Of a stretch of 64,000 bases of DNA, positions 1 through 64,000 are shown piece after piece. Position 1 is the stretch's first letter. Each line of letters begins with the position of its first letter. Location: NCBI GenBank assembly GCA_012798695.1, contig JAAZMR010000076.1, forward strand, positions 1-64,000, read 5' to 3'. The stretch is from Bacillota bacterium (GTDB lineage Bacteria > Bacillota > Limnochordia > DTU087). The notes under the pieces were generated by a model, which worked only from the letters and a program-made list of their open reading frames with translations, made no database searches and had not been told where the DNA came from. Made by a program: the position numbers and the translations under genes.

Positions 1-1
1 A

Positions 2-77
2 TGGTGGGCGAAACAGGACTTGAACCTGTGGCCCCCTGCTTGTAAGGCAGGTGCTCTCCCAACTGAGCTATTCGCCC
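2..77 (-). tRNA. tRNA-Val (anticodon TAC)
   Basis: The reverse complement folds as a full cloverleaf: a 7-bp acceptor stem beginning GGGCGAA, a D-arm, an anticodon loop CTTACAA giving anticodon UAC, and a T-arm with GGTTCAAGTCC. An encoded CCA end lies at positions 2-4. UAC reads valine GUA codons and, by wobble, others. A consensus promoter sits about 30 bases upstream. Confidence 0.96.
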
Positions 78-108
78 GAGCATGGCCCTTATGTGAGCCG
101 CATGACCA

Positions 109-137
109 ATTATAGCACCCCATCTCCATGAAGTCAA
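109..137 (-). promoter_or_regulatory. sigma-A promoter of tRNA-Val
   Basis: On the minus strand TTGACT (132-137) and TATAAT (109-114) are separated by exactly 17 bp. Transcription should start near position 102, about 25 bases before the tRNA 5' end. Confidence 0.8.
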
Positions 138-354
138 TAAGGAAATACCCTGGAACCCGTATCCCCGCCAGAGTATCTCCCAAAAATACAGATTGTCTCT
201 TTGCAGACAGCGCCTGAGCAGAGGATCAAGGGGTACAAGGGATGCATCTTCTCTCGGTGCCGAGCCACTGCCCAATGGCCTCGCCCGCTTGCCCAGCTGC
301 TTCACTGCACATGACCATCTCCAAACTGGTACTGTTTAGCCACATTATACCCCA

Positions 355-843
355 TCAACTGACCGACATGCTGCAAATAGCCATGATTTTGTAAACTAAC
401 TGGCCAGCCGGCACTTCCACCTTTACGATATCACCGGCCTTGCGGCCTAGAATTGCCTGAGCAACAGGAGAGCGGTGGGAAATGCGGCTGGCACCAGGAT
501 CAGCTTCTGCCGACCCCACAATCATAAATTCCATTTCTTCCCCAGTAGCAATATCATATAACCGCACTCGATGACCTACCCGGACCTGGTCTGTGGTCAT
601 ATTCCTGCCATCAATTACCTGAGCATTCCTCAAGAGATTCTCCAGAGCTTGGATACGACTCTCGATGAAAGCTAGCTCCATCTTGGATATTTCGTAGTCA
701 GGGTTCCCCCATGTACCTCCTGCACATAAAGCATCCCTCATGACCATGGCTACTTCCTTGCGTCTGACTGTCTTGAGATGGGCTAGTTCTGCCTCCAGTT
801 TACGCAACCCTGCCAAAGTGAGGAAGACTTCTTTTTCTGCCAT
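355..843 (-). CDS. GreA-like transcription factor lacking the catalytic acids
   Basis: The 162-residue protein has the GreA/GreB layout: an N-terminal coiled coil (about 1-75) and a C-terminal FKBP-like domain (about 80-160). It contains landmarks such as NAQVID after the coiled coil and SPVAQAILGRKAGD in the C-terminal domain. GreA enters the RNA polymerase secondary channel and stimulates transcript cleavage through two acids at the coiled-coil tip (D41 and E44 in E. coli). Here the tip reads GGTWGNPDYE, and both aligned acids are glycine. It may therefore bind polymerase without stimulating cleavage, which is inference. The ATG at 843 has AAGGAG 12 bases upstream. An in-frame TTG at 855 abuts that site and is unlikely. 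Confidence 0.85.
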   Translation of the reverse strand: MAEKEVFLTLAGLRKLEAELAHLKTVRRKEVAMVMRDALCAGGTWGNPDYEISKMELAFIESRIQALENLLRNAQVIDGRNMTTDQVRVGHRVRLYDIATGEEMEFMIVGSAEADPGASRISHRSPVAQAILGRKAGDIVKVEVPAGQLVYKIMAICSMSVS

Positions 844-998
844 CGGGAATCTCAACTCCTTGCCCTACTGCTTGCTAGCAGTATATTCATCAATCTCCAC
901 CGACTTGCTGGAGAAACCTTCCACGGTCATGCCCTGGGATAAACGTCAAGAGATGTGCTCATCCTACTGATAAGCGTGGTTGAAGGAGGATGGTCTAA

Positions 999-1871
999 TT
1001 GCGCAGTCTATGGAATGGCAGCATCAGCTTTGGTTTGGTAAATATACCTGTCAAGCTCTATGCAGGTACATCCAGCAATGATATTAAGTTCAACTATCTC
1101 CACAGCCTTTGTCATACACCCATCAAATACCAAAAAACGTGTCCCCACTGTGCCAAAGAAGTCACTGAAGATGAAATCGTAAAGGGTTATGAATTTCAGA
1201 AAGGCCAGTATGTTGTCATGGAAGAAACTGATTTTGAGGCCATAGTTCCGGAGAAAACCCGCTCTATCGATATTCTCGACTTTGTTCAATTGGCTAAGAT
1301 CGACCCAGTGTATTTCCAGCGAACTTACTACCTAGAACCTGGGGAAACCGGAGCCAAAGCCTATCATCTACTTAAAAAAGCTATGCAGGAAAAGCAGCAG
1401 ATAGCGATTGCCAAGATAGTTATCCGATCTCGTGAGAATTTAGCAGCTCTACGTGTCTACGGACGGGGATTAGCCTTAGAGACAATGTACTACCCAGATG
1501 AGATTCGTTCCATTGAACAACTAGGGCAGATAACTCAAGAGCCTGACATCAACGAACGGGAGTTAGCAATGGCTATGCTGCTCATTGATAACCTTACAGC
1601 GGAGTTTACCCCAGGCAAATACTTTGATGAGTATCAAGACATGCTGGCTAATGTCATTGAGCAGAAAATCGCCGGCCAAGAAGTCACCCCGGTTGTGGCA
1701 CCCCCCGCGGCCGGTAAGGTCATTGATCTGATGGCTGCCTTAGAAGCAAGTGTCCAAGCCACAAAATCGAGAGAAGGGCAGGCTGATCAAATGCCCACCG
1801 GTGAGAACACTACACGGCTTACGGCTAGACGCAAAGGGCACCCAATCAAAGAGTCTGAGGAAACCGGCTAG
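999..1871 (+). CDS. ku: Ku homodimer, DNA end-binding protein of bacterial NHEJ
   Basis: Bacterial Ku forms a ring that binds DNA double-strand ends and recruits LigD. The 290-residue product begins MRSLWNGSISFGLVNIPVKL, the hallmark Ku N-terminus, and carries the Ku core to about residue 240. A basic, Lys/Arg-rich tail follows, as is usual for LigD recruitment. The start is TTG at 999, chosen because GAAGGAGGA lies 8 bases upstream and the family motif begins immediately. It heads a gene run with the ligase (1-bp overlap), the polymerase and two SASP genes, which fits DNA-end repair in spores. It is divergent from the GreA-like gene. Confidence 0.96.
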   Translation: MRSLWNGSISFGLVNIPVKLYAGTSSNDIKFNYLHSLCHTPIKYQKTCPHCAKEVTEDEIVKGYEFQKGQYVVMEETDFEAIVPEKTRSIDILDFVQLAKIDPVYFQRTYYLEPGETGAKAYHLLKKAMQEKQQIAIAKIVIRSRENLAALRVYGRGLALETMYYPDEIRSIEQLGQITQEPDINERELAMAMLLIDNLTAEFTPGKYFDEYQDMLANVIEQKIAGQEVTPVVAPPAAGKVIDLMAALEASVQATKSREGQADQMPTGENTTRLTARRKGHPIKESEETG

Positions 1872-2836
1872 TGGCAGCATCACTCCCCCCTAATCTAAGA
1901 CCTATGTTGGCCTTGACAGCAGATCCCTTTGATTCCGATATGTTTCTCTTTGAGCCCAAATGGGATGGATTTCGCTGCCTGGCCTATGTAGAGAAGAACA
2001 TGACCAAACTGCAAAGCCGCAATGGTAACGATCTTACCCCTCACTTTCCTGAACTCTCTGCTCTACACCGGGAGATTGCGATAACACCGGCGATTATCGA
2101 CGGGGAAATCATTGCTTTTCACGGAGGTCGGGAGCTTTTCCATCCACTCTTAACAAGGATACGAGCTGAACCAAGAGCTAATATGCGCCCCGTAGATGTA
2201 TCGATACTTTTCGTTGCGTTTGACCTTTTGTATAGTCGAGGTAGGTCTATCCTCCATATCCCCCTACAAGAGCGCAAGGTACTACTGAGCGAGTCGGTGG
2301 CCGGCAATGAATACCTTGTGGTGAATGGCTATGTACATCAATCTGGGGTAGCACTCTTCCAGGCAGCTGTAGCCCAAGGCAGAGAAGGCATCATGGCCAA
2401 AAGATTGGGCAGTCCGTATCTACCCGGAAAGCGGACGCGGCTGTGGCTCAAGATCAAACCCCTGAAAACGGTAGAGGCAGTAGTGATCGGATATGTTCCT
2501 AAGACGAAGAACACCTTTGCTTCTTTGGCCTTAGGACAATACCTAGGCAAAAACCAGCTGTTAGTCTATGTTGGCAATGTAGGAACTGGCTTCACAGAAG
2601 CCCAGATGGGCGAGATCTTGGCAGGCCTCACCCCACTGCCACCCAATGAGAAGCCTGTGGTGCAAGAACTTCCCCATGACCATTCATCGATCATTTGGGT
2701 AAGACCGGAGATAGTTGTTGAAATTGGCTACCTGGAATACACCCCCAGCGGGAATCTGCGACATCCTACATATCAGAGAAGGCGGGAGGATATCGACCCA
2801 AAGCAATGTATCTTTCCAGATACTGATCAACCATGA
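1871..2836 (+). CDS. ligD: ATP-dependent DNA ligase, stand-alone LigD ligase domain
   Basis: This 321-residue protein is the ligase module of NHEJ ligase D. It has the nucleotidyl-transferase motif EPKWDGFR with nucleophile Lys30, then DGEIIAF, EGIMAKR and WLKIKP (motifs III-V). A C-terminal OB fold runs from about 215 to 315. It seals breaks held by Ku. The GTG start at 1871 overlaps the last base of the ku stop codon, so translation is probably coupled. In many bacteria ligase, polymerase and phosphoesterase are one LigD chain. Here the ligase and polymerase are separate proteins, and no phosphoesterase gene is visible. Confidence 0.94.
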   Translation: MAASLPPNLRPMLALTADPFDSDMFLFEPKWDGFRCLAYVEKNMTKLQSRNGNDLTPHFPELSALHREIAITPAIIDGEIIAFHGGRELFHPLLTRIRAEPRANMRPVDVSILFVAFDLLYSRGRSILHIPLQERKVLLSESVAGNEYLVVNGYVHQSGVALFQAAVAQGREGIMAKRLGSPYLPGKRTRLWLKIKPLKTVEAVVIGYVPKTKNTFASLALGQYLGKNQLLVYVGNVGTGFTEAQMGEILAGLTPLPPNEKPVVQELPHDHSSIIWVRPEIVVEIGYLEYTPSGNLRHPTYQRRREDIDPKQCIFPDTDQP

Positions 2837-2852
2837 AGGCGAGGAGAATAGC

Positions 2853-3770
2853 ATGGAGCAGCAGCAAACAGTACTAGTAGATGGGCACGAGATCGTGATT
2901 ACCAACTGGAATAGAGTGCTCTGGCCGGAGCCGGGGTTCACCAAAGGGGATCTCATCAACTACTATAGCCTGGCAGCCCCCTACCTGCTTGCTCATTTGC
3001 GAGACCGTCCACTCACAGTAACCCGGTACCCAAGAGGCATTCAGAATCCATCATTCTACCAAAAAAACTGTCCTCAATACGCACCTGGCTTCATAGAGAC
3101 AATCCCCGTGGTTGGTGATCAGCCCCACAAGACAATAAACTATATCTTGGTGCAGAACAGACCAACTCTGGTCTGGTTGGCCAACCAGGCCTGCATCGAA
3201 CTACACCCTTGGCTGTCTTTGCATACTCGCCCCCAGTACCCCGATTGGCTGGTGTTTGATCTAGACCCGGCAGAAGGTTGCGATTTTGATGATGCGCGGG
3301 AAATTGCCTTTCTGGTCAAAAAGGCCCTAGACGAGCTAGGGTTGCTCTGCTACCCCAAGCTTTCGGGGGTAACGGGCATTCACATTTATGTACCAATAGA
3401 GGCGAAATATACTTATCAGATTACCAGTGGGTTTGTCGGCAGCATCGGCAAGATCCTGGAATCGGTCTACCCATCCAAAGTCACTACAGAAAGGTTAATC
3501 AAACACCGTACCGGCCGCGTCTATGTTGACCACCTCCAAAACCTCTTAGGCAAGACACTTGCCGCTCCTTACAGCCCTCGTCCCCATCCGAAAGCCACCA
3601 TCTCGACACCAGTTACCTGGCCAGAGCTGGAGGGGGTTTATCCTGATCAGTTCCACTTGGGCAGCATTTTGGATCGTTTGCGCAAGACACCAGACCTTTT
3701 CGCACCGGTCCTTGGACCAGGGCAATCACTTGATCTAGCACTGAGAGATATCGGTATCACTGTCACTTGA
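2853..3770 (+). CDS. ligD: LigD-type DNA polymerase/primase (PolDom) of NHEJ
   Basis: The 305-residue protein matches the archaeo-eukaryotic-primase-like polymerase domain of LigD, which fills gaps and adds nucleotides, often ribonucleotides, at broken ends. It carries the metal-binding pair in WLVFDLDP (Asp136, Asp138), the SGVTGIHIYVP nucleotide-binding stretch, and VYVDHLQN with the third catalytic aspartate. The ATG at 2853 follows GAGGAG by 6 bases. The open frame extends upstream into the ligase gene, but that part has no ribosome site. It lies 16 bases after the ligase stop, as the third gene of the ku operon. Confidence 0.93.
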   Translation: MEQQQTVLVDGHEIVITNWNRVLWPEPGFTKGDLINYYSLAAPYLLAHLRDRPLTVTRYPRGIQNPSFYQKNCPQYAPGFIETIPVVGDQPHKTINYILVQNRPTLVWLANQACIELHPWLSLHTRPQYPDWLVFDLDPAEGCDFDDAREIAFLVKKALDELGLLCYPKLSGVTGIHIYVPIEAKYTYQITSGFVGSIGKILESVYPSKVTTERLIKHRTGRVYVDHLQNLLGKTLAAPYSPRPHPKATISTPVTWPELEGVYPDQFHLGSILDRLRKTPDLFAPVLGPGQSLDLALRDIGITVT

Positions 3771-3849
3771 AGCCACAATCTGTGTTTCCCGACAATTGGC
3801 AGCATGCTCCTCACGCTCTTTGGTCAAACTAGGCGTGGAGGTGACTCAT

Positions 3850-4041
3850 GTGGCTAATCGGGGCAAAGTAGCCTCCGAACAGCTAAAAATGGAGGCAGCA
3901 GAGGAAGTCGGGTTTGCCGACAAACTGAGGGAAAGCGGTTGGGATAATGTGACTACAAAGGAAATCGGTTTGATGGTCCGAGAGATGATTCGACGCGGAG
4001 AAAACACCCTTCTGCAACAACGGCGCAAGAATCAGACTTGA
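3850..4041 (+). CDS. alpha/beta-type small acid-soluble spore protein (SASP) 1
   Basis: The 63-residue protein carries the two SASP signatures: LKMEAAEEVGF, containing the germination-protease region E-A-A, and TTKEIGLMVREMI in the C-terminal DNA-binding helix. Alpha/beta SASPs coat spore DNA and protect it from UV and heat. The in-frame GTG at 3850 was chosen because GGAGGTG lies 6 bases upstream. A TTG at 3796 would add 18 residues outside the family pattern. Its place directly after ku-ligD suggests shared forespore expression, although no convincing sigma-G promoter could be fixed. Confidence 0.85.
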   Translation: MANRGKVASEQLKMEAAEEVGFADKLRESGWDNVTTKEIGLMVREMIRRGENTLLQQRRKNQT

Positions 4042-4163
4042 TGAGCTCTGCTGATAATCTAGGGATAAACCTCCCCGGTCAGTGGTATCCTAGAAACGGG
4101 CTTCGTATTCGGGCTCCTTTCCTACATATCCCTTTTCTTAGGGATATGAAAAGGAGGTACTCC

Positions 4164-4391
4164 ATGGCTGAGCGCTCACGGAAAACCATAGTCCCTCGAG
4201 CAGAATCGGCCCTGGACGAGGTCAAGTACGAAGTCGCTAATGAACTAGGTCTCCTGGAGAAGATCAAATCCCAAGGTTGGGGTGAGATGACTACACGGGA
4301 AGTAGGTAGAGTAGGCGGACAGATGGTCCGCAGACTGATTCACGCTGCTGAGGAATCCCTTGTCCAAGAAAACAAGACCAATAAGGGCTAA
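4164..4391 (+). CDS. alpha/beta-type small acid-soluble spore protein (SASP) 2
   Basis: The 75-residue paralogue of the preceding SASP has VKYEVANELGL around the expected GPR protease site and TTREVGRVGGQMVRRLI in the DNA-binding helix. The ATG at 4164 has AAGGAGG 6 bases upstream. A longer frame from 4038 has no ribosome site. A 9-bp hairpin (4125-4148) sits just before the ribosome-binding site and may stabilise the mRNA. It is the last gene of the ku-ligD-SASP run. Confidence 0.87.
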   Translation: MAERSRKTIVPRAESALDEVKYEVANELGLLEKIKSQGWGEMTTREVGRVGGQMVRRLIHAAEESLVQENKTNKG

Positions 4392-4461
4392 GATCAAATG
4401 CATACGTGACAGGAAAGGTAATACTTCCCGAAAGTGTAGGAACCTTCAGGCATGACCGGAC

Positions 4462-4489
4462 AGGGCAGGAAAAAGGAGTTTCCTGCCCT
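4462..4489 (+). terminator. probable terminator after the ku-ligD-SASP genes
   Basis: A perfect 11-bp stem (AGGGCAGGAAA paired with TTTCCTGCCCT) with a 6-base loop lies between the convergent SASP and histidine kinase genes. It is followed by a loose T-rich stretch on the plus strand. Confidence 0.6.
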
Positions 4490-4497
4490 CTCATTAT

Positions 4498-6276
4498 TTA
4501 GGCTTCTGCTTTGGGCAGCACAAAACCAAAGGTCGCCCCTTCGTTGGGCTTGCTAGTAGCGAAAACTTCCCCCCCATGGTTCTCAATGATTCCCCGGGCT
4601 ATAGAGAGGCCGAGCCCAGTTCCTTCTTTACCTTTTTCACGAGCTTTGTCGACTTTGTAGAAACGATCCCAGACATAAGGGAGCTGCTCTGGATCGATAC
4701 CCCTACCTGTATCCTCTACTTTGACTATTATCCGATTACCAGTGGCTCCAACAGAGATGGTCACGATCCCACCGCCCTCAGTATGTCGCAAGGCGTTATC
4801 AACGAAATTGGTCAGCACCTGCTGTAATCGGTCACTATCACCCCACAACAGCAGCTTTTCCTTTTCTCCTGGGGATAATTGGCAAGTCAGTTTTATATTC
4901 TTCTTGGCGGCCTGGGGTTCGAAAACATTCTGTACTCGATAAACCAGGTCTCGAATATCCAGCAAATCGTATGTGATAGACATGCTCCCCGACTCCAGTT
5001 TGGCTAAATCCAGAATATCATCAATCAGCCGGTTAAGGCGCAATGCTTCCTCCCGCACAATGTTCAGATAACGATGGCTCGTCTGCCGATCATCTACGGT
5101 GCCATCTAGCAAGGGTTCTACGAATCCTCGAATTGAAGTAAGCGGTGTTCTTAGTTCATGAGTAACATTGGCGAGAAAGTCCCTGCGCATGTTCTCGAGG
5201 CGCCTAGCTTCACTTACATCCTGTAAGAGAATAACACTGCCTACCCACTCATTGCCTCGTCGAATCGGGCTGCCATAGGCCCGCAGCACTACCAAAGGAT
5301 ATGGCGATATGTCTAGTGCTTCCACTCGCCCTGTTTCACTGACACGATGCAGCAGGTCAAGTAGGGGCACCGGCAGATCATCCATTGTCAACTTATCTAA
5401 CGGAATGTGGCCTACCCGCAACAGCTCTCCGGCCTGTGGATTGATCCAGAGAAGATTCTTGTCGTTATCAGCAGCGATGACCCCTTCATCGATACCAGTT
5501 ACGATACTCTGAAATTTGTCCCTTTCTTCCTGTAAATCACCGAGACTTCTTTCCAGTTTCTCCGCTAGGAGGTTAATCGCTTGGCCTAGTTCACCGACTT
5601 CATCCTCTGTTTCAATGGGTACCCGCCGATCAAAGACTCCTTGAGTCATCTCTTGAGCTAGACTAGTCATTGCCCTCAGCGGCCCGGTGATGCCCCGGGA
5701 CAGCCCTACCCCAACCAGATTGGACACTAGAAGCGCAAAAGCCGATGCCGCAAAGACCAATCGCCGGACATGAGCTAGGGTTTGTTCCACCGCCGATACC
5801 GGTGTATTCATGAACAGAGCACCTAATACTTGGTCTCCTACTTTTACCGGTACCGCCACGTTAATCATGGGCATATTAAAACGTCCTGTACGCCCTCTGC
5901 GAGTTACTACGGTCCCTTGCATAACCTCATTGAACTCATCTGCCTCCAAACGTATGCCTTCCCATTCAACAGACCCCTTAGATGCAGCTACAATTAGACC
6001 AGAGCGATCGACTAACCAGACTTGTGCCTCCAGGAATTCCCCCATGTTTTCCAGCACAACTCTGGCTTGGTAGTTCAAAGGGCGTCCCTGTGCTACATCT
6101 TTGACGATCCCGGCCACAGCTTGTCCCCGAGATATAAGGAGGCTCTCCTGTTCTGTAAAGAGATAATCTGATAGTAAACGGGAAAACAACACACCCAGTA
6201 CTGCTAGGCTGAGCACGGTAACAGTGACGTACGAGACAACCAGCTTTGATCTAATGCTGCGTTTTAGTGACACCAC
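4498..6276 (-). CDS. membrane sensor histidine kinase (WalK/PhoR class)
   Basis: This 592-residue kinase has two transmembrane segments (about 12-35 and 170-195) flanking an extracytoplasmic sensor domain. A HAMP linker (about 195-245) and a PAS domain (about 250-355) follow. The HisKA phosphoacceptor helix is FLANVTHELRTPLTS (His373). The ATPase domain carries an N box (NFVDNALRHT), DTGRGI and GTGLGLSI. It should phosphorylate the response regulator encoded just upstream, whose 3' end overlaps its GTG start by 26 bases. The architecture is that of WalK/PhoR/ResE kinases, but the signal cannot be read from the sequence. Confidence 0.92.
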   Translation of the reverse strand: MVSLKRSIRSKLVVSYVTVTVLSLAVLGVLFSRLLSDYLFTEQESLLISRGQAVAGIVKDVAQGRPLNYQARVVLENMGEFLEAQVWLVDRSGLIVAASKGSVEWEGIRLEADEFNEVMQGTVVTRRGRTGRFNMPMINVAVPVKVGDQVLGALFMNTPVSAVEQTLAHVRRLVFAASAFALLVSNLVGVGLSRGITGPLRAMTSLAQEMTQGVFDRRVPIETEDEVGELGQAINLLAEKLERSLGDLQEERDKFQSIVTGIDEGVIAADNDKNLLWINPQAGELLRVGHIPLDKLTMDDLPVPLLDLLHRVSETGRVEALDISPYPLVVLRAYGSPIRRGNEWVGSVILLQDVSEARRLENMRRDFLANVTHELRTPLTSIRGFVEPLLDGTVDDRQTSHRYLNIVREEALRLNRLIDDILDLAKLESGSMSITYDLLDIRDLVYRVQNVFEPQAAKKNIKLTCQLSPGEKEKLLLWGDSDRLQQVLTNFVDNALRHTEGGGIVTISVGATGNRIIVKVEDTGRGIDPEQLPYVWDRFYKVDKAREKGKEGTGLGLSIARGIIENHGGEVFATSKPNEGATFGFVLPKAEA

Positions 6277-6973
6277 CCTCGGCCCCCTGCTGCTCGTCGA
6301 ATTTGTATCCTACACCCCAGACTGTGGCAATACTCCAGGACTTTGGCTCGGCTGACGCCAGCTTCTGCCGCAAACGCTTGATATGCGCATCTACTGTACG
6401 ACCATCACCGACAAAGTCATACCCCCATACCTGTGATAGGATTTGCTCCCTTGTATAGGCCCATCCGGGCTTCTCCGCCAGAAAAACCAAAAGATCGAAT
6501 TCTTTGGGGGTAAGGGCCACCAACTGACCATCCAAGAGCACCTCATGACGAGCTACATCGATGTGCAAACCGGGAAAATCAATAACCTTCGCCTTATCCT
6601 CTGCCCGACTCACTCGTCGCAAAATCGCCTTTACCCTGGCCACCACTTCTACTGGGTTAAATGGTTTTACAACATAATCATCGGCACCTAGCTCCAAACC
6701 AAGTATGCGGTCATAATCCTCACCTTTGGCCGTCAACATGATGATAGGAACAAAGCTCTCCTCCCTGACTGCCCGACAGACCTCCCATCCATCGAGTTTG
6801 GGCATCATCACATCTAAAATCAGAAGATCCGGTTTGGCTTCCCGGGTCTGTCTGAGCGCCTCTGCCCCATTCAGGGCCGTCAGTACTTCATAGCCCTCTT
6901 TGACCAGATAGAGAGATAGCAGTTCCAGTACGTTAGGATCATCATCCGCGATCAGAACCTGACCTTTCGCCAC
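6251..6973 (-). CDS. OmpR/PhoB-family response regulator
   Basis: The N-terminal receiver domain has VLIADDD acidic residues and the phosphoacceptor Asp54 in LILDVMMPK. The C-terminal winged helix ends in WGYDFVGDGRTVDAHIKRLRQKL, recognisable as an OmpR-type DNA-binding domain. The GTG at 6973 (240 residues) was chosen because AAGGGGAG lies about 9 bases upstream and the protein then begins directly at the receiver strand. In-frame ATG codons at 6994 and 7021 would add 7 or 16 residues. It pairs with the overlapping histidine kinase. The regulon is unknown. Confidence 0.92.
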   Translation of the reverse strand: MAKGQVLIADDDPNVLELLSLYLVKEGYEVLTALNGAEALRQTREAKPDLLILDVMMPKLDGWEVCRAVREESFVPIIMLTAKGEDYDRILGLELGADDYVVKPFNPVEVVARVKAILRRVSRAEDKAKVIDFPGLHIDVARHEVLLDGQLVALTPKEFDLLVFLAEKPGWAYTREQILSQVWGYDFVGDGRTVDAHIKRLRQKLASAEPKSWSIATVWGVGYKFDEQQGAEGGVTKTQH

Positions 6974-7038
6974 AGCCTTCCACTCCCCTTGCATCAGTCT
7001 TGTCGCGTTCAAGTATACCATGCAGCCGTAGGGACATC

Positions 7039-7064
7039 AAAAACCCGCCACGCGAATGGCGGGT
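7039..7064 (-). terminator. intrinsic terminator of spoVT
   Basis: On the minus strand an 8-bp GC-rich stem (ACCCGCCA with TGGCGGGT) and 6-base loop is followed by TTTTT. It lies about 30 bases after the spoVT stop and separates it from the two-component genes. Confidence 0.85.
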
Positions 7065-7091
7065 CAGTTGATGTAAGTTATTAGTAGCTTT

Positions 7092-7640
7092 CTAATCGAT
7101 GCCTACTTGTTTACTGAGGAAGCTAGCTGCCGTCTCGGCCACTTTTAGCTCAAAATCGCCTAGCTCTCGGTCAGTAGCCGCTAGAAGTACGGTCCCCAAT
7201 AGGTCACCGGTAGGGCTGATAATGGGAGCTATCACTAAGGACCGCAATTCATAGTCCTTGGGCCATTCCAGATAGGGCTCTTTCTGAAGCTGATCGAACT
7301 GAGCAATCAGCGATTTGCGTTCAACGGCGATTTTCTTCAGCGCACTACTGACCACACGCTCTTGCATGGCCTTGATACTCAAGCTGCTGGCAATCACCTG
7401 GTCCTTATCAGTAATAAGTGCCTGGCACTCAGTAGACTGTTCCAAAGCCTCTACATACCCTTCAGCTTCTGTCCGCAAGCTCCAAAGAGGTGAGAACTTC
7501 TTTAGAACAATCCCACCATTAGCCTCTGTGAAAATCTCAATAGCATCCCCTTCATCGATTCGCAGCTGTGTCCTTAGTTCTTTAGGTACTACCACTCGCC
7601 CAAGCTCATCTATTCTGCGCACGATGCCTGTTGCTTTCAT
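7092..7640 (-). CDS. spoVT: stage V sporulation protein T, AbrB-like regulator
   Basis: SpoVT is a forespore transcription regulator with an AbrB swapped-hairpin DNA-binding domain and a GAF-like C-terminal domain. The N-terminus MKATGIVRRIDELGRVVVPK is nearly invariant in SpoVT. The 182-residue length and C-terminal ending (AETAASFLSKQVGI) also fit. AGGAGG lies just before the ATG. It has its own terminator, so it is probably monocistronic. Confidence 0.95.
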   Translation of the reverse strand: MKATGIVRRIDELGRVVVPKELRTQLRIDEGDAIEIFTEANGGIVLKKFSPLWSLRTEAEGYVEALEQSTECQALITDKDQVIASSLSIKAMQERVVSSALKKIAVERKSLIAQFDQLQKEPYLEWPKDYELRSLVIAPIISPTGDLLGTVLLAATDRELGDFELKVAETAASFLSKQVGID

Positions 7641-7751
7641 CGATCCGACCTCCTCGCTACTATTCTGACCACCTAAGCCAAATTCATACCAAATATGATG
7701 GCAGAAAGTAACCAGAGCAAAGCCTATTCAATCGATGATGACTGCAGGAGA

Positions 7752-9086
7752 TTACTGCAGATAAATAAACCGGATGAGAAACAGGACGGCTAATAGGTGT
7801 ACTAACCAATGGGCATCTTTGCCTTTGCCGGATAGCACCTTGATGGCACTATAGCTGATAAATCCGAAGGCAATACCATTGGCAATACTAAAGGTAAACG
7901 GCATACCCACTGCGGTGATGAGAGCAGGGATAGCTTCAGAAAAGTCATTCCAATCAATATTGACGATGGCGCCCATCATCATCGCCCCAACTACGATTAG
8001 AGCCGGAGCTGTAGCTGCCGCTGGCACAATGCTGACAATCGGTAGGAAAAGTAATGACAGTAAGAACATGGCTGCCGTTGTCAAAGCAGTTAGGCCCGTT
8101 TTCCCGCCTGCTGCCACTCCACTCGCTGACTCCACATAGGTAGTCACAGTCGGTGTGCCGAAAAAGGAGCCGGCGATAGTGCCAAGGGCATCCGAGAGTA
8201 AAGCCCGCTCCGCTCTGGGTAGGCGACCCTTTTCGTCAAGAAAGCCACCTCTAGCTGATACACCGATCAACGTTCCTACCGTATCAAACATGTCCACAAA
8301 CAAGAACGCGAAAATAATATCCAGAATCCCCCAAGACAGTGCTCCTCGAATATCTAGCTTAAATAACACCGGTTTCCAGAGGCTCATGCTGGGCCACTGA
8401 ATGATGCCTTCAGGTAACGGAGTAACCCCAAAGGGAATGCCTATAGCAGTAGATATCAAAATCCCCCAGAGGATACCACCTTTTACACCCCGGGCCAGCA
8501 AAACACTAGTTACAAGCAGGCCGATGGCAGCTACTACTGAGACAGGATTGGTCAGGTTACCTACTGTCAAGTATGTCGCTGCATCAGGTACGATAAACTC
8601 TGCACTCTTGAATCCAATAAAAGCGATGAAAAGCCCAATCCCAGCTCCAATTGCACTCTTGAGTGAGGCTGGAACTGAGTCTATAATGGCCTCTCTGACT
8701 CTTGTAAAAGTCAGAATCAGAAACACTACACCTGAGATAAAGACGGCTCCCAAGGCTGTCTGCCACGGCATCCCCATTCCCAGTACAACGGAATAGGTGA
8801 AATAGGCGTTTAGCCCCATGCCCGGTGCCAGAGCAAAGGGATAGTTAGCCAAAAAGGCCATTAAGACAGTAGCCAAGACAGTAGAAGCAATGGTTGCATA
8901 CATAACTGCGGCAAAGGGCATACCGGTCTCTTGGCAGATGGAAGGATTCACGAAGATGATGTAGGCCATGGTCATAAAGGTCGTTATGCCTGCCATGACC
9001 TCAGTTCTCACATCAGTCCCCCGCTCCCGGAGGTGAAATGTCCTTTCTAGAAATCCTTCGTCTGCAATACTTCTTGATTTACTCAC
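7752..9086 (-). CDS. NCS2-family purine permease (AzgA/PbuG type)
   Basis: The 444-residue, very hydrophobic protein begins with FHLRERGTDVRTEVMAG and TTFMTMAYIIFVNP, the signature of the AzgA branch that imports hypoxanthine, guanine or adenine with protons. About 12-14 membrane segments are visible, together with the GTLIGV and TYVESASG substrate-site regions. The GTG start has AGGAGG about 8 bases upstream. The 270-base leader was checked for a purine riboswitch and none was found. The substrate cannot be settled from sequence. Confidence 0.9.
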   Translation of the reverse strand: MSKSRSIADEGFLERTFHLRERGTDVRTEVMAGITTFMTMAYIIFVNPSICQETGMPFAAVMYATIASTVLATVLMAFLANYPFALAPGMGLNAYFTYSVVLGMGMPWQTALGAVFISGVVFLILTFTRVREAIIDSVPASLKSAIGAGIGLFIAFIGFKSAEFIVPDAATYLTVGNLTNPVSVVAAIGLLVTSVLLARGVKGGILWGILISTAIGIPFGVTPLPEGIIQWPSMSLWKPVLFKLDIRGALSWGILDIIFAFLFVDMFDTVGTLIGVSARGGFLDEKGRLPRAERALLSDALGTIAGSFFGTPTVTTYVESASGVAAGGKTGLTALTTAAMFLLSLLFLPIVSIVPAAATAPALIVVGAMMMGAIVNIDWNDFSEAIPALITAVGMPFTFSIANGIAFGFISYSAIKVLSGKGKDAHWLVHLLAVLFLIRFIYLQ

Positions 9087-9356
9087 GTCACTACCTCCTA
9101 CAAAATCATGAAATTACGCAACTCTTCTTCCACGGCACAGAGGATTATTCCTTCTCCATTCCACTCTTTGCACGAGAATCCCTCAAAAAACTAGTTTCAC
9201 ATGTGTTTGCTCACCCCTAGCGCTCCCTAGATCTAGGCCCCAGTCTCGCGCAGGATTTGCTTTGCAGGATGATGAAGGTTTCTTTATGAGTATTCCAAAA
9301 ACATAGTTGGCACATGCTAAATTAGTACATCGTGACAAGCAATTGGAGCAAAGGAC

Positions 9357-10529
9357 GTGATTAGAATGTATGATTCGATCGTGGTAGGAGCAGGCCCGGC
9401 CGGTACTGCCGCTGCCACCAAATTGGCGCAAGCGGGTGCCCGGGTGCTTGTCCTAGAAAAACACCGCCTGCCACGCTACAAAGCCTGTGCTGGTGCGGTT
9501 TCTGGCAGGGCTGCTAGTCTCTTGACGGCGGATTTCTCTTCGGCAGTGGAAGACACGATCCACAAAGTTAAGGTACGGTGGGCAGATTCCGAGGCTCAAG
9601 TGGCAGAGTATACTTCTGAAACGCCCATAGCCTACTTAGTGATGCGCTCTCGCTTTGACCAGCTGCTGGCAGAGCAAGCGGTAGGTGCCGGTGCGACTAT
9701 CCAAGACGCAGAAGCAGTCAAGACCATCGAACTTGAGCCAAAGGCTGTAAAGGTACACACAACCCGCTCAAAATACCAAGCTGCCTCACTAATCGGAGCT
9801 GATGGGGCTCTTGGAGTCATCGCCCGTCAGGCTGACCTATTTATGCCCAAATCCAGTGGGGTTGCTTTGGAGATTGAGGCAAAAGTGCCAGCCGACCAAC
9901 TAGCCCAGTGGCACAATACCGTTTTGGTTTCCTATGGAATTCCTCGGCATGGCTATGCATGGCTATTCCCCAAATCCCAACATCTTTCGCTAGGCATGGG
10001 TACTTTCTCGCCTCGTCGCCACGAGTTTGTTACCCATTTTTCAGACTTTACAGATTCCCTGGGCATTAGCTGGAAGCGGCAGGATATCAAGGCCCATCCC
10101 ATCCCCTTAGGTGGTGGAAACCGACGATTTTGCCGACCCCGGCTGCTTCTGGCCGGTGACGCCGCTGGGCTGGCTGACCCGCTTTCCGGTGAAGGGATCG
10201 CCCATGCCCTTCACAGTGGATCACTCGCTGCCGATAGCGTCCTTACAGCCCTGGACACAGGTGATTTTTCCATGAGTGACTATCAGATTGCGGTAGAGAA
10301 ACGAATCAATAGTGATCTGCGGGTGGCCAAACAGCTATCAACTACTTTCTACACCCTCCCCAAGGTGTTCTTCCACCTATTACGAAGTAACTCGGAAATC
10401 CTGCGCTGGTACTTTGAACTGGTGCAAGGACACCGCTCATACCAGGATGTCTGGGAATTTGTCAAAGATCTGGTGAAGCCACAGGTACGACGAGACCGCC
10501 GGCGACAGAGCAGCTCTTCCCTTCGCTAG
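9357..10529 (+). CDS. geranylgeranyl-reductase-family FAD-dependent oxidoreductase
   Basis: The 390-residue protein has a Rossmann dinucleotide-binding motif at the N-terminus (SIVVGAGPAGTAAA) and a second FAD motif, LLAGDAAGLADPLSGEGI, near residue 265. This is the layout of geranylgeranyl reductases and related flavoproteins that saturate isoprenoid chains or hydroxylate lipids and quinones. The KACAGAVS stretch is typical of the family. It starts at GTG 9357 or ATG 9366; both have plausible purine-rich sites. It stands alone between the permease and groES, so its substrate is not indicated. Confidence 0.85.
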   Translation: MIRMYDSIVVGAGPAGTAAATKLAQAGARVLVLEKHRLPRYKACAGAVSGRAASLLTADFSSAVEDTIHKVKVRWADSEAQVAEYTSETPIAYLVMRSRFDQLLAEQAVGAGATIQDAEAVKTIELEPKAVKVHTTRSKYQAASLIGADGALGVIARQADLFMPKSSGVALEIEAKVPADQLAQWHNTVLVSYGIPRHGYAWLFPKSQHLSLGMGTFSPRRHEFVTHFSDFTDSLGISWKRQDIKAHPIPLGGGNRRFCRPRLLLAGDAAGLADPLSGEGIAHALHSGSLAADSVLTALDTGDFSMSDYQIAVEKRINSDLRVAKQLSTTFYTLPKVFFHLLRSNSEILRWYFELVQGHRSYQDVWEFVKDLVKPQVRRDRRRQSSSSLR

Positions 10530-10601
10530 ATAGGTGCTCAATGTGATCTAAGAGCCATGATCTATCACTGGGCAATTATTGGTTTTGTGGGAAGATACCC
10601 C

Positions 10602-10629
10602 TTGACAATACACGGTTTTTGTATATATT
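10602..10629 (+). promoter_or_regulatory. sigma-A promoter of groESL
   Basis: TTGACA (10602-10607) and TATATT (10624-10629) are spaced by 16 bp and lie just before the CIRCE operator. Confidence 0.8.
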
Positions 10630-10637
10630 AGAAACTA

Positions 10638-10664
10638 GTAGCACTCAACCCCGTCGAGTGCTAA
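10638..10664 (+). promoter_or_regulatory. CIRCE operator (HrcA binding site)
   Basis: The inverted repeat TAGCACTC - 9 bases - GAGTGCTAA differs from consensus CIRCE (TTAGCACTC-N9-GAGTGCTAA) only at the first base. It lies immediately downstream of the promoter, so the HrcA repressor should block groESL until heat shock. Confidence 0.93.
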
Positions 10665-10713
10665 CAGTCACGTACAGGATGGGAACATAAATACTCAATG
10701 GGAGGTATGTTGG

Positions 10714-10995
10714 ATGCTAAAGCCACTAGCCGATAGAGTCGTGGTCAAAGCCATTCAACAGGAGGAAAAGACTAAGGGTGGTATCGTATTACCTGATACA
10801 GCCAAAGAGAAGCCACACACAGGTGAAGTAATCGCGATAGGCCCGGGTAAATTGCTGGATAACGGTAAGAGAGCACCTATGGAAGTGAAAGTAGGCGACC
10901 GAGTAGTCTATGCCAAATATGGCGGCACCGAATTCAAAGTAGAAGATGAAGAATACCTCATCCTCAGAGAATCGGATATTCTGGCCCGATTATAG
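10714..10995 (+). CDS. groES: GroES co-chaperonin
   Basis: The 93-residue protein caps the GroEL ring. It has the family N-terminus [11 protein letters not shown], the mobile-loop region [15 protein letters not shown], and the conserved [14 protein letters not shown] and [17 protein letters not shown] lies 8 bases before the ATG. It is the first gene of the groES-groEL operon behind a CIRCE-controlled promoter. Confidence 0.97.
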
Positions 10996-11032
10996 GGTAT
11001 ACGCGAGCAACTTACTATGAGGAGGTTTTCTG

Positions 11033-12646
11033 ATGGCTAAACAACTCATATTCGAGCTTGACGCCCGACGAGCTTTGGAGAAAGGAGTCACCGCTGTAAC
11101 CAATGCAGTGAAAGTGACTCTAGGACCCCGCGGCCGTAACGTGGTCTTAGAACGCAAGTATGGCTCACCTGTCATAACTAAAGACGGTGTTACCGTAGCC
11201 AAAGAGATAGAGTTAAAGGAGCCCTATGAGAATATGGGGGCTCAACTCTGCCGTGAGGTTGCCTCCAAAACCAATGACGTAGCTGGTGATGGGACTACCA
11301 CCGCCACAGTCCTGGCTCATGCCATAGTCACCGAAGGTCTGAAGAATGTGGCTGCAGGAGCGAATCCCATTGCACTTAAGCGAGGGATAGACAAAGCTGT
11401 GAAGGTTGCGGTGGAGGAGATTCAGAAGATATCCATCCCTGTGGAGGGCCAAGACAGCATCGCCCATGTAGGAGCTATCGCTGGTAATGACAAGGACATT
11501 GGCGACTTGATCAGTGAGGCCATGGAGAAAGTCGGTAAGGATGGAGTCATTACCGTAGAAGAGGGCAAGAGCATGGGTACTAGGGTTGAGGTTGTAGAGG
11601 GCATGAAGTTTGATCGAGGTTATATCTCAGCCTATTTCATTACCAACACAGAAACCTTAGAAACCAGACTAGAAGATCCCTATGTTCTTATTCATGAGGA
11701 AAAGATCTCCAATGTACAAGAGATGCTGCCACTACTAGAGAAAGTGGTCCAGACTGGCCGTCCCCTCTTAATCATTGCCGAGGATGTAGAGGGGGAGGCC
11801 CTCGCAACTTTGGTAGTCAACAAGCTGCGAGGTGTACTAAACGTCTGTGCAGTCAAGGCTCCAGGTTTCGGGGATCGCCGCAAAGCAATGCTAGGTGATA
11901 TCGCGACTCTAACCGGTGGCACCGTGATATCTGAAGATCTAGGACAAAAACTGGCAAATGTCGATCTCTCCATGCTTGGGCAAGCTAGATTGATCACAGT
12001 AGACAAAGAGAATACCACTATTATCGAAGGTAAAGGCCAGCCAGAAGCAGTTAAGGGACGCGTCGAACAGCTCAGGCGGGAGATTGACGAAACGGACTCC
12101 GATTATGATCGGGAGAAACTACAGGAACGGCTAGCCAAGCTAGCCGGTGGAGTAGCTGTCATTGAAGTGGGAGCATCCACTGAAACAGAACTGAAAGAGA
12201 AAAAGAAACGCATTGAAGACGCAGTGCATGCTACTCGTGCTGCTGTAGAAGAAGGCATAGTAGCGGGGGGTGGGACAGTGCTGATCGATATCCTCCCTGC
12301 CCTAGACAAGCTCGGTCTTTCTGGAGATGAAGAGGTTGGTGTGGCAATCCTTCGCAGGGCACTAACAGAGCCGTTACGACAGATAGCCGCCAATGCGGGG
12401 CTGGAAGGTTCTGTAGTTGTGGAGCGTGTCAAGACGGAAAAACCGGGAATGGGGTTCGATGCCTTGACGGAAACATACGTAGACATGATTGAAGCAGGGA
12501 TAGCTGATCCGGCGAAGGTTACCCGTAGTGCCCTTCAGAATGCAGCTAGCATTGGAGGCATGCTCCTCACCACGGAAGCCTTGGTCGCTGAAATTCCCAA
12601 GAAAGAACCAATGCCGCCCTATCCCCCCGAAGATATGGATTACTAG
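11033..12646 (+). CDS. groEL: GroEL chaperonin (60 kDa)
   Basis: The 537-residue chaperonin folds proteins in an ATP-driven double ring. Conserved elements include [11 protein letters not shown], the ATP-site [11 protein letters not shown] and [10 protein letters not shown], and the intermediate-domain ending [26 protein letters not shown] precedes the ATG. The C-terminus is [15 protein letters not shown], so the usual Gly-Gly-Met repeat tail is replaced by a Pro/acidic tail. It is co-transcribed with groES. Confidence 0.98.
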
Positions 12647-12661
12647 AACAGCCCATATACC

Positions 12662-12700
12662 AGCAAGAAGCCTTTGACCCCGAATCAAGGGCTTCTTGCT
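12662..12700. terminator. hairpin between convergent groEL and scfB
   Basis: An 11-bp stem (AGCAAGAAGCC with GGCTTCTTGCT), extendable inward, lies between the two stop codons. The T-tract is weak (ATTTAA on the plus strand). It probably ends groESL and may serve both strands. Confidence 0.6.
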
Positions 12701-12709
12701 ATTTAACAT

Positions 12710-14173
12710 CTATATATCCATGAGTCGCGCCTGGACATAGATGCTGCATTCCAAGCGCTTCTTCAGTAGTTGACAACTGAAAGGATCAGGCTGGCGAATG
12801 TCGCCATTGGCGCTCACAGCATTAGCATGGCACCCACCACTGCAGAAAAACCTTGCCCAGCACTGCCGACACTCACTCTTGTTCAATACATGAGATGATC
12901 TAAAGACCCTTTGGACTTCCTCGTTCAAAGAACCGCCCATAATATTGCCCATCTTATACTCTTCTCGACCCACAAATTGGTGACAGGGATAGATATCCCC
13001 ATTCGGAGTAATGGCGAGATATTCGGTGCCCGCTCCACAACCGGTCAACCTCTTGGACAGACACTGTCCCTGCAGTAAGGAGAGGTTGAAGTGATAGAAC
13101 TCAAACCCCTTGTTTGCCTCATGCATCTGGCAGTAGTACTCCGCCAATTGCTCATACTGATCAAACAGCTCCGGTATATCCTCGTAATGCAGAGCATAAG
13201 GCCTATGCGCTTCCGCTACTACTGGTTCCACTGAAACGCGGTCGAAGCCGGCTTCAACCAGATGGCGCACATCATGGAAAAAGTCTTTATTGAAGGCGGT
13301 GTAAGTACCTCGAACATAGTACTGCTTGTCCTGCCTGAGCTCTGCCATCTGCTGCAGCCCAGGCATAATGGTCTCATATACCGAATCACCATTGATGGCT
13401 ACTCGCATACGATCATTGACTGCAGGACGGCCATCTAGGCTCAAGACCAGATTAAACATTTTGTCATTGAGATAAGCAGCCGTTTCCTCATTCAAGAGCA
13501 ATCCATTGGTAGTTAAGGTAAAGCGAATGTCTTTGCCCTGCGCCGCCGCTTGTTTTTCTCCATAGTTCACCGTCTCCTTGACAACGGACAGGTTAAGGAG
13601 GGGTTCCCCTCCAAAAAAATCCACTTCGACCCGTTCCCGACCCGCACTGTTTTCCAGGAGAAAGTCAATGGCTTGAACAGCAGTAGCAGTCGGCATATTC
13701 AGCCTTTCCCCTCCAAAAGCACCGGTACCAGCAAAGCAATACCGACACCGGAGATTGCAGTCATGGGAGACATTCAGGCAAAGGGCCTTGAGAGTATGGG
13801 GGCGCAGTTCTTTACCTACGAGATCATCGAGATAGGCGTCATCCTGAAACAGCAGACCCATGTCTATCAGCTCTAGGAGCTCTTCACTGGCTTCCCTCAC
13901 CGTATCTATCCCATAGGTGGCAAACAGCTGCTCATGTGCTTGCCACCAAGGAGAAGCGACAACCTTGTCTCTACTGCCATCCCAAGATCTCCAGCCAGCA
14001 ATCAGGTCTGGAAGGGTCAAGAGCCTGGCACTTGCTTTATCGCTACTCTCAGCGAGACCCACCCATAATCCCAGCAGCTGATAGGCTGCTTCGTCTAGTT
14101 GGTGAATAGAAGCACTGCCACCATCAACTGCAAAGAAAAGCCCTCCCTGCCTGAACCTGTGTATATTGATCAT
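12710..14173 (-). CDS. scfB: SCIFF peptide maturase, radical SAM/SPASM protein
   Basis: This 487-residue enzyme installs thioether crosslinks in the SCIFF peptide encoded just upstream. It has the radical-SAM CX3CX2C motif in CNLRCRYC and the GGEPLL motif. Its cysteine-rich SPASM/twitch region (CGAGTEYLAITPNGDIYPC followed by CRQCWARFFCSGGC) should hold auxiliary 4Fe-4S clusters. The N-terminal ~110 residues form the usual peptide-recognition domain of such maturases. It is separated from scfA by a hairpin-bearing spacer of about 100 bases. Confidence 0.93.
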   Translation of the reverse strand: MINIHRFRQGGLFFAVDGGSASIHQLDEAAYQLLGLWVGLAESSDKASARLLTLPDLIAGWRSWDGSRDKVVASPWWQAHEQLFATYGIDTVREASEELLELIDMGLLFQDDAYLDDLVGKELRPHTLKALCLNVSHDCNLRCRYCFAGTGAFGGERLNMPTATAVQAIDFLLENSAGRERVEVDFFGGEPLLNLSVVKETVNYGEKQAAAQGKDIRFTLTTNGLLLNEETAAYLNDKMFNLVLSLDGRPAVNDRMRVAINGDSVYETIMPGLQQMAELRQDKQYYVRGTYTAFNKDFFHDVRHLVEAGFDRVSVEPVVAEAHRPYALHYEDIPELFDQYEQLAEYYCQMHEANKGFEFYHFNLSLLQGQCLSKRLTGCGAGTEYLAITPNGDIYPCHQFVGREEYKMGNIMGGSLNEEVQRVFRSSHVLNKSECRQCWARFFCSGGCHANAVSANGDIRQPDPFSCQLLKKRLECSIYVQARLMDI

Positions 14174-14203
14174 ATTCTCACCTCGATAGCCTTCTCATGA
14201 GAA

Positions 14204-14239
14204 ATCCACGAGTGGGCTGGGGAGTGCCTCCTCGTGGAT
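14204..14239 (-). other. intercistronic hairpin between scfA and scfB
   Basis: A perfect 9-bp stem (ATCCACGAG with CTCGTGGAT) with an 18-base loop is followed on the minus strand by TTCTCATG. It may act as a partial terminator or RNA-processing site that favours precursor peptide over maturase. Confidence 0.45.
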
Positions 14240-14274
14240 ATGCTCTACCAAAATTCCTCAAGGCCTACTTTCCG

Positions 14275-14433
14275 TTACTCATTCTCACAGGATATGTTTC
14301 CGACTGTACATGAAGTCTTGCAGGCAGACTGGCACGCAGCCTGACACTTACCACAGCCACCTGTTTTGAGGCTAGCCTGTAAGTTGTACTTACTGAGAGT
14401 CCTCACATGTCGATGTTTTACATCACGCTTCAT
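14275..14433 (-). CDS. scfA: SCIFF ranthipeptide precursor (six cysteines in forty-five)
   Basis: The 52-residue peptide ends with the family pattern CGKCQAACQSACKTSC followed by TVGN and one more cysteine. It has six cysteines (27, 30, 34, 38, 42, 49). SCIFF peptides are near-universal in Clostridia and are modified by the adjacent radical SAM maturase. Proposed roles for this family include signalling. The ATG at 14433 was chosen because the core pattern then begins as in known SCIFFs. The open frame extends 34 codons further upstream without family resemblance. Confidence 0.93.
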   Translation of the reverse strand: MKRDVKHRHVRTLSKYNLQASLKTGGCGKCQAACQSACKTSCTVGNISCENE

Positions 14434-14563
14434 TTCAACGGCCTGCCCCCGACTAGTACTTGACGGGAACCTGGCCTTCCCTCCTTTGGTTGGATCTACA
14501 ATCTCCTCTTCCCTGCCGGCCAAAGCCCTGAGCACTTGTAGTCACTTATCGAGCTTTCTGTTT

Positions 14564-15541
14564 CTACTTATTCACCAGATGACAAGCGACAAAATGCCCT
14601 CCTCCTGCATCGGCAAAGGCTGGCTCCTCGTGTCGGCATATCTCCTTGGCCACAGAGCAGCGAGTATGGAACCGGCAACCTAATGGTGGATTGATTGGTG
14701 ACGGTACATCACCTTCTAGGATAATCCGCTCCCGCGTCAGTATCGGATCCGCGATCGGAATTGCAGACAAGAGGGCCTTAGTGTACGGATGAAGGGGATT
14801 GTCGTAGAGCGACTCTTTGTCGGTCAGCTCAACAATCTTTCCTAAATACATTACTGCCACTCGATCAGATATATGCTTAACTACACTCAAATCATGAGCG
14901 ATAAACAAATAGGTTAGCCCATACTCCTCTTGAAGGTCCTGCAGGAGGTTGATCACCTGGGCTTGAATGGACACATCTAGTGCCGAAACTGGTTCATCGC
15001 AAACAATGATCTTGGGATTTACAGCCAGTGCCCTGGCTACACCAATTCGCTGCCGCTGTCCTCCACTAAATTCATGGGGATAGCGCCGAGCATGATAGCT
15101 AGCCAAACCCACGACCTCTAAGAGTTCCCTGACACGTTTGTCTTTCTCCTGACCTCGCGCGATACCATGAATCTGCAGAGGCTCTCCAATAATATCCCCC
15201 ACTGTCATTCTGGGATTGAGGGAAGCATATGGGTCTTGGAAGATAATCTGCATATCCCGCCGCAACTCCCGCATTTCCTCACGTTCTAGATCAAGAATAC
15301 TTTTCCCTTCAAACCAGACTTGACCGGAAGTTGCTTCAATGAGGCGCAGGATCAGTCGGCCAGTGGTGGATTTCCCACAACCTGACTCTCCCACCAGGCC
15401 AAGGGTTTCTCCCCGATCAATACTAAAACTCACCCCATCGACGGCCTTCACCGCTCCTACTTGCTTGGAGATGATAAAGCCTTTATGGATGGGAAAATGT
15501 TTGACTAAATCTTTCACTTCCAGCAAAGGTGCAGCACCCAT
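14564..15541 (-). CDS. oppF: oligopeptide ABC transporter ATP-binding protein OppF
   Basis: The 325-residue ATPase has Walker [10 protein letters not shown], the signature [15 protein letters not shown] and Walker B KIIVCDEP. The OppF/DppF C-terminal region includes the cysteine-containing CRFHTRC. It begins with [18 protein letters not shown], as OppF does, and energises peptide import with OppD. GAAGGAGG lies before the ATG, and the start overlaps the region of the OppD stop. It is the last gene of the oppABCDF operon. Confidence 0.94.
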
Positions 15542-15542
15542 G

Positions 15543-16538
15543 TCATCCGACCTCCTTCATCCTGCGAAAATCTGTATACTTCCAGCAGGCAACCTCATGA
15601 CCTGGTTTCAGTTGGATCAGTTCAGGTTGCTCTGCTTTGCAGATCTCTCTGGCTTCCTTACACCTAGGATGAAACCGACAACCTTCCGGCATGAAGGCTG
15701 GATTAGGTACTACACCATCAATTACCTGCAGCCTACTCTGCTGCTCCGTCAATTTCGGGATCGAGCCTAGCAGCCCCAGTGTATAGGGATGCATTGGATC
15801 ACCAAACAGCGGTTTCACATCAGCTCTCTCCACAATCTTGCCTGCATACATAACTACAACTCTTTCTGCCAATTCAGCTATTACACCAAGGTCATGGGTA
15901 ATCAACATGATTGAAGTACCAAACTCATCTCGAAGATGTCTCATTAGGTCCAGAATCTGGGCTTGAATGGTCACATCTAATGCTGTCGTCGGTTCATCGG
16001 CGATTAGCAGCTTGGGGTTGCAAGATAGCGCCATGGCTATCATTACCCTTTGACGCATGCCACCACTTAACTGATGTGGATATTCATCCACCCGTTTCTC
16101 GGGTGAAGGAATCCCAACTAGACGCAACATCTCAATAGCTTTTTCTCGTGCAGCACCTTTATCGAGGTTCTGATGCAACACAATAGCTTCCATGATCTGG
16201 TTTCCAATGGTGAAAACTGGGTTTAAGGAAGTCATGGGTTCCTGGAAAATCATAGATATATCGTTACCGCGGATCTTACGCATCTCCGCCTCAGTTCTTT
16301 TTAGTAAGTCTGAGCCTTCAAAGACAATCTCCCCATCGATGATCTTTCCCGGAGGATCGGGGATCAGTCTCATTATGGATAGCGACGTAACGCTCTTTCC
16401 GCAGCCAGATTCCCCTACAATACCTAAGGTCTCACCCCTATTGATAGCAAAATCCACTCCGTCGACAGCTGGCACAACACCGTCTTCAGTGTAGAAATAA
16501 GTCTTCAATCCTCGAACATCAAGCAACTTATCTGCCAC
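15543..16538 (-). CDS. oppD: oligopeptide ABC transporter ATP-binding protein OppD
   Basis: This 331-residue partner ATPase has Walker [10 protein letters not shown], signature [15 protein letters not shown] and Walker [13 protein letters not shown]. The OppD C-terminus includes [14 protein letters not shown], a cysteine cluster that binds 4Fe-4S in some homologues. The start is GTG with GGAGGAGG upstream. About 195 bases separate it from oppC, including a 9-bp hairpin at 16663-16685. Confidence 0.94.
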
Positions 16539-16662
16539 CGGTCTTCGCCTCCTCCATTACCACAAATATCTCTCCGCTCTATGGCAGGCACGCATCCTTG
16601 CAAGCGATCAAAGCCCTATCCTCGTAATATTCAATAGAATGATCCATATCCCCTCCCAGTGT

Positions 16663-16685
16663 CCACCGGGAAAATCTCCCGTTGG
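16663..16685 (-). other. hairpin in the oppC-oppD spacer
   Basis: CCACCGGGA and TCCCGTTGG pair over 9 positions with one mismatch around a 5-base loop. It has no T-tract and is probably an mRNA-stability element. The rest of the 195-base spacer shows no gene. A CTCTCAGGCA stretch resembles part of a glycine riboswitch, but the remaining core is absent. Confidence 0.3.
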
Positions 16686-16733
16686 ATACAGCCTGCCACA
16701 CTCTCTGCCTGAGAGTACTATGATTGTCAGTGC

Positions 16734-17663
16734 CTACTTGTTCAGCCTTGGATCCAACGCATCGCGCAGACCATCACCGAGTAGGTTAAAACCTAGAACC
16801 GTAAGGGAAATAGCCGCCCCGGGGAAGACAGACCACCACCACTGACCGGATAGCAGATACTCCCTACCTTGGTTAATCATGTAACCCCAACTCGGTGTCG
16901 GTGGTTGAGTTCCAAACCCTAAGAAAGTCAGTGAGGCTTCGATCATGATAACCGAACCCATGCCCAGGGTAATCTGTACGATGACGGGTGCTATAACATT
17001 GGGCAATATGTGCCGGAAAATAATCTTAAAATCTTTGGCACCCACAGCCTGAGCTGCCTCTACGAATTCAGTCTCCTTAATAGCCAATACTTGCCCCCGG
17101 ACAACACGGGCGATGGAAGGCCAGCTGACAAAACCAATGGCAACATATACTAGGGATAAGCTCGCTGGTCGAAAAGCTACAATGGATAATACGAACAGTA
17201 AAAACGGAAATGCATAAATCACGTTAATCAGCCAGCTTATAATATCATCAACCCTGCCACCGTAGTAACCAGCTACCGAACCTAGGGTAACTCCAATAAC
17301 TAAAGATACTATACTGGCTGCAATCGCTATAGTCAAAGAGATCCTAGTTCCATAAATAGTACGACTGAGGATATCCCGCCCATATAGATCTGTACCAAAC
17401 CAGTGCTTGGCACTAGGTGCTGCCAACTTGGCAGCTTTTCCCTCTGTCCAAATCAGCTGCTCTATTGGATCATATGGTGCTACAAAAGGCGCAAATATGG
17501 CCAAAAAAGCCATCAACAATATGATTACTAAACCCAGCATAGCCAAACGATTTTTCTTCAAGCGACGCCAACCGTCTTCCCAGAGACTGCGTCCCTGTGG
17601 CTCCCTATTCACAGTCTGTCGCGCCGGGGCCGAGCCTAGTGCTGTCTCTTGCTTGCTCAACAT
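16734..17663 (-). CDS. oppC: oligopeptide ABC transporter permease OppC
   Basis: A DppC/OppC-type inner-membrane permease with an N-terminal cytoplasmic stretch, one early membrane segment (about residues 42-66) and five more. The binding-protein-dependent transport EAA loop region is EAAQAVGAKDFKIIFRHILPN. The start is placed at ATG 17663 (or TTG 17660) after GGAGGG. A GTG at 17681 has no ribosome site. It pairs with OppB. Confidence 0.92.
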   Translation of the reverse strand: MLSKQETALGSAPARQTVNREPQGRSLWEDGWRRLKKNRLAMLGLVIILLMAFLAIFAPFVAPYDPIEQLIWTEGKAAKLAAPSAKHWFGTDLYGRDILSRTIYGTRISLTIAIAASIVSLVIGVTLGSVAGYYGGRVDDIISWLINVIYAFPFLLFVLSIVAFRPASLSLVYVAIGFVSWPSIARVVRGQVLAIKETEFVEAAQAVGAKDFKIIFRHILPNVIAPVIVQITLGMGSVIMIEASLTFLGFGTQPPTPSWGYMINQGREYLLSGQWWWSVFPGAAISLTVLGFNLLGDGLRDALDPRLNK

Positions 17664-17707
17664 AATCCCTCCAATGCACACAGATTGCTAATCACCTATC
17701 GACTAGC

Positions 17708-18634
17708 TCACTCATATCGGATACGGGGATCGAACAGGGCATATGACATGTCAACTATCAGATTAGCCAGAATAAAGAGCCCTGCAAGAAATAACACCTC
17801 ACCCCGGATGATGGGGAAATCACGATAGGTAAGAGCTTCCACAAACAATCGACCAACACCCGGCCACTGAAACACCGTTTCAATCAGGACTACACCACTG
17901 AGCAAACTTGCCGTCTCAACTCCAATAATCGTCACTACAGGAATCATCGCATTCTTCAAGGCATGCTTGAGAATTACTGTCTTAGCTCCTAATCCTTTCG
18001 CCCAAGCAGTCCTGACATAATCCTGTCGAATAACTTCCAGCATACTGGAGCGAGTCATACGAGCGATCAAAGCTGCTGGCCGGATTCCTAAGGTAATCGC
18101 CGGCAAGACCAGATAGATCAACTCTCCGTCCCCTGTACCAGTCCCCGGAATCCAGCGTAGAGTCACTGCGAAGAGATACAACAGCAGCAAACCTACCCAG
18201 AAGGATGGTGCTGAGATCCCCAGTAACGCCACAAACATGCTTAGATAGTCCAGAAAGGAATACTGCTTGACCGCAGATATGATGCCAAAAGTCATTCCCA
18301 ATACAATGGCTATGACCATTCCCGCCACTGCCAACTTTACCGTTGCCGGAAACCGGCAAAAGATAGCCTCTTTTACATCCATATTATTGCGGTATGATCT
18401 CCCCAAGTCAAAAGTTACGGCCGACTTAAAGAAATTCCACATTTGCACGTGTATTGGATCATCCAGCCCCATTTCGTGCCGAATCTTAGCAATTGTCTCG
18501 GGTTTGCCTGCTTGACCGGCCATGATCCGGGCCGGGTCCCCGGGGACTATCGTCGTCAATATGAACACTACTATAATTACACCAATGAAGACTGGGATGG
18601 CGCCAATTAAACGACGAAAAACATAGCGTCCCAT
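17708..18634 (-). CDS. oppB: oligopeptide ABC transporter permease OppB
   Basis: A 308-residue permease starting MGRYVFRRLIGAIPVF, the typical OppB/DppB N-terminal membrane anchor with its IVPGDPA motif. Six membrane segments and the EAA-loop region follow (YVRTAWAKGLGAKTVILKHALKN). ATG 18634 has GGAGGGA just upstream and is preferred over ATG 18649. Confidence 0.93.
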   Translation of the reverse strand: MGRYVFRRLIGAIPVFIGVIIVVFILTTIVPGDPARIMAGQAGKPETIAKIRHEMGLDDPIHVQMWNFFKSAVTFDLGRSYRNNMDVKEAIFCRFPATVKLAVAGMVIAIVLGMTFGIISAVKQYSFLDYLSMFVALLGISAPSFWVGLLLLYLFAVTLRWIPGTGTGDGELIYLVLPAITLGIRPAALIARMTRSSMLEVIRQDYVRTAWAKGLGAKTVILKHALKNAMIPVVTIIGVETASLLSGVVLIETVFQWPGVGRLFVEALTYRDFPIIRGEVLFLAGLFILANLIVDMSYALFDPRIRYE

Positions 18635-18682
18635 TTTCTCCCTCCCCATCCACTTACAACTACAACCAGATTCACTAACATA

Positions 18683-18721
18683 AGGCGACTTGGCCTAAGG
18701 TTTGCCTAAGCCAAGTCGCCT
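18683..18721 (-). terminator. attenuating hairpin after oppA
   Basis: A perfect 12-bp stem (AGGCGACTTGGC with GCCAAGTCGCCT) lies between the oppA stop and the oppB start. It lacks a strong T-run. Such structures commonly allow more binding protein than transporter to be made. Confidence 0.6.
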
Positions 18722-18754
18722 GCTCTCTGTGACTACTCCAACCTACTCACCAGA

Positions 18755-20383
18755 TTACAGGTCTAGCCACACCTTTGTGAACTTGTTGGTGTACTGACCG
18801 AATGACGGCAACTCGTAGCCCCGGACAAAATCCTTGAGCAGAGTATGGTCGGTATAGTGGTAGATAAACAGCCATGGAGCTTCGTCAACCACAATCTTCT
18901 CTGCCAGCTGATACAGATTGCGCCGTTTCTCCGGATCACCTTCAAACCGTGCGCCTTCTGCTAGAGCATCAAACTTCGGATTGTTGAAGCGAGAGTAGTT
19001 GCCCTGGGGTCCAATATTCTTCGAATGCAGCAAGACGAATAAGAAGTTGTCTGGATCAGGATAGTCAACTACCCAGCCCATGCGGAAGAACGGCACTTCA
19101 CCCCGCTCGGTGGTATCCAGATGGACTCCCCAATCAACATTATGCAAGTTCACCTTCACACCGATTTGCCCAAACTGTGCCTGTAGGGCTTCAGCCAGAC
19201 GCTTATGTCCTAGACTGGTATTGTACTGTAGGGTGACTTCCAGCCCGGAACCATAGCCGGCTTCCTTGAGCAGAGCCTTGGCCTTCGCGGGATTGTATTC
19301 ATAGCCTTCAAGGTCTTCGTTGTATCCAAACATACCTGGAGGCAGCACTCCCTTGGCAGGGCTGGCACGACCGTCCAGGATCAGATCGATCAGAGCTTCT
19401 CGATTAATGGCATAGTTAAAGGCTTGTCTGACGCGCTTATCGGTAAAGGGCTCCTTCTCTACGTTAAAGCCATAGTAGTAGGTACCCATCTGAGGCCGCT
19501 CATAGAAAGCACCCACGTTACCGCTCTTAGCTTCCTCGTAATAGGGATTGTCTACATATGTCTGGTAGATATTCCCCATCTTGTACTCGGTGTACTCAAT
19601 GGTCTGGTCCACGATAATCCGGAACTCAATACCATCCAAGTAAGGCAATTGGTTGCCATATTCGTCTTTCATCCAGTAATTGTCATTGCGGGAGAGAACC
19701 ACTTTCTCATCCTGCAGCCACTCTTCAAACTTGAAAGGTCCGGTTCCCACTGGATGGAAGTTGAAGTCCGCCGAACCCCACTTCTCCACATCTTCTCTGG
19801 GAAGAGCTACAAAGGTGTTGTAGGTCAGGACCTGGATGAACGGTGCAAAGAAATACGCTGTATCGATCTCTAGGGTATAGTCATCTAGAGCCTTGACACC
19901 AGCTAGCGAATCAGTCTCGCCCGCCTGGTATTCCTCAAAGCCCTTGATCATATCAACGAAATACGCCCGAGGGCAGTTGGTATCTGGGTGGCATATATAG
20001 TTGAATGTCCAAACCCAGTCATCAGCTGTAACCGGTCGGCCGCCATTGGCAGTAGGCTTGCCGCCTTCAGTCGTGTCATGAAAATACACATCTTTACGCA
20101 GGTGGAATATAAATCTCCTGCCACCTTCATCCTCCCAAGACTCGGCCAGTAGTGGGATGATCTCACCGTCTGGATCAAGGCCTACCAGTGTTTCAAAAAT
20201 CTGATAGCCCACCTCGGCTGATGTAGTATCCGTGGCAAACACGGGATCAATATGTGGTGGGTTGGAACCCAAAGCATCCTTCCAGATGCCGCCATACTTG
20301 GGCTGCTCAGCAGCGGCGATACCGCTCATGAGGCCCAATGCCAGAGTAACAACCAGCAAAACCATTATGTGTCTTCGCAACAA
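18755..20383 (-). CDS. oppA: oligopeptide-binding protein OppA (family 5 solute-binding protein)
   Basis: This extracytoplasmic binding protein of about 542 residues matches SBP family 5 (YGGIWKDALGSNPPHIDP, and PVGTGPFKFEEW in the middle). A signal peptide precedes residue 30, with cleavage likely after GIAAA. No lipobox cysteine is present, whereas Gram-positive OppA is normally a lipoprotein. The start is set at TTG 20383, six bases after AGGAGG; the upstream GTG at 20389 abuts that site. It is the first gene of oppABCDF. An AACTAT-N5-ATAGTT inverted repeat lies upstream near 20450. Confidence 0.92.
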   Translation of the reverse strand: MLRRHIMVLLVVTLALGLMSGIAAAEQPKYGGIWKDALGSNPPHIDPVFATDTTSAEVGYQIFETLVGLDPDGEIIPLLAESWEDEGGRRFIFHLRKDVYFHDTTEGGKPTANGGRPVTADDWVWTFNYICHPDTNCPRAYFVDMIKGFEEYQAGETDSLAGVKALDDYTLEIDTAYFFAPFIQVLTYNTFVALPREDVEKWGSADFNFHPVGTGPFKFEEWLQDEKVVLSRNDNYWMKDEYGNQLPYLDGIEFRIIVDQTIEYTEYKMGNIYQTYVDNPYYEEAKSGNVGAFYERPQMGTYYYGFNVEKEPFTDKRVRQAFNYAINREALIDLILDGRASPAKGVLPPGMFGYNEDLEGYEYNPAKAKALLKEAGYGSGLEVTLQYNTSLGHKRLAEALQAQFGQIGVKVNLHNVDWGVHLDTTERGEVPFFRMGWVVDYPDPDNFLFVLLHSKNIGPQGNYSRFNNPKFDALAEGARFEGDPEKRRNLYQLAEKIVVDEAPWLFIYHYTDHTLLKDFVRGYELPSFGQYTNKFTKVWLDL

Positions 20384-20581
20384 TCTCACCCTCCTAAAGT
20401 ATCACAGAACTAATCAATTCCATTCAAGCTTCTTCCCATTCAGACAACTATTTTATATAGTTCTCTAAGCCGCTCCGTCCTCCTTTCTGGCTTTCAATTC
20501 TTATCACAGCTCGCAAGCATCTCCAAACTAGATGACCACCAGACTGACGTCTGTTTGCTCACAAGCAGCAACTGGCTGACC

Positions 20582-21301
20582 CTAGCCCGTCTTTTCCACA
20601 ACCCTCAGTTCGTACTCGCCATCTCCCACCAAAACAAACCGCACCCCATAAGCTGGGAAAACGTTGAACTCCAATCCTACAGGCTGTCCTTCGGTAATGA
20701 TCAGATTACAGGACCGGATGACTGGTTCAGATTGTGGTACACCCAGACTGGCCGCGATATAGGGATCGGCGGGTTCCACCTCGAGACATCTGTCGCGGAA
20801 TTCCGTACTATTAGGCTGTGTCAAACCCAAAAGCTCCCGCAATGGCATGTCACCACCACGCAGCATTTCTTCTGATAGGCTAAGATCGCCAGTAGTCACC
20901 ACCTGACTAACAAAAAACGGCTGTCCGTCTACGGTTCGAACCCGACTCACCATCAGTAAGGGTTCATCATTGGCTACTTGCAGAAGATTGGCCCACTCTT
21001 CCCTTTGTACCTTATGAACCCGGATCTCGTTCACACTGATACACTTGCCTGTGTTAGATAGAGTCGACGTCAAGTCAGGACCACCGCTCCTAACGGCAAC
21101 ATCTATGCCTAAACGTCTTTCCATGCGCCGAGCGTAATTGCGTCTCAGCTGCATTAACGAAATCCGAGCCTCGGATAAAATCGTTCGGACATACCGCGGG
21201 GTAGTCTGCACCCTCGCCGCGATTTCCTCCACTTTGAGAAACGGATCCTGGCGGGCCAGATGCAGGATCTGCTCTTTTTTCGTTTCCGGTACGCCTGACA
21301 T
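20582..21301 (-). CDS. transcriptional regulator with a UTRA-like effector domain
   Basis: The 239-residue protein has an N-terminal helix-turn-helix (about 8-50, VEEIAARVQTTPRYVRTILSEAR). A C-terminal domain (about 90-235) resembles the UTRA/chorismate-lyase fold of HutC-type GntR regulators, as in EPLLMVSRVRTVDGQPFFVSQ. The DNA-binding part does not look like a standard GntR winged helix. It ends just upstream of oppA on the same strand and may control it, but that is inference. GAGGAAGGA precedes the ATG. Confidence 0.7.
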   Translation of the reverse strand: MSGVPETKKEQILHLARQDPFLKVEEIAARVQTTPRYVRTILSEARISLMQLRRNYARRMERRLGIDVAVRSGGPDLTSTLSNTGKCISVNEIRVHKVQREEWANLLQVANDEPLLMVSRVRTVDGQPFFVSQVVTTGDLSLSEEMLRGGDMPLRELLGLTQPNSTEFRDRCLEVEPADPYIAASLGVPQSEPVIRSCNLIITEGQPVGLEFNVFPAYGVRFVLVGDGEYELRVVEKTG

Positions 21302-21598
21302 TCTATCCTTCCTCTATCTAGCCGGATCGGGGCAGTCCAAGACTGAATCGATAATCTGTGGAACGTATTAGTACTTGATATTCGCAGTATCCTGCAAAAC
21401 TCCTGCAAACTGAGCATAAAAAATCACTAATCGGTGGCTTATTTGGCGAAAAACCGTAGTCCAGTAATGGGGCAACAAGGATAAACACCCGAAAACGTCG
21501 TGTATACAATATCCTGCATCCTCACAAGCCCTCAGCCTGCGGTGTGATAATTATGCATATCGGCTGTATAATCGCTCGCCATACTACTTGTCAAGCCG

Positions 21599-22249
21599 TT
21601 AGCGGTAATCCTCCAAAACAAGCCTTATTCTATGCCACCATGACTCCAGTTGACGCCCTATCTCTGGCAAGATGGGGAGCTCTTTCGCTGGCGGCGGCCA
21701 TACCCCGCCATAGAGACGTACATACCAACTATATACCCCAAGCACCCTTTGCACATATAGGCGTGTTTCCAGAAACGGTATATCCCTTACGCCATCCAAG
21801 CGCCCATTCCATCGTTGCTCAGATAGCCAACGTGACACATTGCCCCGTCCCCCATTATAGGCGGCCAGGGCAACTACTAGATTACCGTCAAACTCCTCTT
21901 GCAGCATCGTCAAGTACCATGTGCCTAAACCGATATTGGTGTCCGGATCTGCCAGATCAATGGCTGCCACCTTTAAGCCCCGCTGCTGGGCTACCCACTG
22001 CGCTGTCTCTGGCATTAACTGCATGAGTCCCCTGGCACCCTTCATGGAACATGCATCTGGTTGGAAGTTGCTCTCCACCCTGATAAGAGCCGCTACCAAA
22101 TATGGATCTAAGGCAGTCCCCTGGGTGTGAGCTGCGATCTCGGTAACGTACCGAATAGGATAGAACCACCGTAAGACTACTTGCCAATTGAGCAGGAATG
22201 ACACTAGGACTATGATGATCACTGAGAGTAAGTTCCGTCTGGCATGCAA
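21599..22249 (-). CDS. membrane-anchored lytic transglycosylase (SLT domain)
   Basis: An N-terminal membrane segment (about 8-30) is followed by the SLT fold: ALIRVESNFQPDACSMKGA with the catalytic glutamate, GLMQLMPETAQW and ALAAYNGGRGNVSRW. These enzymes cleave peptidoglycan between MurNAc and GlcNAc. It is 216 residues. The annotated TTG start at 22249 has no clear ribosome site, so the true start may differ slightly. It follows coaE, an arrangement seen in other Firmicutes. Confidence 0.9.
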   Translation of the reverse strand: MHARRNLLSVIIIVLVSFLLNWQVVLRWFYPIRYVTEIAAHTQGTALDPYLVAALIRVESNFQPDACSMKGARGLMQLMPETAQWVAQQRGLKVAAIDLADPDTNIGLGTWYLTMLQEEFDGNLVVALAAYNGGRGNVSRWLSEQRWNGRLDGVRDIPFLETRLYVQRVLGVYSWYVRLYGGVWPPPAKELPILPEIGRQLESWWHRIRLVLEDYR

Positions 22250-22410
22250 GGATCGGAGGCCCCCTCTACCGCACAGTATTCAGCGGAAGAAAAATAGTCT
22301 CACTTAGATTGGTGATGGGCTCAATTGCCATCATGGTTTGCCGGTGCTCCAAGTGGAAAACTGCAATCTTAGTTTATGCCGGCCCACTTACTACATGACT
22401 CGAGCCTTTG

Positions 22411-23481
22411 CTAGGAACCTTCTGTTTCTCCAAACTGGTTAAAGGCCCACAACAATGTAGCTGCAGTGGCCTCATTGGTAGCTAGGGGCACATTGTGTAC
22501 ATCACACACCCGTAACAAAGCCGTAATATCCGGCTCATGGGGCTGTGCAGTTAGGGGATCCCGCAAGAAAATCACCATGTCGATCTGATCTTGGGCCACT
22601 AATGCGCCGATCTGCTGGTCACCACCATAGGGGCCAGACTGCAGGCACCTTATGTCTAAGCCCAGTTCTTCTTGTAGTATCCTGCCAGTGGTACCAGTGG
22701 CCACCAACTCAAAATGACTTAGTATGGACTCGAACTGCTTGGCCAAGTCGATCATAGCAGGTTTCTTCTGATCATGGGCGATCAGGGCGATGCGCTTTTT
22801 CAACCGTGATTCGCTGTCGACACCAGCCCGCGTCAGCCGGATTTCCTCACCAACCCTGTCCTCCCGCTGACTCTTATTTGCTACAGCTCTCCCTGATAGC
22901 TTGTCCAGCACCTCATCAACCTGAATACTTGTATCCTCTAAAGAGCCCGAATTGTCAACAACATAATCGGCTTGCTGGATCTTCATGGCCAAAGGTAACT
23001 GGGCATTGAGCCGGCTTTGCGCCTCCTCTACTGTAAGGCCATCTCTATTCTGCAGCCGTGCCAGCTGGATATCCGGCTCAGCATAGACTACAATTACAGC
23101 ATCCATCCGCCGATCTAACCCTATCTCAAAAAGCAAAGGAACATCAACAAAAACCAAGGACTCTCCCTTTGCCTTAGCTGCTTGAATGCCCCTTTCCATC
23201 AATGCTATTACCTTGGGATGGATAATGTGATTCAGTCTTTCGCGGGCAGCGGCATCAGCAAAAATCGTCTCAGCTAAGCGAGAGCGATCTAGGCTCCAAT
23301 CTGAACAGAAGTAATCTTTTCCAAAAGCCTCCCTGATCTCCTGCCAGCCTGGAGTAAAAGGCATTACCACATCCCTGGCAAATTGGTCAGCATCCAGCAC
23401 TGTAAAACCTCGTTCTTTGATCAGGTTGGTAACGGTGGTTTTGCCACTAGCAATTCCTCCGGTCAGCCCAATGATCAGCAT
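22411..23481 (-). CDS. coaE: CoaE-MgsA fusion: dephospho-CoA kinase plus methylglyoxal synthase
   Basis: Residues 1-195 are dephospho-CoA kinase (last step of CoA synthesis), with P-loop [12 protein letters not shown] at 5-16, DADQFARDV and [18 protein letters not shown]. After a charged linker (about 196-228), residues 229-356 are a complete methylglyoxal synthase domain. It has [10 protein letters not shown] (His236, Asp237), [19 protein letters not shown] (catalytic Asp288) and PHEPD (His315). MgsA converts dihydroxyacetone phosphate to methylglyoxal and relieves phosphate-sugar stress. Both active sites look intact and the frame is continuous. Usually these are separate genes. It lies in the polA-mutM-ytaF-coaE block. 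Confidence 0.93.
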
Positions 23482-23485
23482 TTTC

Positions 23486-24154
23486 TCACCCCCCGGCGGT
23501 GAGCAACCACCAGAACCCTATAGCCATCAGTACTCCACCCGGTAGATGGCTGAACATAGCTCTAGATACTTTAGCTTGCTTAGCCCAGTGACTGCCCACG
23601 AACAGCCCCCCACTAAGAGCCAAGAAGCTAACCACTATCACACTGACACAAGTTGTAAGCAAAGGGAATCCAGCTAGAGCGGCAGCTAGGCCTATACCCA
23701 CAGCATCTAGAGCTAGTGCCACTCCCAGCAAGACAGCCTCCCAGCCGCTAATCGCCCCAGAGTAATCAAGATCAGCCTTCAAAGGTTCTTTCCACACCTG
23801 AATGACCAGACCAAAGGGCTGTAATCGTACGTTCAGGATCATATCCTCTCCCGCAGACTCCAGAGCATGTTCCGCGATATCTGCATCTGCTTGGCGTCGT
23901 GCCTGAATCACACTCCACAATCCCAGGCCAACTAAGATCAGCGCGCCTAACCTGGGTACGAACCCAGTATCTATATAACGCCCAATCAAGGCACCAGCTT
24001 GCATGGCGAGCAAGACTGCAGCTCCTGATATCAGACTGGCAATCCCAACTGATGCCAGTGGTACTCCCACACGACGAAACCCGTAGGCTATACCCGCAAC
24101 CAAACCATCAAGACTAATTCCTATTGCCAGAAGTAATACAGCAGATAGCTTCAC
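23486..24154 (-). CDS. ytaF: sporulation membrane protein YtaF
   Basis: The 222-residue membrane protein of the MntP/YtaF superfamily has six predicted helices arranged as two repeats ([18 protein letters not shown] and [17 protein letters not shown]). A cytoplasmic loop lies between them. YtaF is found in spore formers. In Bacillus it sits between mutM and coaE, exactly as here. Its molecular function is not established. The start is GTG; the stop lies 4 bases before the coaE start. Confidence 0.9.
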
Positions 24155-24237
24155 CTTTCCGCCCCCTATAGGAACTGTGATCTATCTCTATCCTATGGAG
24201 GAGCAGGAGGGCTAGTTCCTCTAGTGTTGAACTTTAC

Positions 24238-25062
24238 TTACTGTTGACAATGGGGACAGTAAAAAGAGCTACGGCCAGCCAACTTGATTCTCTGAATAGA
24301 TTCTCCACACGATTTGCAGGGCTGCCCTTCCTTGCCATATACCCGTAAAAGCTCTTGAAAATTACCTTTGCGCCCTTCACCATCCACATAATCGCGCATG
24401 GTAGTGCCTCGGTGGGCAATACCTTCCTCAATGACCTCTTGAATGCTATGATGCAGGCACTCAATCTCTGTTTGGTCAAGCGAACCAGCCGGTCGGCTAG
24501 ATAAGATCCCAGCCCGATGCAGGCTTTCATCTGCATAGATATTACCCAAGCCGGCAACCCGACGTTGATCTAAGAGAACTGATTTGATTGCGGCAGTGCG
24601 ACCGCTCAACTGCTCGGCCAAATAGGTAGGGGTAAAGCTCTCCTCCAGAGGTTCCCTCCCCAGGCTAGCCAGGCCTTTTATGGGACCATATCCGGGTTCC
24701 CGCAGGAGATATACAGTGGCGAATTTCCGCTGGTCAACCAACCTCAGCTCCAAATCACCATCCATGCAAATCTGCAGTGAAACATGCTTCTCCAGGGGAT
24801 CGCCCTTGGGCACTACCAATAGTTGGCCGGTCATCCGCAAATGTACAACTACCCTATCTGTTGAGTTCAAGTAACCGATCAAGTACTTCCCTCTGCGTTC
24901 TAAGGCAACAAAGCTTCTATCCTGCAGCACTTGGCTAAACTCCAGCTCAGTGCTATTACATAATACCCTCTGATAAAACACCTTCACACTCCGAATTGGC
25001 CGGCACATGATCTTATCCTGGAGTGTTCTGCGGATCGTTTCTACTTCTGGGAGCTCCGGCAC
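24238..25062 (-). CDS. mutM: formamidopyrimidine-DNA glycosylase (Fpg)
   Basis: Fpg excises oxidised purines such as 8-oxoguanine. The catalytic residue is the N-terminal proline exposed after Met removal, so the start must be GTG 25062, giving MPELPEVETIRR. GAGGTGG lies 5 bases upstream. The extra three codons from 25071 would mask Pro2. The C-terminal zinc finger is CKSCGESIQRIKLAGRSSF followed by CPHC. The length (274) is normal. It is encoded between polA and ytaF. Confidence 0.96.
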   Translation of the reverse strand: MPELPEVETIRRTLQDKIMCRPIRSVKVFYQRVLCNSTELEFSQVLQDRSFVALERRGKYLIGYLNSTDRVVVHLRMTGQLLVVPKGDPLEKHVSLQICMDGDLELRLVDQRKFATVYLLREPGYGPIKGLASLGREPLEESFTPTYLAEQLSGRTAAIKSVLLDQRRVAGLGNIYADESLHRAGILSSRPAGSLDQTEIECLHHSIQEVIEEGIAHRGTTMRDYVDGEGRKGNFQELLRVYGKEGQPCKSCGESIQRIKLAGRSSFYCPHCQQ

Positions 25063-25094
25063 CTTTTCCACCTCACTAGTTCTGCTACATCCAG

Positions 25095-27869
25095 CTAACT
25101 TCGAGGTGCCGCCACTACATCCCGCCAGTTCGGACCTATTTTTACCTCTACCACCAGCGGAACATCGAGGGTGACAATTCCCTCCATTTTTTCCTTTACC
25201 AATTCGACGGTTGCACCCACATCTTCAGTGTGAACCTCAAATACAAGTTCGTCGTGAACTTGTAATAACATCTTTGCACGCAATCCACAAGCAGCGATCT
25301 CCCGCTCCAAGACCACCATGGCCATCTTAATAATATCCGCGGCCGTCCCTTGAATTGGGGCGTTCATCGCAGCTCGCTCAGCGAAGTTCCGCAGCGCCCA
25401 ACGCCTACTCCGTATGTCGGGCAAGTAGCGGCGCCGATTGAAAAGAGTCGTGATATACCCTTTCTCCCGAGTTTCCTCTACAGTCTTGTCGAGATATGCC
25501 TTTACTCCTGAGTATTTCTTGAAGTATTTGTCTATATAAGTCTGGGCTTCTTGAACAGTAAGGCCGGTGCCTCTAGCCAAGCCAAAGCTGCTGATTCCGT
25601 ACACTATGCCGAAATTGATAGCTTTGGCCGCATTGCGTAATGCAGGCGTAACTTGGTCCGGTTCCAAGCCAAATACTTCTGCTGCAGTACGGGAGTGAAT
25701 GTCTGCTCCCGCCCTAAAGGCTTCCAGCCACGCAGGATCCTGGGACATATGAGCCAACACCCGCAGTTCTATCTGGGAATAATCCGCCGCCAATAGTACA
25801 TAATCTGGGTGCCCGGCCACAAAAGCCCGCCTGATTCTCCTACCTTCCTCAGTCCTTACAGGGATATTCTGTAAATTCGGGTTTACACTAGACAGACGCC
25901 CGGTGGCAGTAGCCGTCTGATGGAAACTAGTATGGATGCGCCTTGTAGCTGGATTTACTAATAATTCCAGGCTATCGAGATACGTAGACTTCAATTTTAC
26001 CAACTGCCGGTAGTCCATGACTAACTGAGCGATCTCATGTTCCTCGGCCAACTGCTCCAAGACTTCCGCACTCGTAGAGGGGCCGGTCTTGGTCTCTTTG
26101 AGGATCGGTAAACCTAATCGTTCAAACAGGACCTCTCCCAACTGCTTGGGTGAATTGATGTTGAACTCCATACCGGCTGCACAGTAGATAGCAGTAGTCA
26201 AGTCATCAATCCGCTGCCCAAATTCCGCGGAGATACTGCCGAGCTCACCAACATCTACTGCCACCCCCCGGCGCTCCATGGCTGCCAACACCTCAGCCAA
26301 TGGCAATTCAACTTCATAATATAGAGTACCTAGTGCTTGCTCCTTTAGCTCTTCGTCTAGTTTATCTTTAAGATCAGCCATCTGGGCCAAACGCATCTCA
26401 CTAAATCGAGCTAGTCGCTCTGGCTCTACCTCTGCCAGGGGTATGGCTTTGGCTCCTTTCCCAACCAAGTCTTCTCGGCCTGGCTGATAAACATCCAATA
26501 CCTGAAGAAATACATCATCCAGTCCGTCAATACTCTGCCCCGGGTTTAAGAGATAAGCTGCCAACGAGATATCCCATACGGATTCACCTAACGAAACGCC
26601 TCGATTGGCCAGGGCATGTCTAAGGGCTTTGGAATCAAAGCAGACCTTAGTAAGCCCCTCCTTTTCCAGCAGTGTATGCAAAGCATTGAACCTACCCGCT
26701 TTGATCGGCATCTTCTCTTCTGCTGCCTCAGTTTTGCTCAGATACAAGGGAATAAACCCGCCCACTTGCCCGTCACTCACCCCGAGACCCACCAAGCTGG
26801 CATCAATACTATCGAAGCAATCGATATACGGGTCGAGGAAAATCATCTCTTGCCTGCTATCTTCTAGGCTCCTCACCAGTGCCTCTATCTCAGCCTGGGA
26901 AGACAAGACAGCTATTTTGGGGGCCTTCGTCTCTGCTTCCTCTCCGCTGTCCTCATCAGCAGAAATGCCCTCATCCAAAGCCTTACGAGCCAAGGACAGA
27001 CGGGAAATCAGACTCTTAAACTCCAGTCGTGAGAACAGCTGATAGAGCTGATCGTCTTGCCACATGTCTCGGCCATAAGGGGGCAGGTCGCACGTTACAG
27101 GGACATCGCAATGAATAGTAGCGAGTTTGCGGCTAAGCAGGGCTTGATCTGCATACCGCTCGAGATTCTCTCTGCGTTTCCCCCGCAGCTCATGAACATT
27201 ATCCAGAACCGAGTCTAAACTGCCGTATTTTTGCAGCAGTCGAACCCCGGTCTTAGGCCCAATTCCGGGTACTCCAGGGATGTTGTCCGACGAATCTCCC
27301 ATCAGCCCCTTCAGATCTGCAACTAGATGAGGGGGAACGCCATGTCTCGCCTTTACATGTTCCGGATCATAGGCCTCCAAATTGCTGATCCCTCTCCGAG
27401 TGATGAGGGCGGTGACATTTTCGTTGACCAGCTGCAGGCAGTCACGATCACCGGTGACTACTAGAACATTGCGCCCCAAAGCAGCATGGTGACAGGCAAG
27501 GGTACCAATAATGTCATCGGCTTCATAGCCCTCTAGTTCCAATATAGGTATAGAAAAACCTGCGACTACTTCCTTGACCAAGCATACCTGTGATGCCAAC
27601 TCGTCTGGCATTTTGGGACGGTTGCCTTTGTAATCGTCAAACTGCTCATGACGAAAGGTGGGGCCGGAGAGGTCAAAGGCCACGGCAACGAAATCCGGCT
27701 CCTCGTCCTCCAGTAAGCGCAAAAGCATCGTAGTAAACCCTAATATAGCATTTGTGTACTCTCCCTGACTAGTTGTGAGAGTGGGAATAGCATAAAAGGC
27801 ACGGTGAAAAAGACTATTCCCATCTACTAATACCACTTTGTCACGGAAGCTTACGGTACCGGCCTGCAT
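25095..27869 (-). CDS. polA: DNA polymerase I
   Basis: A full-length 924-residue PolA. The 5'-3' exonuclease domain (1-290) has VLVDGNSLFHRAFYA and GDRDCLQLV. A central domain lies at about 310-490. The polymerase domain has TATGRLSS, DYSQIELRVLAH, NFGIVYGIS and QVHDELVFEV. In the central domain the metal-binding D-x-E of the proofreading exonuclease is absent (it reads IFLDPYIDCFDS), so 3'-5' proofreading is probably lost, as in Bacillus and Taq PolA. The ATG at 27869 has GAGG 8 bases upstream. Confidence 0.97.
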   Translation of the reverse strand: MQAGTVSFRDKVVLVDGNSLFHRAFYAIPTLTTSQGEYTNAILGFTTMLLRLLEDEEPDFVAVAFDLSGPTFRHEQFDDYKGNRPKMPDELASQVCLVKEVVAGFSIPILELEGYEADDIIGTLACHHAALGRNVLVVTGDRDCLQLVNENVTALITRRGISNLEAYDPEHVKARHGVPPHLVADLKGLMGDSSDNIPGVPGIGPKTGVRLLQKYGSLDSVLDNVHELRGKRRENLERYADQALLSRKLATIHCDVPVTCDLPPYGRDMWQDDQLYQLFSRLEFKSLISRLSLARKALDEGISADEDSGEEAETKAPKIAVLSSQAEIEALVRSLEDSRQEMIFLDPYIDCFDSIDASLVGLGVSDGQVGGFIPLYLSKTEAAEEKMPIKAGRFNALHTLLEKEGLTKVCFDSKALRHALANRGVSLGESVWDISLAAYLLNPGQSIDGLDDVFLQVLDVYQPGREDLVGKGAKAIPLAEVEPERLARFSEMRLAQMADLKDKLDEELKEQALGTLYYEVELPLAEVLAAMERRGVAVDVGELGSISAEFGQRIDDLTTAIYCAAGMEFNINSPKQLGEVLFERLGLPILKETKTGPSTSAEVLEQLAEEHEIAQLVMDYRQLVKLKSTYLDSLELLVNPATRRIHTSFHQTATATGRLSSVNPNLQNIPVRTEEGRRIRRAFVAGHPDYVLLAADYSQIELRVLAHMSQDPAWLEAFRAGADIHSRTAAEVFGLEPDQVTPALRNAAKAINFGIVYGISSFGLARGTGLTVQEAQTYIDKYFKKYSGVKAYLDKTVEETREKGYITTLFNRRRYLPDIRSRRWALRNFAERAAMNAPIQGTAADIIKMAMVVLEREIAACGLRAKMLLQVHDELVFEVHTEDVGATVELVKEKMEGIVTLDVPLVVEVKIGPNWRDVVAAPRS

Positions 27870-27878
27870 CACTACCAC

Positions 27879-28219
27879 CTCAGGTTTCTAAGATTCAGCA
27901 AAATCGGGCCACAAGAGCTCCATAGTACAGGAGGAGTTGACCCAATCGAAAAGCTAAGTTCCCAGCAAGTATTCCATACCATAGTTCGATTTACCTCTTT
28001 AGCTGCCCACCACATTCAGGGGGATATCAGGCAGATAGTGGCTCTTGTGGGCGTGATTTACCTCGTTAGTCTGAACTTACATATAAGCTGAGGTAGTATT
28101 CTAAATCGTGTTGTGTTAGCATTATGGCAGTAAGAGAGGACTTAAGTCCTATGTTCTCTGTTATGCTATCGATTATCTGATTCAGGTAATCACATACAAG
28201 AAGGGAGAGGTTTGTTCCG
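27879..28219. other. 341-base divergent intergenic region (polA / SLH gene)
   Basis: No gene is seen. It must hold the promoters of polA and the SLH protein, but no pair of boxes stands out. A perfect 14-bp palindrome, AGGACTTAAGTCCT at 28137-28150, lies about 70 bases before the SLH start and is a candidate operator. Confidence 0.5.
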
Positions 28220-29410
28220 ATGCGAAGACACAGAATCTGGATGGCAGCCATAGCTCTCCTTATGGTATTGATGTTAGGTGGTGCCGCCAGTGCAGCCACG
28301 CTCAGCGACATATCAGCAAGTTGGGCCAAGGCCGATATTGAAGCTTTGCTGGCAGATGGGGTAATCAGTGGTTATCCAGACAGGACCTTTCGACCTGAAA
28401 ACCCGGTTACCAGAGCGGAGTTTGCCCGAATACTGGCCGGAGCTTTTCATTATGAATCATCTAGTAAACCCGATTTTCCAGATATTCAAAATCACTGGGC
28501 CAAGAAAGACATCAATGCTCTGGCGGAAAAGGGGATTATCAAAGGTTACCCTGATGGGGGATTTCACCCCGATGCGCGCATCAGCCGCGCTGAAATGACA
28601 ACTATGTTGACAAGGGCACTGAAGCTAGATGATGAATTTCGCGGCGATCAGTTTGGTTGGTGGCCAACCTTTACTGATGTCTCTGACGAACACTGGGCAT
28701 ATAACTCCGTGGAAATTGCCAACCGCTTGGGTATAATCCCACCAGTGTTTGAGACCACATTTCAGCCAGATCGGGCTGCCAATCGAGCGGAGACAGCCGC
28801 GATGGTCAGGGCTGCGCGAGATCTGATCACAGTTCAGGGGACTCTCCAAATCACCGATAACCCCAATACCCTCATGGTGGCCCCCATAGTCGGGCAACCG
28901 TTAGTCTTCGAGGTAGCTGCGGATGCCAGTATCTTGCGCAATAGTACGAAATCACAGGCAGCAAATCTTGTTGAGGGTGACCAAGTATATGTGGTGGCCA
29001 GTTACTCCGGCAGTGCCCAATTTGTCAAGGCCAATGGCATCGTAACCCAAGCTGATGTCATGTCCAAAGTTTTTGATCTATCTAAAGGCCTGGTCACCAA
29101 AGAACAACTGAGTGCTCTTGTGCGCGGTGATTGGCAGACTGTAAGGGATGAGATGAAATATAGCCTTTATGATCAATTGCTTCAGAATGGGGTCAGACCC
29201 CACGAAGCTGAGGCACTGCTCACTCAAGATTGGACAGCCCTAGAAGACCTAGGCCAGGAGCGTCTAGCGGAAGCCTTAAGCGAACAGTGGGATATTCCAG
29301 TAGAGCTCATCATTGCTCTGTTAGAACGTGATTGGAAGACAGCACAAGAATATGGACAGGTAGAAGTAACTCAGCGACTTTTGGGTGGATTACTCAATGA
29401 TTCGTTCTGA
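28220..29410 (+). CDS. SLH-domain surface protein with C-terminal helical repeats
   Basis: The 396-residue protein has a signal peptide (1-26, ending AASA) and three SLH domains at about 27-85, 86-150 and 155-205. The first contains GYPDRTFRPENPVTRAEFA. SLH domains anchor proteins to pyruvylated cell-wall polymer. A beta-rich stretch (about 210-285) follows. The C-terminus has three short repeats centred on RGDWQTVRDE, TQDWTALEDLG and ERDWKTAQEYG. GGGAGAGG precedes the ATG. The function of the C-terminal half is unknown. Confidence 0.88.
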   Translation: MRRHRIWMAAIALLMVLMLGGAASAATLSDISASWAKADIEALLADGVISGYPDRTFRPENPVTRAEFARILAGAFHYESSSKPDFPDIQNHWAKKDINALAEKGIIKGYPDGGFHPDARISRAEMTTMLTRALKLDDEFRGDQFGWWPTFTDVSDEHWAYNSVEIANRLGIIPPVFETTFQPDRAANRAETAAMVRAARDLITVQGTLQITDNPNTLMVAPIVGQPLVFEVAADASILRNSTKSQAANLVEGDQVYVVASYSGSAQFVKANGIVTQADVMSKVFDLSKGLVTKEQLSALVRGDWQTVRDEMKYSLYDQLLQNGVRPHEAEALLTQDWTALEDLGQERLAEALSEQWDIPVELIIALLERDWKTAQEYGQVEVTQRLLGGLLNDSF

Positions 29411-29442
29411 TTCATGAAAGACGACTGAGCTATACGTATACC

Positions 29443-29481
29443 AAAACCAGACTGCCAAGAACCCTCGGCAGCCTGGTTTTT
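29443..29481 (+). terminator. intrinsic terminator of the SLH gene
   Basis: A 13-bp stem with one mismatch (AAAACCAG-A-CTGCC with GGCAG-C-CTGGTTTT) runs into TTTTT and a T-rich tail. Confidence 0.88.
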
Positions 29482-29596
29482 CGTCTTTGTCCAAACATAT
29501 GTACGCAATCATGAGGAAAACGCATGTCCTATCTCGAAAGGAAAAGCTCAGATGAGTTCTTCGCAGAACTTGGCCGATATAGGCCCATAGACTGCC

Positions 29597-29625
29597 GTGA
29601 CTCACTACATATTGTGTAGTATAAT
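29597..29625 (+). promoter_or_regulatory. sigma-A promoter of nrdJ
   Basis: GTGACT (29597-29602) and TATAAT (29620-29625) are 17 bp apart and overlap the first NrdR-type box. The leader to the ATG is about 80 bases. Confidence 0.7.
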
Positions 29626-29647
29626 AAACGAGCACTATATATGGGGG
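29602..29647 (+). promoter_or_regulatory. pair of NrdR-type boxes ahead of nrdJ
   Basis: TCACTACATATTGTGT (29602-29617) matches the NrdR consensus acaCwAtATaTwGtgt at 14 of 16 positions. GCACTATATATGGGGG (29632-29647) matches at 12. They are about three helical turns apart and span the -10 region, the usual arrangement for repression by the ATP/dATP-sensing NrdR. No nrdR gene lies in the window. Confidence 0.7.
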
Positions 29648-29710
29648 ATATTTGACTCTCCCAGCCAACCGAGGGAGAGCAAAAGGTTATTCTAGGAGGG
29701 AATAAGCAAC

Positions 29711-31930
29711 ATGCAATTAACTGATAATGCCCGCATAGTACTGGAACGACGATATCTAGCTAAAGATATGGAAGGCAACCTATTAGAAACACCGGAAGAG
29801 TTAGTTGAAAGGGTTGCTAAGAATATTGCCGCGGTTGATGCCAACTATGGGGCAGATGCAAAGGCAGTTGCCAAGACCGAGGCCGATTTCTTCGGAATCA
29901 TTGATCGAATGGAGTTCCTGCCAAATTCCCCTACACTTATGAATGCAGGTCGAGAGCTGCAGCAGTTATCAGCTTGTTTTGTGCTACCAGTAGAAGACAG
30001 CATGGAGGATATCTTTGAAGCGATCAAGAACGCTGCCCTTATCCATAAGAGTGGTGGTGGTACGGGATTTGCCTTTTCGCGTCTGCGACCAAAGAATGAC
30101 AAGGTCCTTTCCACAGGTGGAGTGGCTAGTGGACCCATTTCCTTCATGAAGGTTTTTAATGCTGCTACAGAGGCAGTCAAACAGGGGGGCACCCGGCGAG
30201 GAGCCAATATGGGTGTCCTACGCATCGATCATCCCGACATTCTAGAATTTATCACATGCAAACAGGACTCTGAAGATCTAACTAACTTTAACCTCTCTTG
30301 TGGCATTACACAGGATTTCATGAAAGCTGTGGAAGCGGATCAAGCCTATGACTTAGTCAATCCGCGTACCGGCCAGCCCTGTGGGAGGCTCAATGCATGT
30401 GATGTGTTTGAGAAACTAGTGGAGATGGCCTGGCACAATGGAGAACCAGGCATCATATTCCTCGATCGTCTTAATCAATTCAATCCCACTCCCCATGTGG
30501 GCGAGATCGAGTCAACCAACCCCTGTGGTGAGCAACCACTGCTTCCTTATGAATCATGCAACTTGGGATCAATCAACCTGGCCAAGTTCGTTTCCAAAGG
30601 CTCAATCGATTGGGAGCGTTTACGGCAGGTAATACAGTTGGCCGTTCATTTTCTTGACAATGTCATAGATGCAAATCACTATCCGTTAACCCAAATTGAA
30701 GACATGACCAAAGCTAATCGCAAGATCGGTTTGGGTGTCATGGGTTTTGCTGATCTGCTCATACTCAGTGGTATCTCCTACGATTCAGATCAGGCTATGC
30801 AAGTCGCTCGAGAGATCATGGCCTTTATCCAAAAAGAAGCTCGTCAGGCATCGATGGAACTTGCCAAACTGAGAGGCCCCTTCCCTAACTTCAAAGGCAG
30901 TATCTACGATAATGGCGAGACTCCCCCATTGCGTAATGCTACGGTCACAACCATTGCCCCCACTGGAACTATTAGCATTATTGCCGGCTGCTCTTCAGGT
31001 ATTGAGCCCTTGTTCGCTGTAGCCTACACTCGCCATGTAATGGATGATGATGAGCTAGTCGAAGTCAACCCTCTCTTTGAGCAGATGGCCAAACGCTATG
31101 GTTTTTACAGCACCGATCTCATGAAAGCGGTAGCCAAGAGAGGCACCGTCCGAGGCATAGAAGAAGTACCTGAAGAGATCCAAGATCTCTTTGCTACTGC
31201 CCACGACATAACCCCTGCATATCATGTGAGAATCCAAGCGGCTTTTCAGGAGTTTACCGATAATGCCGTTTCCAAAACAGTGAACCTGCCCCATGAGGCG
31301 ACTCAAGCTGATGTGGCTGAGGTCTTTTGGGAAGCCTATCGGCTAGGCTGTAAAGGGATCACAATTTATAGAGACGGCAGCCGCTCCAGCCAAGTTCTCA
31401 CAGTCACGAAAGCTGAGCTGAGTGAAACGGGTTCCCAGTCCGGTGTTCCCCGGGCCGTTGTCCGGCCGCGGCCTCAAGTCACAACCGGGCGGACACAGCG
31501 GATCCCCACCGCCCATGGTAATATGTATGTCACTATCAATGAAGATGAATATGGCATCTGTGAAGTGTTTGCCCAGACCGGTAAGTCTGGAGGGGATGCC
31601 GCCGCCAATAACGAAGCGATTGCTCGCTTGATATCTACTGCCCTTAGAGCAGGAGTGCCGGTGGAGGATGTGATCAAGCAACTGCGAGGCATTCGGTCTT
31701 CCACACCAGTTTGGTTTAATGGTGGTATGGTTCTCTCAGGTCCAGATGGGATTGCTATTGCTTTGGAGCGTTACCTACATTGGAGGACTACCGGCCAGGA
31801 ACTCTCCAACATTCAGACTGCATTGGATACAGCTGCGCCTGCCGGTGAGTGCCCGGATTGTGGCAGCATTCTTAAGTATGAAGAGGGCTGCAGTAACTGC
31901 CCACAGTGTGGATATTCCAGATGCAGCTGA
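29711..31930 (+). CDS. nrdJ: adenosylcobalamin-dependent ribonucleotide reductase (class II)
   Basis: This 739-residue enzyme makes deoxyribonucleotides using B12 and needs no oxygen. The catalytic barrel shows STNPCGEQPLLPYESCNLGS with the active-site Cys and Glu, IHKSGGGTGFAFSRLRP at the substrate site, and TIAPTGTISIIAGCSSGIEP. A C-terminal extension after about residue 600 ends in a zinc-ribbon-like CPDCGSILKYEEGCSNCPQC and a final cysteine. This is thought to feed electrons to the active site. TAGGAGGG precedes the ATG. Regulation by NrdR is suggested by paired upstream boxes. Confidence 0.97.
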   Translation: MQLTDNARIVLERRYLAKDMEGNLLETPEELVERVAKNIAAVDANYGADAKAVAKTEADFFGIIDRMEFLPNSPTLMNAGRELQQLSACFVLPVEDSMEDIFEAIKNAALIHKSGGGTGFAFSRLRPKNDKVLSTGGVASGPISFMKVFNAATEAVKQGGTRRGANMGVLRIDHPDILEFITCKQDSEDLTNFNLSCGITQDFMKAVEADQAYDLVNPRTGQPCGRLNACDVFEKLVEMAWHNGEPGIIFLDRLNQFNPTPHVGEIESTNPCGEQPLLPYESCNLGSINLAKFVSKGSIDWERLRQVIQLAVHFLDNVIDANHYPLTQIEDMTKANRKIGLGVMGFADLLILSGISYDSDQAMQVAREIMAFIQKEARQASMELAKLRGPFPNFKGSIYDNGETPPLRNATVTTIAPTGTISIIAGCSSGIEPLFAVAYTRHVMDDDELVEVNPLFEQMAKRYGFYSTDLMKAVAKRGTVRGIEEVPEEIQDLFATAHDITPAYHVRIQAAFQEFTDNAVSKTVNLPHEATQADVAEVFWEAYRLGCKGITIYRDGSRSSQVLTVTKAELSETGSQSGVPRAVVRPRPQVTTGRTQRIPTAHGNMYVTINEDEYGICEVFAQTGKSGGDAAANNEAIARLISTALRAGVPVEDVIKQLRGIRSSTPVWFNGGMVLSGPDGIAIALERYLHWRTTGQELSNIQTALDTAAPAGECPDCGSILKYEEGCSNCPQCGYSRCS

Positions 31931-31957
31931 CAGCATAAGACATCTAGCATAATGATT

Positions 31958-31984
31958 AGGCCTGGTGCATAAGTCACCAGGCCT
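31958..31984. terminator. hairpin between convergent nrdJ and perR
   Basis: A perfect 10-bp stem (AGGCCTGGTG with CACCAGGCCT) and 7-base loop lies 28 bases after the nrdJ stop. T-tracts on either side are weak. It is probably a shared terminator. Confidence 0.6.
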
Positions 31985-32080
31985 CTTGATTCAGTCCTGC
32001 AGCACCTTGGGGGGCTCAACCCTGAAGGCCACCCCATCCAAAGCAGTTCTGCACCTTCTCTAGGGTCTCAAGGTCCACCC

Positions 32081-32497
32081 TCATCTGGGTGAGTCACTTG
32101 CATTACTACAGGTTTTGCATACCCCATAGAACTCCAGTCTATGTGAAGCTACTTGATGCCCGCTGACTTCCTCGGCTTCATTCTCTAGCCCATGATCCAG
32201 AGGAAGAGGGATATCGTACACATTATCACATTGCTCACAGATGAAATGATAGTGATTCTCGGCATCGCCATCAAAGCGACTAGACGAACTGCCAAAGGCT
32301 AGCTCCATGGCCTCGCCTGAATCAACCAAAATGCGCAGGTTGCGGTAGATGGTCCCCAGACTAATGTTGGGAAGCACCTTCCGTACTTCCTGGTAAACCC
32401 AATCCGCATCGGGATGGGTATCAGTGCCCCGCAATACCGATAGTATCACTTCTCGCTGTTTGGTATGACGGATAAACCCGCGCCTGCTCGTTACCAT
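32081..32497 (-). CDS. perR: Fur-family repressor, PerR-like
   Basis: The 138-residue protein has the Fur winged helix (about 10-85, SLGTIYRNLRIL) and a C-terminal metal-binding domain. It has the PerR-type HYHFICEQC cluster, an Asp six residues before the first His, and paired CxxC motifs (CEQC, CKTC) for structural zinc. These residues favour PerR (peroxide sensing) over Fur, but this is not certain. The ATG at 32497 follows GGGGGG by a few bases; the longer frame from 32548 lacks family similarity. A Fur/PerR-like box lies 36 bases upstream. Confidence 0.85.
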   Translation of the reverse strand: MVTSRRGFIRHTKQREVILSVLRGTDTHPDADWVYQEVRKVLPNISLGTIYRNLRILVDSGEAMELAFGSSSSRFDGDAENHYHFICEQCDNVYDIPLPLDHGLENEAEEVSGHQVASHRLEFYGVCKTCSNASDSPR

Positions 32498-32532
32498 GAC
32501 AATCCCCCCAAAACAGGACAAGGACATCCAAA

Positions 32533-32547
32533 CAATAATGATTACCA
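32533..32547. promoter_or_regulatory. candidate Fur/PerR box
   Basis: CAATAATGATTACCA resembles the 7-1-7 box TTATAAT-N-ATTATAA at 10 of 14 positions. Its position upstream of the regulator suggests autoregulation. Confidence 0.35.
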
Positions 32548-32694
32548 ACTACATACTAGCACTCAATCAAAGCTATGTCAACAGAGCACCGCAGCGAGAT
32601 ACCACCAGACCTAATGGCATCCCCTTTTGGATAGTCCTGTGCCACGGAAAGGATTTTTCAGTGCCCAACTACATATCCTCCCTGAAGATCACCC

Positions 32695-32723
32695 TTGTCA
32701 ACGGTGAAGAAATATGCTATCAT
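32695..32723 (+). promoter_or_regulatory. sigma-A promoter of tRNA-Leu
   Basis: TTGTCA (32695-32700) and TATCAT (32718-32723) are exactly 17 bp apart, about 50 bases before the tRNA. Confidence 0.75.
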
Positions 32724-32773
32724 AATTTTGTCGCTGAAACTCCAGGATATGAGTTTTAGTTACGAGATATCGT

Positions 32774-32861
32774 GCCGAAGTGGCGGAACAGGCAGACGCC
32801 CGCGACTCAAAATCGCGTGGGGTAACCCCCCGTGAGGGTTCGATTCCCTCCTTCGGCACCA
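32774..32861 (+). tRNA. tRNA-Leu (anticodon CAA)
   Basis: A class II cloverleaf with acceptor stem GCCGAAG/CTTCGGC, a long variable arm, anticodon loop CTCAAAA giving CAA, T-loop GGTTCGATTCC and an encoded CCA. It reads UUG leucine codons. Confidence 0.96.
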
Positions 32862-32915
32862 GAATTATTTCAGCCAGTTACTAATGGCTGTGGAACGCTC
32901 TCAGGCGGCCAACAG

Positions 32916-32935
32916 TGCCTCTCGAGGGCATTTTT
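32916..32935 (+). terminator. terminator after tRNA-Leu
   Basis: TGCCTC and GAGGGCA form a short stem with one bulge, followed by TTTTT. Confidence 0.65.
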
Positions 32936-33083
32936 GCTTATAGGCATGATGGATTTTGCGGATTATCGCCATCTTTGCCTAAGCATCGATGATTTCAGCA
33001 AGGTACTTGGTCGGGACTATGGAGGGCCGTACTTGCTCGGTGGAGCTTAGACCTCAAGCGTTGCATCCAGTCTAGCAAAATAG

Positions 33084-33130
33084 ATAGCCCCCTTCACTAA
33101 CCAGTATCCCCAATTAAAGAAGAGGGCTAT
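33084..33130 (-). terminator. terminator of the ald/AIR-synthase-like operon
   Basis: A 12-bp stem with one mismatch (ATAGCCCCCTTC with GAAGAGGGCTAT) is followed on the minus strand by CTATTTT. It lies about 90 bases after the AIR-synthase-like stop. The remaining 32862-33217 stretch holds only the tRNA terminator and no gene. Confidence 0.6.
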
Positions 33131-33217
33131 GCGTGGCTCATTTGAGTAAGAGCCGTTTTAGTCTAGAGTCAATCTATCCAGGAAATCAATGATGGTTAAC
33201 GAAGGAGTCGCCTGTAC

Positions 33218-34225
33218 TTATCTACGCCCCTGAGCCAAGAACCGCCATAGTTCGTCCTCTGTTGGTTCAGATAGCTCCCGCTGGCTACCATCAGGCAAAA
33301 CCAGGTTTCGAGTACTGGTAGTCACCCTTCCAACTGGGTAGGCTCTCACCCCTACCTTGGCTACCGCCTCTACTATAGGCACGTCAGGTGCTGCCGTAAT
33401 CAACAGACTGCCAGAAGAGATGAGTCCCAAAGGGTCCAGCTGTAGTGCATCACAGATAGCCCTAGTCTCCGGTAAGACAGGCACATCCGCAATCTTGATC
33501 TCACACCCTAGGCAGCTGACAGATAACACTTCCCACAGAGCCCCAGAAAATCCGCCTTCAGTAATATCATGGAGGGCCGATGCCCCTGCTCTAGCGGCAG
33601 CTAGGGCCTCTGGCACCACACTAATCTGGTCTAAGAACTGGCGAGCTCGTTCCAATACCACGGAATCGACCTGTCCCGTCAATACCTGTCGGTGATCGGC
33701 GGCCAAGATCCCGGTGCCTTCGAAACCAACACCCTTGGTCACATAGATGATATCACCCAGCTGAGAGCCGGAAGACGTCACATACCGATCCCGAGGAGCC
33801 CTCCCCAAGGCAGTTGTCACCACGAGCGGCCCCTGTACCTGTGAGGTCACCTCCGTATGCCCGCCGAGAATTTCGATCCCCAGCTCAGCGCAGGCGGCAT
33901 CCATGTCTGCCATCAATCTGCCAATAAACTCATCTGTAGTTCCTTCAGGCAGCAACAAGGCTACCTGAATGCCCACCGGCTCCGCAGCGTTTGCTGCCAC
34001 ATCATTGCAGGCTACATGGACGGCCAACCAACCCAAACGATGAGTAGCTCCGGTGATGGGATCAGTTGAAATCACACAAACTTCGTCTCCAAAATCAATG
34101 ACCGCCGAATCTTCCCCTACCCCAGGCCGTAAGAGGATATCTGAACGGCGTTGATGTAACCGGTCAAAAACCAAACCTCTCAGTTTTTGCGGAGAGAGCT
34201 TACCAGCCTTCACTGTCCTATCCAC
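33218..34225 (-). CDS. AIR synthase-related protein (PurM/HypE/ThiL superfamily)
   Basis: This 335-residue ATP-dependent enzyme has the superfamily pattern: GVGEDSAVIDFGDEV near the N-terminus, ISTDPITGATHRLGW, ACNDVAANAAEPVG, LGGHTEV and HDITEGGFSGALWEV. It resembles HypE but lacks the C-terminal cysteine that HypE carbamoylates, as it ends RFLAQGRR. It is therefore probably not a hydrogenase maturase. Its start overlaps the 3' end of ald by 16 bases, implying coupled expression. The substrate is unknown. Confidence 0.8.
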   Translation of the reverse strand: MDRTVKAGKLSPQKLRGLVFDRLHQRRSDILLRPGVGEDSAVIDFGDEVCVISTDPITGATHRLGWLAVHVACNDVAANAAEPVGIQVALLLPEGTTDEFIGRLMADMDAACAELGIEILGGHTEVTSQVQGPLVVTTALGRAPRDRYVTSSGSQLGDIIYVTKGVGFEGTGILAADHRQVLTGQVDSVVLERARQFLDQISVVPEALAAARAGASALHDITEGGFSGALWEVLSVSCLGCEIKIADVPVLPETRAICDALQLDPLGLISSGSLLITAAPDVPIVEAVAKVGVRAYPVGRVTTSTRNLVLPDGSQRELSEPTEDELWRFLAQGRR

Positions 34226-35334
34226 ATCTCCTCCAGGGGAACGTGTGATAATCCTAGTGCCTCTGCTACCACTTGGTGGACAATAGTTCCCCCAATAACA
34301 TTGACACCCTTTGCCAATGATTCATTGGCCAAAATAGCTCGACGAACCCCTTTTTCAGCTATCTCCAAGACATAAGGTAGTGTAGCATTAGTGAGTGCAA
34401 ACGTGGAAGTACGGGGCACGGCCGCGGCGATATTGCCTACCGAATAGTGCACCACATCGTGTTTGATATAGATAGGCTCACTATGGGTAGTACGCCGATC
34501 AACTGTTTCAACACAGCCACCCTGATCCACATCTATATCTACAATGACACTACCAGGTTTCATGGCCATTACCATGTCTTCTGTCACTAGAAGCGGAGTC
34601 CGTGCCCCCGGAATTAGAACCGCTCCAATCAGCAAATCAGCATATCCAACTGCTCGCTCGATATTATAAAGGTTAGACATGACCAGCATCACGTTACCAT
34701 GGAGTATATCACTCAGGTAACGCAGGCGCTCGGGATTCTTCTCAATAATGGTCACGTGAGCTCCCATACCCACAGCAATCTTGGCAGCATTGCTGCCCAC
34801 CATGCCGCCCCCTAAGATCACTACCTCCGCCGGTGGCACCCCGGGCACACCGCCGAGAAGCACCCCTCTGCCTCCATAGATCTTTTCAAGGTATTGAGCA
34901 CCCACCTGCACAGCCATGCGACCAGCCACTTCACTCATGGGTTTTAGCAAGGGCAGAGAGCCGTCAGTCATCTGGATCGTCTCATAGGCAATGGCTGTGA
35001 CGTGCTGCTCGATCAAAGCCTCGGTCAATTCTGGCTCTGCAGCTAGATGTAAGTAAGTGAATAGAACCTGACCAGGCCGCAGAAGGTCATATTCTGAGGG
35101 CAATGGTTCTTTGACTTTGACAACCATATCCGCTGTCTTGATCAGACTCACGCTGTCTGACATAATTTCCGCTCCGGCAACCTGATATTCCTCATCAAAG
35201 ATGCCACTACCTCTTCCAGCACCTGTTTCTACCATCACCTGGTGTCCCCGCCTGGTCAGTTCTTCAGCCCCAGCCGGAGTCAAAGCGACTCGATTCTCGC
35301 TATCTTTTACTTCCCGAGGTACACCGATGATCAT
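34210..35334 (-). CDS. ald: alanine dehydrogenase
   Basis: The 374-residue enzyme interconverts L-alanine and pyruvate plus ammonia with NAD. It has the N-terminus MIIGVPREVKDSENRVALTP, catalytic Lys in VVKVKEP, His in YLHLAAE, and a Rossmann motif EVVILGGGMVGSNAAKIA. Alanine is also a spore germinant in many Bacillota. ATG 35334 follows GGGAGG closely; ATG-like codons from 35361 would add nine residues. It follows pyruvate kinase and overlaps the AIR-synthase-like gene. Confidence 0.96.
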   Translation of the reverse strand: MIIGVPREVKDSENRVALTPAGAEELTRRGHQVMVETGAGRGSGIFDEEYQVAGAEIMSDSVSLIKTADMVVKVKEPLPSEYDLLRPGQVLFTYLHLAAEPELTEALIEQHVTAIAYETIQMTDGSLPLLKPMSEVAGRMAVQVGAQYLEKIYGGRGVLLGGVPGVPPAEVVILGGGMVGSNAAKIAVGMGAHVTIIEKNPERLRYLSDILHGNVMLVMSNLYNIERAVGYADLLIGAVLIPGARTPLLVTEDMVMAMKPGSVIVDIDVDQGGCVETVDRRTTHSEPIYIKHDVVHYSVGNIAAAVPRTSTFALTNATLPYVLEIAEKGVRRAILANESLAKGVNVIGGTIVHQVVAEALGLSHVPLEEMWIGQ

Positions 35335-35385
35335 GTTCCGCTCCCTCCCATCTTCAAACACACTTTGGCTATAAGCTTTGAGTTT

Positions 35386-36804
35386 CTACTCAACGCGATG
35401 GACTTGCAGCAAGTTGGTTGACCCTGGCTTATCGGTCATTACTCCAGCCGAAATTGCGACCACATCACCCCGGTGCACCAGCCCACTGCGCAACGCTGCA
35501 CGAATAGATACATCCAACATGTCATCAATATCATAGGTGGGTGGCACCAAAATCGGACAAACTCCCCAAACCAGAGCTAATTGACGTACGACCTCTTCAT
35601 GAGGTGTCATAGCCAGAATTGGCGCTTTGGGACGGTACCGGGAAACCATTCTGGCAGTCGATCCCGATTGTGTAGCACATATGATAGCAGTAGCATTGAC
35701 ATCCCGCGATGTCTGCCAGGTGGCATAACTGATGGCTTCAGCGATAGAAAGCTCATCATTGAGACGTTCAGTCTCTGTGATTTGGTGACCGAGTAGGGAA
35801 CACTCAGTCCGCTGAGCGATTGTACTCATCATCTCTACGGCTAGTACCGGGTATTTACCTACAGCAGTCTCTCCAGACAACATTACTGCATCGGTGCCAT
35901 CTAGGATAGCGGTCGCTACGTCTGTGACCTCCGCTCTTGTAGGTCGCGCATTCCGAGCCATGGAGTCTAGCATTTGCGTGGCCGTGATTACGGGTTTACC
36001 CGCTACATTGCATTTGTGAATAATCATCTTTTGGATAAATGGAACTTCCTCAGGCTGCATCTCTACTCCCATGTCGCCTCTTGCCACCATCACGCCATCA
36101 GCTACGGCGAGGATCTCGTCAATATTCTCCACGCCTTCATGGTTCTCAATCTTAGCGATTATAGGAATGTCGGCTCCTGCGGAACGAATGATCTCTCGTA
36201 CTGTCTCGATACCTTCTGCCCGTCGCACAAAGGAGGCGGCTACCATGTCTACTCCATGTTCAACCCCGAATTGCAGATCCTGAATATCTGCATCTGTGAC
36301 CGGTGGTAGGTCTACGGTTACCCCAGGCAAGCTGAGCCCCTTACGAGAACTCAGTTCTCCTCCGATCATCACCTGACAGTACACATCGTTGCCTTTCACT
36401 TCCTGGACTTCTAGCTTCAGCAGGCCATCATCAAGGTAAATCACATTGCCTGGCCCGACATCTTGAGGAAGCTTTTTGTAGTTGACCGATACCCTATGGG
36501 AGCTTCCCTCACATTCTTCGGTGGTGATGATGAATGTTCCACCATTTTCCAACATTACCTTGCCAGGGATGTCCCCTATACGAATCTTGGGTCCTTGAAT
36601 ATCTTGCATTATCCCCAGCACTTTTCCTTGCTTACTGGCAACTGCCCGCAGCCGTCGTAAACGCTCCAAATGTTCCCCATGAGTGCCATGGGAAAAATTG
36701 AGTCTTGCCACATTCATACCTGCCCTGAGCAAATTGGCCATCGTCTCAGCTGCATCACTTGCCGGTCCAATGGTGCACACGATTTTGGTCTTCCGCACAC
36801 TCAT
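35386..36804 (-). CDS. pyk: pyruvate kinase
   Basis: The 472-residue glycolytic enzyme makes pyruvate and ATP from phosphoenolpyruvate. It starts MSVRKTKIVCTIGPAS and carries NFSHGTH, DIQGPKIRIG, the active-site IIAKIENHEGVENIDEI, and MVARGDMGVE. It lacks the C-terminal PEP-utiliser-like extension found in Bacillus pyruvate kinases. AGGAGGGG precedes the ATG. It follows pfkA by 175 bases, where a separate promoter may lie. Confidence 0.97.
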   Translation of the reverse strand: MSVRKTKIVCTIGPASDAAETMANLLRAGMNVARLNFSHGTHGEHLERLRRLRAVASKQGKVLGIMQDIQGPKIRIGDIPGKVMLENGGTFIITTEECEGSSHRVSVNYKKLPQDVGPGNVIYLDDGLLKLEVQEVKGNDVYCQVMIGGELSSRKGLSLPGVTVDLPPVTDADIQDLQFGVEHGVDMVAASFVRRAEGIETVREIIRSAGADIPIIAKIENHEGVENIDEILAVADGVMVARGDMGVEMQPEEVPFIQKMIIHKCNVAGKPVITATQMLDSMARNARPTRAEVTDVATAILDGTDAVMLSGETAVGKYPVLAVEMMSTIAQRTECSLLGHQITETERLNDELSIAEAISYATWQTSRDVNATAIICATQSGSTARMVSRYRPKAPILAMTPHEEVVRQLALVWGVCPILVPPTYDIDDMLDVSIRAALRSGLVHRGDVVAISAGVMTDKPGSTNLLQVHRVE

Positions 36805-36866
36805 CCCCTCCTATGGTTGGGTGGAGTTCTTACTCTGAACCCATTATCCGCTCTTCTCTACGATAC

Positions 36867-36895
36867 ACCATAGTTGTTACAATATGATAAAGCAA
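36867..36895 (-). promoter_or_regulatory. possible internal promoter of pyk
   Basis: On the minus strand TTGCTT (36890-36895) and TATGGT (36867-36872), each 4/6 to consensus, are 17 bp apart in the pfkA-pyk spacer. Confidence 0.35.
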
Positions 36896-36979
36896 AGTGG
36901 CGAGGCCCAAGATTGACAACACCTCACCACCATCAATTATGCGCTCTTTGCTCAGCCAAATCACGGGTGCCAACGGGAA

Positions 36980-37978
36980 TTACTGGGAAGCCAAGATATG
37001 GGCTAGCCGATAGAATTCATGATCAATTTGCTTCTCCTGTCGGAAAACCTCTTCCAGAGGTGTAGCTTGGATTTCTGTATGAACAACACCCACCATGCAC
37101 CCGGCTTGCCCCTCTCGCAGCATTTCTACGGCTCGCGCTCCCAACCGGCTAGCCATGATTCTGTCCTGTGCCGTAGGATTGCCCCCCCTCTGAATATGGC
37201 CAAGCACTGTTACCCGGGTCTCAAAGCCTGTCTTTTCTCTCACATAGCTCCCTATATGAAAGGCACTGCTCTCATCGAGGCTTCGACCTGTCTTGAAATT
37301 TCCCCCTACCCCCTCCGCCACCAACACAATACTATGAGCCTTACCGAGCTCATATCCACTGATGAGACGCTGGCAGACACCATCGAGATCGGCGTCAATT
37401 TCCGGGATTAACACGGTTTCGGCTCCACCAGCCAAACCAGCATGCAGGGCTATGTGGCCACTGTGCCGACCCATTACTTCAACAACATAAATCCGCTCAT
37501 GGGAGCTAGCCGTGTCTCTAATTTTGTTGATAGCTTCAACTACCGTGTTAACAGTAGTATCAAACCCTATTGAATAATCGGTACATGGTATGTCGTTATC
37601 AATGGTCGCCGGTATACCGACCACGTCGATACCGGCTGCTTGCAGCCGCATCCCACCTCTAAAGGAACCATCTCCACCAATGATCACGAGGCCTTCAACA
37701 CCTGCTTTCTGTAGGTTTTGAATGGCCAGGGCTTGTCCTTCAGGTGTAGGAAACTCCTCAGAGCGGGCACTCTTTAGAATCGTGCCTCCTCTATGAACAA
37801 TATCAGCTACGGAGCGAGGGTTAAGCTCAATGAATTCATTATGAATAAGGCCATGAAATCCCCGCAATACGCCCAAAACAGTCATGTGGTAGAATCCCGC
37901 AGTGCGAACGACCGCCCGTATAGCAGCATTCATACCCGGGGCATCTCCCCCCGAAGTCAATACAGCGATTTTCTCCAT
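36980..37978 (-). CDS. pfkA: ATP-dependent 6-phosphofructokinase
   Basis: The 332-residue enzyme phosphorylates fructose 6-phosphate. It begins MEKIAVLTSGGDAPGMNAAI and has GGDGSFRG, whose glycine pattern marks ATP rather than pyrophosphate as donor. It also has the catalytic PATIDNDI, the substrate-site MGRHSGHIAL and LGHIQRGG. The ribosome site before the ATG is weak. It lies between accA and pyk in the accD-accA-pfkA-pyk order known from Bacillus. Confidence 0.97.
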   Translation of the reverse strand: MEKIAVLTSGGDAPGMNAAIRAVVRTAGFYHMTVLGVLRGFHGLIHNEFIELNPRSVADIVHRGGTILKSARSEEFPTPEGQALAIQNLQKAGVEGLVIIGGDGSFRGGMRLQAAGIDVVGIPATIDNDIPCTDYSIGFDTTVNTVVEAINKIRDTASSHERIYVVEVMGRHSGHIALHAGLAGGAETVLIPEIDADLDGVCQRLISGYELGKAHSIVLVAEGVGGNFKTGRSLDESSAFHIGSYVREKTGFETRVTVLGHIQRGGNPTAQDRIMASRLGARAVEMLREGQAGCMVGVVHTEIQATPLEEVFRQEKQIDHEFYRLAHILASQ

Positions 37979-38060
37979 GGAAATGACGTGCCATCAACCA
38001 ACAACAAATTCATGTCAGCTTTTGTCAGGCGACGCCAACCTACCTCCCCTCCAGTATCCT

Positions 38061-39044
38061 TCATCTAATCTCAGAGACAGCCACGGCTTTCTCTCGCCAC
38101 TTGCCCAACTGGCGAAATCTTGACAAACGTTTCTCAACCAGCTCTTCTGCCGGGGGTCGCAGCACATGTGCTAGATTCTCTCGCAAAGCAGCCTTGAGAT
38201 TAGCGGCCGCCTCCTGGTGATTCTTGTGGGCACCCCCTAGCGGTTCCGGTACTACAGCATCGATAGCACCTAGACTGATCAGATCGTCAGCCGTCAGCCT
38301 CAGAGCGGCTGCTGCTTCTGGTGCCTTAGTGGAATCTTTCCACAGAATCTGGGCACACATCTCTGGCGAGATTACGGAATACCAAGCATGCTCCAGCATT
38401 AAAATTCGATCACCGATGCCGATAGCCAAAGCTCCGCCACTACCACCTTCGCCCGTGATCACACAGACGATAGGGACATGCAGAAACGACATCTGCCTAA
38501 TGCATTCAGCAATGGCATTGCCTTGACCACGCTCTTCGGCCTCTATGCCCGGATAGGCACCTACTACATCGATCAGGGAAATAATCGGGCGGCCAAACTT
38601 ATCTGCTTGTTCCATGAGACGTAAAGCTTTGCGATAACCTTCAGGATGGGGCAAACCAAAGTTGCGACGGATATTCTCCTTGGTATCTCGGCCTTTCTGT
38701 GGACCGATCACTGTTACCGGTACACCCTCGAAAGTGGCCAACCCACCTACTATGGCAGGATCGTCACGATAGTGTCTATCTCCATGCAACTCGAGGAAAT
38801 CATCAAAAATCATTTCTATATAATCTAGTGTAGTAGGACGCTTAGGATGGCGAGCCAGCAGCACTTGCTGCCAAGCTGATAGGTTTTGGTAGATCTCCCG
38901 ACGTAGATAATCAGCCTTCTTCTCTAAAGTAGCTATCTCCCGGGATAGGTCCATATCCTCTTCGGTAGTGAATTTCTGCAGTTCAGCAATCCGCAGCTCC
39001 AGCTCATAGAGGGGCTTCTCCCATTCAAAGAGCCCGTTACGCAC
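38061..39044 (-). CDS. accA: acetyl-CoA carboxylase carboxyltransferase subunit alpha
   Basis: The 327-residue protein pairs with AccD to transfer carboxyl from biotin to acetyl-CoA, the committed step of fatty-acid synthesis. It shows LHGDRHYRDDPAIVGG, PGIEAEERGQGNAIA, GEGGSGGALAIGIGD and VISPEMCAQILW. The GTG start overlaps the accD 3' end by 8 bases, indicating translational coupling. Confidence 0.97.
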   Translation of the reverse strand: MRNGLFEWEKPLYELELRIAELQKFTTEEDMDLSREIATLEKKADYLRREIYQNLSAWQQVLLARHPKRPTTLDYIEMIFDDFLELHGDRHYRDDPAIVGGLATFEGVPVTVIGPQKGRDTKENIRRNFGLPHPEGYRKALRLMEQADKFGRPIISLIDVVGAYPGIEAEERGQGNAIAECIRQMSFLHVPIVCVITGEGGSGGALAIGIGDRILMLEHAWYSVISPEMCAQILWKDSTKAPEAAAALRLTADDLISLGAIDAVVPEPLGGAHKNHQEAAANLKAALRENLAHVLRPPAEELVEKRLSRFRQLGKWREKAVAVSEIR

Positions 39045-39909
39045 TGGGAACCAGCCCCTTTCCGTGTAGGCATAAGATACGGCCCAACACTTGTCTCATA
39101 TCCTTACGATGAACGATTTTATCAATCATACCATGTTCCATAGCAAATTCAGCACTTTGGAACCCATTGGGCAATTTCTGTCGAGTAGTCTCTTCTACGA
39201 TCCGTGGACCGGCAAACCCGATTAGTGCTCCAGGTTCGGCTATCAATATATCGCCTAAGCAGGCGAAACTGGCATATACCCCACCTAGTGTAGGATTGGT
39301 CAATACTGATAAGTATAAGAGACCAGCCCGGTTATGTCGTTCGGCGGCTTGGCTAGTCTTGGCCATCTGCATCAATGACAAGATACCTTCCTGCATTCTG
39401 GCTCCCCCACCACCGGCAGAAAAGATCACCACCGGCAGCTCAAGTTCAATGGCACTCTCGAAAGCCCGGGTCACCCGTTCTCCTACCACTGATCCCATGC
39501 TGCCAGCCATAAAATCGAAATCGGCTATTGCTAGCATACAAGAAGTGCCTTGGATAGCCGCTTTCCCAATAATCAGGGCCTCGTCTAAACCGGTTTTCTC
39601 CTGTGCTTGAGCGAGCTTATCAGAATAGCCTGGAAAGTCCAAAGGATTCTCCGACACCAAATGGGTGTGAAGCTCCTCAAAAGAGCCCTCATCTGCTATC
39701 TGGCGTAATCTTTCCCAAACACCTATACGAAAATGGAAGCCACATTTCTCACAGACATAATAGTTCTTCTCCAGACCCTTCTTGTAAATCAGGTTCATAC
39801 ATTGGGGACATTTCTGCCATAACCCTGCAGAAGTATCTTGTTTGATGGAGACTGCCTGGGGCCGGACGGTAACGTATTTCGGCTTCGTGCGAAACAGATC
39901 CTTGAACAT
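39037..39909 (-). CDS. accD: acetyl-CoA carboxylase carboxyltransferase subunit beta
   Basis: The 290-residue partner of AccA has an N-terminal four-cysteine zinc ribbon (CPQC and CEKC around residues 34-58). The crotonase-fold carboxyltransferase domain includes SAGGGGARMQEGILSLMQMAK and TNPTLGGVYASFA. AAGGAG precedes the ATG. It is co-transcribed with accA, and probably with the small upstream gene and mtrB. Confidence 0.97.
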   Translation of the reverse strand: MFKDLFRTKPKYVTVRPQAVSIKQDTSAGLWQKCPQCMNLIYKKGLEKNYYVCEKCGFHFRIGVWERLRQIADEGSFEELHTHLVSENPLDFPGYSDKLAQAQEKTGLDEALIIGKAAIQGTSCMLAIADFDFMAGSMGSVVGERVTRAFESAIELELPVVIFSAGGGGARMQEGILSLMQMAKTSQAAERHNRAGLLYLSVLTNPTLGGVYASFACLGDILIAEPGALIGFAGPRIVEETTRQKLPNGFQSAEFAMEHGMIDKIVHRKDMRQVLGRILCLHGKGLVPSA

Positions 39910-39923
39910 TCACCCCACTCCTT

Positions 39924-40118
39924 CTAAGAGCCCATGGATCTGCAAAGGATATCTTGGGCTTCTTCTGCCTCCAATTCTGAAACCAGGATTTCATAGTACT
40001 TCCGATGTTTGCCTGCTCCTACCAACCGCAGGGTCGCCATAATGCCCTCTTCTTCTAGAACACCTTTCAGCCTTTCTGCAGCTGGTAGGTCCTGAGCCAC
40101 GTAGACTACTGTCAACAT
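39924..40118 (-). CDS. small DUF2007-like protein
   Basis: The 64-residue protein has the beta-alpha-beta-beta-alpha-beta pattern of DUF2007 putative signal-transducing proteins (VVYVAQDLPAAERLKGVLEEEGI, then YEILVSELEAEEAQDIL). A strong ribosome site (AAGGAGGAG) precedes the ATG. It sits 14 bases upstream of accD, where many Clostridia keep a similar small gene. Function unknown. Confidence 0.75.
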   Translation of the reverse strand: MLTVVYVAQDLPAAERLKGVLEEEGIMATLRLVGAGKHRKYYEILVSELEAEEAQDILCRSMGS

Positions 40119-40151
40119 CGGACAGACTCCTCCTTCAGTGTAACGAAGAAG

Positions 40152-40394
40152 CTATTTGTTCTCCTCATCCGCCCCTGCTCGGAGTCGACCATGGCCGGTC
40201 AAGACTTCGGCTGCACCCCGGATCTTGATTGCGGAGGTATGAGCGGTAAACTGGGCAATCATGACTTCGCCTCGATCAAGCTTCTCACTATGATGAAACT
40301 TGGTCGTCTCACCCCGCGTCAAGCCGATGATGGACACACCATCTTCAAGTGCTTTGACAATCACATACTCGCCTGATACAGGTGTGTCTGCCAT
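40152..40394 (-). CDS. mtrB: trp RNA-binding attenuation protein (TRAP)
   Basis: The 80-residue protein closely matches Bacillus TRAP: YVIVKALEDGVSIIGLTRG, TKFHHSEKLDRGEVMIAQF and HTSAIKIRG. The RNA-contacting Lys and Arg residues (EKL, IKIRG) are kept. TRAP is an 11-subunit ring that binds tryptophan and then (G/U)AG repeats in trp leader RNA. The ATG at 40394 follows GGAGGGG; the longer TTG frame includes that site. No tryptophan gene lies in the window. It is placed just upstream of the DUF2007-accD-accA genes. Confidence 0.93.
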   Translation of the reverse strand: MADTPVSGEYVIVKALEDGVSIIGLTRGETTKFHHSEKLDRGEVMIAQFTAHTSAIKIRGAAEVLTGHGRLRAGADEENK

Positions 40395-40501
40395 AGCCCA
40401 ATCCCCCTCCAATCACCTGGTAAAACTCGTTACAATCATATCCTACACCCCTAGAGCTGTCAAGCACACGCAACCTCAAGAAACCCTTGGTATCCTGGGC
40501 C

Positions 40502-41812
40502 TTAAAGCATCTCCAAAAGCGGACTGCCTAAGTGTTCCTGAAGGGCATCTTCCTCTTGTTCGGGGATCCTTTGAACATCAGCACCCAACTGTCTGAGCTT
40601 GACATCGAGATGCTCATAACCCCGGTCAACCAACTCCACGCCACTGATTTCCGTCTCCCCTTTGGCCGCCAAGGCCGCCAGCACCAGCGCCGCACCTGCC
40701 CGCAGATCTGTAGCTTCAACCTGAGCACCAGTCAATTCCATTACTCCGCGGATAATCGCCGTGTCTCGGTCGACTCTGATATCAGCTCCCATGCGGCGGA
40801 GTTCATCGACATAGCGGAAGCGATCGAAAATCGTCTCCCGAATGATACTAGCCCCATCGGCGATCGACATCATGGCAGCAAAAGGTTGCTGGAGATCAGT
40901 GGGGAAACCCGGGTAAGGAGCAGTCTCGAGATCTACAGCCTGCGGACGGTGCTTGGAAGACACTCGGATCGTGTCAACAGTTTCTTCGATCTCTAAACCT
41001 GCTTCCTCACATTTCAGGATCGTGGAGCGCAGATGTTCAGGAACTACGTTTTCCAGCACCAACTCTCCTCCGGTAATACCACAAGCCACCATAAAGGTCC
41101 CAGCTTCTATTCGATCAGAGATAATCCCATACTCCGTTCCCCTCAGGCTGTCTACACCATCGATGCGGATGACGTCTGTACCCGCTCCCCGAACTCGTGC
41201 CCCCATCGAGTTCAGGTAAATAGCCAGGTCCACAACCTCAGGTTCCTTGGCTGCATTTTCCAGTATTGTGCTACCTTGGGCGCGGCTCGCAGCTAACATG
41301 AGGTTAATGGTAGTGCCAACACTGGAACGATTGATGTAGATCTTGCTGCCCACCAGTTTAGAAGCTTCTGCCTTCACGAACCCGTGCTCAATGCTGACCG
41401 CAGCTCCCAGTGACTGAAACCCCTTTAAGTGGTAATCGACAGGACGTGAGCCTAGGGCACAACCCCCGGGAAGGGGGACCTCCGCCTTACCTAACCGTGC
41501 CAGCAACAAACCTGTCACATAAAAAGAAGCCCGCATCCTCCGCACCAAATCATATGAAGCTTGGTACCTGTCTAGTCCATCTGGTATCACGTGCAGACGC
41601 TTTTGTTCATCGAACCAGATCTCTGCACCTAGCTCCTGTAAGATCATACTGATTGTGTATACATCAATATCACGGGGAATGTTTTCCAGTACGCTTTCCC
41701 CATCGGCTAGACACGCTGCTACAATAATCGGCAGCGCGCTATTCTTCGCACCACTAATACGTACATTACCTTTTAGGGGTGTGCCTCCCCTAATCAGCAG
41801 TTTCGCCACCAC
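40502..41812 (-). CDS. murA: UDP-N-acetylglucosamine 1-carboxyvinyltransferase
   Basis: MurA catalyses the first committed step of peptidoglycan synthesis. The 436-residue protein has LKGNVRISGAKNSALPI (catalytic Lys), the fosfomycin-target cysteine in LPGGCALGSRPVDYH, and TAPYPGFPTDLQQP. The start is GTG 41812 or the adjacent GTG 41809, after GGGGAGG. Firmicutes often carry two MurA paralogues, and which one this is cannot be told. Confidence 0.96.
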   Translation of the reverse strand: MVAKLLIRGGTPLKGNVRISGAKNSALPIIVAACLADGESVLENIPRDIDVYTISMILQELGAEIWFDEQKRLHVIPDGLDRYQASYDLVRRMRASFYVTGLLLARLGKAEVPLPGGCALGSRPVDYHLKGFQSLGAAVSIEHGFVKAEASKLVGSKIYINRSSVGTTINLMLAASRAQGSTILENAAKEPEVVDLAIYLNSMGARVRGAGTDVIRIDGVDSLRGTEYGIISDRIEAGTFMVACGITGGELVLENVVPEHLRSTILKCEEAGLEIEETVDTIRVSSKHRPQAVDLETAPYPGFPTDLQQPFAAMMSIADGASIIRETIFDRFRYVDELRRMGADIRVDRDTAIIRGVMELTGAQVEATDLRAGAALVLAALAAKGETEISGVELVDRGYEHLDVKLRQLGADVQRIPEQEEDALQEHLGSPLLEML

Positions 41813-41910
41813 ACTACCTCCCCAATCACAGGGTACTGTCGGAGACTCCTAATACCGCAGAAAGCCATTTCGTAGGGATAGGGGATTGATCAGATCCCCG
41901 CCATTTCCCA

Positions 41911-42168
41911 CTATAAGGCCTCCAAGTAAGACCGAACGATTTCCTCTAGCAACTCATCTCTATCCACCCGCTTGATCAATAAGCGGGCATCACCATGGCT
42001 CGTTATATAAGCAGGATCGCCAGATACCAGGTAGCCAACTATCTGATCTACCGGCCGGTACCCCTTCTCTTCTAATGCACGGCATACCTGGCGCACAATC
42101 ATTTTCATATCTAACTCATCGCCATCGGCAGCTGTAAACATGCGGGTTCTCTCCGATAGATCTGCCAC
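41911..42168 (-). CDS. ireB: IreB-family regulatory phosphoprotein (UPF0297)
   Basis: The 85-residue protein carries the family core DMKMIVRQVCRALEEKGYRP and DQIVGYLVSGDPAYITSHGDAR. IreB is a substrate of the PASTA kinase IreK and modulates envelope-stress and cephalosporin responses. The GTG at 42168 was preferred because GGAGGAG lies 6 bases upstream; an ATG frame from 42201 reads through that site. It precedes murA on the same strand, which suits a cell-envelope role. Confidence 0.9.
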   Translation of the reverse strand: MADLSERTRMFTAADGDELDMKMIVRQVCRALEEKGYRPVDQIVGYLVSGDPAYITSHGDARLLIKRVDRDELLEEIVRSYLEAL

Positions 42169-42470
42169 GTAATTCTCCTCCATTTCTCGCGCCTCGGGCA
42201 TTGATTTCCATCATTTCAGTAACTAAACTTCCGCAAGACCCTGCAATTCCCCTGCCTGGAGAAACAACTTGCGTTCTATGGTACGGTAAACACAAGGCAG
42301 ATTAGTCATTTCTTCCTATAGGTTAGCCCAAACCTACATTTTCATCCATCACTCAACATTGATCTCCCATGCTTGAAGACAACCTCCAAATCCTCCTTAC
42401 ATTGCCCATAACCCGTAAGCTGCCAAGTTGGCACTGCAGGTAGCAATATAGGTATCATGGTTAACATATA

Positions 42471-42499
42471 AAGGATTCCCGCCATCGACGGGAATCCTT
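42471..42499. terminator. perfect 11-bp hairpin after the CBM protein gene
   Basis: AAGGATTCCCG and CGGGAATCCTT pair perfectly around a 7-base loop. It lies about 75 bases after the stop of the carbohydrate-binding protein (minus strand). No strong T-run follows. The remainder of 42169-42572 holds no gene and no clear promoter. Confidence 0.5.
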
Positions 42500-42572
42500 C
42501 ACCATTATTCGCCTTTTGCATAAATGGGATACTAGTTTTCCAGACTACTACCCAGCGAGATGGAAGGCTGGA

Positions 42573-42977
42573 TTAGTGCCAGTCATCACCGTGGATCTCG
42601 TAACTCCAGTTCTTTCCGTTATTGTTGTCCCAATTGTTGGCATTATCTCGAAAACAGAAGCTAAAGCGTCCTTTCTCCCCGGCCTGAACTACCGCTGTCC
42701 AAGTTCCGTCTGGAGTTTTCTCCATGGGAATATCCTGGACGAAGCGCCAATCGCCTGGGCCAAAACCATAATGCACGTAAACAGCTTCTGCTCCGGACGC
42801 AGCCAATAGGCCCCTATACTCGATTTTCAGCTCATCGCCAAGCGTGATAGGGGTAGGCTCTACATCAATCCCACTGTCAGGAGCCAGATGATAGTCACTG
42901 CCAGACAGTTCTGCACTGGTTTCCATATCGAGAGCCTCGTCTCCCCGTCCCCTTCGCAAAGCCCACGGGATCTTCAT
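42573..42977 (-). CDS. carbohydrate-binding protein, CBM25/CBM53-like (starch/glycogen)
   Basis: The 134-residue protein has a single beta-sandwich domain matching starch-binding modules of families 25/53: VYVHYGFGPGDWRFVQDIPMEKT, GTWTAVV, FCFRDNANNWDNNNGKNWSYEI. The aromatic residues that bind alpha-glucan are present. It has no signal peptide and no enzyme domain, so it may bind intracellular glycogen. The ATG at 42977 lies about 9 bases after AGGAGGG. Confidence 0.8.
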   Translation of the reverse strand: MKIPWALRRGRGDEALDMETSAELSGSDYHLAPDSGIDVEPTPITLGDELKIEYRGLLAASGAEAVYVHYGFGPGDWRFVQDIPMEKTPDGTWTAVVQAGEKGRFSFCFRDNANNWDNNNGKNWSYEIHGDDWH

Positions 42978-43095
42978 GACAGCCATCCCTCCTTTTGGCA
43001 CCTCAGCATTCCTCCAAGGATATTGTCTGCCAGGCGGAGAGGCTTTATGTGAACACCTTCATCCACTGTCGGTAGAATGCAGTAATCAAGCAAAA

Positions 43096-43130
43096 TAGCT
43101 CCATCCATATGTGCAATATGGATGGAGCTA
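43096..43130 (-). terminator. strong intrinsic terminator of the tRNA-Gln/tRNA-Glu unit
   Basis: A perfect 15-bp stem (TAGCTCCATCCATAT with its complement) and 5-base loop is followed on the minus strand by TTTTGCTTG. Confidence 0.9.
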
Positions 43131-43136
43131 ATCATG

Positions 43137-43212
43137 TGGTACCCCCAACCGGATTTGAACCGGTGCCTTCGCCGTGAGAGGGCGATGTCCTAGGCCGCTA
43201 GACGATGGGGGC
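43137..43212 (-). tRNA. tRNA-Glu (anticodon CTC)
   Basis: The cloverleaf on the minus strand has acceptor GCCCCCA, D-arm GTCTAGCGGCCTAGGAC, anticodon loop CTCTCAC giving CUC, T-loop GGTTCAAATCC and encoded CCA. It is the second gene of a two-tRNA transcript next to gltX. Confidence 0.95.
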
Positions 43213-43228
43213 ATAGGCTAAAAAATAA

Positions 43229-43302
43229 TGGCTGGGGGACCAGGATTCGAACCTGGACCCGGTGATCCAGAGTCACCTCGCCTACCGTTAGCAGATCCCC
43301 CA
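43229..43302 (-). tRNA. tRNA-Gln (anticodon CTG)
   Basis: The cloverleaf on the minus strand has acceptor TGGGGGA with discriminator G, anticodon loop CTCTGGA giving CUG, T-loop GGTTCGAATCC and encoded CCA. It lies 16 bases upstream of tRNA-Glu. Confidence 0.94.
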
Positions 43303-43314
43303 GTGACGTTTTCT

Positions 43315-43343
43315 AGTATATCACAACTCGAGAGACGTGGCAA
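43315..43343 (-). promoter_or_regulatory. proximal tRNA operon promoter
   Basis: On the minus strand TTGCCA (43338-43343) and TATACT (43315-43320) are 17 bp apart. The start would be within about 10 bases of tRNA-Gln. Confidence 0.75.
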
Positions 43344-43386
43344 GAATATCTTGGTGCCTTTTGGCCCATTTCCTGCTGCGAGTTCT

Positions 43387-43415
43387 AGTATACCAAGAGA
43401 TTTGCTGGTGGTCAA
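43387..43415 (-). promoter_or_regulatory. distal tRNA operon promoter
   Basis: On the minus strand TTGACC (43410-43415) and TATACT (43387-43392) are 17 bp apart. Its -10 context TATACTAGAA is identical to the proximal promoter 72 bp away. Confidence 0.75.
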
Positions 43416-43598
43416 GTGTAATTTGTAGATTTGATGTAAAGCACCCCGGAGAGGCAGGATTTGACCAGGTTATTCTCGAATGTACTCCTTCAGATTGACA
43501 GCGGAGGCAGGTTTTCTTGTTCACAACGCATGTAAGAATCCTTCTCCGGTTAACTTAGATCTTGACATCATCGCATTGCTGCTAGAGGAGTTGGCAAA

Positions 43599-45083
43599 AT
43601 GAGTACCGTCAATGTCAGAACTCGCTTTGCTCCCAGCCCCACTGGTTATCTGCATGTGGGTGGAGCTAGGACCGCCTTGTTCAATTGGCTTTATGCTCGG
43701 CACCATGGGGGCACCTTTGTGCTGCGCATCGAAGATACCGACCTCGAACGTTCCACTGAGGAATCTGTAACAGGGATTCTTGAGGGCTTGGAATGGTTGG
43801 GCATGACCTGGGACGAGGGCCCCGGGCAGGGTGGAGATTTTGGTCCCTACTTCCAATCAGATCGTCTGGATATCTACCGGCATTATGTTCAGCAGTTGCT
43901 GGATGAAGACAAGGCTTATTATTGCTACTGTACTCCAGAAGAGCTAAAATCCCGGCGCCAGGAAGCGTTAGCCCAAGGTAATGACCCCAAATATGATCGA
44001 CGTTGTGCACAACTGACAGCAGCCCAACGTCAAGCACTCAACGATGAAGGCCGGGAGCCAGTAGTACGCTTTCGCTCCAGTGATCAAGGTAGTACCGAAG
44101 TTAATGATCTGATCCGAGGCCAAATTATCTTTGACAACCAAATGCTGGACGATTTTGTTATTCTGAAATCCGATGGCATGCCTACCTACAATTTCGCAGT
44201 AGTCATCGATGACCATCTGATGCGCATCACCCATGTCATCCGAGGTGATGATCATATATCAAATACGCCCCGTCAGATTCAGGTCTATAAGGCACTGGGA
44301 TTTCCCGTTCCGGAATTTGCCCATTTGCCCATGATCCTCGGTAGTGATAAGACCCGCCTGAGCAAGAGGCATGGGGCTACATCAGTTACTGACTACCGTG
44401 ATGCAGGCTTTTTGCCCGAAGCTTTGGTCAACTACCTAGCCCTCTTGGGATGGTCCTATAGTGCTACCGACACGCTATTTACCGAAGAAGAACTCATCGA
44501 GAAATTTTCTTTGGACAGGGTCTCTCGCAACCCAGCAGTATTTGATATGAAGAAACTCGAATGGATGAACGGGGTCTACCTACGAGAGCTTGACCCCGAA
44601 CGCTTAACGGATTTGGTCATTCCTGAACTGCAAAAGGGGAATCTCCTCCCAGAATCTGTTGATGAAGCTGCCCGAGAGCAAGTCAAGCAGATTGCTATAG
44701 CATTGCAGTCCCGCATACGCACACTAGCAGAATTTGCTCCATCTAGCTATTATTTCTTCGTAGATGAGATCAAATACGATTCTAAAGCTGTGGAGAAATT
44801 CCTCTATAGGGACTATGTGCCAGCTATGTTCGATCTGCTGTTAGATAAGCTGACGAAGGTCGAGCCTTTTGCTGAAGCTAACATCGAAAAAGCATTTAAG
44901 GAAGTCCAAGAGAAGGTAGGCCGCAAGTTAGGAGATGTGATTCAACCGGTAAGAGTGGCCGTAACCGGTACTCGAGTAAGCCCAGGAATGTACGAAGTAC
45001 TCGCAGCCTTGGGGCAGCCCCGTACCTGCCATCGACTGAAAAAAGCCACTGAAATGGCCAAAAAGGGACTTGCTGCTCAATAA
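43599..45083 (+). CDS. gltX: glutamyl-tRNA synthetase
   Basis: A 494-residue class I synthetase with the HIGH-type motif APSPTGYLHVGGARTALFN, the KMSKS-type motif KTRLSKRHGA, and GluRS features such as RIEDTDLERS. It charges tRNA-Glu. In bacteria without GlnRS it also mischarges tRNA-Gln for later amidation. The divergent neighbours are exactly tRNA-Gln and tRNA-Glu. GAGGAG lies about 9 bases before the ATG. No T-box leader was found. Confidence 0.97.
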   Translation: MSTVNVRTRFAPSPTGYLHVGGARTALFNWLYARHHGGTFVLRIEDTDLERSTEESVTGILEGLEWLGMTWDEGPGQGGDFGPYFQSDRLDIYRHYVQQLLDEDKAYYCYCTPEELKSRRQEALAQGNDPKYDRRCAQLTAAQRQALNDEGREPVVRFRSSDQGSTEVNDLIRGQIIFDNQMLDDFVILKSDGMPTYNFAVVIDDHLMRITHVIRGDDHISNTPRQIQVYKALGFPVPEFAHLPMILGSDKTRLSKRHGATSVTDYRDAGFLPEALVNYLALLGWSYSATDTLFTEEELIEKFSLDRVSRNPAVFDMKKLEWMNGVYLRELDPERLTDLVIPELQKGNLLPESVDEAAREQVKQIAIALQSRIRTLAEFAPSSYYFFVDEIKYDSKAVEKFLYRDYVPAMFDLLLDKLTKVEPFAEANIEKAFKEVQEKVGRKLGDVIQPVRVAVTGTRVSPGMYEVLAALGQPRTCHRLKKATEMAKKGLAAQ

Positions 45084-45096
45084 TGATACGAACAGT

Positions 45097-45136
45097 AGGC
45101 CATTTTTTCCCCCACTCTCGGGAGAAGAAATGGCCT
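45097..45136. terminator. hairpin after gltX
   Basis: AGGCCATTT and AAATGGCCT form a 9-bp stem enclosing a second short stem (CTCTCGGGAG region). It lies 14 bases after the gltX stop and is a probable terminator despite the absence of a clean T-run. Confidence 0.5.
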
Positions 45137-45191
45137 AACGATTGCCTTGCAGAACCTTTTGTTATGACCACATATGCCAGCCTACATAAGT

Positions 45192-45218
45192 TGCCCGCCT
45201 CAAAGCCCTAGGCGGGCA
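45192..45218 (-). terminator. GC-rich hairpin overlapping the mtaD stop codon
   Basis: TGCCCGCC and GGCGGGCA pair around the stop codon region of the deaminase gene. It probably ends that transcript or protects its 3' end. No T-run is seen. Confidence 0.4.
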
Positions 45219-46510
45219 GCACTTTTGTGAACATGATACCGAACCCTGTCTTCATCAATGGTAAGTAATTCTCCCTCTTCATACACAATACGGCCGTCTA
45301 CCATAACCAGGGAGACATCAGTACGCTGACCCGAATAGACAGCGGATGCCTGAGGATTACTGAGGGGCTGCCAATGCAGCCCTTCCATATCTACCAGGAT
45401 CAGATCCCCCACCCAGCCAGGTAGCAACCTGCCCACCCCCTCCAAGAACAGAGCCTTGGCCCCACCAAAGGTGGCCATTTCCAGGGCAGCACTCGCCGGA
45501 ACCACAGTGGCATCCTGTGCCGTGGCTTTGTGTATGAGACTGGCCAACCGCATCTCTTCCCACAGATCCAACTTATTGTTGCTGGCCGCACTGTCAGTTC
45601 CCAGCCCTATGGCCAATTCCTCAGCCAGCATTTCCGGCAATGGCATGATCCCACTCCCGAGTTTCATGTTGCTGCTAGGACAGTGTACAATACGCACATC
45701 CTTGTCTGCAGCCAGTTTAAAATCGGTTTCTTGCATGTGCACACAGTGAACTGCCATGACCGGCAAATCTAAGACACCATTTGCCCCCAACATCTCCAAG
45801 GGTGTCATTCCATAGTCTTGTCGGATCTGGGAGACTTCGGCAACCGTCTCCGCTACATGAATATGGATTGGTACATCCAAATATCCCGCCCAATCCACTA
45901 CCTTGTGGAGGAACTCCGGCGGACAAGTAAAAGGAGCATGGGGCCCTAACATAGTAGTTATGCGCCCATCAGCACCTGCCTCCCATTCACGGCAGAACCG
46001 TACAGCTTCATCGAGTCCCCGCAAACCGCTGCCACTAACGCCTTGCACTCCACGGCTCAGGCTAGCTCTGATGCCCGCCTCTGCCACCGCCCGGGCCGTT
46101 GCTTCCATGTGGAAGTACATATCGCCACAGGTGGTGACTCCACCCCGCAGCATTTCCCCGATAGCCAGAAGCGAGGCCCAGTAAACATCCTCGGCAGTCA
46201 GTTGATCTTCTATGGGCCACATTTTCTCTTGAAGCCAGACCATTAGCGGCAAATCATCTCCATAGCCCCTGAGCAATGTCATACCCAAGTGTGTGTGGGC
46301 ATTGACCAGACCCGGCAAGGCTAGTCGCCCCCGCCCCTCAATCACTTGATCCCAAGTCTCTGGGGAACAGGCTGCTTGATCTTCATCGGGCGCATGCTCC
46401 CGTATAAAGCTGATTCTGCCATCCTCAATTCCAATATCTACCCTGCCTTCCGGGGCCTCTTTGGAATTATCCTGAGGTAAGTTGATCACGTCACTAACTA
46501 AGATACGCAT
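45200..46510 (-). CDS. mtaD: 5-methylthioadenosine/S-adenosylhomocysteine deaminase
   Basis: A 436-residue amidohydrolase with metal-binding NAHTHLGMTLLRG, HIHVAET, HCVHM and the catalytic aspartate in GLGTDSAASNN. Family members deaminate MTA and SAH to the inosyl forms. Its position next to ahcY and the mtn genes supports this substrate assignment over other amidohydrolase roles. A GGGTGG ribosome site precedes the ATG. Confidence 0.9.
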   Translation of the reverse strand: MRILVSDVINLPQDNSKEAPEGRVDIGIEDGRISFIREHAPDEDQAACSPETWDQVIEGRGRLALPGLVNAHTHLGMTLLRGYGDDLPLMVWLQEKMWPIEDQLTAEDVYWASLLAIGEMLRGGVTTCGDMYFHMEATARAVAEAGIRASLSRGVQGVSGSGLRGLDEAVRFCREWEAGADGRITTMLGPHAPFTCPPEFLHKVVDWAGYLDVPIHIHVAETVAEVSQIRQDYGMTPLEMLGANGVLDLPVMAVHCVHMQETDFKLAADKDVRIVHCPSSNMKLGSGIMPLPEMLAEELAIGLGTDSAASNNKLDLWEEMRLASLIHKATAQDATVVPASAALEMATFGGAKALFLEGVGRLLPGWVGDLILVDMEGLHWQPLSNPQASAVYSGQRTDVSLVMVDGRIVYEEGELLTIDEDRVRYHVHKSAARLGL

Positions 46511-46589
46511 GATTTACCACCCTACTATCGCCAATCACCAATTCTGGGAGCCTGGATTCCCCGGGGGAGCCACTAACTATCGTGGTGCA

Positions 46590-47843
46590 TTAGTCCCACC
46601 CTGCTAGATACCGTTCCTGCTCCTGGGATAAGGTGTCTATTTGGATCCCACCTGCATTGAGTCTCAACCACGCCACCCGCTTATCTACTGCGTCTGGTAC
46701 CTCAATCACCTGTCGGGGAAGCTCGTGTTCTGACCGGAGCAAGTACTCCAAAGACAATGCCTGTATCCCAAAGGAAAGGTCCATGATCTCAGCGGGGTGA
46801 CCATCGGCACAAGCTAAGTTCACCAATCTACCCTCACCGAGGAGATACAATTTACGCCCATCCTCAAGCTGAAATTCCTCGATGTTTTCTCTTACTACCC
46901 GAGTTGAGACACTGATAGCTCTCAAATCATGCTTGTTGATTTCCACATCGAAATGACCCGCATTGGCTAGAATAACACCATCTCGCATCTGGGCAAGGTG
47001 CTCCCCACGAATCACATCCTTACAGCCTGTAAGGGTAATGAAAATCTGGCCAAGCCGGGCAGCCTCTGCCATAGGCATGACCTGAAACCCATCCATCATA
47101 GCTTCTAAGGCTCGAATGGGGTTAATCTCCGTCACAATTACCTGAGCACCGAGGCCTTTGGCCCTGAATGCCACACCCCGTCCACACCAACCATACCCTG
47201 CGACGACTACAGTCTTGCCGGCTACTACCAGATTGGTTGTCCGCATAATTCCATCCCATGTAGACTGTCCTGTACCATACCGATTATCAAATAGATACTT
47301 GCAGTAAGCGTCATTGACGGCGATCATGGGAAATTCCAGCTGCCCTCTGGCGGCCATAGCCCGCAATCGGTGTAAACCAGTGGTGGTTTCCTCACAGCCA
47401 CCCTTGATGCCAGGTAGATGCTCCCGCAAGTCAGTATGTAACAGGTGCACCAAATCCCCACCATCATCGATCACTAGATCTGGACCAATGGAGGCTGTCT
47501 GTGCCAGGAAGCGGTTATATTCCTCTGCCGTACAGCCATGCCACGCAAAAACCTGTACACCACTGTCAGCTAGAGCCGCCGCCACATCGTCCTGGGTGGA
47601 TAGGGGGTTGCTGCCTGAAATTGCTACCTGCGCTCCTGCTTCATGCAAGACCTGGGCCAAATAGGCCGTCTTTGCCTCCAAATGGAGACATATAGCTATC
47701 TTTATCCCCTCAAAAGGCCGATTCTGAGAGAATTCCCGCCGGATCTCATTGAGGACCGGCATGTGATTCTTAACCCAATCGATTTTGAGCTTCCCTAGAG
47801 GAGCCAATTCTAGATTTCTTACCATTGACACGGTCTTCTCCAT
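46590..47843 (-). CDS. ahcY: adenosylhomocysteinase
   Basis: The 417-residue enzyme splits S-adenosylhomocysteine into adenosine and homocysteine using bound NAD. Motifs include CLHLEAKTAYLA, GGCEETTTGLHRL, VNDAYCKYLFDNRYGTGQS with active-site residues, and the Rossmann VVVAGYGWCGRGVA. It is the shorter archaeal/thermophile-like form lacking the roughly 40-residue insert of proteobacterial SahH. GGGAGGAG precedes the ATG. Confidence 0.96.
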   Translation of the reverse strand: MEKTVSMVRNLELAPLGKLKIDWVKNHMPVLNEIRREFSQNRPFEGIKIAICLHLEAKTAYLAQVLHEAGAQVAISGSNPLSTQDDVAAALADSGVQVFAWHGCTAEEYNRFLAQTASIGPDLVIDDGGDLVHLLHTDLREHLPGIKGGCEETTTGLHRLRAMAARGQLEFPMIAVNDAYCKYLFDNRYGTGQSTWDGIMRTTNLVVAGKTVVVAGYGWCGRGVAFRAKGLGAQVIVTEINPIRALEAMMDGFQVMPMAEAARLGQIFITLTGCKDVIRGEHLAQMRDGVILANAGHFDVEINKHDLRAISVSTRVVRENIEEFQLEDGRKLYLLGEGRLVNLACADGHPAEIMDLSFGIQALSLEYLLRSEHELPRQVIEVPDAVDKRVAWLRLNAGGIQIDTLSQEQERYLAGWD

Positions 47844-47953
47844 GTAAACTCCTCCCTATTGACTATCAGTCCCAACTATTTGGATTCACCATCAATGAGC
47901 TGGACACTCTCCATTTTTGGGCGGCAATGCATAAGGACCGAAGCATTCCGCGA

Positions 47954-49003
47954 CTAGGCTGATTCGAAAGCTTTTCCCAAGTTAATAGTAAATGGTGGAC
48001 GAATAACACCCACCTCAGTAATAATCCCACTAATTAGCTGGGCCGGTGTCACATCAAAGGCGGGATTGTAGGCATGGATACCTTTTGGTGCGACCTGTTG
48101 CCCGAAAACATGGGTAACCTCTTCAGCTGGCCGTTCCTCGATGGGAATTTGCTCACCACTTGGCAAAGCTAGATCCACGGTAGATAGTGGTGCTGCCACA
48201 TAAAAAGGTATCTGGTGATGGTGAGCCAATACGGCGAAGGTGTAAGTACCAATCTTGTTGGCTGTATCTCCATTGCGGGCGATCCGATCAGCTCCCACAA
48301 TCACTACCTGGATACGCCCCTGCTGCATCACCCAACCTGCCATGTTGTCAGTAATGAGGGTGGCGGGGATATTCTCTTCCACCAACTCCCAAGCTGTTAG
48401 CCGTGCACCTTGCAGAAAGGGTCTGGTTTCAGCTGCATATACGTGAAAGTCTCTGCCGGCCTCACAGGCAGCTCGTACAACTCCCAGGGCTGTACCATAA
48501 TCTACGGTAGCCAATGCTCCCGCGTTACAAATAGTGAGGACACCCGCTCCGTCAGGAATCAAAGCAGCGCCGGCGGCACCAATTCGCTGACAAGTTTCTA
48601 CATCCTCAGCGGCGATCGCTTCTGCCTCTGCTACCAAGGCCGCTACAATACTAGCAACTCGCTCGCCCTTTCTGGACTCCACAACCTTGCGCATACGCTC
48701 CAGTGCCCAAAATAGATTGACCGCTGTCGGTCTAGTAGCTGCCAGCTCACCACAGATAGCATCCATTGCCGCCACAAAATCGGCCGGGTGATCATTGCGA
48801 TGCTCCAGAGCTCCCAGTGCCACACCAAAAGCCGCAGTTGCCCCAATGGCTGGCGCTCCTCGGACCTTCATACTGCGAATAGCATCTCCCACCTCTTGAT
48901 AGGTTGTGCACTCTACTACCTCAAAAGTGATCGGCAATTTCGTCTGGTCGATGAGTTTCAGTTTCCCATCTGCCCATAGCAGGGAACGGACTCTGCCTTG
49001 CAT
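47954..49003 (-). CDS. mtnA: S-methyl-5-thioribose-1-phosphate isomerase
   Basis: The 349-residue eIF2B-like isomerase of the methionine salvage pathway has MKVRGAPAIGATAAFGVALG, LTICNAGALATVDYGTALG with the catalytic cysteine, ETRPFLQGARLTAWEL and GADRIARNGDTANKIGT. It acts on the product of MtnP, which is encoded immediately upstream with only 12 bases between stop and start. ATG 49003 follows AGAGGTG; GTG 49012 overlaps that site. Confidence 0.96.
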   Translation of the reverse strand: MQGRVRSLLWADGKLKLIDQTKLPITFEVVECTTYQEVGDAIRSMKVRGAPAIGATAAFGVALGALEHRNDHPADFVAAMDAICGELAATRPTAVNLFWALERMRKVVESRKGERVASIVAALVAEAEAIAAEDVETCQRIGAAGAALIPDGAGVLTICNAGALATVDYGTALGVVRAACEAGRDFHVYAAETRPFLQGARLTAWELVEENIPATLITDNMAGWVMQQGRIQVVIVGADRIARNGDTANKIGTYTFAVLAHHHQIPFYVAAPLSTVDLALPSGEQIPIEERPAEEVTHVFGQQVAPKGIHAYNPAFDVTPAQLISGIITEVGVIRPPFTINLGKAFESA

Positions 49004-49015
49004 GTCATTCACCTC

Positions 49016-49792
49016 TTACTCTGCCGCTGTGCCACTACACTGGCAACTATCGTCTGGATTAAGCCTTCCCAAAACAGCCATGACCAAACTGCGCATCTGC
49101 TTCTCGTTGGCCTGCATCACTTCTACGACCTCTGTATGGGTTAGTGGTGTAGGCGAAATCCCAGCTGCGAAATTAGTTACCATAGCGATCACCGCATAGC
49201 AAAGACCGGCCTCTCGTGCTAGGACTACTTCCGGTACATTAGTCATACCCACCACATCCCCACCAAGTCGATGATAGGCCACAATCTCTGCAGGAGTCTC
49301 ATAGCGAGGCCCTTCCACACATACATAACAGCCATGGGAGTGTAGTGGTAGATTGAGTTCGCCGGCAGCCTGTTGAATAGCCTGTCGCATATCACCACAA
49401 TAGGGCTCAGTAAAATCTGTATGAACCACCTGACCACCTTCACCGTCAAAAAAAGTAAAGGGCCGATTCTTGGTGAAATCAATGAACTGATCGAGAAGTA
49501 CCAAGTGGCCCGGTTCCATAGCCTTATTCAATGATCCTACTGCAGAAGCAGCCAGAACCTTAGTTACTCCCAGCTCCTTCAATGCCCAAATGTTCGCTCG
49601 GTAGTTGATCTTATGTGGGGGTACAGTATGCCCCCTGCCGTGCCTCTGCATAAAGATAACCTCGACTCCCTGAAAGCTGCCCAAAGAGATATCCACCAAA
49701 CCATAAGCTGTAGCCACGGTTTCCTCCCGAATATCTTTGAGCATCCCAGGATCATACACACCTGTCCCACCGATCAATGCTAACCTAGCCAT
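49016..49792 (-). CDS. mtnP: S-methyl-5'-thioadenosine phosphorylase
   Basis: The 258-residue phosphorylase cleaves MTA, a by-product of polyamine synthesis, to adenine and methylthioribose-1-phosphate. It has LIGGTGVYDP, MQRHGRGHTVPPHKINYRANIWA, CVEGPRYETPAE and GMTNVPEVVLAREAGLCYA. AAAGGAG precedes the ATG. It heads the mtnP-mtnA(-ahcY-mtaD) run behind a consensus promoter and a structured leader. Confidence 0.96.
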   Translation of the reverse strand: MARLALIGGTGVYDPGMLKDIREETVATAYGLVDISLGSFQGVEVIFMQRHGRGHTVPPHKINYRANIWALKELGVTKVLAASAVGSLNKAMEPGHLVLLDQFIDFTKNRPFTFFDGEGGQVVHTDFTEPYCGDMRQAIQQAAGELNLPLHSHGCYVCVEGPRYETPAEIVAYHRLGGDVVGMTNVPEVVLAREAGLCYAVIAMVTNFAAGISPTPLTHTEVVEVMQANEKQMRSLVMAVLGRLNPDDSCQCSGTAAE

Positions 49793-49861
49793 TGTCTAAG
49801 CTCCTTTCCAACTTCTCCCCAGGACCTTGTCCTTCGAACTCTGGGCATCTCCCTAGTCCAG

Positions 49862-49910
49862 AGGGGCCCGTAGGGCCCCTACTGTTGTCTCGAAACGTGG
49901 CTCGTTTCGA
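49862..49910 (-). other. two hairpins in the mtnP leader RNA
   Basis: In transcript order, an 8-bp stem TCGAAACG/CGTTTCGA (49890-49910) is followed by an 8-bp GC stem AGGGGCCC/GGGCCCCT with a 3-base loop (49862-49880). The leader does not match the SAM-I core as far as can be read. Confidence 0.5.
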
Positions 49911-49927
49911 TTACTTCTGACAGATTT

Positions 49928-49956
49928 AGCATATCATCAAATGCTCCACCGTACAA
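49928..49956 (-). promoter_or_regulatory. sigma-A promoter of the mtnP operon
   Basis: On the minus strand TTGTAC (49951-49956) and TATGCT (49928-49933) are exactly 17 bp apart. The leader to the mtnP ATG is about 130 bases. Confidence 0.7.
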
Positions 49957-49974
49957 GGATTCGCTCCGTCAACA

Positions 49975-50005
49975 AAGCACAGGCAGCTTGAAGCGACCTG
50001 TGCTT
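49975..50005 (-). terminator. terminator after the mmuM-like/yjbQ run
   Basis: A 9-bp stem (AAGCACAGG with CCTGTGCTT) is followed on the minus strand by TTTGTTG. It lies 60 bases after the stop of the small gene at 50065. Confidence 0.5.
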
Positions 50006-50064
50006 AAACTCAATCTCTTGGAGCCAACATAGACTTCTAGGAGACTACTGCATTTTCCGTTGGC

Positions 50065-50265
50065 TCAACCCACAATAGAGTAATATGCCGCAATCTCCTC
50101 CATTGGGGCCTGTTCGAGGTGTCCAGCCAGCTCATAGATGGTACTGCGGCTTACTTGGCCTAATCCCGGATCCAAGGCACGCCGACAGACAGCCAGGCTG
50201 GCATAGGACTCTGGATGACTATTGATAAAATCTAGGATCACTTCTACCTGTTGGCCTCGTTCCAT
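50065..50265 (-). CDS. hypothetical small helical protein
   Basis: The frame encodes 66 residues predicted to be mostly helical, with SRSTIYELAGHLEQAPMEEIAAYY near the C-terminus, possibly a small helix-turn-helix. It resembles no family that can be named. The ribosome site before the ATG is poor, so it may be shorter or not expressed. It lies 94 bases after yjbQ on the same strand and before a terminator-like hairpin. Confidence 0.45.
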   Translation of the reverse strand: MERGQQVEVILDFINSHPESYASLAVCRRALDPGLGQVSRSTIYELAGHLEQAPMEEIAAYYSIVG

Positions 50266-50359
50266 TCAGCCGATGACGGGCGACCGACTCACCCGCCCCT
50301 TTCACTCCTTTGTCTGCAGTTCAGGATTTCTGTTATAGTCTGCAGCAAAAGCAGCCGGC

Positions 50360-50755
50360 TTATCCTGCGAAAAGCTGGATCCAGATCTCCCGAATCCGAG
50401 GGCCATCGAACTCGCAAAGGTAGATGCCTTGCCAGGTACCAAGGCACAACCTACCATTCTCAATGAGGACCTGTTGGGAAAATCCCATGAGACTAGCCTT
50501 GACGTGGGCAGCTGAATTGCCTTCGGCATGCCGATAGTCATTGTGCCAGGGTACGAGCTCGTCTAGAACTTGCTGCATATCACGTACTACATTGGGGTCT
50601 GTGTTTTCGTTAATCGTGAGCCCTGCTGTCGTATGAGGGACAAACAGCGTACAGGTTCCCTGCTTTATACCACTAGTGCTTACCTCTGCACTGATCATGG
50701 CCGTGATGTCCACAAAATCACTACGAGTTTTGGTCTTTACACTTAAGCGTTTGAT
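50360..50755 (-). CDS. yjbQ: YjbQ-family protein (UPF0047)
   Basis: The conserved UPF0047 core is clear: CTLFVPHTTAGLTINENTDPNV, WHNDYRHAEGNSAAHVKASLMG and LGTWQGIYLCEFDGPR. Family members show weak thiamine-phosphate synthase activity in vitro, and the true role is unknown. The first canonical start is GTG 50713, which would remove the conserved first strand. In frame upstream the DNA encodes KRLSVKTKTRSDF followed by VDIT, matching the family N-terminus. An ATC at 50755 has GGAGGG 8 bases upstream, so a non-canonical ATC start (131 residues) is proposed. The 5' part overlaps the mmuM-like gene by 35 bases. Confidence 0.85.
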   Translation of the reverse strand: MKRLSVKTKTRSDFVDITAMISAEVSTSGIKQGTCTLFVPHTTAGLTINENTDPNVVRDMQQVLDELVPWHNDYRHAEGNSAAHVKASLMGFSQQVLIENGRLCLGTWQGIYLCEFDGPRIREIWIQLFAG

Positions 50756-52154
50756 ATCTGCATCCCTCCAGCCGTACTTGTGTATAGATGGGTAGTGCCC
50801 CCATAGCCAAAGTCATATCTACATAGTCATCTGCACGGGCAGCCGGAATCACAACCCCCGCCCGGCCACAGTAATTGAGCAATGTCGCCTGAAGGGCCTC
50901 AAGCGAACCACAGGTAAAGACGGCCGGCATCGCTTGAATCTGGAGGCCCCCCACCAGAGGGGCAATTTGTTCTAATGGCAGATTCCGAGGAATGTCAATC
51001 ACAGGGATATGTATGGGCATACACATATTCCCGCTATTCCCGCGGTGATGCCAGCTGCCAGGTTCAAATTCCACGATTGAGCCCACCCTTTCGAGCTGAT
51101 ATGACACTTGTCTGTTTCCCAAGGGAAGAAGCAGCGTGCGACTAGCTAAGAACATACCAGATGCGACAGCTCGACTAGAATCCGCACTTTCGCTCTTCTG
51201 CATCGAGTCATTAAGCTGCTCACCGGCCACCCATTTGGCGGCCCGTAGACTGACGTAGTGTTGGAATTGAATCTCACGCAGCTTATGCAGTATGTCACGC
51301 GGCCTATTTTTGGGTGAGCAACCGTCCACAATAGACCGCAATACCCTAATATGAGAAGGAGTTGTGCCACAACATCCACCCAATATGCTTACACCGGCTT
51401 GGATGAGCAGTTGGCTGCCAGTGGCGAACCCCTCTGGCTGGAGAGGATATACCTGCTCACTTTCCCGCCACTCTGGCAATCCGGCATTAGGAAAGGCCGC
51501 TAATACTCCAGCCCAGGGACGCATCTGCTTGATGGGATCAAGCATTTCCTCTGGGCCAGTGCCGCAATTACATCCCACCCAAAGGGGATTGAGCGTCGAC
51601 AAGACTGCTGCAGCCACATCGGCAGGTGTACCCATGAGGATGCGGCCACTTGGATCAAAGGTCAATTGTATCGCTATGGGTATGCCGGCACTCATAGCCC
51701 CAAAGGCAGCTGCCCGGGCTTCCTGCAGATCTGTCATGGTTTCAATCAGAATGAAATCTGCCCCCCCGGCTGCCAAAGCCTGTGCCTGCTGAGCATAGCT
51801 ATCCAGAGCGGCATCAAAGCTAATCCCTCCCCAAGGAAACACCAAACCACCCGTGGGACCCATGGATCCAGCCACCAGGGTGTTAGGGCCAGCCATCTCT
51901 CGAGCTAAACGGGAGCCGGCGAGATTGATCTCCCAAGCCGCTTGAGGACTAGCATCCCTGAGCTTGTGGCTATTGCCTCCGAAGGTATTAGTCTCAATTA
52001 TGTCAGCACCCGCGTCTATGTATTGCCGATGCACCTCACGGATCACTTTCGGGTTAGATAGATTCCATTTTTCGGGTGGTTCTCCCACGGACAGCCCTGC
52101 TGCTTGGAGCATGGTACCCATGGCCCCATCACCAAGCAATACGGTGCATTGCAT
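50721..52154 (-). CDS. homocysteine S-methyltransferase-like protein with extra C-terminal domain
   Basis: Residues 1-290 form a Zn-dependent homocysteine methyltransferase barrel like MmuM, BHMT or the MetH N-domain: GDGAMGTMLQAAGL, ADIIETNTFGGNS, and zinc ligands in VGCNCGTGP and GGCCGTTPSHI. Residues 300-477 hold an additional domain weakly resembling a shortened, degenerate MetH pterin-binding barrel (AVFTCGSLEALQATLLNYCGRAG). Full B12 and folate modules are absent, so the methyl donor is unclear. S-methylmethionine or SAM is possible. It belongs with the neighbouring methyl-cycle genes. Confidence 0.85.
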   Translation of the reverse strand: MQCTVLLGDGAMGTMLQAAGLSVGEPPEKWNLSNPKVIREVHRQYIDAGADIIETNTFGGNSHKLRDASPQAAWEINLAGSRLAREMAGPNTLVAGSMGPTGGLVFPWGGISFDAALDSYAQQAQALAAGGADFILIETMTDLQEARAAAFGAMSAGIPIAIQLTFDPSGRILMGTPADVAAAVLSTLNPLWVGCNCGTGPEEMLDPIKQMRPWAGVLAAFPNAGLPEWRESEQVYPLQPEGFATGSQLLIQAGVSILGGCCGTTPSHIRVLRSIVDGCSPKNRPRDILHKLREIQFQHYVSLRAAKWVAGEQLNDSMQKSESADSSRAVASGMFLASRTLLLPLGNRQVSYQLERVGSIVEFEPGSWHHRGNSGNMCMPIHIPVIDIPRNLPLEQIAPLVGGLQIQAMPAVFTCGSLEALQATLLNYCGRAGVVIPAARADDYVDMTLAMGALPIYTQVRLEGCRYQTLKCKDQNS

Positions 52155-52219
52155 CTGCCTATCCCCTTAGGGCCTTGCTGATTTGCTGGTAATTTCGCCC
52201 AGCAAAGACCTATCCTATG

Positions 52220-52903
52220 TTATATTTCAATAGCTTCACCCGGGTGCAATATGTGGCAATCGATTCGCAAAGCCTGCAGCCGCTGAGCAAACTCCTCAGG
52301 ATCCTGCTTGATTAGCTCAAAGGTATTATAGTGCATTGGCACTACTACCCGAGGGCGCAGCATCTTCGCCGCCCTAGCCGCATCCTCGATTCCCATGACG
52401 AAATTGCCCCCGATGGGCAACATAGCTACATCTATCTCATACATATCACCCAGCAACTCCATATCACCAAACAACCCAGTATCACCAGCAAAATAAGCAA
52501 CTTTTCCCCCAGATCTGACTAAGAACCCACAAGGCTGCCCTGCATAAATAATTTCTTCACCCTCTATTACCGATGAACCGTGCCATGCAGGTGTCAACTT
52601 CACCTACCCAAAGGGGAAACTGTGATCTCCGCCGATGTGCATGGCATGGGTTTTGGCTCCTTGTTGCTCACAGTAAATCGCCAATTCAAAGGCAGCCACA
52701 ATGGGTATGGCTAGCCGTTTGGATATAGATATCGCATCCCCCAGGTGATCACTATGACCGTGGCTAACCAATATGGCGTCAGCACTGATCTCCTCAGCCT
52801 TGGCAGCGGCCAGGGGATTTCCGGTAAGGTAAGGGTCAAAGAGCAACTGACCTTGTTCGGTTTTAAGATGAAAGCACGAGTGTCCCATAAAAGTTAATCG
52901 CAT
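52220..52903 (-). pseudogene. UPF0173 metal-dependent hydrolase, interrupted by one in-frame UAG
   Basis: The metallo-beta-lactamase-fold protein reads as two contiguous, same-frame halves. Residues 1-99 (52604-52903) contain SHGHSDHLGD metal ligands and end MHIGGDHSFPFG. After a single TAG at 52604-52606 the rest continues (52220-52603) with VKLTPAWHGSS, AYFAGDTGLFGD and PMHYNTF. In homologues such as Bacillus YtkL the stop position is a lysine (FDFG-K-VKLT), so AAG to TAG explains it. GTG follows the stop directly, so coupled re-initiation could yield two chains. It could be a nonsense mutation, a sequencing error or a read-through codon. Confidence 0.85.
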
Positions 52904-52982
52904 ATTCGGAGCACCCTACTCTTGAGGGAGGCGCCCCTTTCACCTCCTAAACGTGTTTACCTCATTTCATTGCATTCTAGTT

Positions 52983-53450
52983 TCAGACTAAGCCTTCAAA
53001 CCCCAACTGTCGCAAAGCCTCATAGAGAACAATTGCCACGGAATTGGCCAGGTTCAGCGAGCGCGCCCTCTCATCTGACAGCATGGGTATCCGTATGCAG
53101 CGCTCCGGGTGCGCGGCCAACAAGTCCTGTGAAAGCCCGGCGGTCTCTGGTCCAAACATGAGCACATCACCTGGTCGATATGCTACATCTGTATACCACT
53201 GTCTCCCCTTGGTTGTTACATAATAGATGCCAGCACCCTTATAGGTACTTTCCAGCTCTGCAACACTATCAAAGAAGTAATGGGTCAATAACTCCCAGTA
53301 ATCCAGTCCAGCCCTCTTCAAATGTTTGTCATCCAGAAAGAAGCCCAAAGGTCGAACAAGGTTCAAAGTACAGCCCGTAGCGGCACACAAGCGAGCTATG
53401 TTACCTGTATTAGGAGGGATCTCCGGATTAACTAAAGCCACATGTATCAT
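52983..53450 (-). CDS. trmL: tRNA (cytidine/uridine-34-2'-O)-methyltransferase TrmL
   Basis: The 155-residue SPOUT methyltransferase has the knot motifs VNPEIPPNTGNIARLCAATG, LMFGPETAGL and RIPMLSDERARSLNLANSVA. TrmL methylates the wobble ribose of leucine tRNAs. A tRNA-Leu with wobble C (CAA), one of its known targets, is encoded in this window. GGAGCAA precedes the ATG. Confidence 0.95.
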   Translation of the reverse strand: MIHVALVNPEIPPNTGNIARLCAATGCTLNLVRPLGFFLDDKHLKRAGLDYWELLTHYFFDSVAELESTYKGAGIYYVTTKGRQWYTDVAYRPGDVLMFGPETAGLSQDLLAAHPERCIRIPMLSDERARSLNLANSVAIVLYEALRQLGFEGLV

Positions 53451-53645
53451 CGACTATTGCTCCTCCGACAATGCTTTTCGCACTGTATAGGCGCAAGCAG
53501 AGCCTTCTTGTGATGTTCCTCGAGGGTCAACCTTAACCACTTCACGATCCCATTCATTGGCTTTGGCATGAAGAATCCTCTCCAAGACACCCCCGCCTGC
53601 ATCTAGGATACTCTTAGCGAGGTACTCATATCGGCATCAGTATCT

Positions 53646-53675
53646 GGGGAGTGGGAAGCTCATTTTCCCCTCCCC
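53646..53675 (-). terminator. hairpin at the 3' end of the chemoreceptor gene
   Basis: GGGGAG-T-GGGAA pairs with TTCCCCTCCCC with one bulge, directly after the chemoreceptor stop codon. No T-run follows. It is a probable terminator or stabilising structure. Confidence 0.45.
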
Positions 53676-55288
53676 TATACATCTTCAACAGCATCTAGCC
53701 TAAACCTGGTTACCAATGTCAACAACTCCTGAGCAACACGGCTTAACCCTTCAGCTTGGCTGGCTACCTCTTCGATGGTGGCTGACTGTTCTTCAGTCGC
53801 CGCGGCCATCTGCTGGCTACCTTCTACCACGACATCGGCACCCTGAGCTACCTTGTCAATCTCATCCGACATGTTTTCAATGGCATCTAAAATACCGCGC
53901 AAATGCTCCCCGCTTTCACTGGCCACATCTAGGCTCCTTACTGCCTGCTGTGCTCCTTTCTGCATTTCTATCACAACCTGCTCGGTATCCTTTTGGATGT
54001 CACCAACCAGTCCCGTGATCTCCCTCGTTGCTCTGGTAGACTGTTCTGCTAGTTTGCGAACTTCTTCAGCCACAACAGCAAAGCCCCGACCATACTCCCC
54101 GGCGCGAGCAGCCTCGATGGCGGCATTCAAGGCCAGAAGGTTTGTTTGCTCGGCAATATCGGTTATGGTATCAACTATCTGATTGATTTCTCGCGAACGA
54201 TCACCCAAGCCGGCTACAGCACCCGCCAATCTGTTCATGTCACTTTGAAGCCGGGCCGTCTCCTGTACGATCCGCTCTAAAGCTGAATTACCTCCAGCAG
54301 CCCGAATCGAGATGTCTCGGGCTGACTCAGTCATCACTTCTGATGTCTCTCCTACTACCTGGGCGGTGGCGGCAAACTCACTGGCAGTGGTGGCTACTTC
54401 CTCGATCGAGGCACCTGTCTCCTGGGTAGAGGCCGTCAGTTGCTGGCTGACACTGGCAAGCTCACTGGCAGTGCCACCTATGCGTGCAATCAAAGCACCC
54501 ATGTCTCTTCGTAGCTTCTCCAAGGCTCCTACCAGCTTTCCGATCTCATCTTCAACCGTCTCTTGCATCCGAACAGTGAAATCACCCGCAGCCATGCGTT
54601 CCGACTGGTGTACCAAGCCCTTAACTCTTCTAGCTATATCCGCCACGATTAGGTAAGAGATTACAAGACCGACCCCGGCCACGAATACTGTAACCAAACT
54701 CACCCACAAAACGATGCTGCGCTTGCTCTTCCTGGCATCTTCCTTGAGCACCTCAATGACATTATCGTAGCCTTCTTCCATTTCATCCAGGTAACCTCGA
54801 GTCTTCTCAAACAGCTCTGCTTCTTTGGGCAACAGGGTCATGGCTAGTCTGGTGTTTCGGTCTCCAAGCATAGACCGCCAGATTTGATCGGCGCATTGCG
54901 TGTACTCCCTAAAATGCGTGCGAAACTCTGTGTCCAGCTCTTCTACTCCCTCGAATAGTATGGCCTCAATAGCAGCTGAGCTTTCGAATCGATCACGGGT
55001 TTGCTCGATATTCTCATCATAGACTGCCTTCAATTCCCGTAAAGAGGTATCATCTTCTGAGCTGAGAGCAGCCATCAGTGCTACCCTAGCCTGCTGAAAA
55101 TCTCGGTCAGCATTTAACAGGAACGAATAGGCAGGGACATATCCTTCGTCATATAGCACTATCAGCTTGTCCAGTGTGTTGACTCCCCAATAACCTATGT
55201 AACTGACAATGCACAAAGCAATGGTGAAAAACACGACTAATCCGTATAATCTCCGACTAATCGATCTACCCTTGGCTTTCTCAGGCAT
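53675..55288 (-). CDS. methyl-accepting chemotaxis protein
   Basis: The 537-residue receptor starts at ATG 55288. TM1 (about 13-34) is followed by a helical extracytoplasmic ligand domain of about 155 residues resembling the four-helix-bundle MCP sensor, then TM2 (about 187-210) and a HAMP linker. The signalling hairpin tip is [25 protein letters not shown]-like, within the motif [20 protein letters not shown]. There is no C-terminal CheR pentapeptide. The upstream frame to 55411 lacks a ribosome site. Its ligand is unknown, and no other chemotaxis genes are present. Confidence 0.92.
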
Positions 55289-55504
55289 TTGGTGTACCTT
55301 CTCCTTTTGCTCACCCTCACCTAGATGAGGTGAGATGAACTTGTGATAGACTGGTGTGTCACTTTCTCCAGCTTCCTTCGATAGATTAGCACAGCACCTG
55401 GGTATAATCAATCTCTTTCTGCAAACATTGCCAAATATATTCCCGCCTTTTAGTTATTCTTACTTTTCGGAAGCAGATTACGCTTGAACGGATATACCTG
55501 CATA

Positions 55505-55747
55505 TTATGGCTTTGAGACTTGTACAACGATTCCTGCCGCTATCTGCCAATCTAGTGCTATCCGAGTCGCCCCGATGATAACAATAAAGGCCGGAACACG
55601 ACGCTCCACCATAACTTCCACACCAGGGATGAGGCCATACGCAGTCAGTCGGCGCACCAATGCATCATCGGCTGGCAGACTCATGATGATCGCCCTTTGT
55701 CGTGGCGATAAAGTGGCAAGTTGAACACTATCAAGTTGGCCGGTCAT
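55505..55747 (-). CDS. feoA: FeoA family ferrous iron transport protein
   Basis: The 80-residue SH3-like protein (RLTAYGLIPGVEVMVERR, ATRIALDWQIAAGIVV) fits FeoA, which modulates FeoB. ATG 55747 lies 9 bases after AGGAGG; the longer frame from 55780 includes that site. It follows feoB, whereas feoA usually precedes feoB. Confidence 0.87.
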   Translation of the reverse strand: MTGQLDSVQLATLSPRQRAIIMSLPADDALVRRLTAYGLIPGVEVMVERRVPAFIVIIGATRIALDWQIAAGIVVQVSKP

Positions 55748-55816
55748 GAGCAGATACCTCCTGCCATCACATGCCATCACATACAGCTAGCACATTATTG
55801 CTGTGCAACGCAATGT

Positions 55817-57826
55817 CTAGACGAACCCGAGTAGGGACAATAGGCGGCTGAGCAGCATGCCAACCAGAAACGCAATGGGAAATACCGAGAAAAAGATGGT
55901 CAGCGCTATTGCCAGGCCTCGTTCCTTCACCATCATGATCAACTGAGCTATGCAGGGTATGAAGAGAGTCAATGTAACTGCGGCAACAGTCAACTGCGCG
56001 ACAGATAACTGGTCTTGCATATCATATAGGCCCGCTGCACCATAGTCCCGGCGGAAAAACCCATAGAGAAAAACATGTGCTAGGCTGGGAGGCAGACCGA
56101 GTCTTTGCATCAATGGACTCATGGCAGCAAGCACTGCCTGCAAGCCCCCAGTTGTCCGACCCAGCCAGATTACTACACTAGCCAAAATAAACAGTGGCAT
56201 AATCTCCATGAAGTACCAACTCACTCTGGTGGCAGTCTTTCTCCAGACGTTGCGGAGTGTCGGCCAGCGCAGAGGGGGCAATTCCAAGATAAACCGCGGT
56301 GGTGCCCCGGGCAAGAGATGAGACAAAAGCATACTGGCCGTAAAAGCCACCAGGCTCACCGCTAGCAGCCAGATTGCCAGTCCCGTCGGATGGTGGGAAA
56401 GAAGGGCCAGAATCACACCTAGCTGAGCAGAACACGGTATGGCTGAGGCCAGAATATAGGTAGCGATAATTCTCTCTCGCCGGGTCTCCAGTGTACGGGT
56501 CACCAATGTTGCCATGGTACCACAGCCAAACCCCAAAGTCAGCGGGATGACAGCTCTGCCACTGAGACCTATAGCCTTAAATACTCGATCCAGCAAAAAA
56601 GCCAGCCTAGGCAGGTAGCCTGAATCCTCCAGAAAGGCGAAACTGGCAAAAAACGTTGTCACAATGGGAAATACGACCGCTACCGCGTAGCGAAGCCCCA
56701 AAGTTAGGATGCCAAACTCATGGGCCAAGAGTTCCTGAATGGGGGGACTGGCTATCAAGTGGTTCACCAGGTGATTGACAAAAGGGTTGAATAGGTTAGC
56801 AAAAACCTCCCGATCGAGAAAATCTACCAAAGTCCCTGCCCCAAAGCTGCCGACAAATCGATAAAGCAATAGATACAAGATTAAGCCCAGCAGGGGTAAT
56901 CCCGTCAGGGGATTTAGAGTCAGGTTGTCGAGCCATTGGTGCCTAGATGGGCCTCGCCATTGGGTGGGCCAACGCAGAACATCGGCGAGCAGGCCTGCAC
57001 CGGTCAGTCTCCGGGCTTCGGCAATGGCCAATGGCATGGAGTAGCTGCGTGGATCTGGCCGTAGATCAGTCACTTGCCCAGAATTAGCTTGCCTACATAC
57101 CTCTTTTCGCAACAGGGCCAAAAGGTTGGCCCGATCTCGGGGACTTAGCCAACTAAGTATCTCCCTATCCCCCTCCAAGAGCAAGAGTATGATGGCCTTG
57201 GTCGAGAAAGGATATGATGAAGAGCATGTTTGCTCGGCTCTGTCCAAGTAATGCCTTACCAAGGGTGAGTATTTTGCTCTAATCGATGTGTCAATCCGGA
57301 CCGGCCCGGATGAGCCAACCATGCCTGTGGAAGCCTCTCCCTGCAGCAGTTCCTGAGTCACTAACTCCTCCAACTCACGGAGGCCCCATCCCGAGGTACC
57401 GATTGTAGGCACACATGGTATACCCAATCGCCGACTCAGGTTTTCGATATCTACGGCTAATCCCCAGTACTCTACCTCATCATACATGTTCAGTACTAAG
57501 ATCAACCGAAACCCGGCTTCCATCAGAGCAAGAGTCAAAGGCAGAGATCGCTCGAGATTCTTAGTGTCGACTATGTGAAGCAATAACGTGAACTGCTCCA
57601 TCCACAGCAGGCGCCGTGTAACCGCTTCTTCCTCGGTGCTAGGAAGCAAGCTATAAGTCCCTGGTGTATCAACTACCTCTACTGCAATGCTGCCCAACAA
57701 GGCATCTCCTCGAGATACTTCTACAGTAGTGCCGGGATAGTTTGAGACAGCCGCATAGCGACCAGTCAACCAATTGAATATGACGCTTTTCCCCACATTC
57801 GGAAGACCTACTAACGCAATTCTCAT
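55817..57826 (-). CDS. feoB: ferrous iron transporter FeoB
   Basis: The 669-residue protein has an N-terminal G domain (GLPNVGKSVIFNWLTG, DTPGTYSLLP, LNMYD), a helical spacer, and a membrane domain with two Gate regions. One conserved stretch is VIPLTLGFGCGTMATLVTRTLETRRERI, containing the Cys of the iron pore. It imports Fe2+ under anaerobic conditions. GTAGGTGG precedes the ATG. It is transcribed ahead of feoA. No Fur box was recognised upstream. Confidence 0.96.
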   Translation of the reverse strand: MRIALVGLPNVGKSVIFNWLTGRYAAVSNYPGTTVEVSRGDALLGSIAVEVVDTPGTYSLLPSTEEEAVTRRLLWMEQFTLLLHIVDTKNLERSLPLTLALMEAGFRLILVLNMYDEVEYWGLAVDIENLSRRLGIPCVPTIGTSGWGLRELEELVTQELLQGEASTGMVGSSGPVRIDTSIRAKYSPLVRHYLDRAEQTCSSSYPFSTKAIILLLLEGDREILSWLSPRDRANLLALLRKEVCRQANSGQVTDLRPDPRSYSMPLAIAEARRLTGAGLLADVLRWPTQWRGPSRHQWLDNLTLNPLTGLPLLGLILYLLLYRFVGSFGAGTLVDFLDREVFANLFNPFVNHLVNHLIASPPIQELLAHEFGILTLGLRYAVAVVFPIVTTFFASFAFLEDSGYLPRLAFLLDRVFKAIGLSGRAVIPLTLGFGCGTMATLVTRTLETRRERIIATYILASAIPCSAQLGVILALLSHHPTGLAIWLLAVSLVAFTASMLLSHLLPGAPPRFILELPPLRWPTLRNVWRKTATRVSWYFMEIMPLFILASVVIWLGRTTGGLQAVLAAMSPLMQRLGLPPSLAHVFLYGFFRRDYGAAGLYDMQDQLSVAQLTVAAVTLTLFIPCIAQLIMMVKERGLAIALTIFFSVFPIAFLVGMLLSRLLSLLGFV

Positions 57827-58065
57827 CTGCCCACCTACACCTCTTCTCCACGTTCCGAAGAGTTCTAAACCAGCACCTGCTGCCGCTTGTCCTCGCTTAC
57901 CTCTCTTAATTCATATGACAGATGAGTAAACATATTCCTCCTGTTCACATGGTCAATGGTGAACCATGATGCTCATAGTCCATATCATACTTTTCCCTAC
58001 AAAGAGCATAACCTCGAGCAAAGGAGCCAAACTACAAATACATAATCTCAATGGGAGGATGACAT

Positions 58066-58629
58066 ATGCATCGGTTTAGGGAGCCCGAAACCCAGTGGGA
58101 TCAACACCGCCCAGCAGGCCAGCCCCGTCCGCGAGAAGGTCGGTTACCAGATATGGAGGTCAAGCCGAGGCCTCTATCAAACAAGCATGCAGCTGACGGA
58201 TTGCGGCATACGCTGCAACAGACCTTGAGGCAAGACATCAATCTACGGGGCTATGGCCTGGAGGGAAACGTAATCAATGGAATAGCGCGGGTACAAGGTG
58301 TGGTGGACACTCTCGCCGAGAAGCTGTATATCAGGGAACTAGTATCAGCTATTCCTGGTATCTCGGGGTATGAAGATGGTGTAAGCATCAGTACAGATGG
58401 AGCCATCACCGATGGCCAGGTCGAGATGGAAATTGGTGAGGAACTCGATAGAGACCCCGTTCTAGGCCCAAATGTAGGAGTACAGGTGCGTGATGGTATA
58501 GCCTACCTGTTGGGCCGAGTCACATCTAGGGAAGTTGAATCAGAGGTAATGCGTCTAGCCAGCAGGGCTCGAGGTGTTGTATCAGTAGTCAGCCAGCTTC
58601 AAGTTGACCCCCGTTTGGAGAGTCCCTAA
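58066..58629 (+). CDS. protein with two BON domains
   Basis: The 187-residue protein has a charged, Pro-rich N-terminus (1-45) and two BON domains (about 48-115 and 120-185). Each shows the pattern of a short helix, NGIARVQGVVDT or DGIAYLLGRVTS, and a V/G-rich strand. BON domains commonly bind phospholipid or appear in envelope proteins. No signal peptide is present, so a cytosolic or membrane-peripheral role is likely. GGGAGGATG precedes the ATG. Confidence 0.8.
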   Translation: MHRFREPETQWDQHRPAGQPRPREGRLPDMEVKPRPLSNKHAADGLRHTLQQTLRQDINLRGYGLEGNVINGIARVQGVVDTLAEKLYIRELVSAIPGISGYEDGVSISTDGAITDGQVEMEIGEELDRDPVLGPNVGVQVRDGIAYLLGRVTSREVESEVMRLASRARGVVSVVSQLQVDPRLESP

Positions 58630-58634
58630 AACAC

Positions 58635-58672
58635 ACAGGGCACCGGCTGACTTTGTACAGCTTGTGCCCTGT
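58635..58672 (+). terminator. terminator after the BON protein gene
   Basis: ACAGGGCAC and GTGCCCTGT form a perfect 9-bp stem, followed by TTCACCCTTT. It lies 6 bases after the stop. Confidence 0.7.
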
Positions 58673-58704
58673 TTCACCCTTTGGGTGTTGAATGTGCTCC
58701 GATC

Positions 58705-59250
58705 CTAAAGGCCTAGCTCCTGACTAATTCCCTGCATGGCTTCTAGACCTAGACTAATGAACTCCTCCAACTCCATACCCAGGTCAATACAACTTAGGAT
58801 AATATCCCGGTCTGCCCCCCGTGCAAAGTTCTTTTCCCGGAAACGATTCAATACGAACTCCTTGTCAAGAGAACCCAGCTTCTTGTCGGGGTGAACCAAG
58901 GCCGCCGCGACCAAAAGGCCGGTCAGCGGGTCTGTGGCATAGAGAGCCTTATCCATCAAGGATAGGCGAGGACCTTTCTCAGCATGGGCCAGTACTGCCT
59001 GCACGATAGCAGGATCTACTTGCAGTGATTCCAGGAGTTTGGCCCCAATAACAGCATGCTTTTCGGGAGCATCCATAGTCTGCTCATAGTCTACATCATG
59101 CAGCAACCCTGCCAGGCCCCAAATTTCCTCGTCTTCACCTAGATGACGGGCAAGACGACGCATAATCGCCTCAGCTGCCAGCATATGTTTGATCAGGTTC
59201 TTTGTCTTCACGTGCTCCTTCACCAGGGCTAAAGCTTCTTCTCGTTCCAC
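58705..59250 (-). CDS. HD-domain phosphohydrolase-like protein
   Basis: The 181-residue HDIG-type protein has EEALALVKEHV, KTKNLIKHMLAAEAIMR with the first metal His, GLLHDVDYEQT (HD pair), HAVIGAKLLE and AVLAHAEKG. Its substrate is unknown; such proteins often hydrolyse nucleotides. GTG 59250 was chosen because the family N-terminus starts there. The 36 upstream codons overlap the terminator of the hyd operon (59325-59353), which argues against the longer form. Confidence 0.82.
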   Translation of the reverse strand: MEREEALALVKEHVKTKNLIKHMLAAEAIMRRLARHLGEDEEIWGLAGLLHDVDYEQTMDAPEKHAVIGAKLLESLQVDPAIVQAVLAHAEKGPRLSLMDKALYATDPLTGLLVAAALVHPDKKLGSLDKEFVLNRFREKNFARGADRDIILSCIDLGMELEEFISLGLEAMQGISQELGL

Positions 59251-59324
59251 AAGCCCCAATCTCCCCTCTAGTTTTACCGCATAACTTTCTCGGTGAAACA
59301 GGCTTCTCCTTCTATGTGAATACA

Positions 59325-59353
59325 AAGGGGCAGCCACTGTACGGCTACCCCTT
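59325..59353 (-). terminator. intrinsic terminator of the hydCBA operon
   Basis: AAGGGG-2-GCC pairs with GGC-2-CCCCTT around a 7-base loop. On the minus strand it is followed by TTTGTATTC. It lies about 30 bases after the hydA stop. Confidence 0.8.
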
Positions 59354-59381
59354 GCCATTGTCCTATCAGCTAACTGGCGTA

Positions 59382-61151
59382 TTAGCTGGCAGCACCTGCG
59401 TGTGGTGTATCTTTCTTCTCATCTGATTGTACCGCTTCACCATATTTTAGCCGAGGTACATACTGAGTATGCAGCAGCTTATGGGATTTCTCACCGAGTG
59501 GCTCACCCAAGAACTCATCATACAGCACTTTGACAGCAGGATTCTCATGGGATTTTCTCAGTGGCATGTCCTTATCGGCTGCATAGATACCCGCCATCCG
59601 CTTCGCCCGAACCTCGGTATTGGTCGGGATCGGTTGACCTCCACCGCCGATACATCCGCCGGGGGAAGCCATGATCTCGATGAAATGATACTCTGCTTTT
59701 CCTCGCTGTAGCAGCTCCATCAACTTACGGGCATTGCCTAGCCCATGTGCAACTGCAACTCTGAGGGTGGTACCATCCAAATCTACTGCAGCTTCTTTGA
59801 TACCCTCTAGTCCTCGTACCTCTGTGAAATCGAGCTTGTCTAGCGTCCGGCCCGTGACTACTTCGTAAGCAGTGCGTAAGGCTGCTTCCATTACACCACC
59901 AGTCGCACCGAAAATCAGTCCCGCACCAGTGCTGATGCCCATGGGTGCATCATATTCCCCATCAGGCAGATCACAGAAGTTAATACCGGCTTCCTTGATC
60001 ATGCGGGCAAATTCTCGTACAGTCAATACAATATCTACATCCTGATAGCCACTACTGCGCATCTCGGGCCGCCCTGCTTCAAATTTCTTAGCAGTACAAG
60101 GCATGATCGATACAGTGACGATCTTGGCCGGATCTAGACCGACTTTTTCCGGATAGTAAGTCTTGGCTAGCGCGCCAAACATCTGCTGAGGTGATTTGCA
60201 GCTTGATAAATGAGGTAGGAGTGCAGGGAACTGATGCTCGATGAACTTGATCCAGCCTGGGCTACAAGAAGTGATTAAGGGAAGTTTCCCACCTTGCTCT
60301 AGCCGCTGAAGCAACTCATTGGCTTCTTCCATAATCGTCAGATCTGCCGTGAAATCGGTATCGAAAACAGCGTCAAACCCTAGACGCCGCAGAGCAGTTA
60401 CCATCTTCCCGGTAACAACCGTACCGGGCTCTAGCCCAAACTCCTCACCTAAGGCAACTCGCACGGCTGGAGCTGTTTGTACCACCACATGGGTATCAGG
60501 ATCAGCTAACGCCTCCCAAACTTTCTCCACATCATCTTTCTCCACCAAAGCCCCCACCGGGCACACCAAAACACATTGGCCGCAATTCGTACAAGCGGTA
60601 TTGGCCAATTGCTCTTGCCAGGCAGGTGAAACTACAGTCTCAAAGCCCCGCTCCCGAGCAGCCAGCACGTTCACACCCTGGATATCACTGCAGACATTAA
60701 TGCAGCGACGACACAGAATGCATTTATTGGGATCTCGCACAATCGAAGGGGAAGAGGTATCTATCGGCAAGTGGGAACGAGCCCCTTCAAATCGCACTTC
60801 CCGGATATTGAGCTCCTGAGCTAGTTTCTGCAACTCACAGTTCTGGTTGCGTAGGCAAGTCAGACATTCTTGCGGATGGTCTGACAACAGCAATTCCACG
60901 GTTGTCCGCCTGGACTCCCTGACCAAAGGGGTGTTGGTTCTAACTTCCAGACCTTCACTCACAGGGAATACACATGATGCCTGCAAGCGACCCCTTATTT
61001 CTACGACACAGACGCGGCAAGCGCCGGTCTGGCTAACATCTTTCAAGTAACAAAGAGTTGGGATATGAATGCCAGCAGCTTCAGCCGCCTCTAAGACTGT
61101 TGAATTAGCGGGCACTGTCACTTTCTGACCGTCAATTGTGAGAGTAACCAT
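59382..61151 (-). CDS. hydA: [FeFe] hydrogenase catalytic subunit HydA
   Basis: The 589-residue subunit carries an N-terminal [2Fe-2S] domain (CRVCVVEIRG), a His-Cys3 cluster site (HPQECLTCLRNQNC) and two [4Fe-4S] motifs (CILCRRCINVC, CTNCGQCVLVC). The H-cluster signatures are TSCSPGWIKF, MPCTAKKFE and SPGGCIGGGGQP. A C-terminal extension follows. With HydB and HydC it should form an NAD- and ferredoxin-linked electron-bifurcating hydrogenase like Thermotoga HydABC. AAAGGGG precedes the ATG. Confidence 0.97.
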   Translation of the reverse strand: MVTLTIDGQKVTVPANSTVLEAAEAAGIHIPTLCYLKDVSQTGACRVCVVEIRGRLQASCVFPVSEGLEVRTNTPLVRESRRTTVELLLSDHPQECLTCLRNQNCELQKLAQELNIREVRFEGARSHLPIDTSSPSIVRDPNKCILCRRCINVCSDIQGVNVLAARERGFETVVSPAWQEQLANTACTNCGQCVLVCPVGALVEKDDVEKVWEALADPDTHVVVQTAPAVRVALGEEFGLEPGTVVTGKMVTALRRLGFDAVFDTDFTADLTIMEEANELLQRLEQGGKLPLITSCSPGWIKFIEHQFPALLPHLSSCKSPQQMFGALAKTYYPEKVGLDPAKIVTVSIMPCTAKKFEAGRPEMRSSGYQDVDIVLTVREFARMIKEAGINFCDLPDGEYDAPMGISTGAGLIFGATGGVMEAALRTAYEVVTGRTLDKLDFTEVRGLEGIKEAAVDLDGTTLRVAVAHGLGNARKLMELLQRGKAEYHFIEIMASPGGCIGGGGQPIPTNTEVRAKRMAGIYAADKDMPLRKSHENPAVKVLYDEFLGEPLGEKSHKLLHTQYVPRLKYGEAVQSDEKKDTPHAGAAS

Positions 61152-61178
61152 TCTCTTCGCCCCTTTCTGTTCGTCGAC

Positions 61179-62972
61179 CTAGCGCTTATCAATGGCATCA
61201 AACGGGCACTTCTCCTGACAGGCACCACATTTAATACAACGCTCTGTATCAATATGGTGTGGTTCCCGTCTCTTGCCACTAATAGCATCCACCGGGCAAA
61301 CCTTCGCGCAGAGGCCACAACCCCGGCACAACTCTGGGTCGATGACGAACTTCAATAAAGCTGCGCAATGACCGGCCGGACAGCGTTTTTCCCTAATATG
61401 GGCTTCATATTCATCACGGAAGTAATGGAGGGTGCTGAGAACCGGGTTGGGAGCCGATTGGCCCAGCCCACATAAGGAGCCAGCCTTGATGGTATTGGCC
61501 AGGGCTTCTAGTTTCTCAATATCCCCCTCTTCACCTTTCCCCTCGGTGATTCTAGTCAAAATCTCCAGCATCCTGGTAGTACCGATTCGACAAGGTGTAC
61601 ATTTGCCACATGACTCATCACGCGTGAAATCGAGGAAGAAACGGGCGATGTCCACCATACAGGTATCCTCGTCCATCACGATTAATCCACCAGAACCCAT
61701 CATAGAGCCGACCTGTTTGAGGGACTCATAATCCATGGGTATATCCAAATGCTCTGCAGTCAAACACCCACCGGAAGGGCCACCGGTTTGAGCCGCCTTA
61801 AACTGCTTACCATGAGGGATACCGCCACCAATCTTAAATACGATCTCCCGCAAGGTAGTACCCATAGGCACTTCTACAAGACCGGTATTATTGATATCAC
61901 CGGCGACAGCGAATACTTTCGTCCCCTTGCTCTTTTCGGTGCCTATCTGGGAGAACCACTCGGCTCCATGGAGAATAATCGGACAGATATTGGCATAGGT
62001 CTCCACATTGCTCAGCAATGTGGGCTTGCCGAAAACACCCTTAACAGCTGGGAATGGCGGTCGTGGACGGGGTTCTCCTCGTTTGCCCTCGATAGAGGTC
62101 AATAAAGCCGTTTCCTCTCCACAGACAAAGGCTCCCGCGCCTACCCGGATATCAATATCAAAACTAAAATCCGTACCAAAAATATTCCGGCCCAAAAGAC
62201 CATATCCCCGGGCCTGCTCTAGAGCCATGGACAGCCGTTCAACTGCCAACGGATACTCTGCCCTAACATAGACAAAACCCTGCTGGGCACCGACGGCATA
62301 ACCAGCTATAGCCATGGCTTCAATGACTGTATGAGGATCGCCCTCGAGAATACTGCGGTCCATAAAAGCACCAGGGTCACCTTCGTCGGCATTGCAGACC
62401 ACGTATTTCTCATTCCCCGGAGCCTTGAACGTGAACTCCCACTTTAGACCGGTCGGAAAACCTGCTCCGCCACGGCCCCTCAAGCCGGCTTTCTTGATCT
62501 CCTCAATCACCTGCTCCTGGGACATCTCACTCAATACTCTACCCAGAGCCGTATATCCATCACGAGCAATATATTCTTCAATGACTTCTGGATTGATCAC
62601 ACCGGTGTTTCTCAAGGCAATTCGATGCTGCCGGCGGAAGAAATCCATTTCCTCGGCTCGTTCGATCAGTTCTTCACTCTGAGCCGCTTTATACAAGAGC
62701 CTGCGAACAACACGACCTTTAAGGAAGTGCTCATTGACTATCTCTCTGGCATCATCCGGACTCAGCTTTTGGTAGAATACACCTTCTGGGTAAACAATCA
62801 TCACTGGACCCAGATCACAAGTGCCGATACAGCCTGTCTCCACTACCTTGACTTCCTCTGTAAGGCCTACCTTCTCCAGTTCATCCTGGAGGGCAGCTTC
62901 AACTTCCAAACAGTTGGAAGAAACACAGCCGGCGCCGGCGCATACTAGAACATGTGTGCGATATACTGCCAT
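61179..62972 (-). CDS. hydB: [FeFe] hydrogenase subunit HydB (NuoF-like flavoprotein)
   Basis: The 597-residue subunit has an N-terminal thioredoxin-like [2Fe-2S] domain (VCAGAGCVSSNC, ETGCIGTCDLGPV). A NuoF domain with FMN/NADH site GRGGAGFPTGLKW and ADEGDPGAFMDR follows, then an SLBB region, an iron-sulfur site in ESCGKCTPCRIGT, and two C-terminal [4Fe-4S] motifs (CRGCGLCAKVC, CIKCGACQEKC). It handles NAD(H) in the bifurcating complex. GGGGGAG precedes the ATG. Confidence 0.96.
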   Translation of the reverse strand: MAVYRTHVLVCAGAGCVSSNCLEVEAALQDELEKVGLTEEVKVVETGCIGTCDLGPVMIVYPEGVFYQKLSPDDAREIVNEHFLKGRVVRRLLYKAAQSEELIERAEEMDFFRRQHRIALRNTGVINPEVIEEYIARDGYTALGRVLSEMSQEQVIEEIKKAGLRGRGGAGFPTGLKWEFTFKAPGNEKYVVCNADEGDPGAFMDRSILEGDPHTVIEAMAIAGYAVGAQQGFVYVRAEYPLAVERLSMALEQARGYGLLGRNIFGTDFSFDIDIRVGAGAFVCGEETALLTSIEGKRGEPRPRPPFPAVKGVFGKPTLLSNVETYANICPIILHGAEWFSQIGTEKSKGTKVFAVAGDINNTGLVEVPMGTTLREIVFKIGGGIPHGKQFKAAQTGGPSGGCLTAEHLDIPMDYESLKQVGSMMGSGGLIVMDEDTCMVDIARFFLDFTRDESCGKCTPCRIGTTRMLEILTRITEGKGEEGDIEKLEALANTIKAGSLCGLGQSAPNPVLSTLHYFRDEYEAHIREKRCPAGHCAALLKFVIDPELCRGCGLCAKVCPVDAISGKRREPHHIDTERCIKCGACQEKCPFDAIDKR

Positions 62973-63052
62973 TGCTCATTACTCCCCCTTCACTTCAGCC
63001 CAATCCTTCTCCACCCCTGCCGGTAGCTCTGCAGGGAGGACCCCTGTTTCCA

Positions 63053-63580
63053 TCAGGCCTTGCCGTTCTTCTCAGCCTGAATATACTTGTCCAGTATTCC
63101 AGGTATATCTTCTGGTGTTAACCGTCCGTAGACATCGTCACCAATGGTCATGACTGGTGCCAATCCACATGCACCGACACAGCGAGTCACTTCTAGTGTA
63201 AAAAGACCATCGGGGCTGGTCTGGTTAATATCGATGCCCAACTGTTTCTTCAGCTCTTCCAAGACTAAAGCTGAACCTTTGACATAACAGGCTGTTCCCA
63301 GACAAACCCCAACCTTGTACTTCCCCTGAGGTTGTGATGTGAATAAGGAATAGAACGTGATTACTCCATCAATCTCGCTTAAGGGAACATCTAGACCTTC
63401 GGCGACTAGCACCTGTACATCATGGGGTAGATAGCCAAAGACTTCTTGGGCTTGGTGCAAGACGGGGATCAAAGCCCCCGGCTGTCCAGCATATTGGGCA
63501 ATAATGTCGGCCAGCTTCTGGTAGCGATCATCCTGAGCCCTTAACGACTGGCACTGGCATCCTTTGATTGCGGCTTCCAA
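63053..63580 (-). CDS. hydC: [FeFe] hydrogenase subunit HydC (NuoE-like)
   Basis: The NuoE-type [2Fe-2S] thioredoxin-like protein shows ALIPVLHQAQEVFGYLP, VCLGTACYVKGSA and EVTRCVGACGLAPV. TTG 63580 (175 residues) follows AAGGAG by 9 bases. An ATG at 63616 and the frame back to 63736 run into the leader hairpins and show no family similarity. It is the first gene of hydCBA. Confidence 0.93.
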   Translation of the reverse strand: MEAAIKGCQCQSLRAQDDRYQKLADIIAQYAGQPGALIPVLHQAQEVFGYLPHDVQVLVAEGLDVPLSEIDGVITFYSLFTSQPQGKYKVGVCLGTACYVKGSALVLEELKKQLGIDINQTSPDGLFTLEVTRCVGACGLAPVMTIGDDVYGRLTPEDIPGILDKYIQAEKNGKA

Positions 63581-63659
63581 CTTAACTCTCTCCTTCCCCT
63601 CATCGCCATACAACATGCACCAGTTGGCAATTTTGTAGGCATTTAGCACAATAAACTGC

Positions 63660-63742
63660 AATACACCCCATCCGGTTTGGGGTGTATTATTAGTGAAAGT
63701 GATAGTAATCACTTTCTTTTCAGTAAAAAGGGGCATCGCCCC
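63660..63742 (-). other. three hairpins in the hydCBA leader
   Basis: In transcript order: a terminator-like GGGGC-GAT-GCCCC stem followed by TTTTT (63725-63742), a perfect 9-bp stem GAAAGTGAT/ATCACTTTC (63695-63716), and a perfect 11-bp stem AATACACCCCA/TGGGGTGTATT (63660-63688). The first lies only about 35 bases into the transcript and could attenuate it. Confidence 0.55.
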
Positions 63743-63775
63743 CGAAACCCGGTAAGCAGTATTGACGCAACCTTA

Positions 63776-63809
63776 CTGTGAATTATATCACAAGTCGCTC
63801 CTGCCACAA
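63776..63809 (-). promoter_or_regulatory. hydCBA promoter with an overlapping Rex-type operator
   Basis: On the minus strand TTGTGA-TATAAT-TCACAG (63776-63793) matches the Rex consensus TTGTGA-N6-TCACAA in all but the last base. Its central six bases are the -10 box. TTGTGG at 63804-63809 lies 16 bp upstream as the -35. Rex would repress when NADH is low. Confidence 0.75.
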
Positions 63810-63880
63810 TATACACTATCATATAACACTAATCAGTGTCAACGCCTTCCAGCCCCATCCCCAAAGGCTCAAATATCGGT

Positions 63881-64000
63881 CTAGCTTTGCTTTTCTCCCG
63901 TTTTCGCCACTCTCGATCCAGTAGTGTCACCGATACTGCGGGTATGTTGTTCGATCAAGTAGATCGCCAATCCTGCTCCGATAATCACTAGGAAACTGAA
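63881..64000 (-). CDS. C-terminal end of an unrecognised protein (partial)
   Basis: An open frame enters from the right edge and ends at TAG 63881-63883. Its last 39 residues start with a membrane-like stretch (FSFLVIIGAGLAIYLIEQHTRS) and finish with a polar tail. It could be the end of a small membrane protein upstream of the hyd operon. No family can be assigned from this fragment. Confidence 0.4.
   Translation of the reverse strand, partial: FSFLVIIGAGLAIYLIEQHTRSIGDTTGSRVAKTGEKQS

Follow-up and report, generated by a model that had tools for sequence, protein, structure and literature searches.

Why should a bacterium keep, directly beside its genes for NHEJ, a second Gre factor whose catalytic tip carries glycine at both acidic positions? 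The question is raised by a gene near the start of the window, by which we mean the whole stretch of 64,000 nucleotides of Bacillota DNA that was analyzed. The features considered are the following.

355–843, minus strand: Ku-linked Gre factor (GreA paralogue) of 162 aa (ORF, Pfam and AF2 model)
694–720, minus strand: tip codons G42-G43-T44-W45-G46-N47-P48-D49-Y50 (1grj alignment, pattern match)
882–908, minus strand: GCAAG-N15-GAATATA, a conserved promoter-like element preceding the Gre gene (intergenic alignment)
936–966, plus strand: conserved element GGATAA-N17-CATCCTA upstream of ku (intergenic alignment within f1, the family of the window genome)
999–1871, plus strand: ku (TIGR02772, 1.4e-95)
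1871–2836, plus strand: NHEJ ATP-dependent DNA ligase (TIGR02779, 2e-70)
2853–3770, plus strand: LigD-type primase-polymerase (PF21686, 1.3e-84), start taken as ATG 2853
3796–4041, plus strand: small acid-soluble spore protein (SASP; PF00269, 1.6e-6)
4038–4391, plus strand: SASP (PF00269, 5e-22)

The Gre Gene and Its Product

The Gre reading frame (843–355, minus strand) starts at ATG 843 behind an AGGAG-type ribosome-binding site; an alternative start at TTG 855 would add 4 residues. By its domains the product is a member of the Gre family, with both scores above the Pfam cut-offs (PF03449, GreA_GreB_N, 2.4e-16; PF01272, GreA_GreB C-terminal domain, 6.2e-24), and its NCBIfam label is GreA. 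The AlphaFold (AF2) model, with a mean pLDDT of 88, contains two long helices (residues 10–42 and 48–73) and matches E. coli GreA (1grj) at TM 0.86 and RNAP-bound Gfh1 at TM 0.81; the protein is thus modeled with a normal Gre fold. As the first-pass annotation of this locus had stated, the asparagine and tyrosine flanking the tip acids are kept (N47 and Y50, for N45 and Y48 of E. coli GreA) and the C-terminal domain is conserved. The latter retains S122 and S125, equivalent to S121 and S124 of E. coli, which we take to be the serines that bind RNAP.

The same annotation regarded the protein as a paralogue of GreA and proposed a search for a second, canonical greA. Such a gene was located on another contig of the genome (2.68 Mb, 130 contigs, 100% complete), where it is the only Gre gene besides that of the window; it has the tip GDITENAEYDD and is 50% identical to the window protein.

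The Catalytic Tip

In the gapless alignment to E. coli GreA (1grj), AREHGDLKENAEYH of the window protein stands opposite DALCAGGTWGNPDYE, with G43, W45 and G46 at the positions of D41, K43 and E44, respectively. G43 is encoded by GGT (717–715) and G46 by GGG (708–706), the E44G codon depending on the single consensus of a fragmented assembly (130 contigs). Both acids are therefore glycine, as first described, and the pair of tip acids that marks canonical GreA is missing. All 78 distinct canonical GreA tips compared carry D41 together with E or D at position 44, which argues that the loss in the window protein is not due to chance. Its D49 falls outside the positions equivalent to 41 and 44.

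According to published work on substitutions at D41 and E44 of GreA, the mutants are generally unable to stimulate cleavage but still bind RNAP, they inhibit elongation at high concentration, and the alleles raise RecBCD-dependent recombination (PMC3078854). In the mycobacterial factor MtbGre, the equivalent of D41 is essential (D43N is dead) and that of E44 dispensable (E46R is active), with Asn47 and Tyr50 named as the residues that hold the backtracked RNA (PMC3132773). The earlier statement that studied mutants deprived of both acids no longer cleave was right, and loss of D41 alone is reported to suffice (MtbGre D43N, PMC3132773). By comparison with these mutants, the window protein is very probably incapable of stimulating transcript cleavage.

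Linkage With NHEJ Genes

The window gene is divergent from ku, the two start positions (gre 843, ku 999) being separated by 155 bp. The NHEJ neighborhood, to which the first-pass annotation had drawn attention, proved to be real and meaningful. A Gre gene was found beside the ku-ligase-polymerase genes in 23 genomes, which represent 7 families; as a rule it is divergent from ku, with a gap of 140–230 bp. Within f1, the paralogue occurs in 9 of the 10 other genomes; in every Ku-bearing genome (10/10) it is divergent from ku at a distance of ~150 bp, and the only member without Ku lacks the paralogue too. The order past ku is NHEJ ligase, polymerase and then, in most genomes and where the contig permits, spore-protein genes. 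In one genome of the family (G003), the ku island and the Gre paralogue each occur twice.

A neighboring Gre gene was then looked for at approximately 138 additional ku loci from the phylum. Outside f1, Gre was found beside ku in three genomes of f3, four of f6, three of f40 and one each of f95, f72 and f103; ~27 of the 86 ku loci of the phylum sample were read 1.5 kb on each side only, so that remoter Gre genes there could escape notice. In f72 and f103, the gene of a Y-family DinB-type polymerase, on the strand of Gre, intervenes between Gre and ku; these dinB-type genes lie at 6167–7444 of locus L343 and 2190–3401 of locus L290, both on the minus strand. A degenerate pattern of the tip matched 10 of 398 genomes of the phylum and gave zero control matches; all 10 were beside ku, and the number is a lower bound because the pattern misses some members of the group (e.g., G007). 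The sequence-level relatives of the window protein were mostly canonical GreA, and a tip of this type occurred among them only in locus L005, which corresponds to G005.

Variation of the Tip

The tips of the other f1 paralogues read GGTWENPDYE, GGSWENPDYE, GGSWENPAYE, GCTWENPDYE and GGAWDNSDYE, with one GGTWENPDYR. All of them lack the first acid (D41), and at the second position E or D persists (codons GAA, GAG or GAC) except in the window; the double glycine is therefore confined to the window genome, and the loss of D41 is family-wide. The survey of relatives for a GGTWGN tip, proposed at the first pass, thus upheld one half of the original observation throughout f1 and showed the other half, the loss of E44, to be private to this genome. 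According to the published mutants it is D41 that cleavage cannot do without, and its clade-wide loss in f1 therefore outweighs the extra E44G of the window.

Across the 22 distinct tip-bearing Ku-linked proteins, the residues at positions 41 and 44 are D/E in 6, D/D in 3, D/G in 3, G/E in 7, and C/E, G/D and G/G in one each, the sole G/G being that of the window. All three D/G tips come from f40: loci L277, L286 and L294 have GDPWGNPEYE or GDAWGNPEYE, in which E44 is replaced by Gly and D41 is kept, as a mirror of f1. Clade members in f6, f72, f95 and f103 retain both acids, and the shared function of the clade therefore cannot be the loss of cleavage alone. What all 22 proteins have in common is tryptophan where E. 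coli GreA has K43 (W45 in the window), a residue that is found in none of the 78 canonical tips, where serine prevails. The C-terminal loop of most Ku-linked proteins reads IS(H/Y)(R/K/other)SPVA (ISHRSPVA in the window), in contrast to ISNESPVG of canonical Bacillota GreA.

In G003, the additional Gre (L115 2289–2741) is devoid of the tip and of the start of helix 2. It gives no GreA_GreB_N score but keeps the C-terminal domain, and its model has a shorter coil (helices 10–34 and 39–61), with pLDDT ~58 near the tip. This tip-deleted protein, EGILHSGGLLASLEQRI, is encoded in the second ku-ligase island of the genome (L115 1313–2741; G003:C9). On the simplest reading, the ancestor would have had both acids and the Trp, D41 would have been lost in f1, f40 and the window would each have lost E44 on its own, and the tip would have been deleted once. 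Erosion of the acids in the Ku-linked clade is, judging by these tips, a repeated event.

Phylogeny and Selection

In a tree with the tip columns masked, the 23 Ku-linked proteins were split from 40 canonical GreA by a branch with 100% bootstrap and 98% SH-aLRT support, a test of the split irrespective of the root position. The window protein sits on the Ku-linked side of this branch, apart from the canonical GreA. On sequence grounds, the Ku-linked Gre proteins form an ancient separate clade spanning 7 families. A search of the openly available full-text literature for GreA together with LigD or NHEJ returned no description of a Ku-linked Gre; within this scope, the branch is previously unremarked. 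Overall, the first-pass annotation was correct with regard to the paralogue, the very probable loss of cleavage and the NHEJ context, but missed the tip Trp, the Ku-linked clade, the tip-deleted member and the family-wide loss of D41 as against the private loss of E44.

The dN/dS of window-type Gre was 0.06–0.14 for the unsaturated pairs (the remaining pairs being saturated), i.e., 2–4 times the value obtained for canonical greA from these genomes (~0.03). The Ku-linked genes are under purifying selection, which is somewhat relaxed. A pseudogene reading of the window gene was rejected on the basis of dN/dS and synteny.

Upstream Elements

The element GCAAG-N15-GAATATA, which precedes the Gre ATG of the window by 39 bp, is kept upstream of Ku-linked Gre genes in f1, f3, f40 and f95 and, by its sequence, looks like a promoter. 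It has a single exact match in the 2.68-Mb genome; a scan of the genome gave 11 one-mismatch matches vs. 9 in the control, and no regulon emerged from it. A sigma factor could not be matched to this element: GAATATA is similar to the -10 of SigH-type promoters, but the -35 half misfits. The ku-side element reads GGATAA-N17-(C/T/A)ATCCTA across f1 and appears close to a forespore SigG promoter. In the ku promoter region of f1, AGGATAA and TTATCCTA form an inverted repeat ~17 bp apart.

Possible Role of the Ku-Linked Gre Factor

Based on these results, we propose that a cleavage-deficient Gre occupies the secondary channel of RNAP, excludes GreA and favors repair by Ku/LigD, probably around sporulation, a proposal to which we give about an even chance. 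Among the possible actions of the window protein, we regard competition with GreA as the most plausible; we infer this, the benefit to NHEJ and the timing, all three. The window protein belongs to a Gre clade that travels with the bacterial NHEJ genes, and it keeps the parts for docking on RNAP and for reaching into the channel (the full-length coiled coil, N47/Y50 and S122/S125); what has been given up is the metal-binding aspartate needed for cutting backtracked RNA and, in the window genome, also the glutamate. According to the proposal, it would most likely be produced when spores form or grow out, either along with Ku, ligase and polymerase or opposite to them. After entry into the secondary channel it would perform no cleavage but displace GreA, and RNAP would be left in a backtracked or idle state in which transcription is no obstacle to break repair.

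Several studies of GreA in repair are relevant here. According to PMC7527559, which cites Sivaramakrishnan 2017, GreA impairs the repair of double-strand breaks, an effect that depends on its antipause activity; this activity is absent from GreA D41A E44Y (PMC7527559). The help of DksA in the repair of phleomycin breaks was attributed to the exclusion of GreA, whereas with nalidixic-acid breaks its role was active and not GreA exclusion (PMC6488371). This link between GreA and repair comes from work on E. coli and its homologous recombination, rather than from NHEJ or from spore formers. As the window Gre is predicted to be cleavage-deficient and is encoded beside ku and ligD, and GreA impairs repair, it would be best read as a GreA-excluding factor. 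A point against a model built on cleavage loss comes from f40, which has lost E44 only, the equivalent MtbGre mutant still being able to cleave.

An inhibitor of the Gfh1 or Rv3788 kind would act differently, its entry into the channel directly blocking catalysis, beyond the exclusion of GreA. The fold is the same, the Gfh1 structures are close, both factors displace Gre from RNAP (PMC4598747), and the tip Trp could sterically obstruct the active site; nevertheless, we find this rather doubtful, because the nearest solved sequence to the window protein is GreA (7e-22), with Gfh1 weaker (1.3e-17), and because the inhibition of RNAP by Rv3788 depends on its two tip acids (PMC4598747), which the window protein has lost. 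For the latter reason, a strict Gfh1-like block of the channel, one of the roles envisaged at the first pass, is unsupported. The retention of both acids in several clade members would fit a factor that still stimulates cleavage, or uses an alternative chemistry involving W45, D49 and water, on RNAP stalled at breaks or lesions. The kept N47 and Y50, as holders of backtracked RNA, point the same way, and the association with dinB in f72 and f103 suggests lesion-stalled RNAP; however, MtbGre cannot dispense with its D41 equivalent (PMC3132773), the D41 mutants of E. coli fail, and one relative is without the entire tip, which makes this reading unlikely.

The variable tips, the deletion of one of them and the elevated dN/dS could also be those of a dispensable GreA copy that is losing its catalytic residues and was kept beside ku by chance. 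We consider this quite improbable, as purifying selection is still strong, co-occurrence with ku is strict in f1, the linkage extends over 7 families, Gre was duplicated along with the ku island and the upstream element is conserved. Very unlikely, finally, is a spore-specific transcription factor whose NHEJ link is merely shared expression in the forespore: SASP genes lie downstream of ligD in many loci and the element at ku is SigG-like, but the Gre-side element is unlike it, and the linkage is specifically to ku, with dinB in addition in two families.

Comparison With Known Factors

With E. coli GreA (1grj) and the canonical greA of its own genome, the window protein shares the two-domain fold, the length of the coil and the equivalents of N45/Y48 and S121/S124; it differs in the two glycines, the tip Trp, the separate clade and the ku linkage. 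Like Gfh1 of Thermus and Rv3788 of M. tuberculosis, it would be a non-cleaving Gre paralogue of the same fold alongside a true GreA, but these two keep acidic tips, and assignment of the window protein to Gfh1 was rejected for its missing acids at the 41/44 equivalents. We know of no ku linkage for either. The laboratory mutants D41A E44Y, D41N and E44K of E. coli GreA resemble it in their acid-free tip, with published RNAP binding without cleavage; the window protein, in contrast, is natural, conserved and accompanied by an intact second greA. Rnk, a competitor from the Gre family, has a coil that stops short of the active site, in which it resembles the tip-deleted protein of G003; the window protein has a full-length coil, the C-terminal domain of Rnk is turned, and the two are not close in sequence. 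Archaeal TFS4, a paralogue of a TFIIS-type cleavage factor that has turned into an RNAP inhibitor (PMC5715097), offers a parallel with an unrelated fold and no repair linkage.

Ku and LigD are commonly presented as the two proteins that make up bacterial NHEJ. A conserved RNAP factor inherited along with them would add a third component, one linked to transcription. It is possible, though we put this forward tentatively, that the Ku-linked Gre is a transcription-repair coupling factor of NHEJ that acts at breaks, where its Trp tip signals or clears RNAP, its role in the window lineage being purely GreA-excluding or structural. If so, several lineages within the phylum have had a protein of the RNAP secondary channel as part of their end-joining module. 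The Ku-linked Gre would in addition be a natural counterpart to the laboratory finding that the cleavage activity of GreA impedes break repair, and the series of tips within one clade (both acids, one, none, no tip) provides natural mutants for the activity of Gre in repair.

Other Observations on Related Loci

In G002 (97% complete, 300 contigs), only the Ku-linked Gre was matched, with the tip GGAWDNSDYE (L124 6253–6735; G002:C116:14252–14734); the lack of a canonical greA there may be an assembly gap. A Gre profile search of three Ku-positive genomes of family f7 (G016, G020 and G030) gave zero matches, and some relatives may thus be without Gre factors. The gene that follows Gre in L005 (6540–7793) and L115 (2866–4089) encodes a DUF438-hemerythrin-PAS protein, according to Pfam on the L115 copy; the corresponding position of the window is occupied by a tRNA-Val gene at the contig end.
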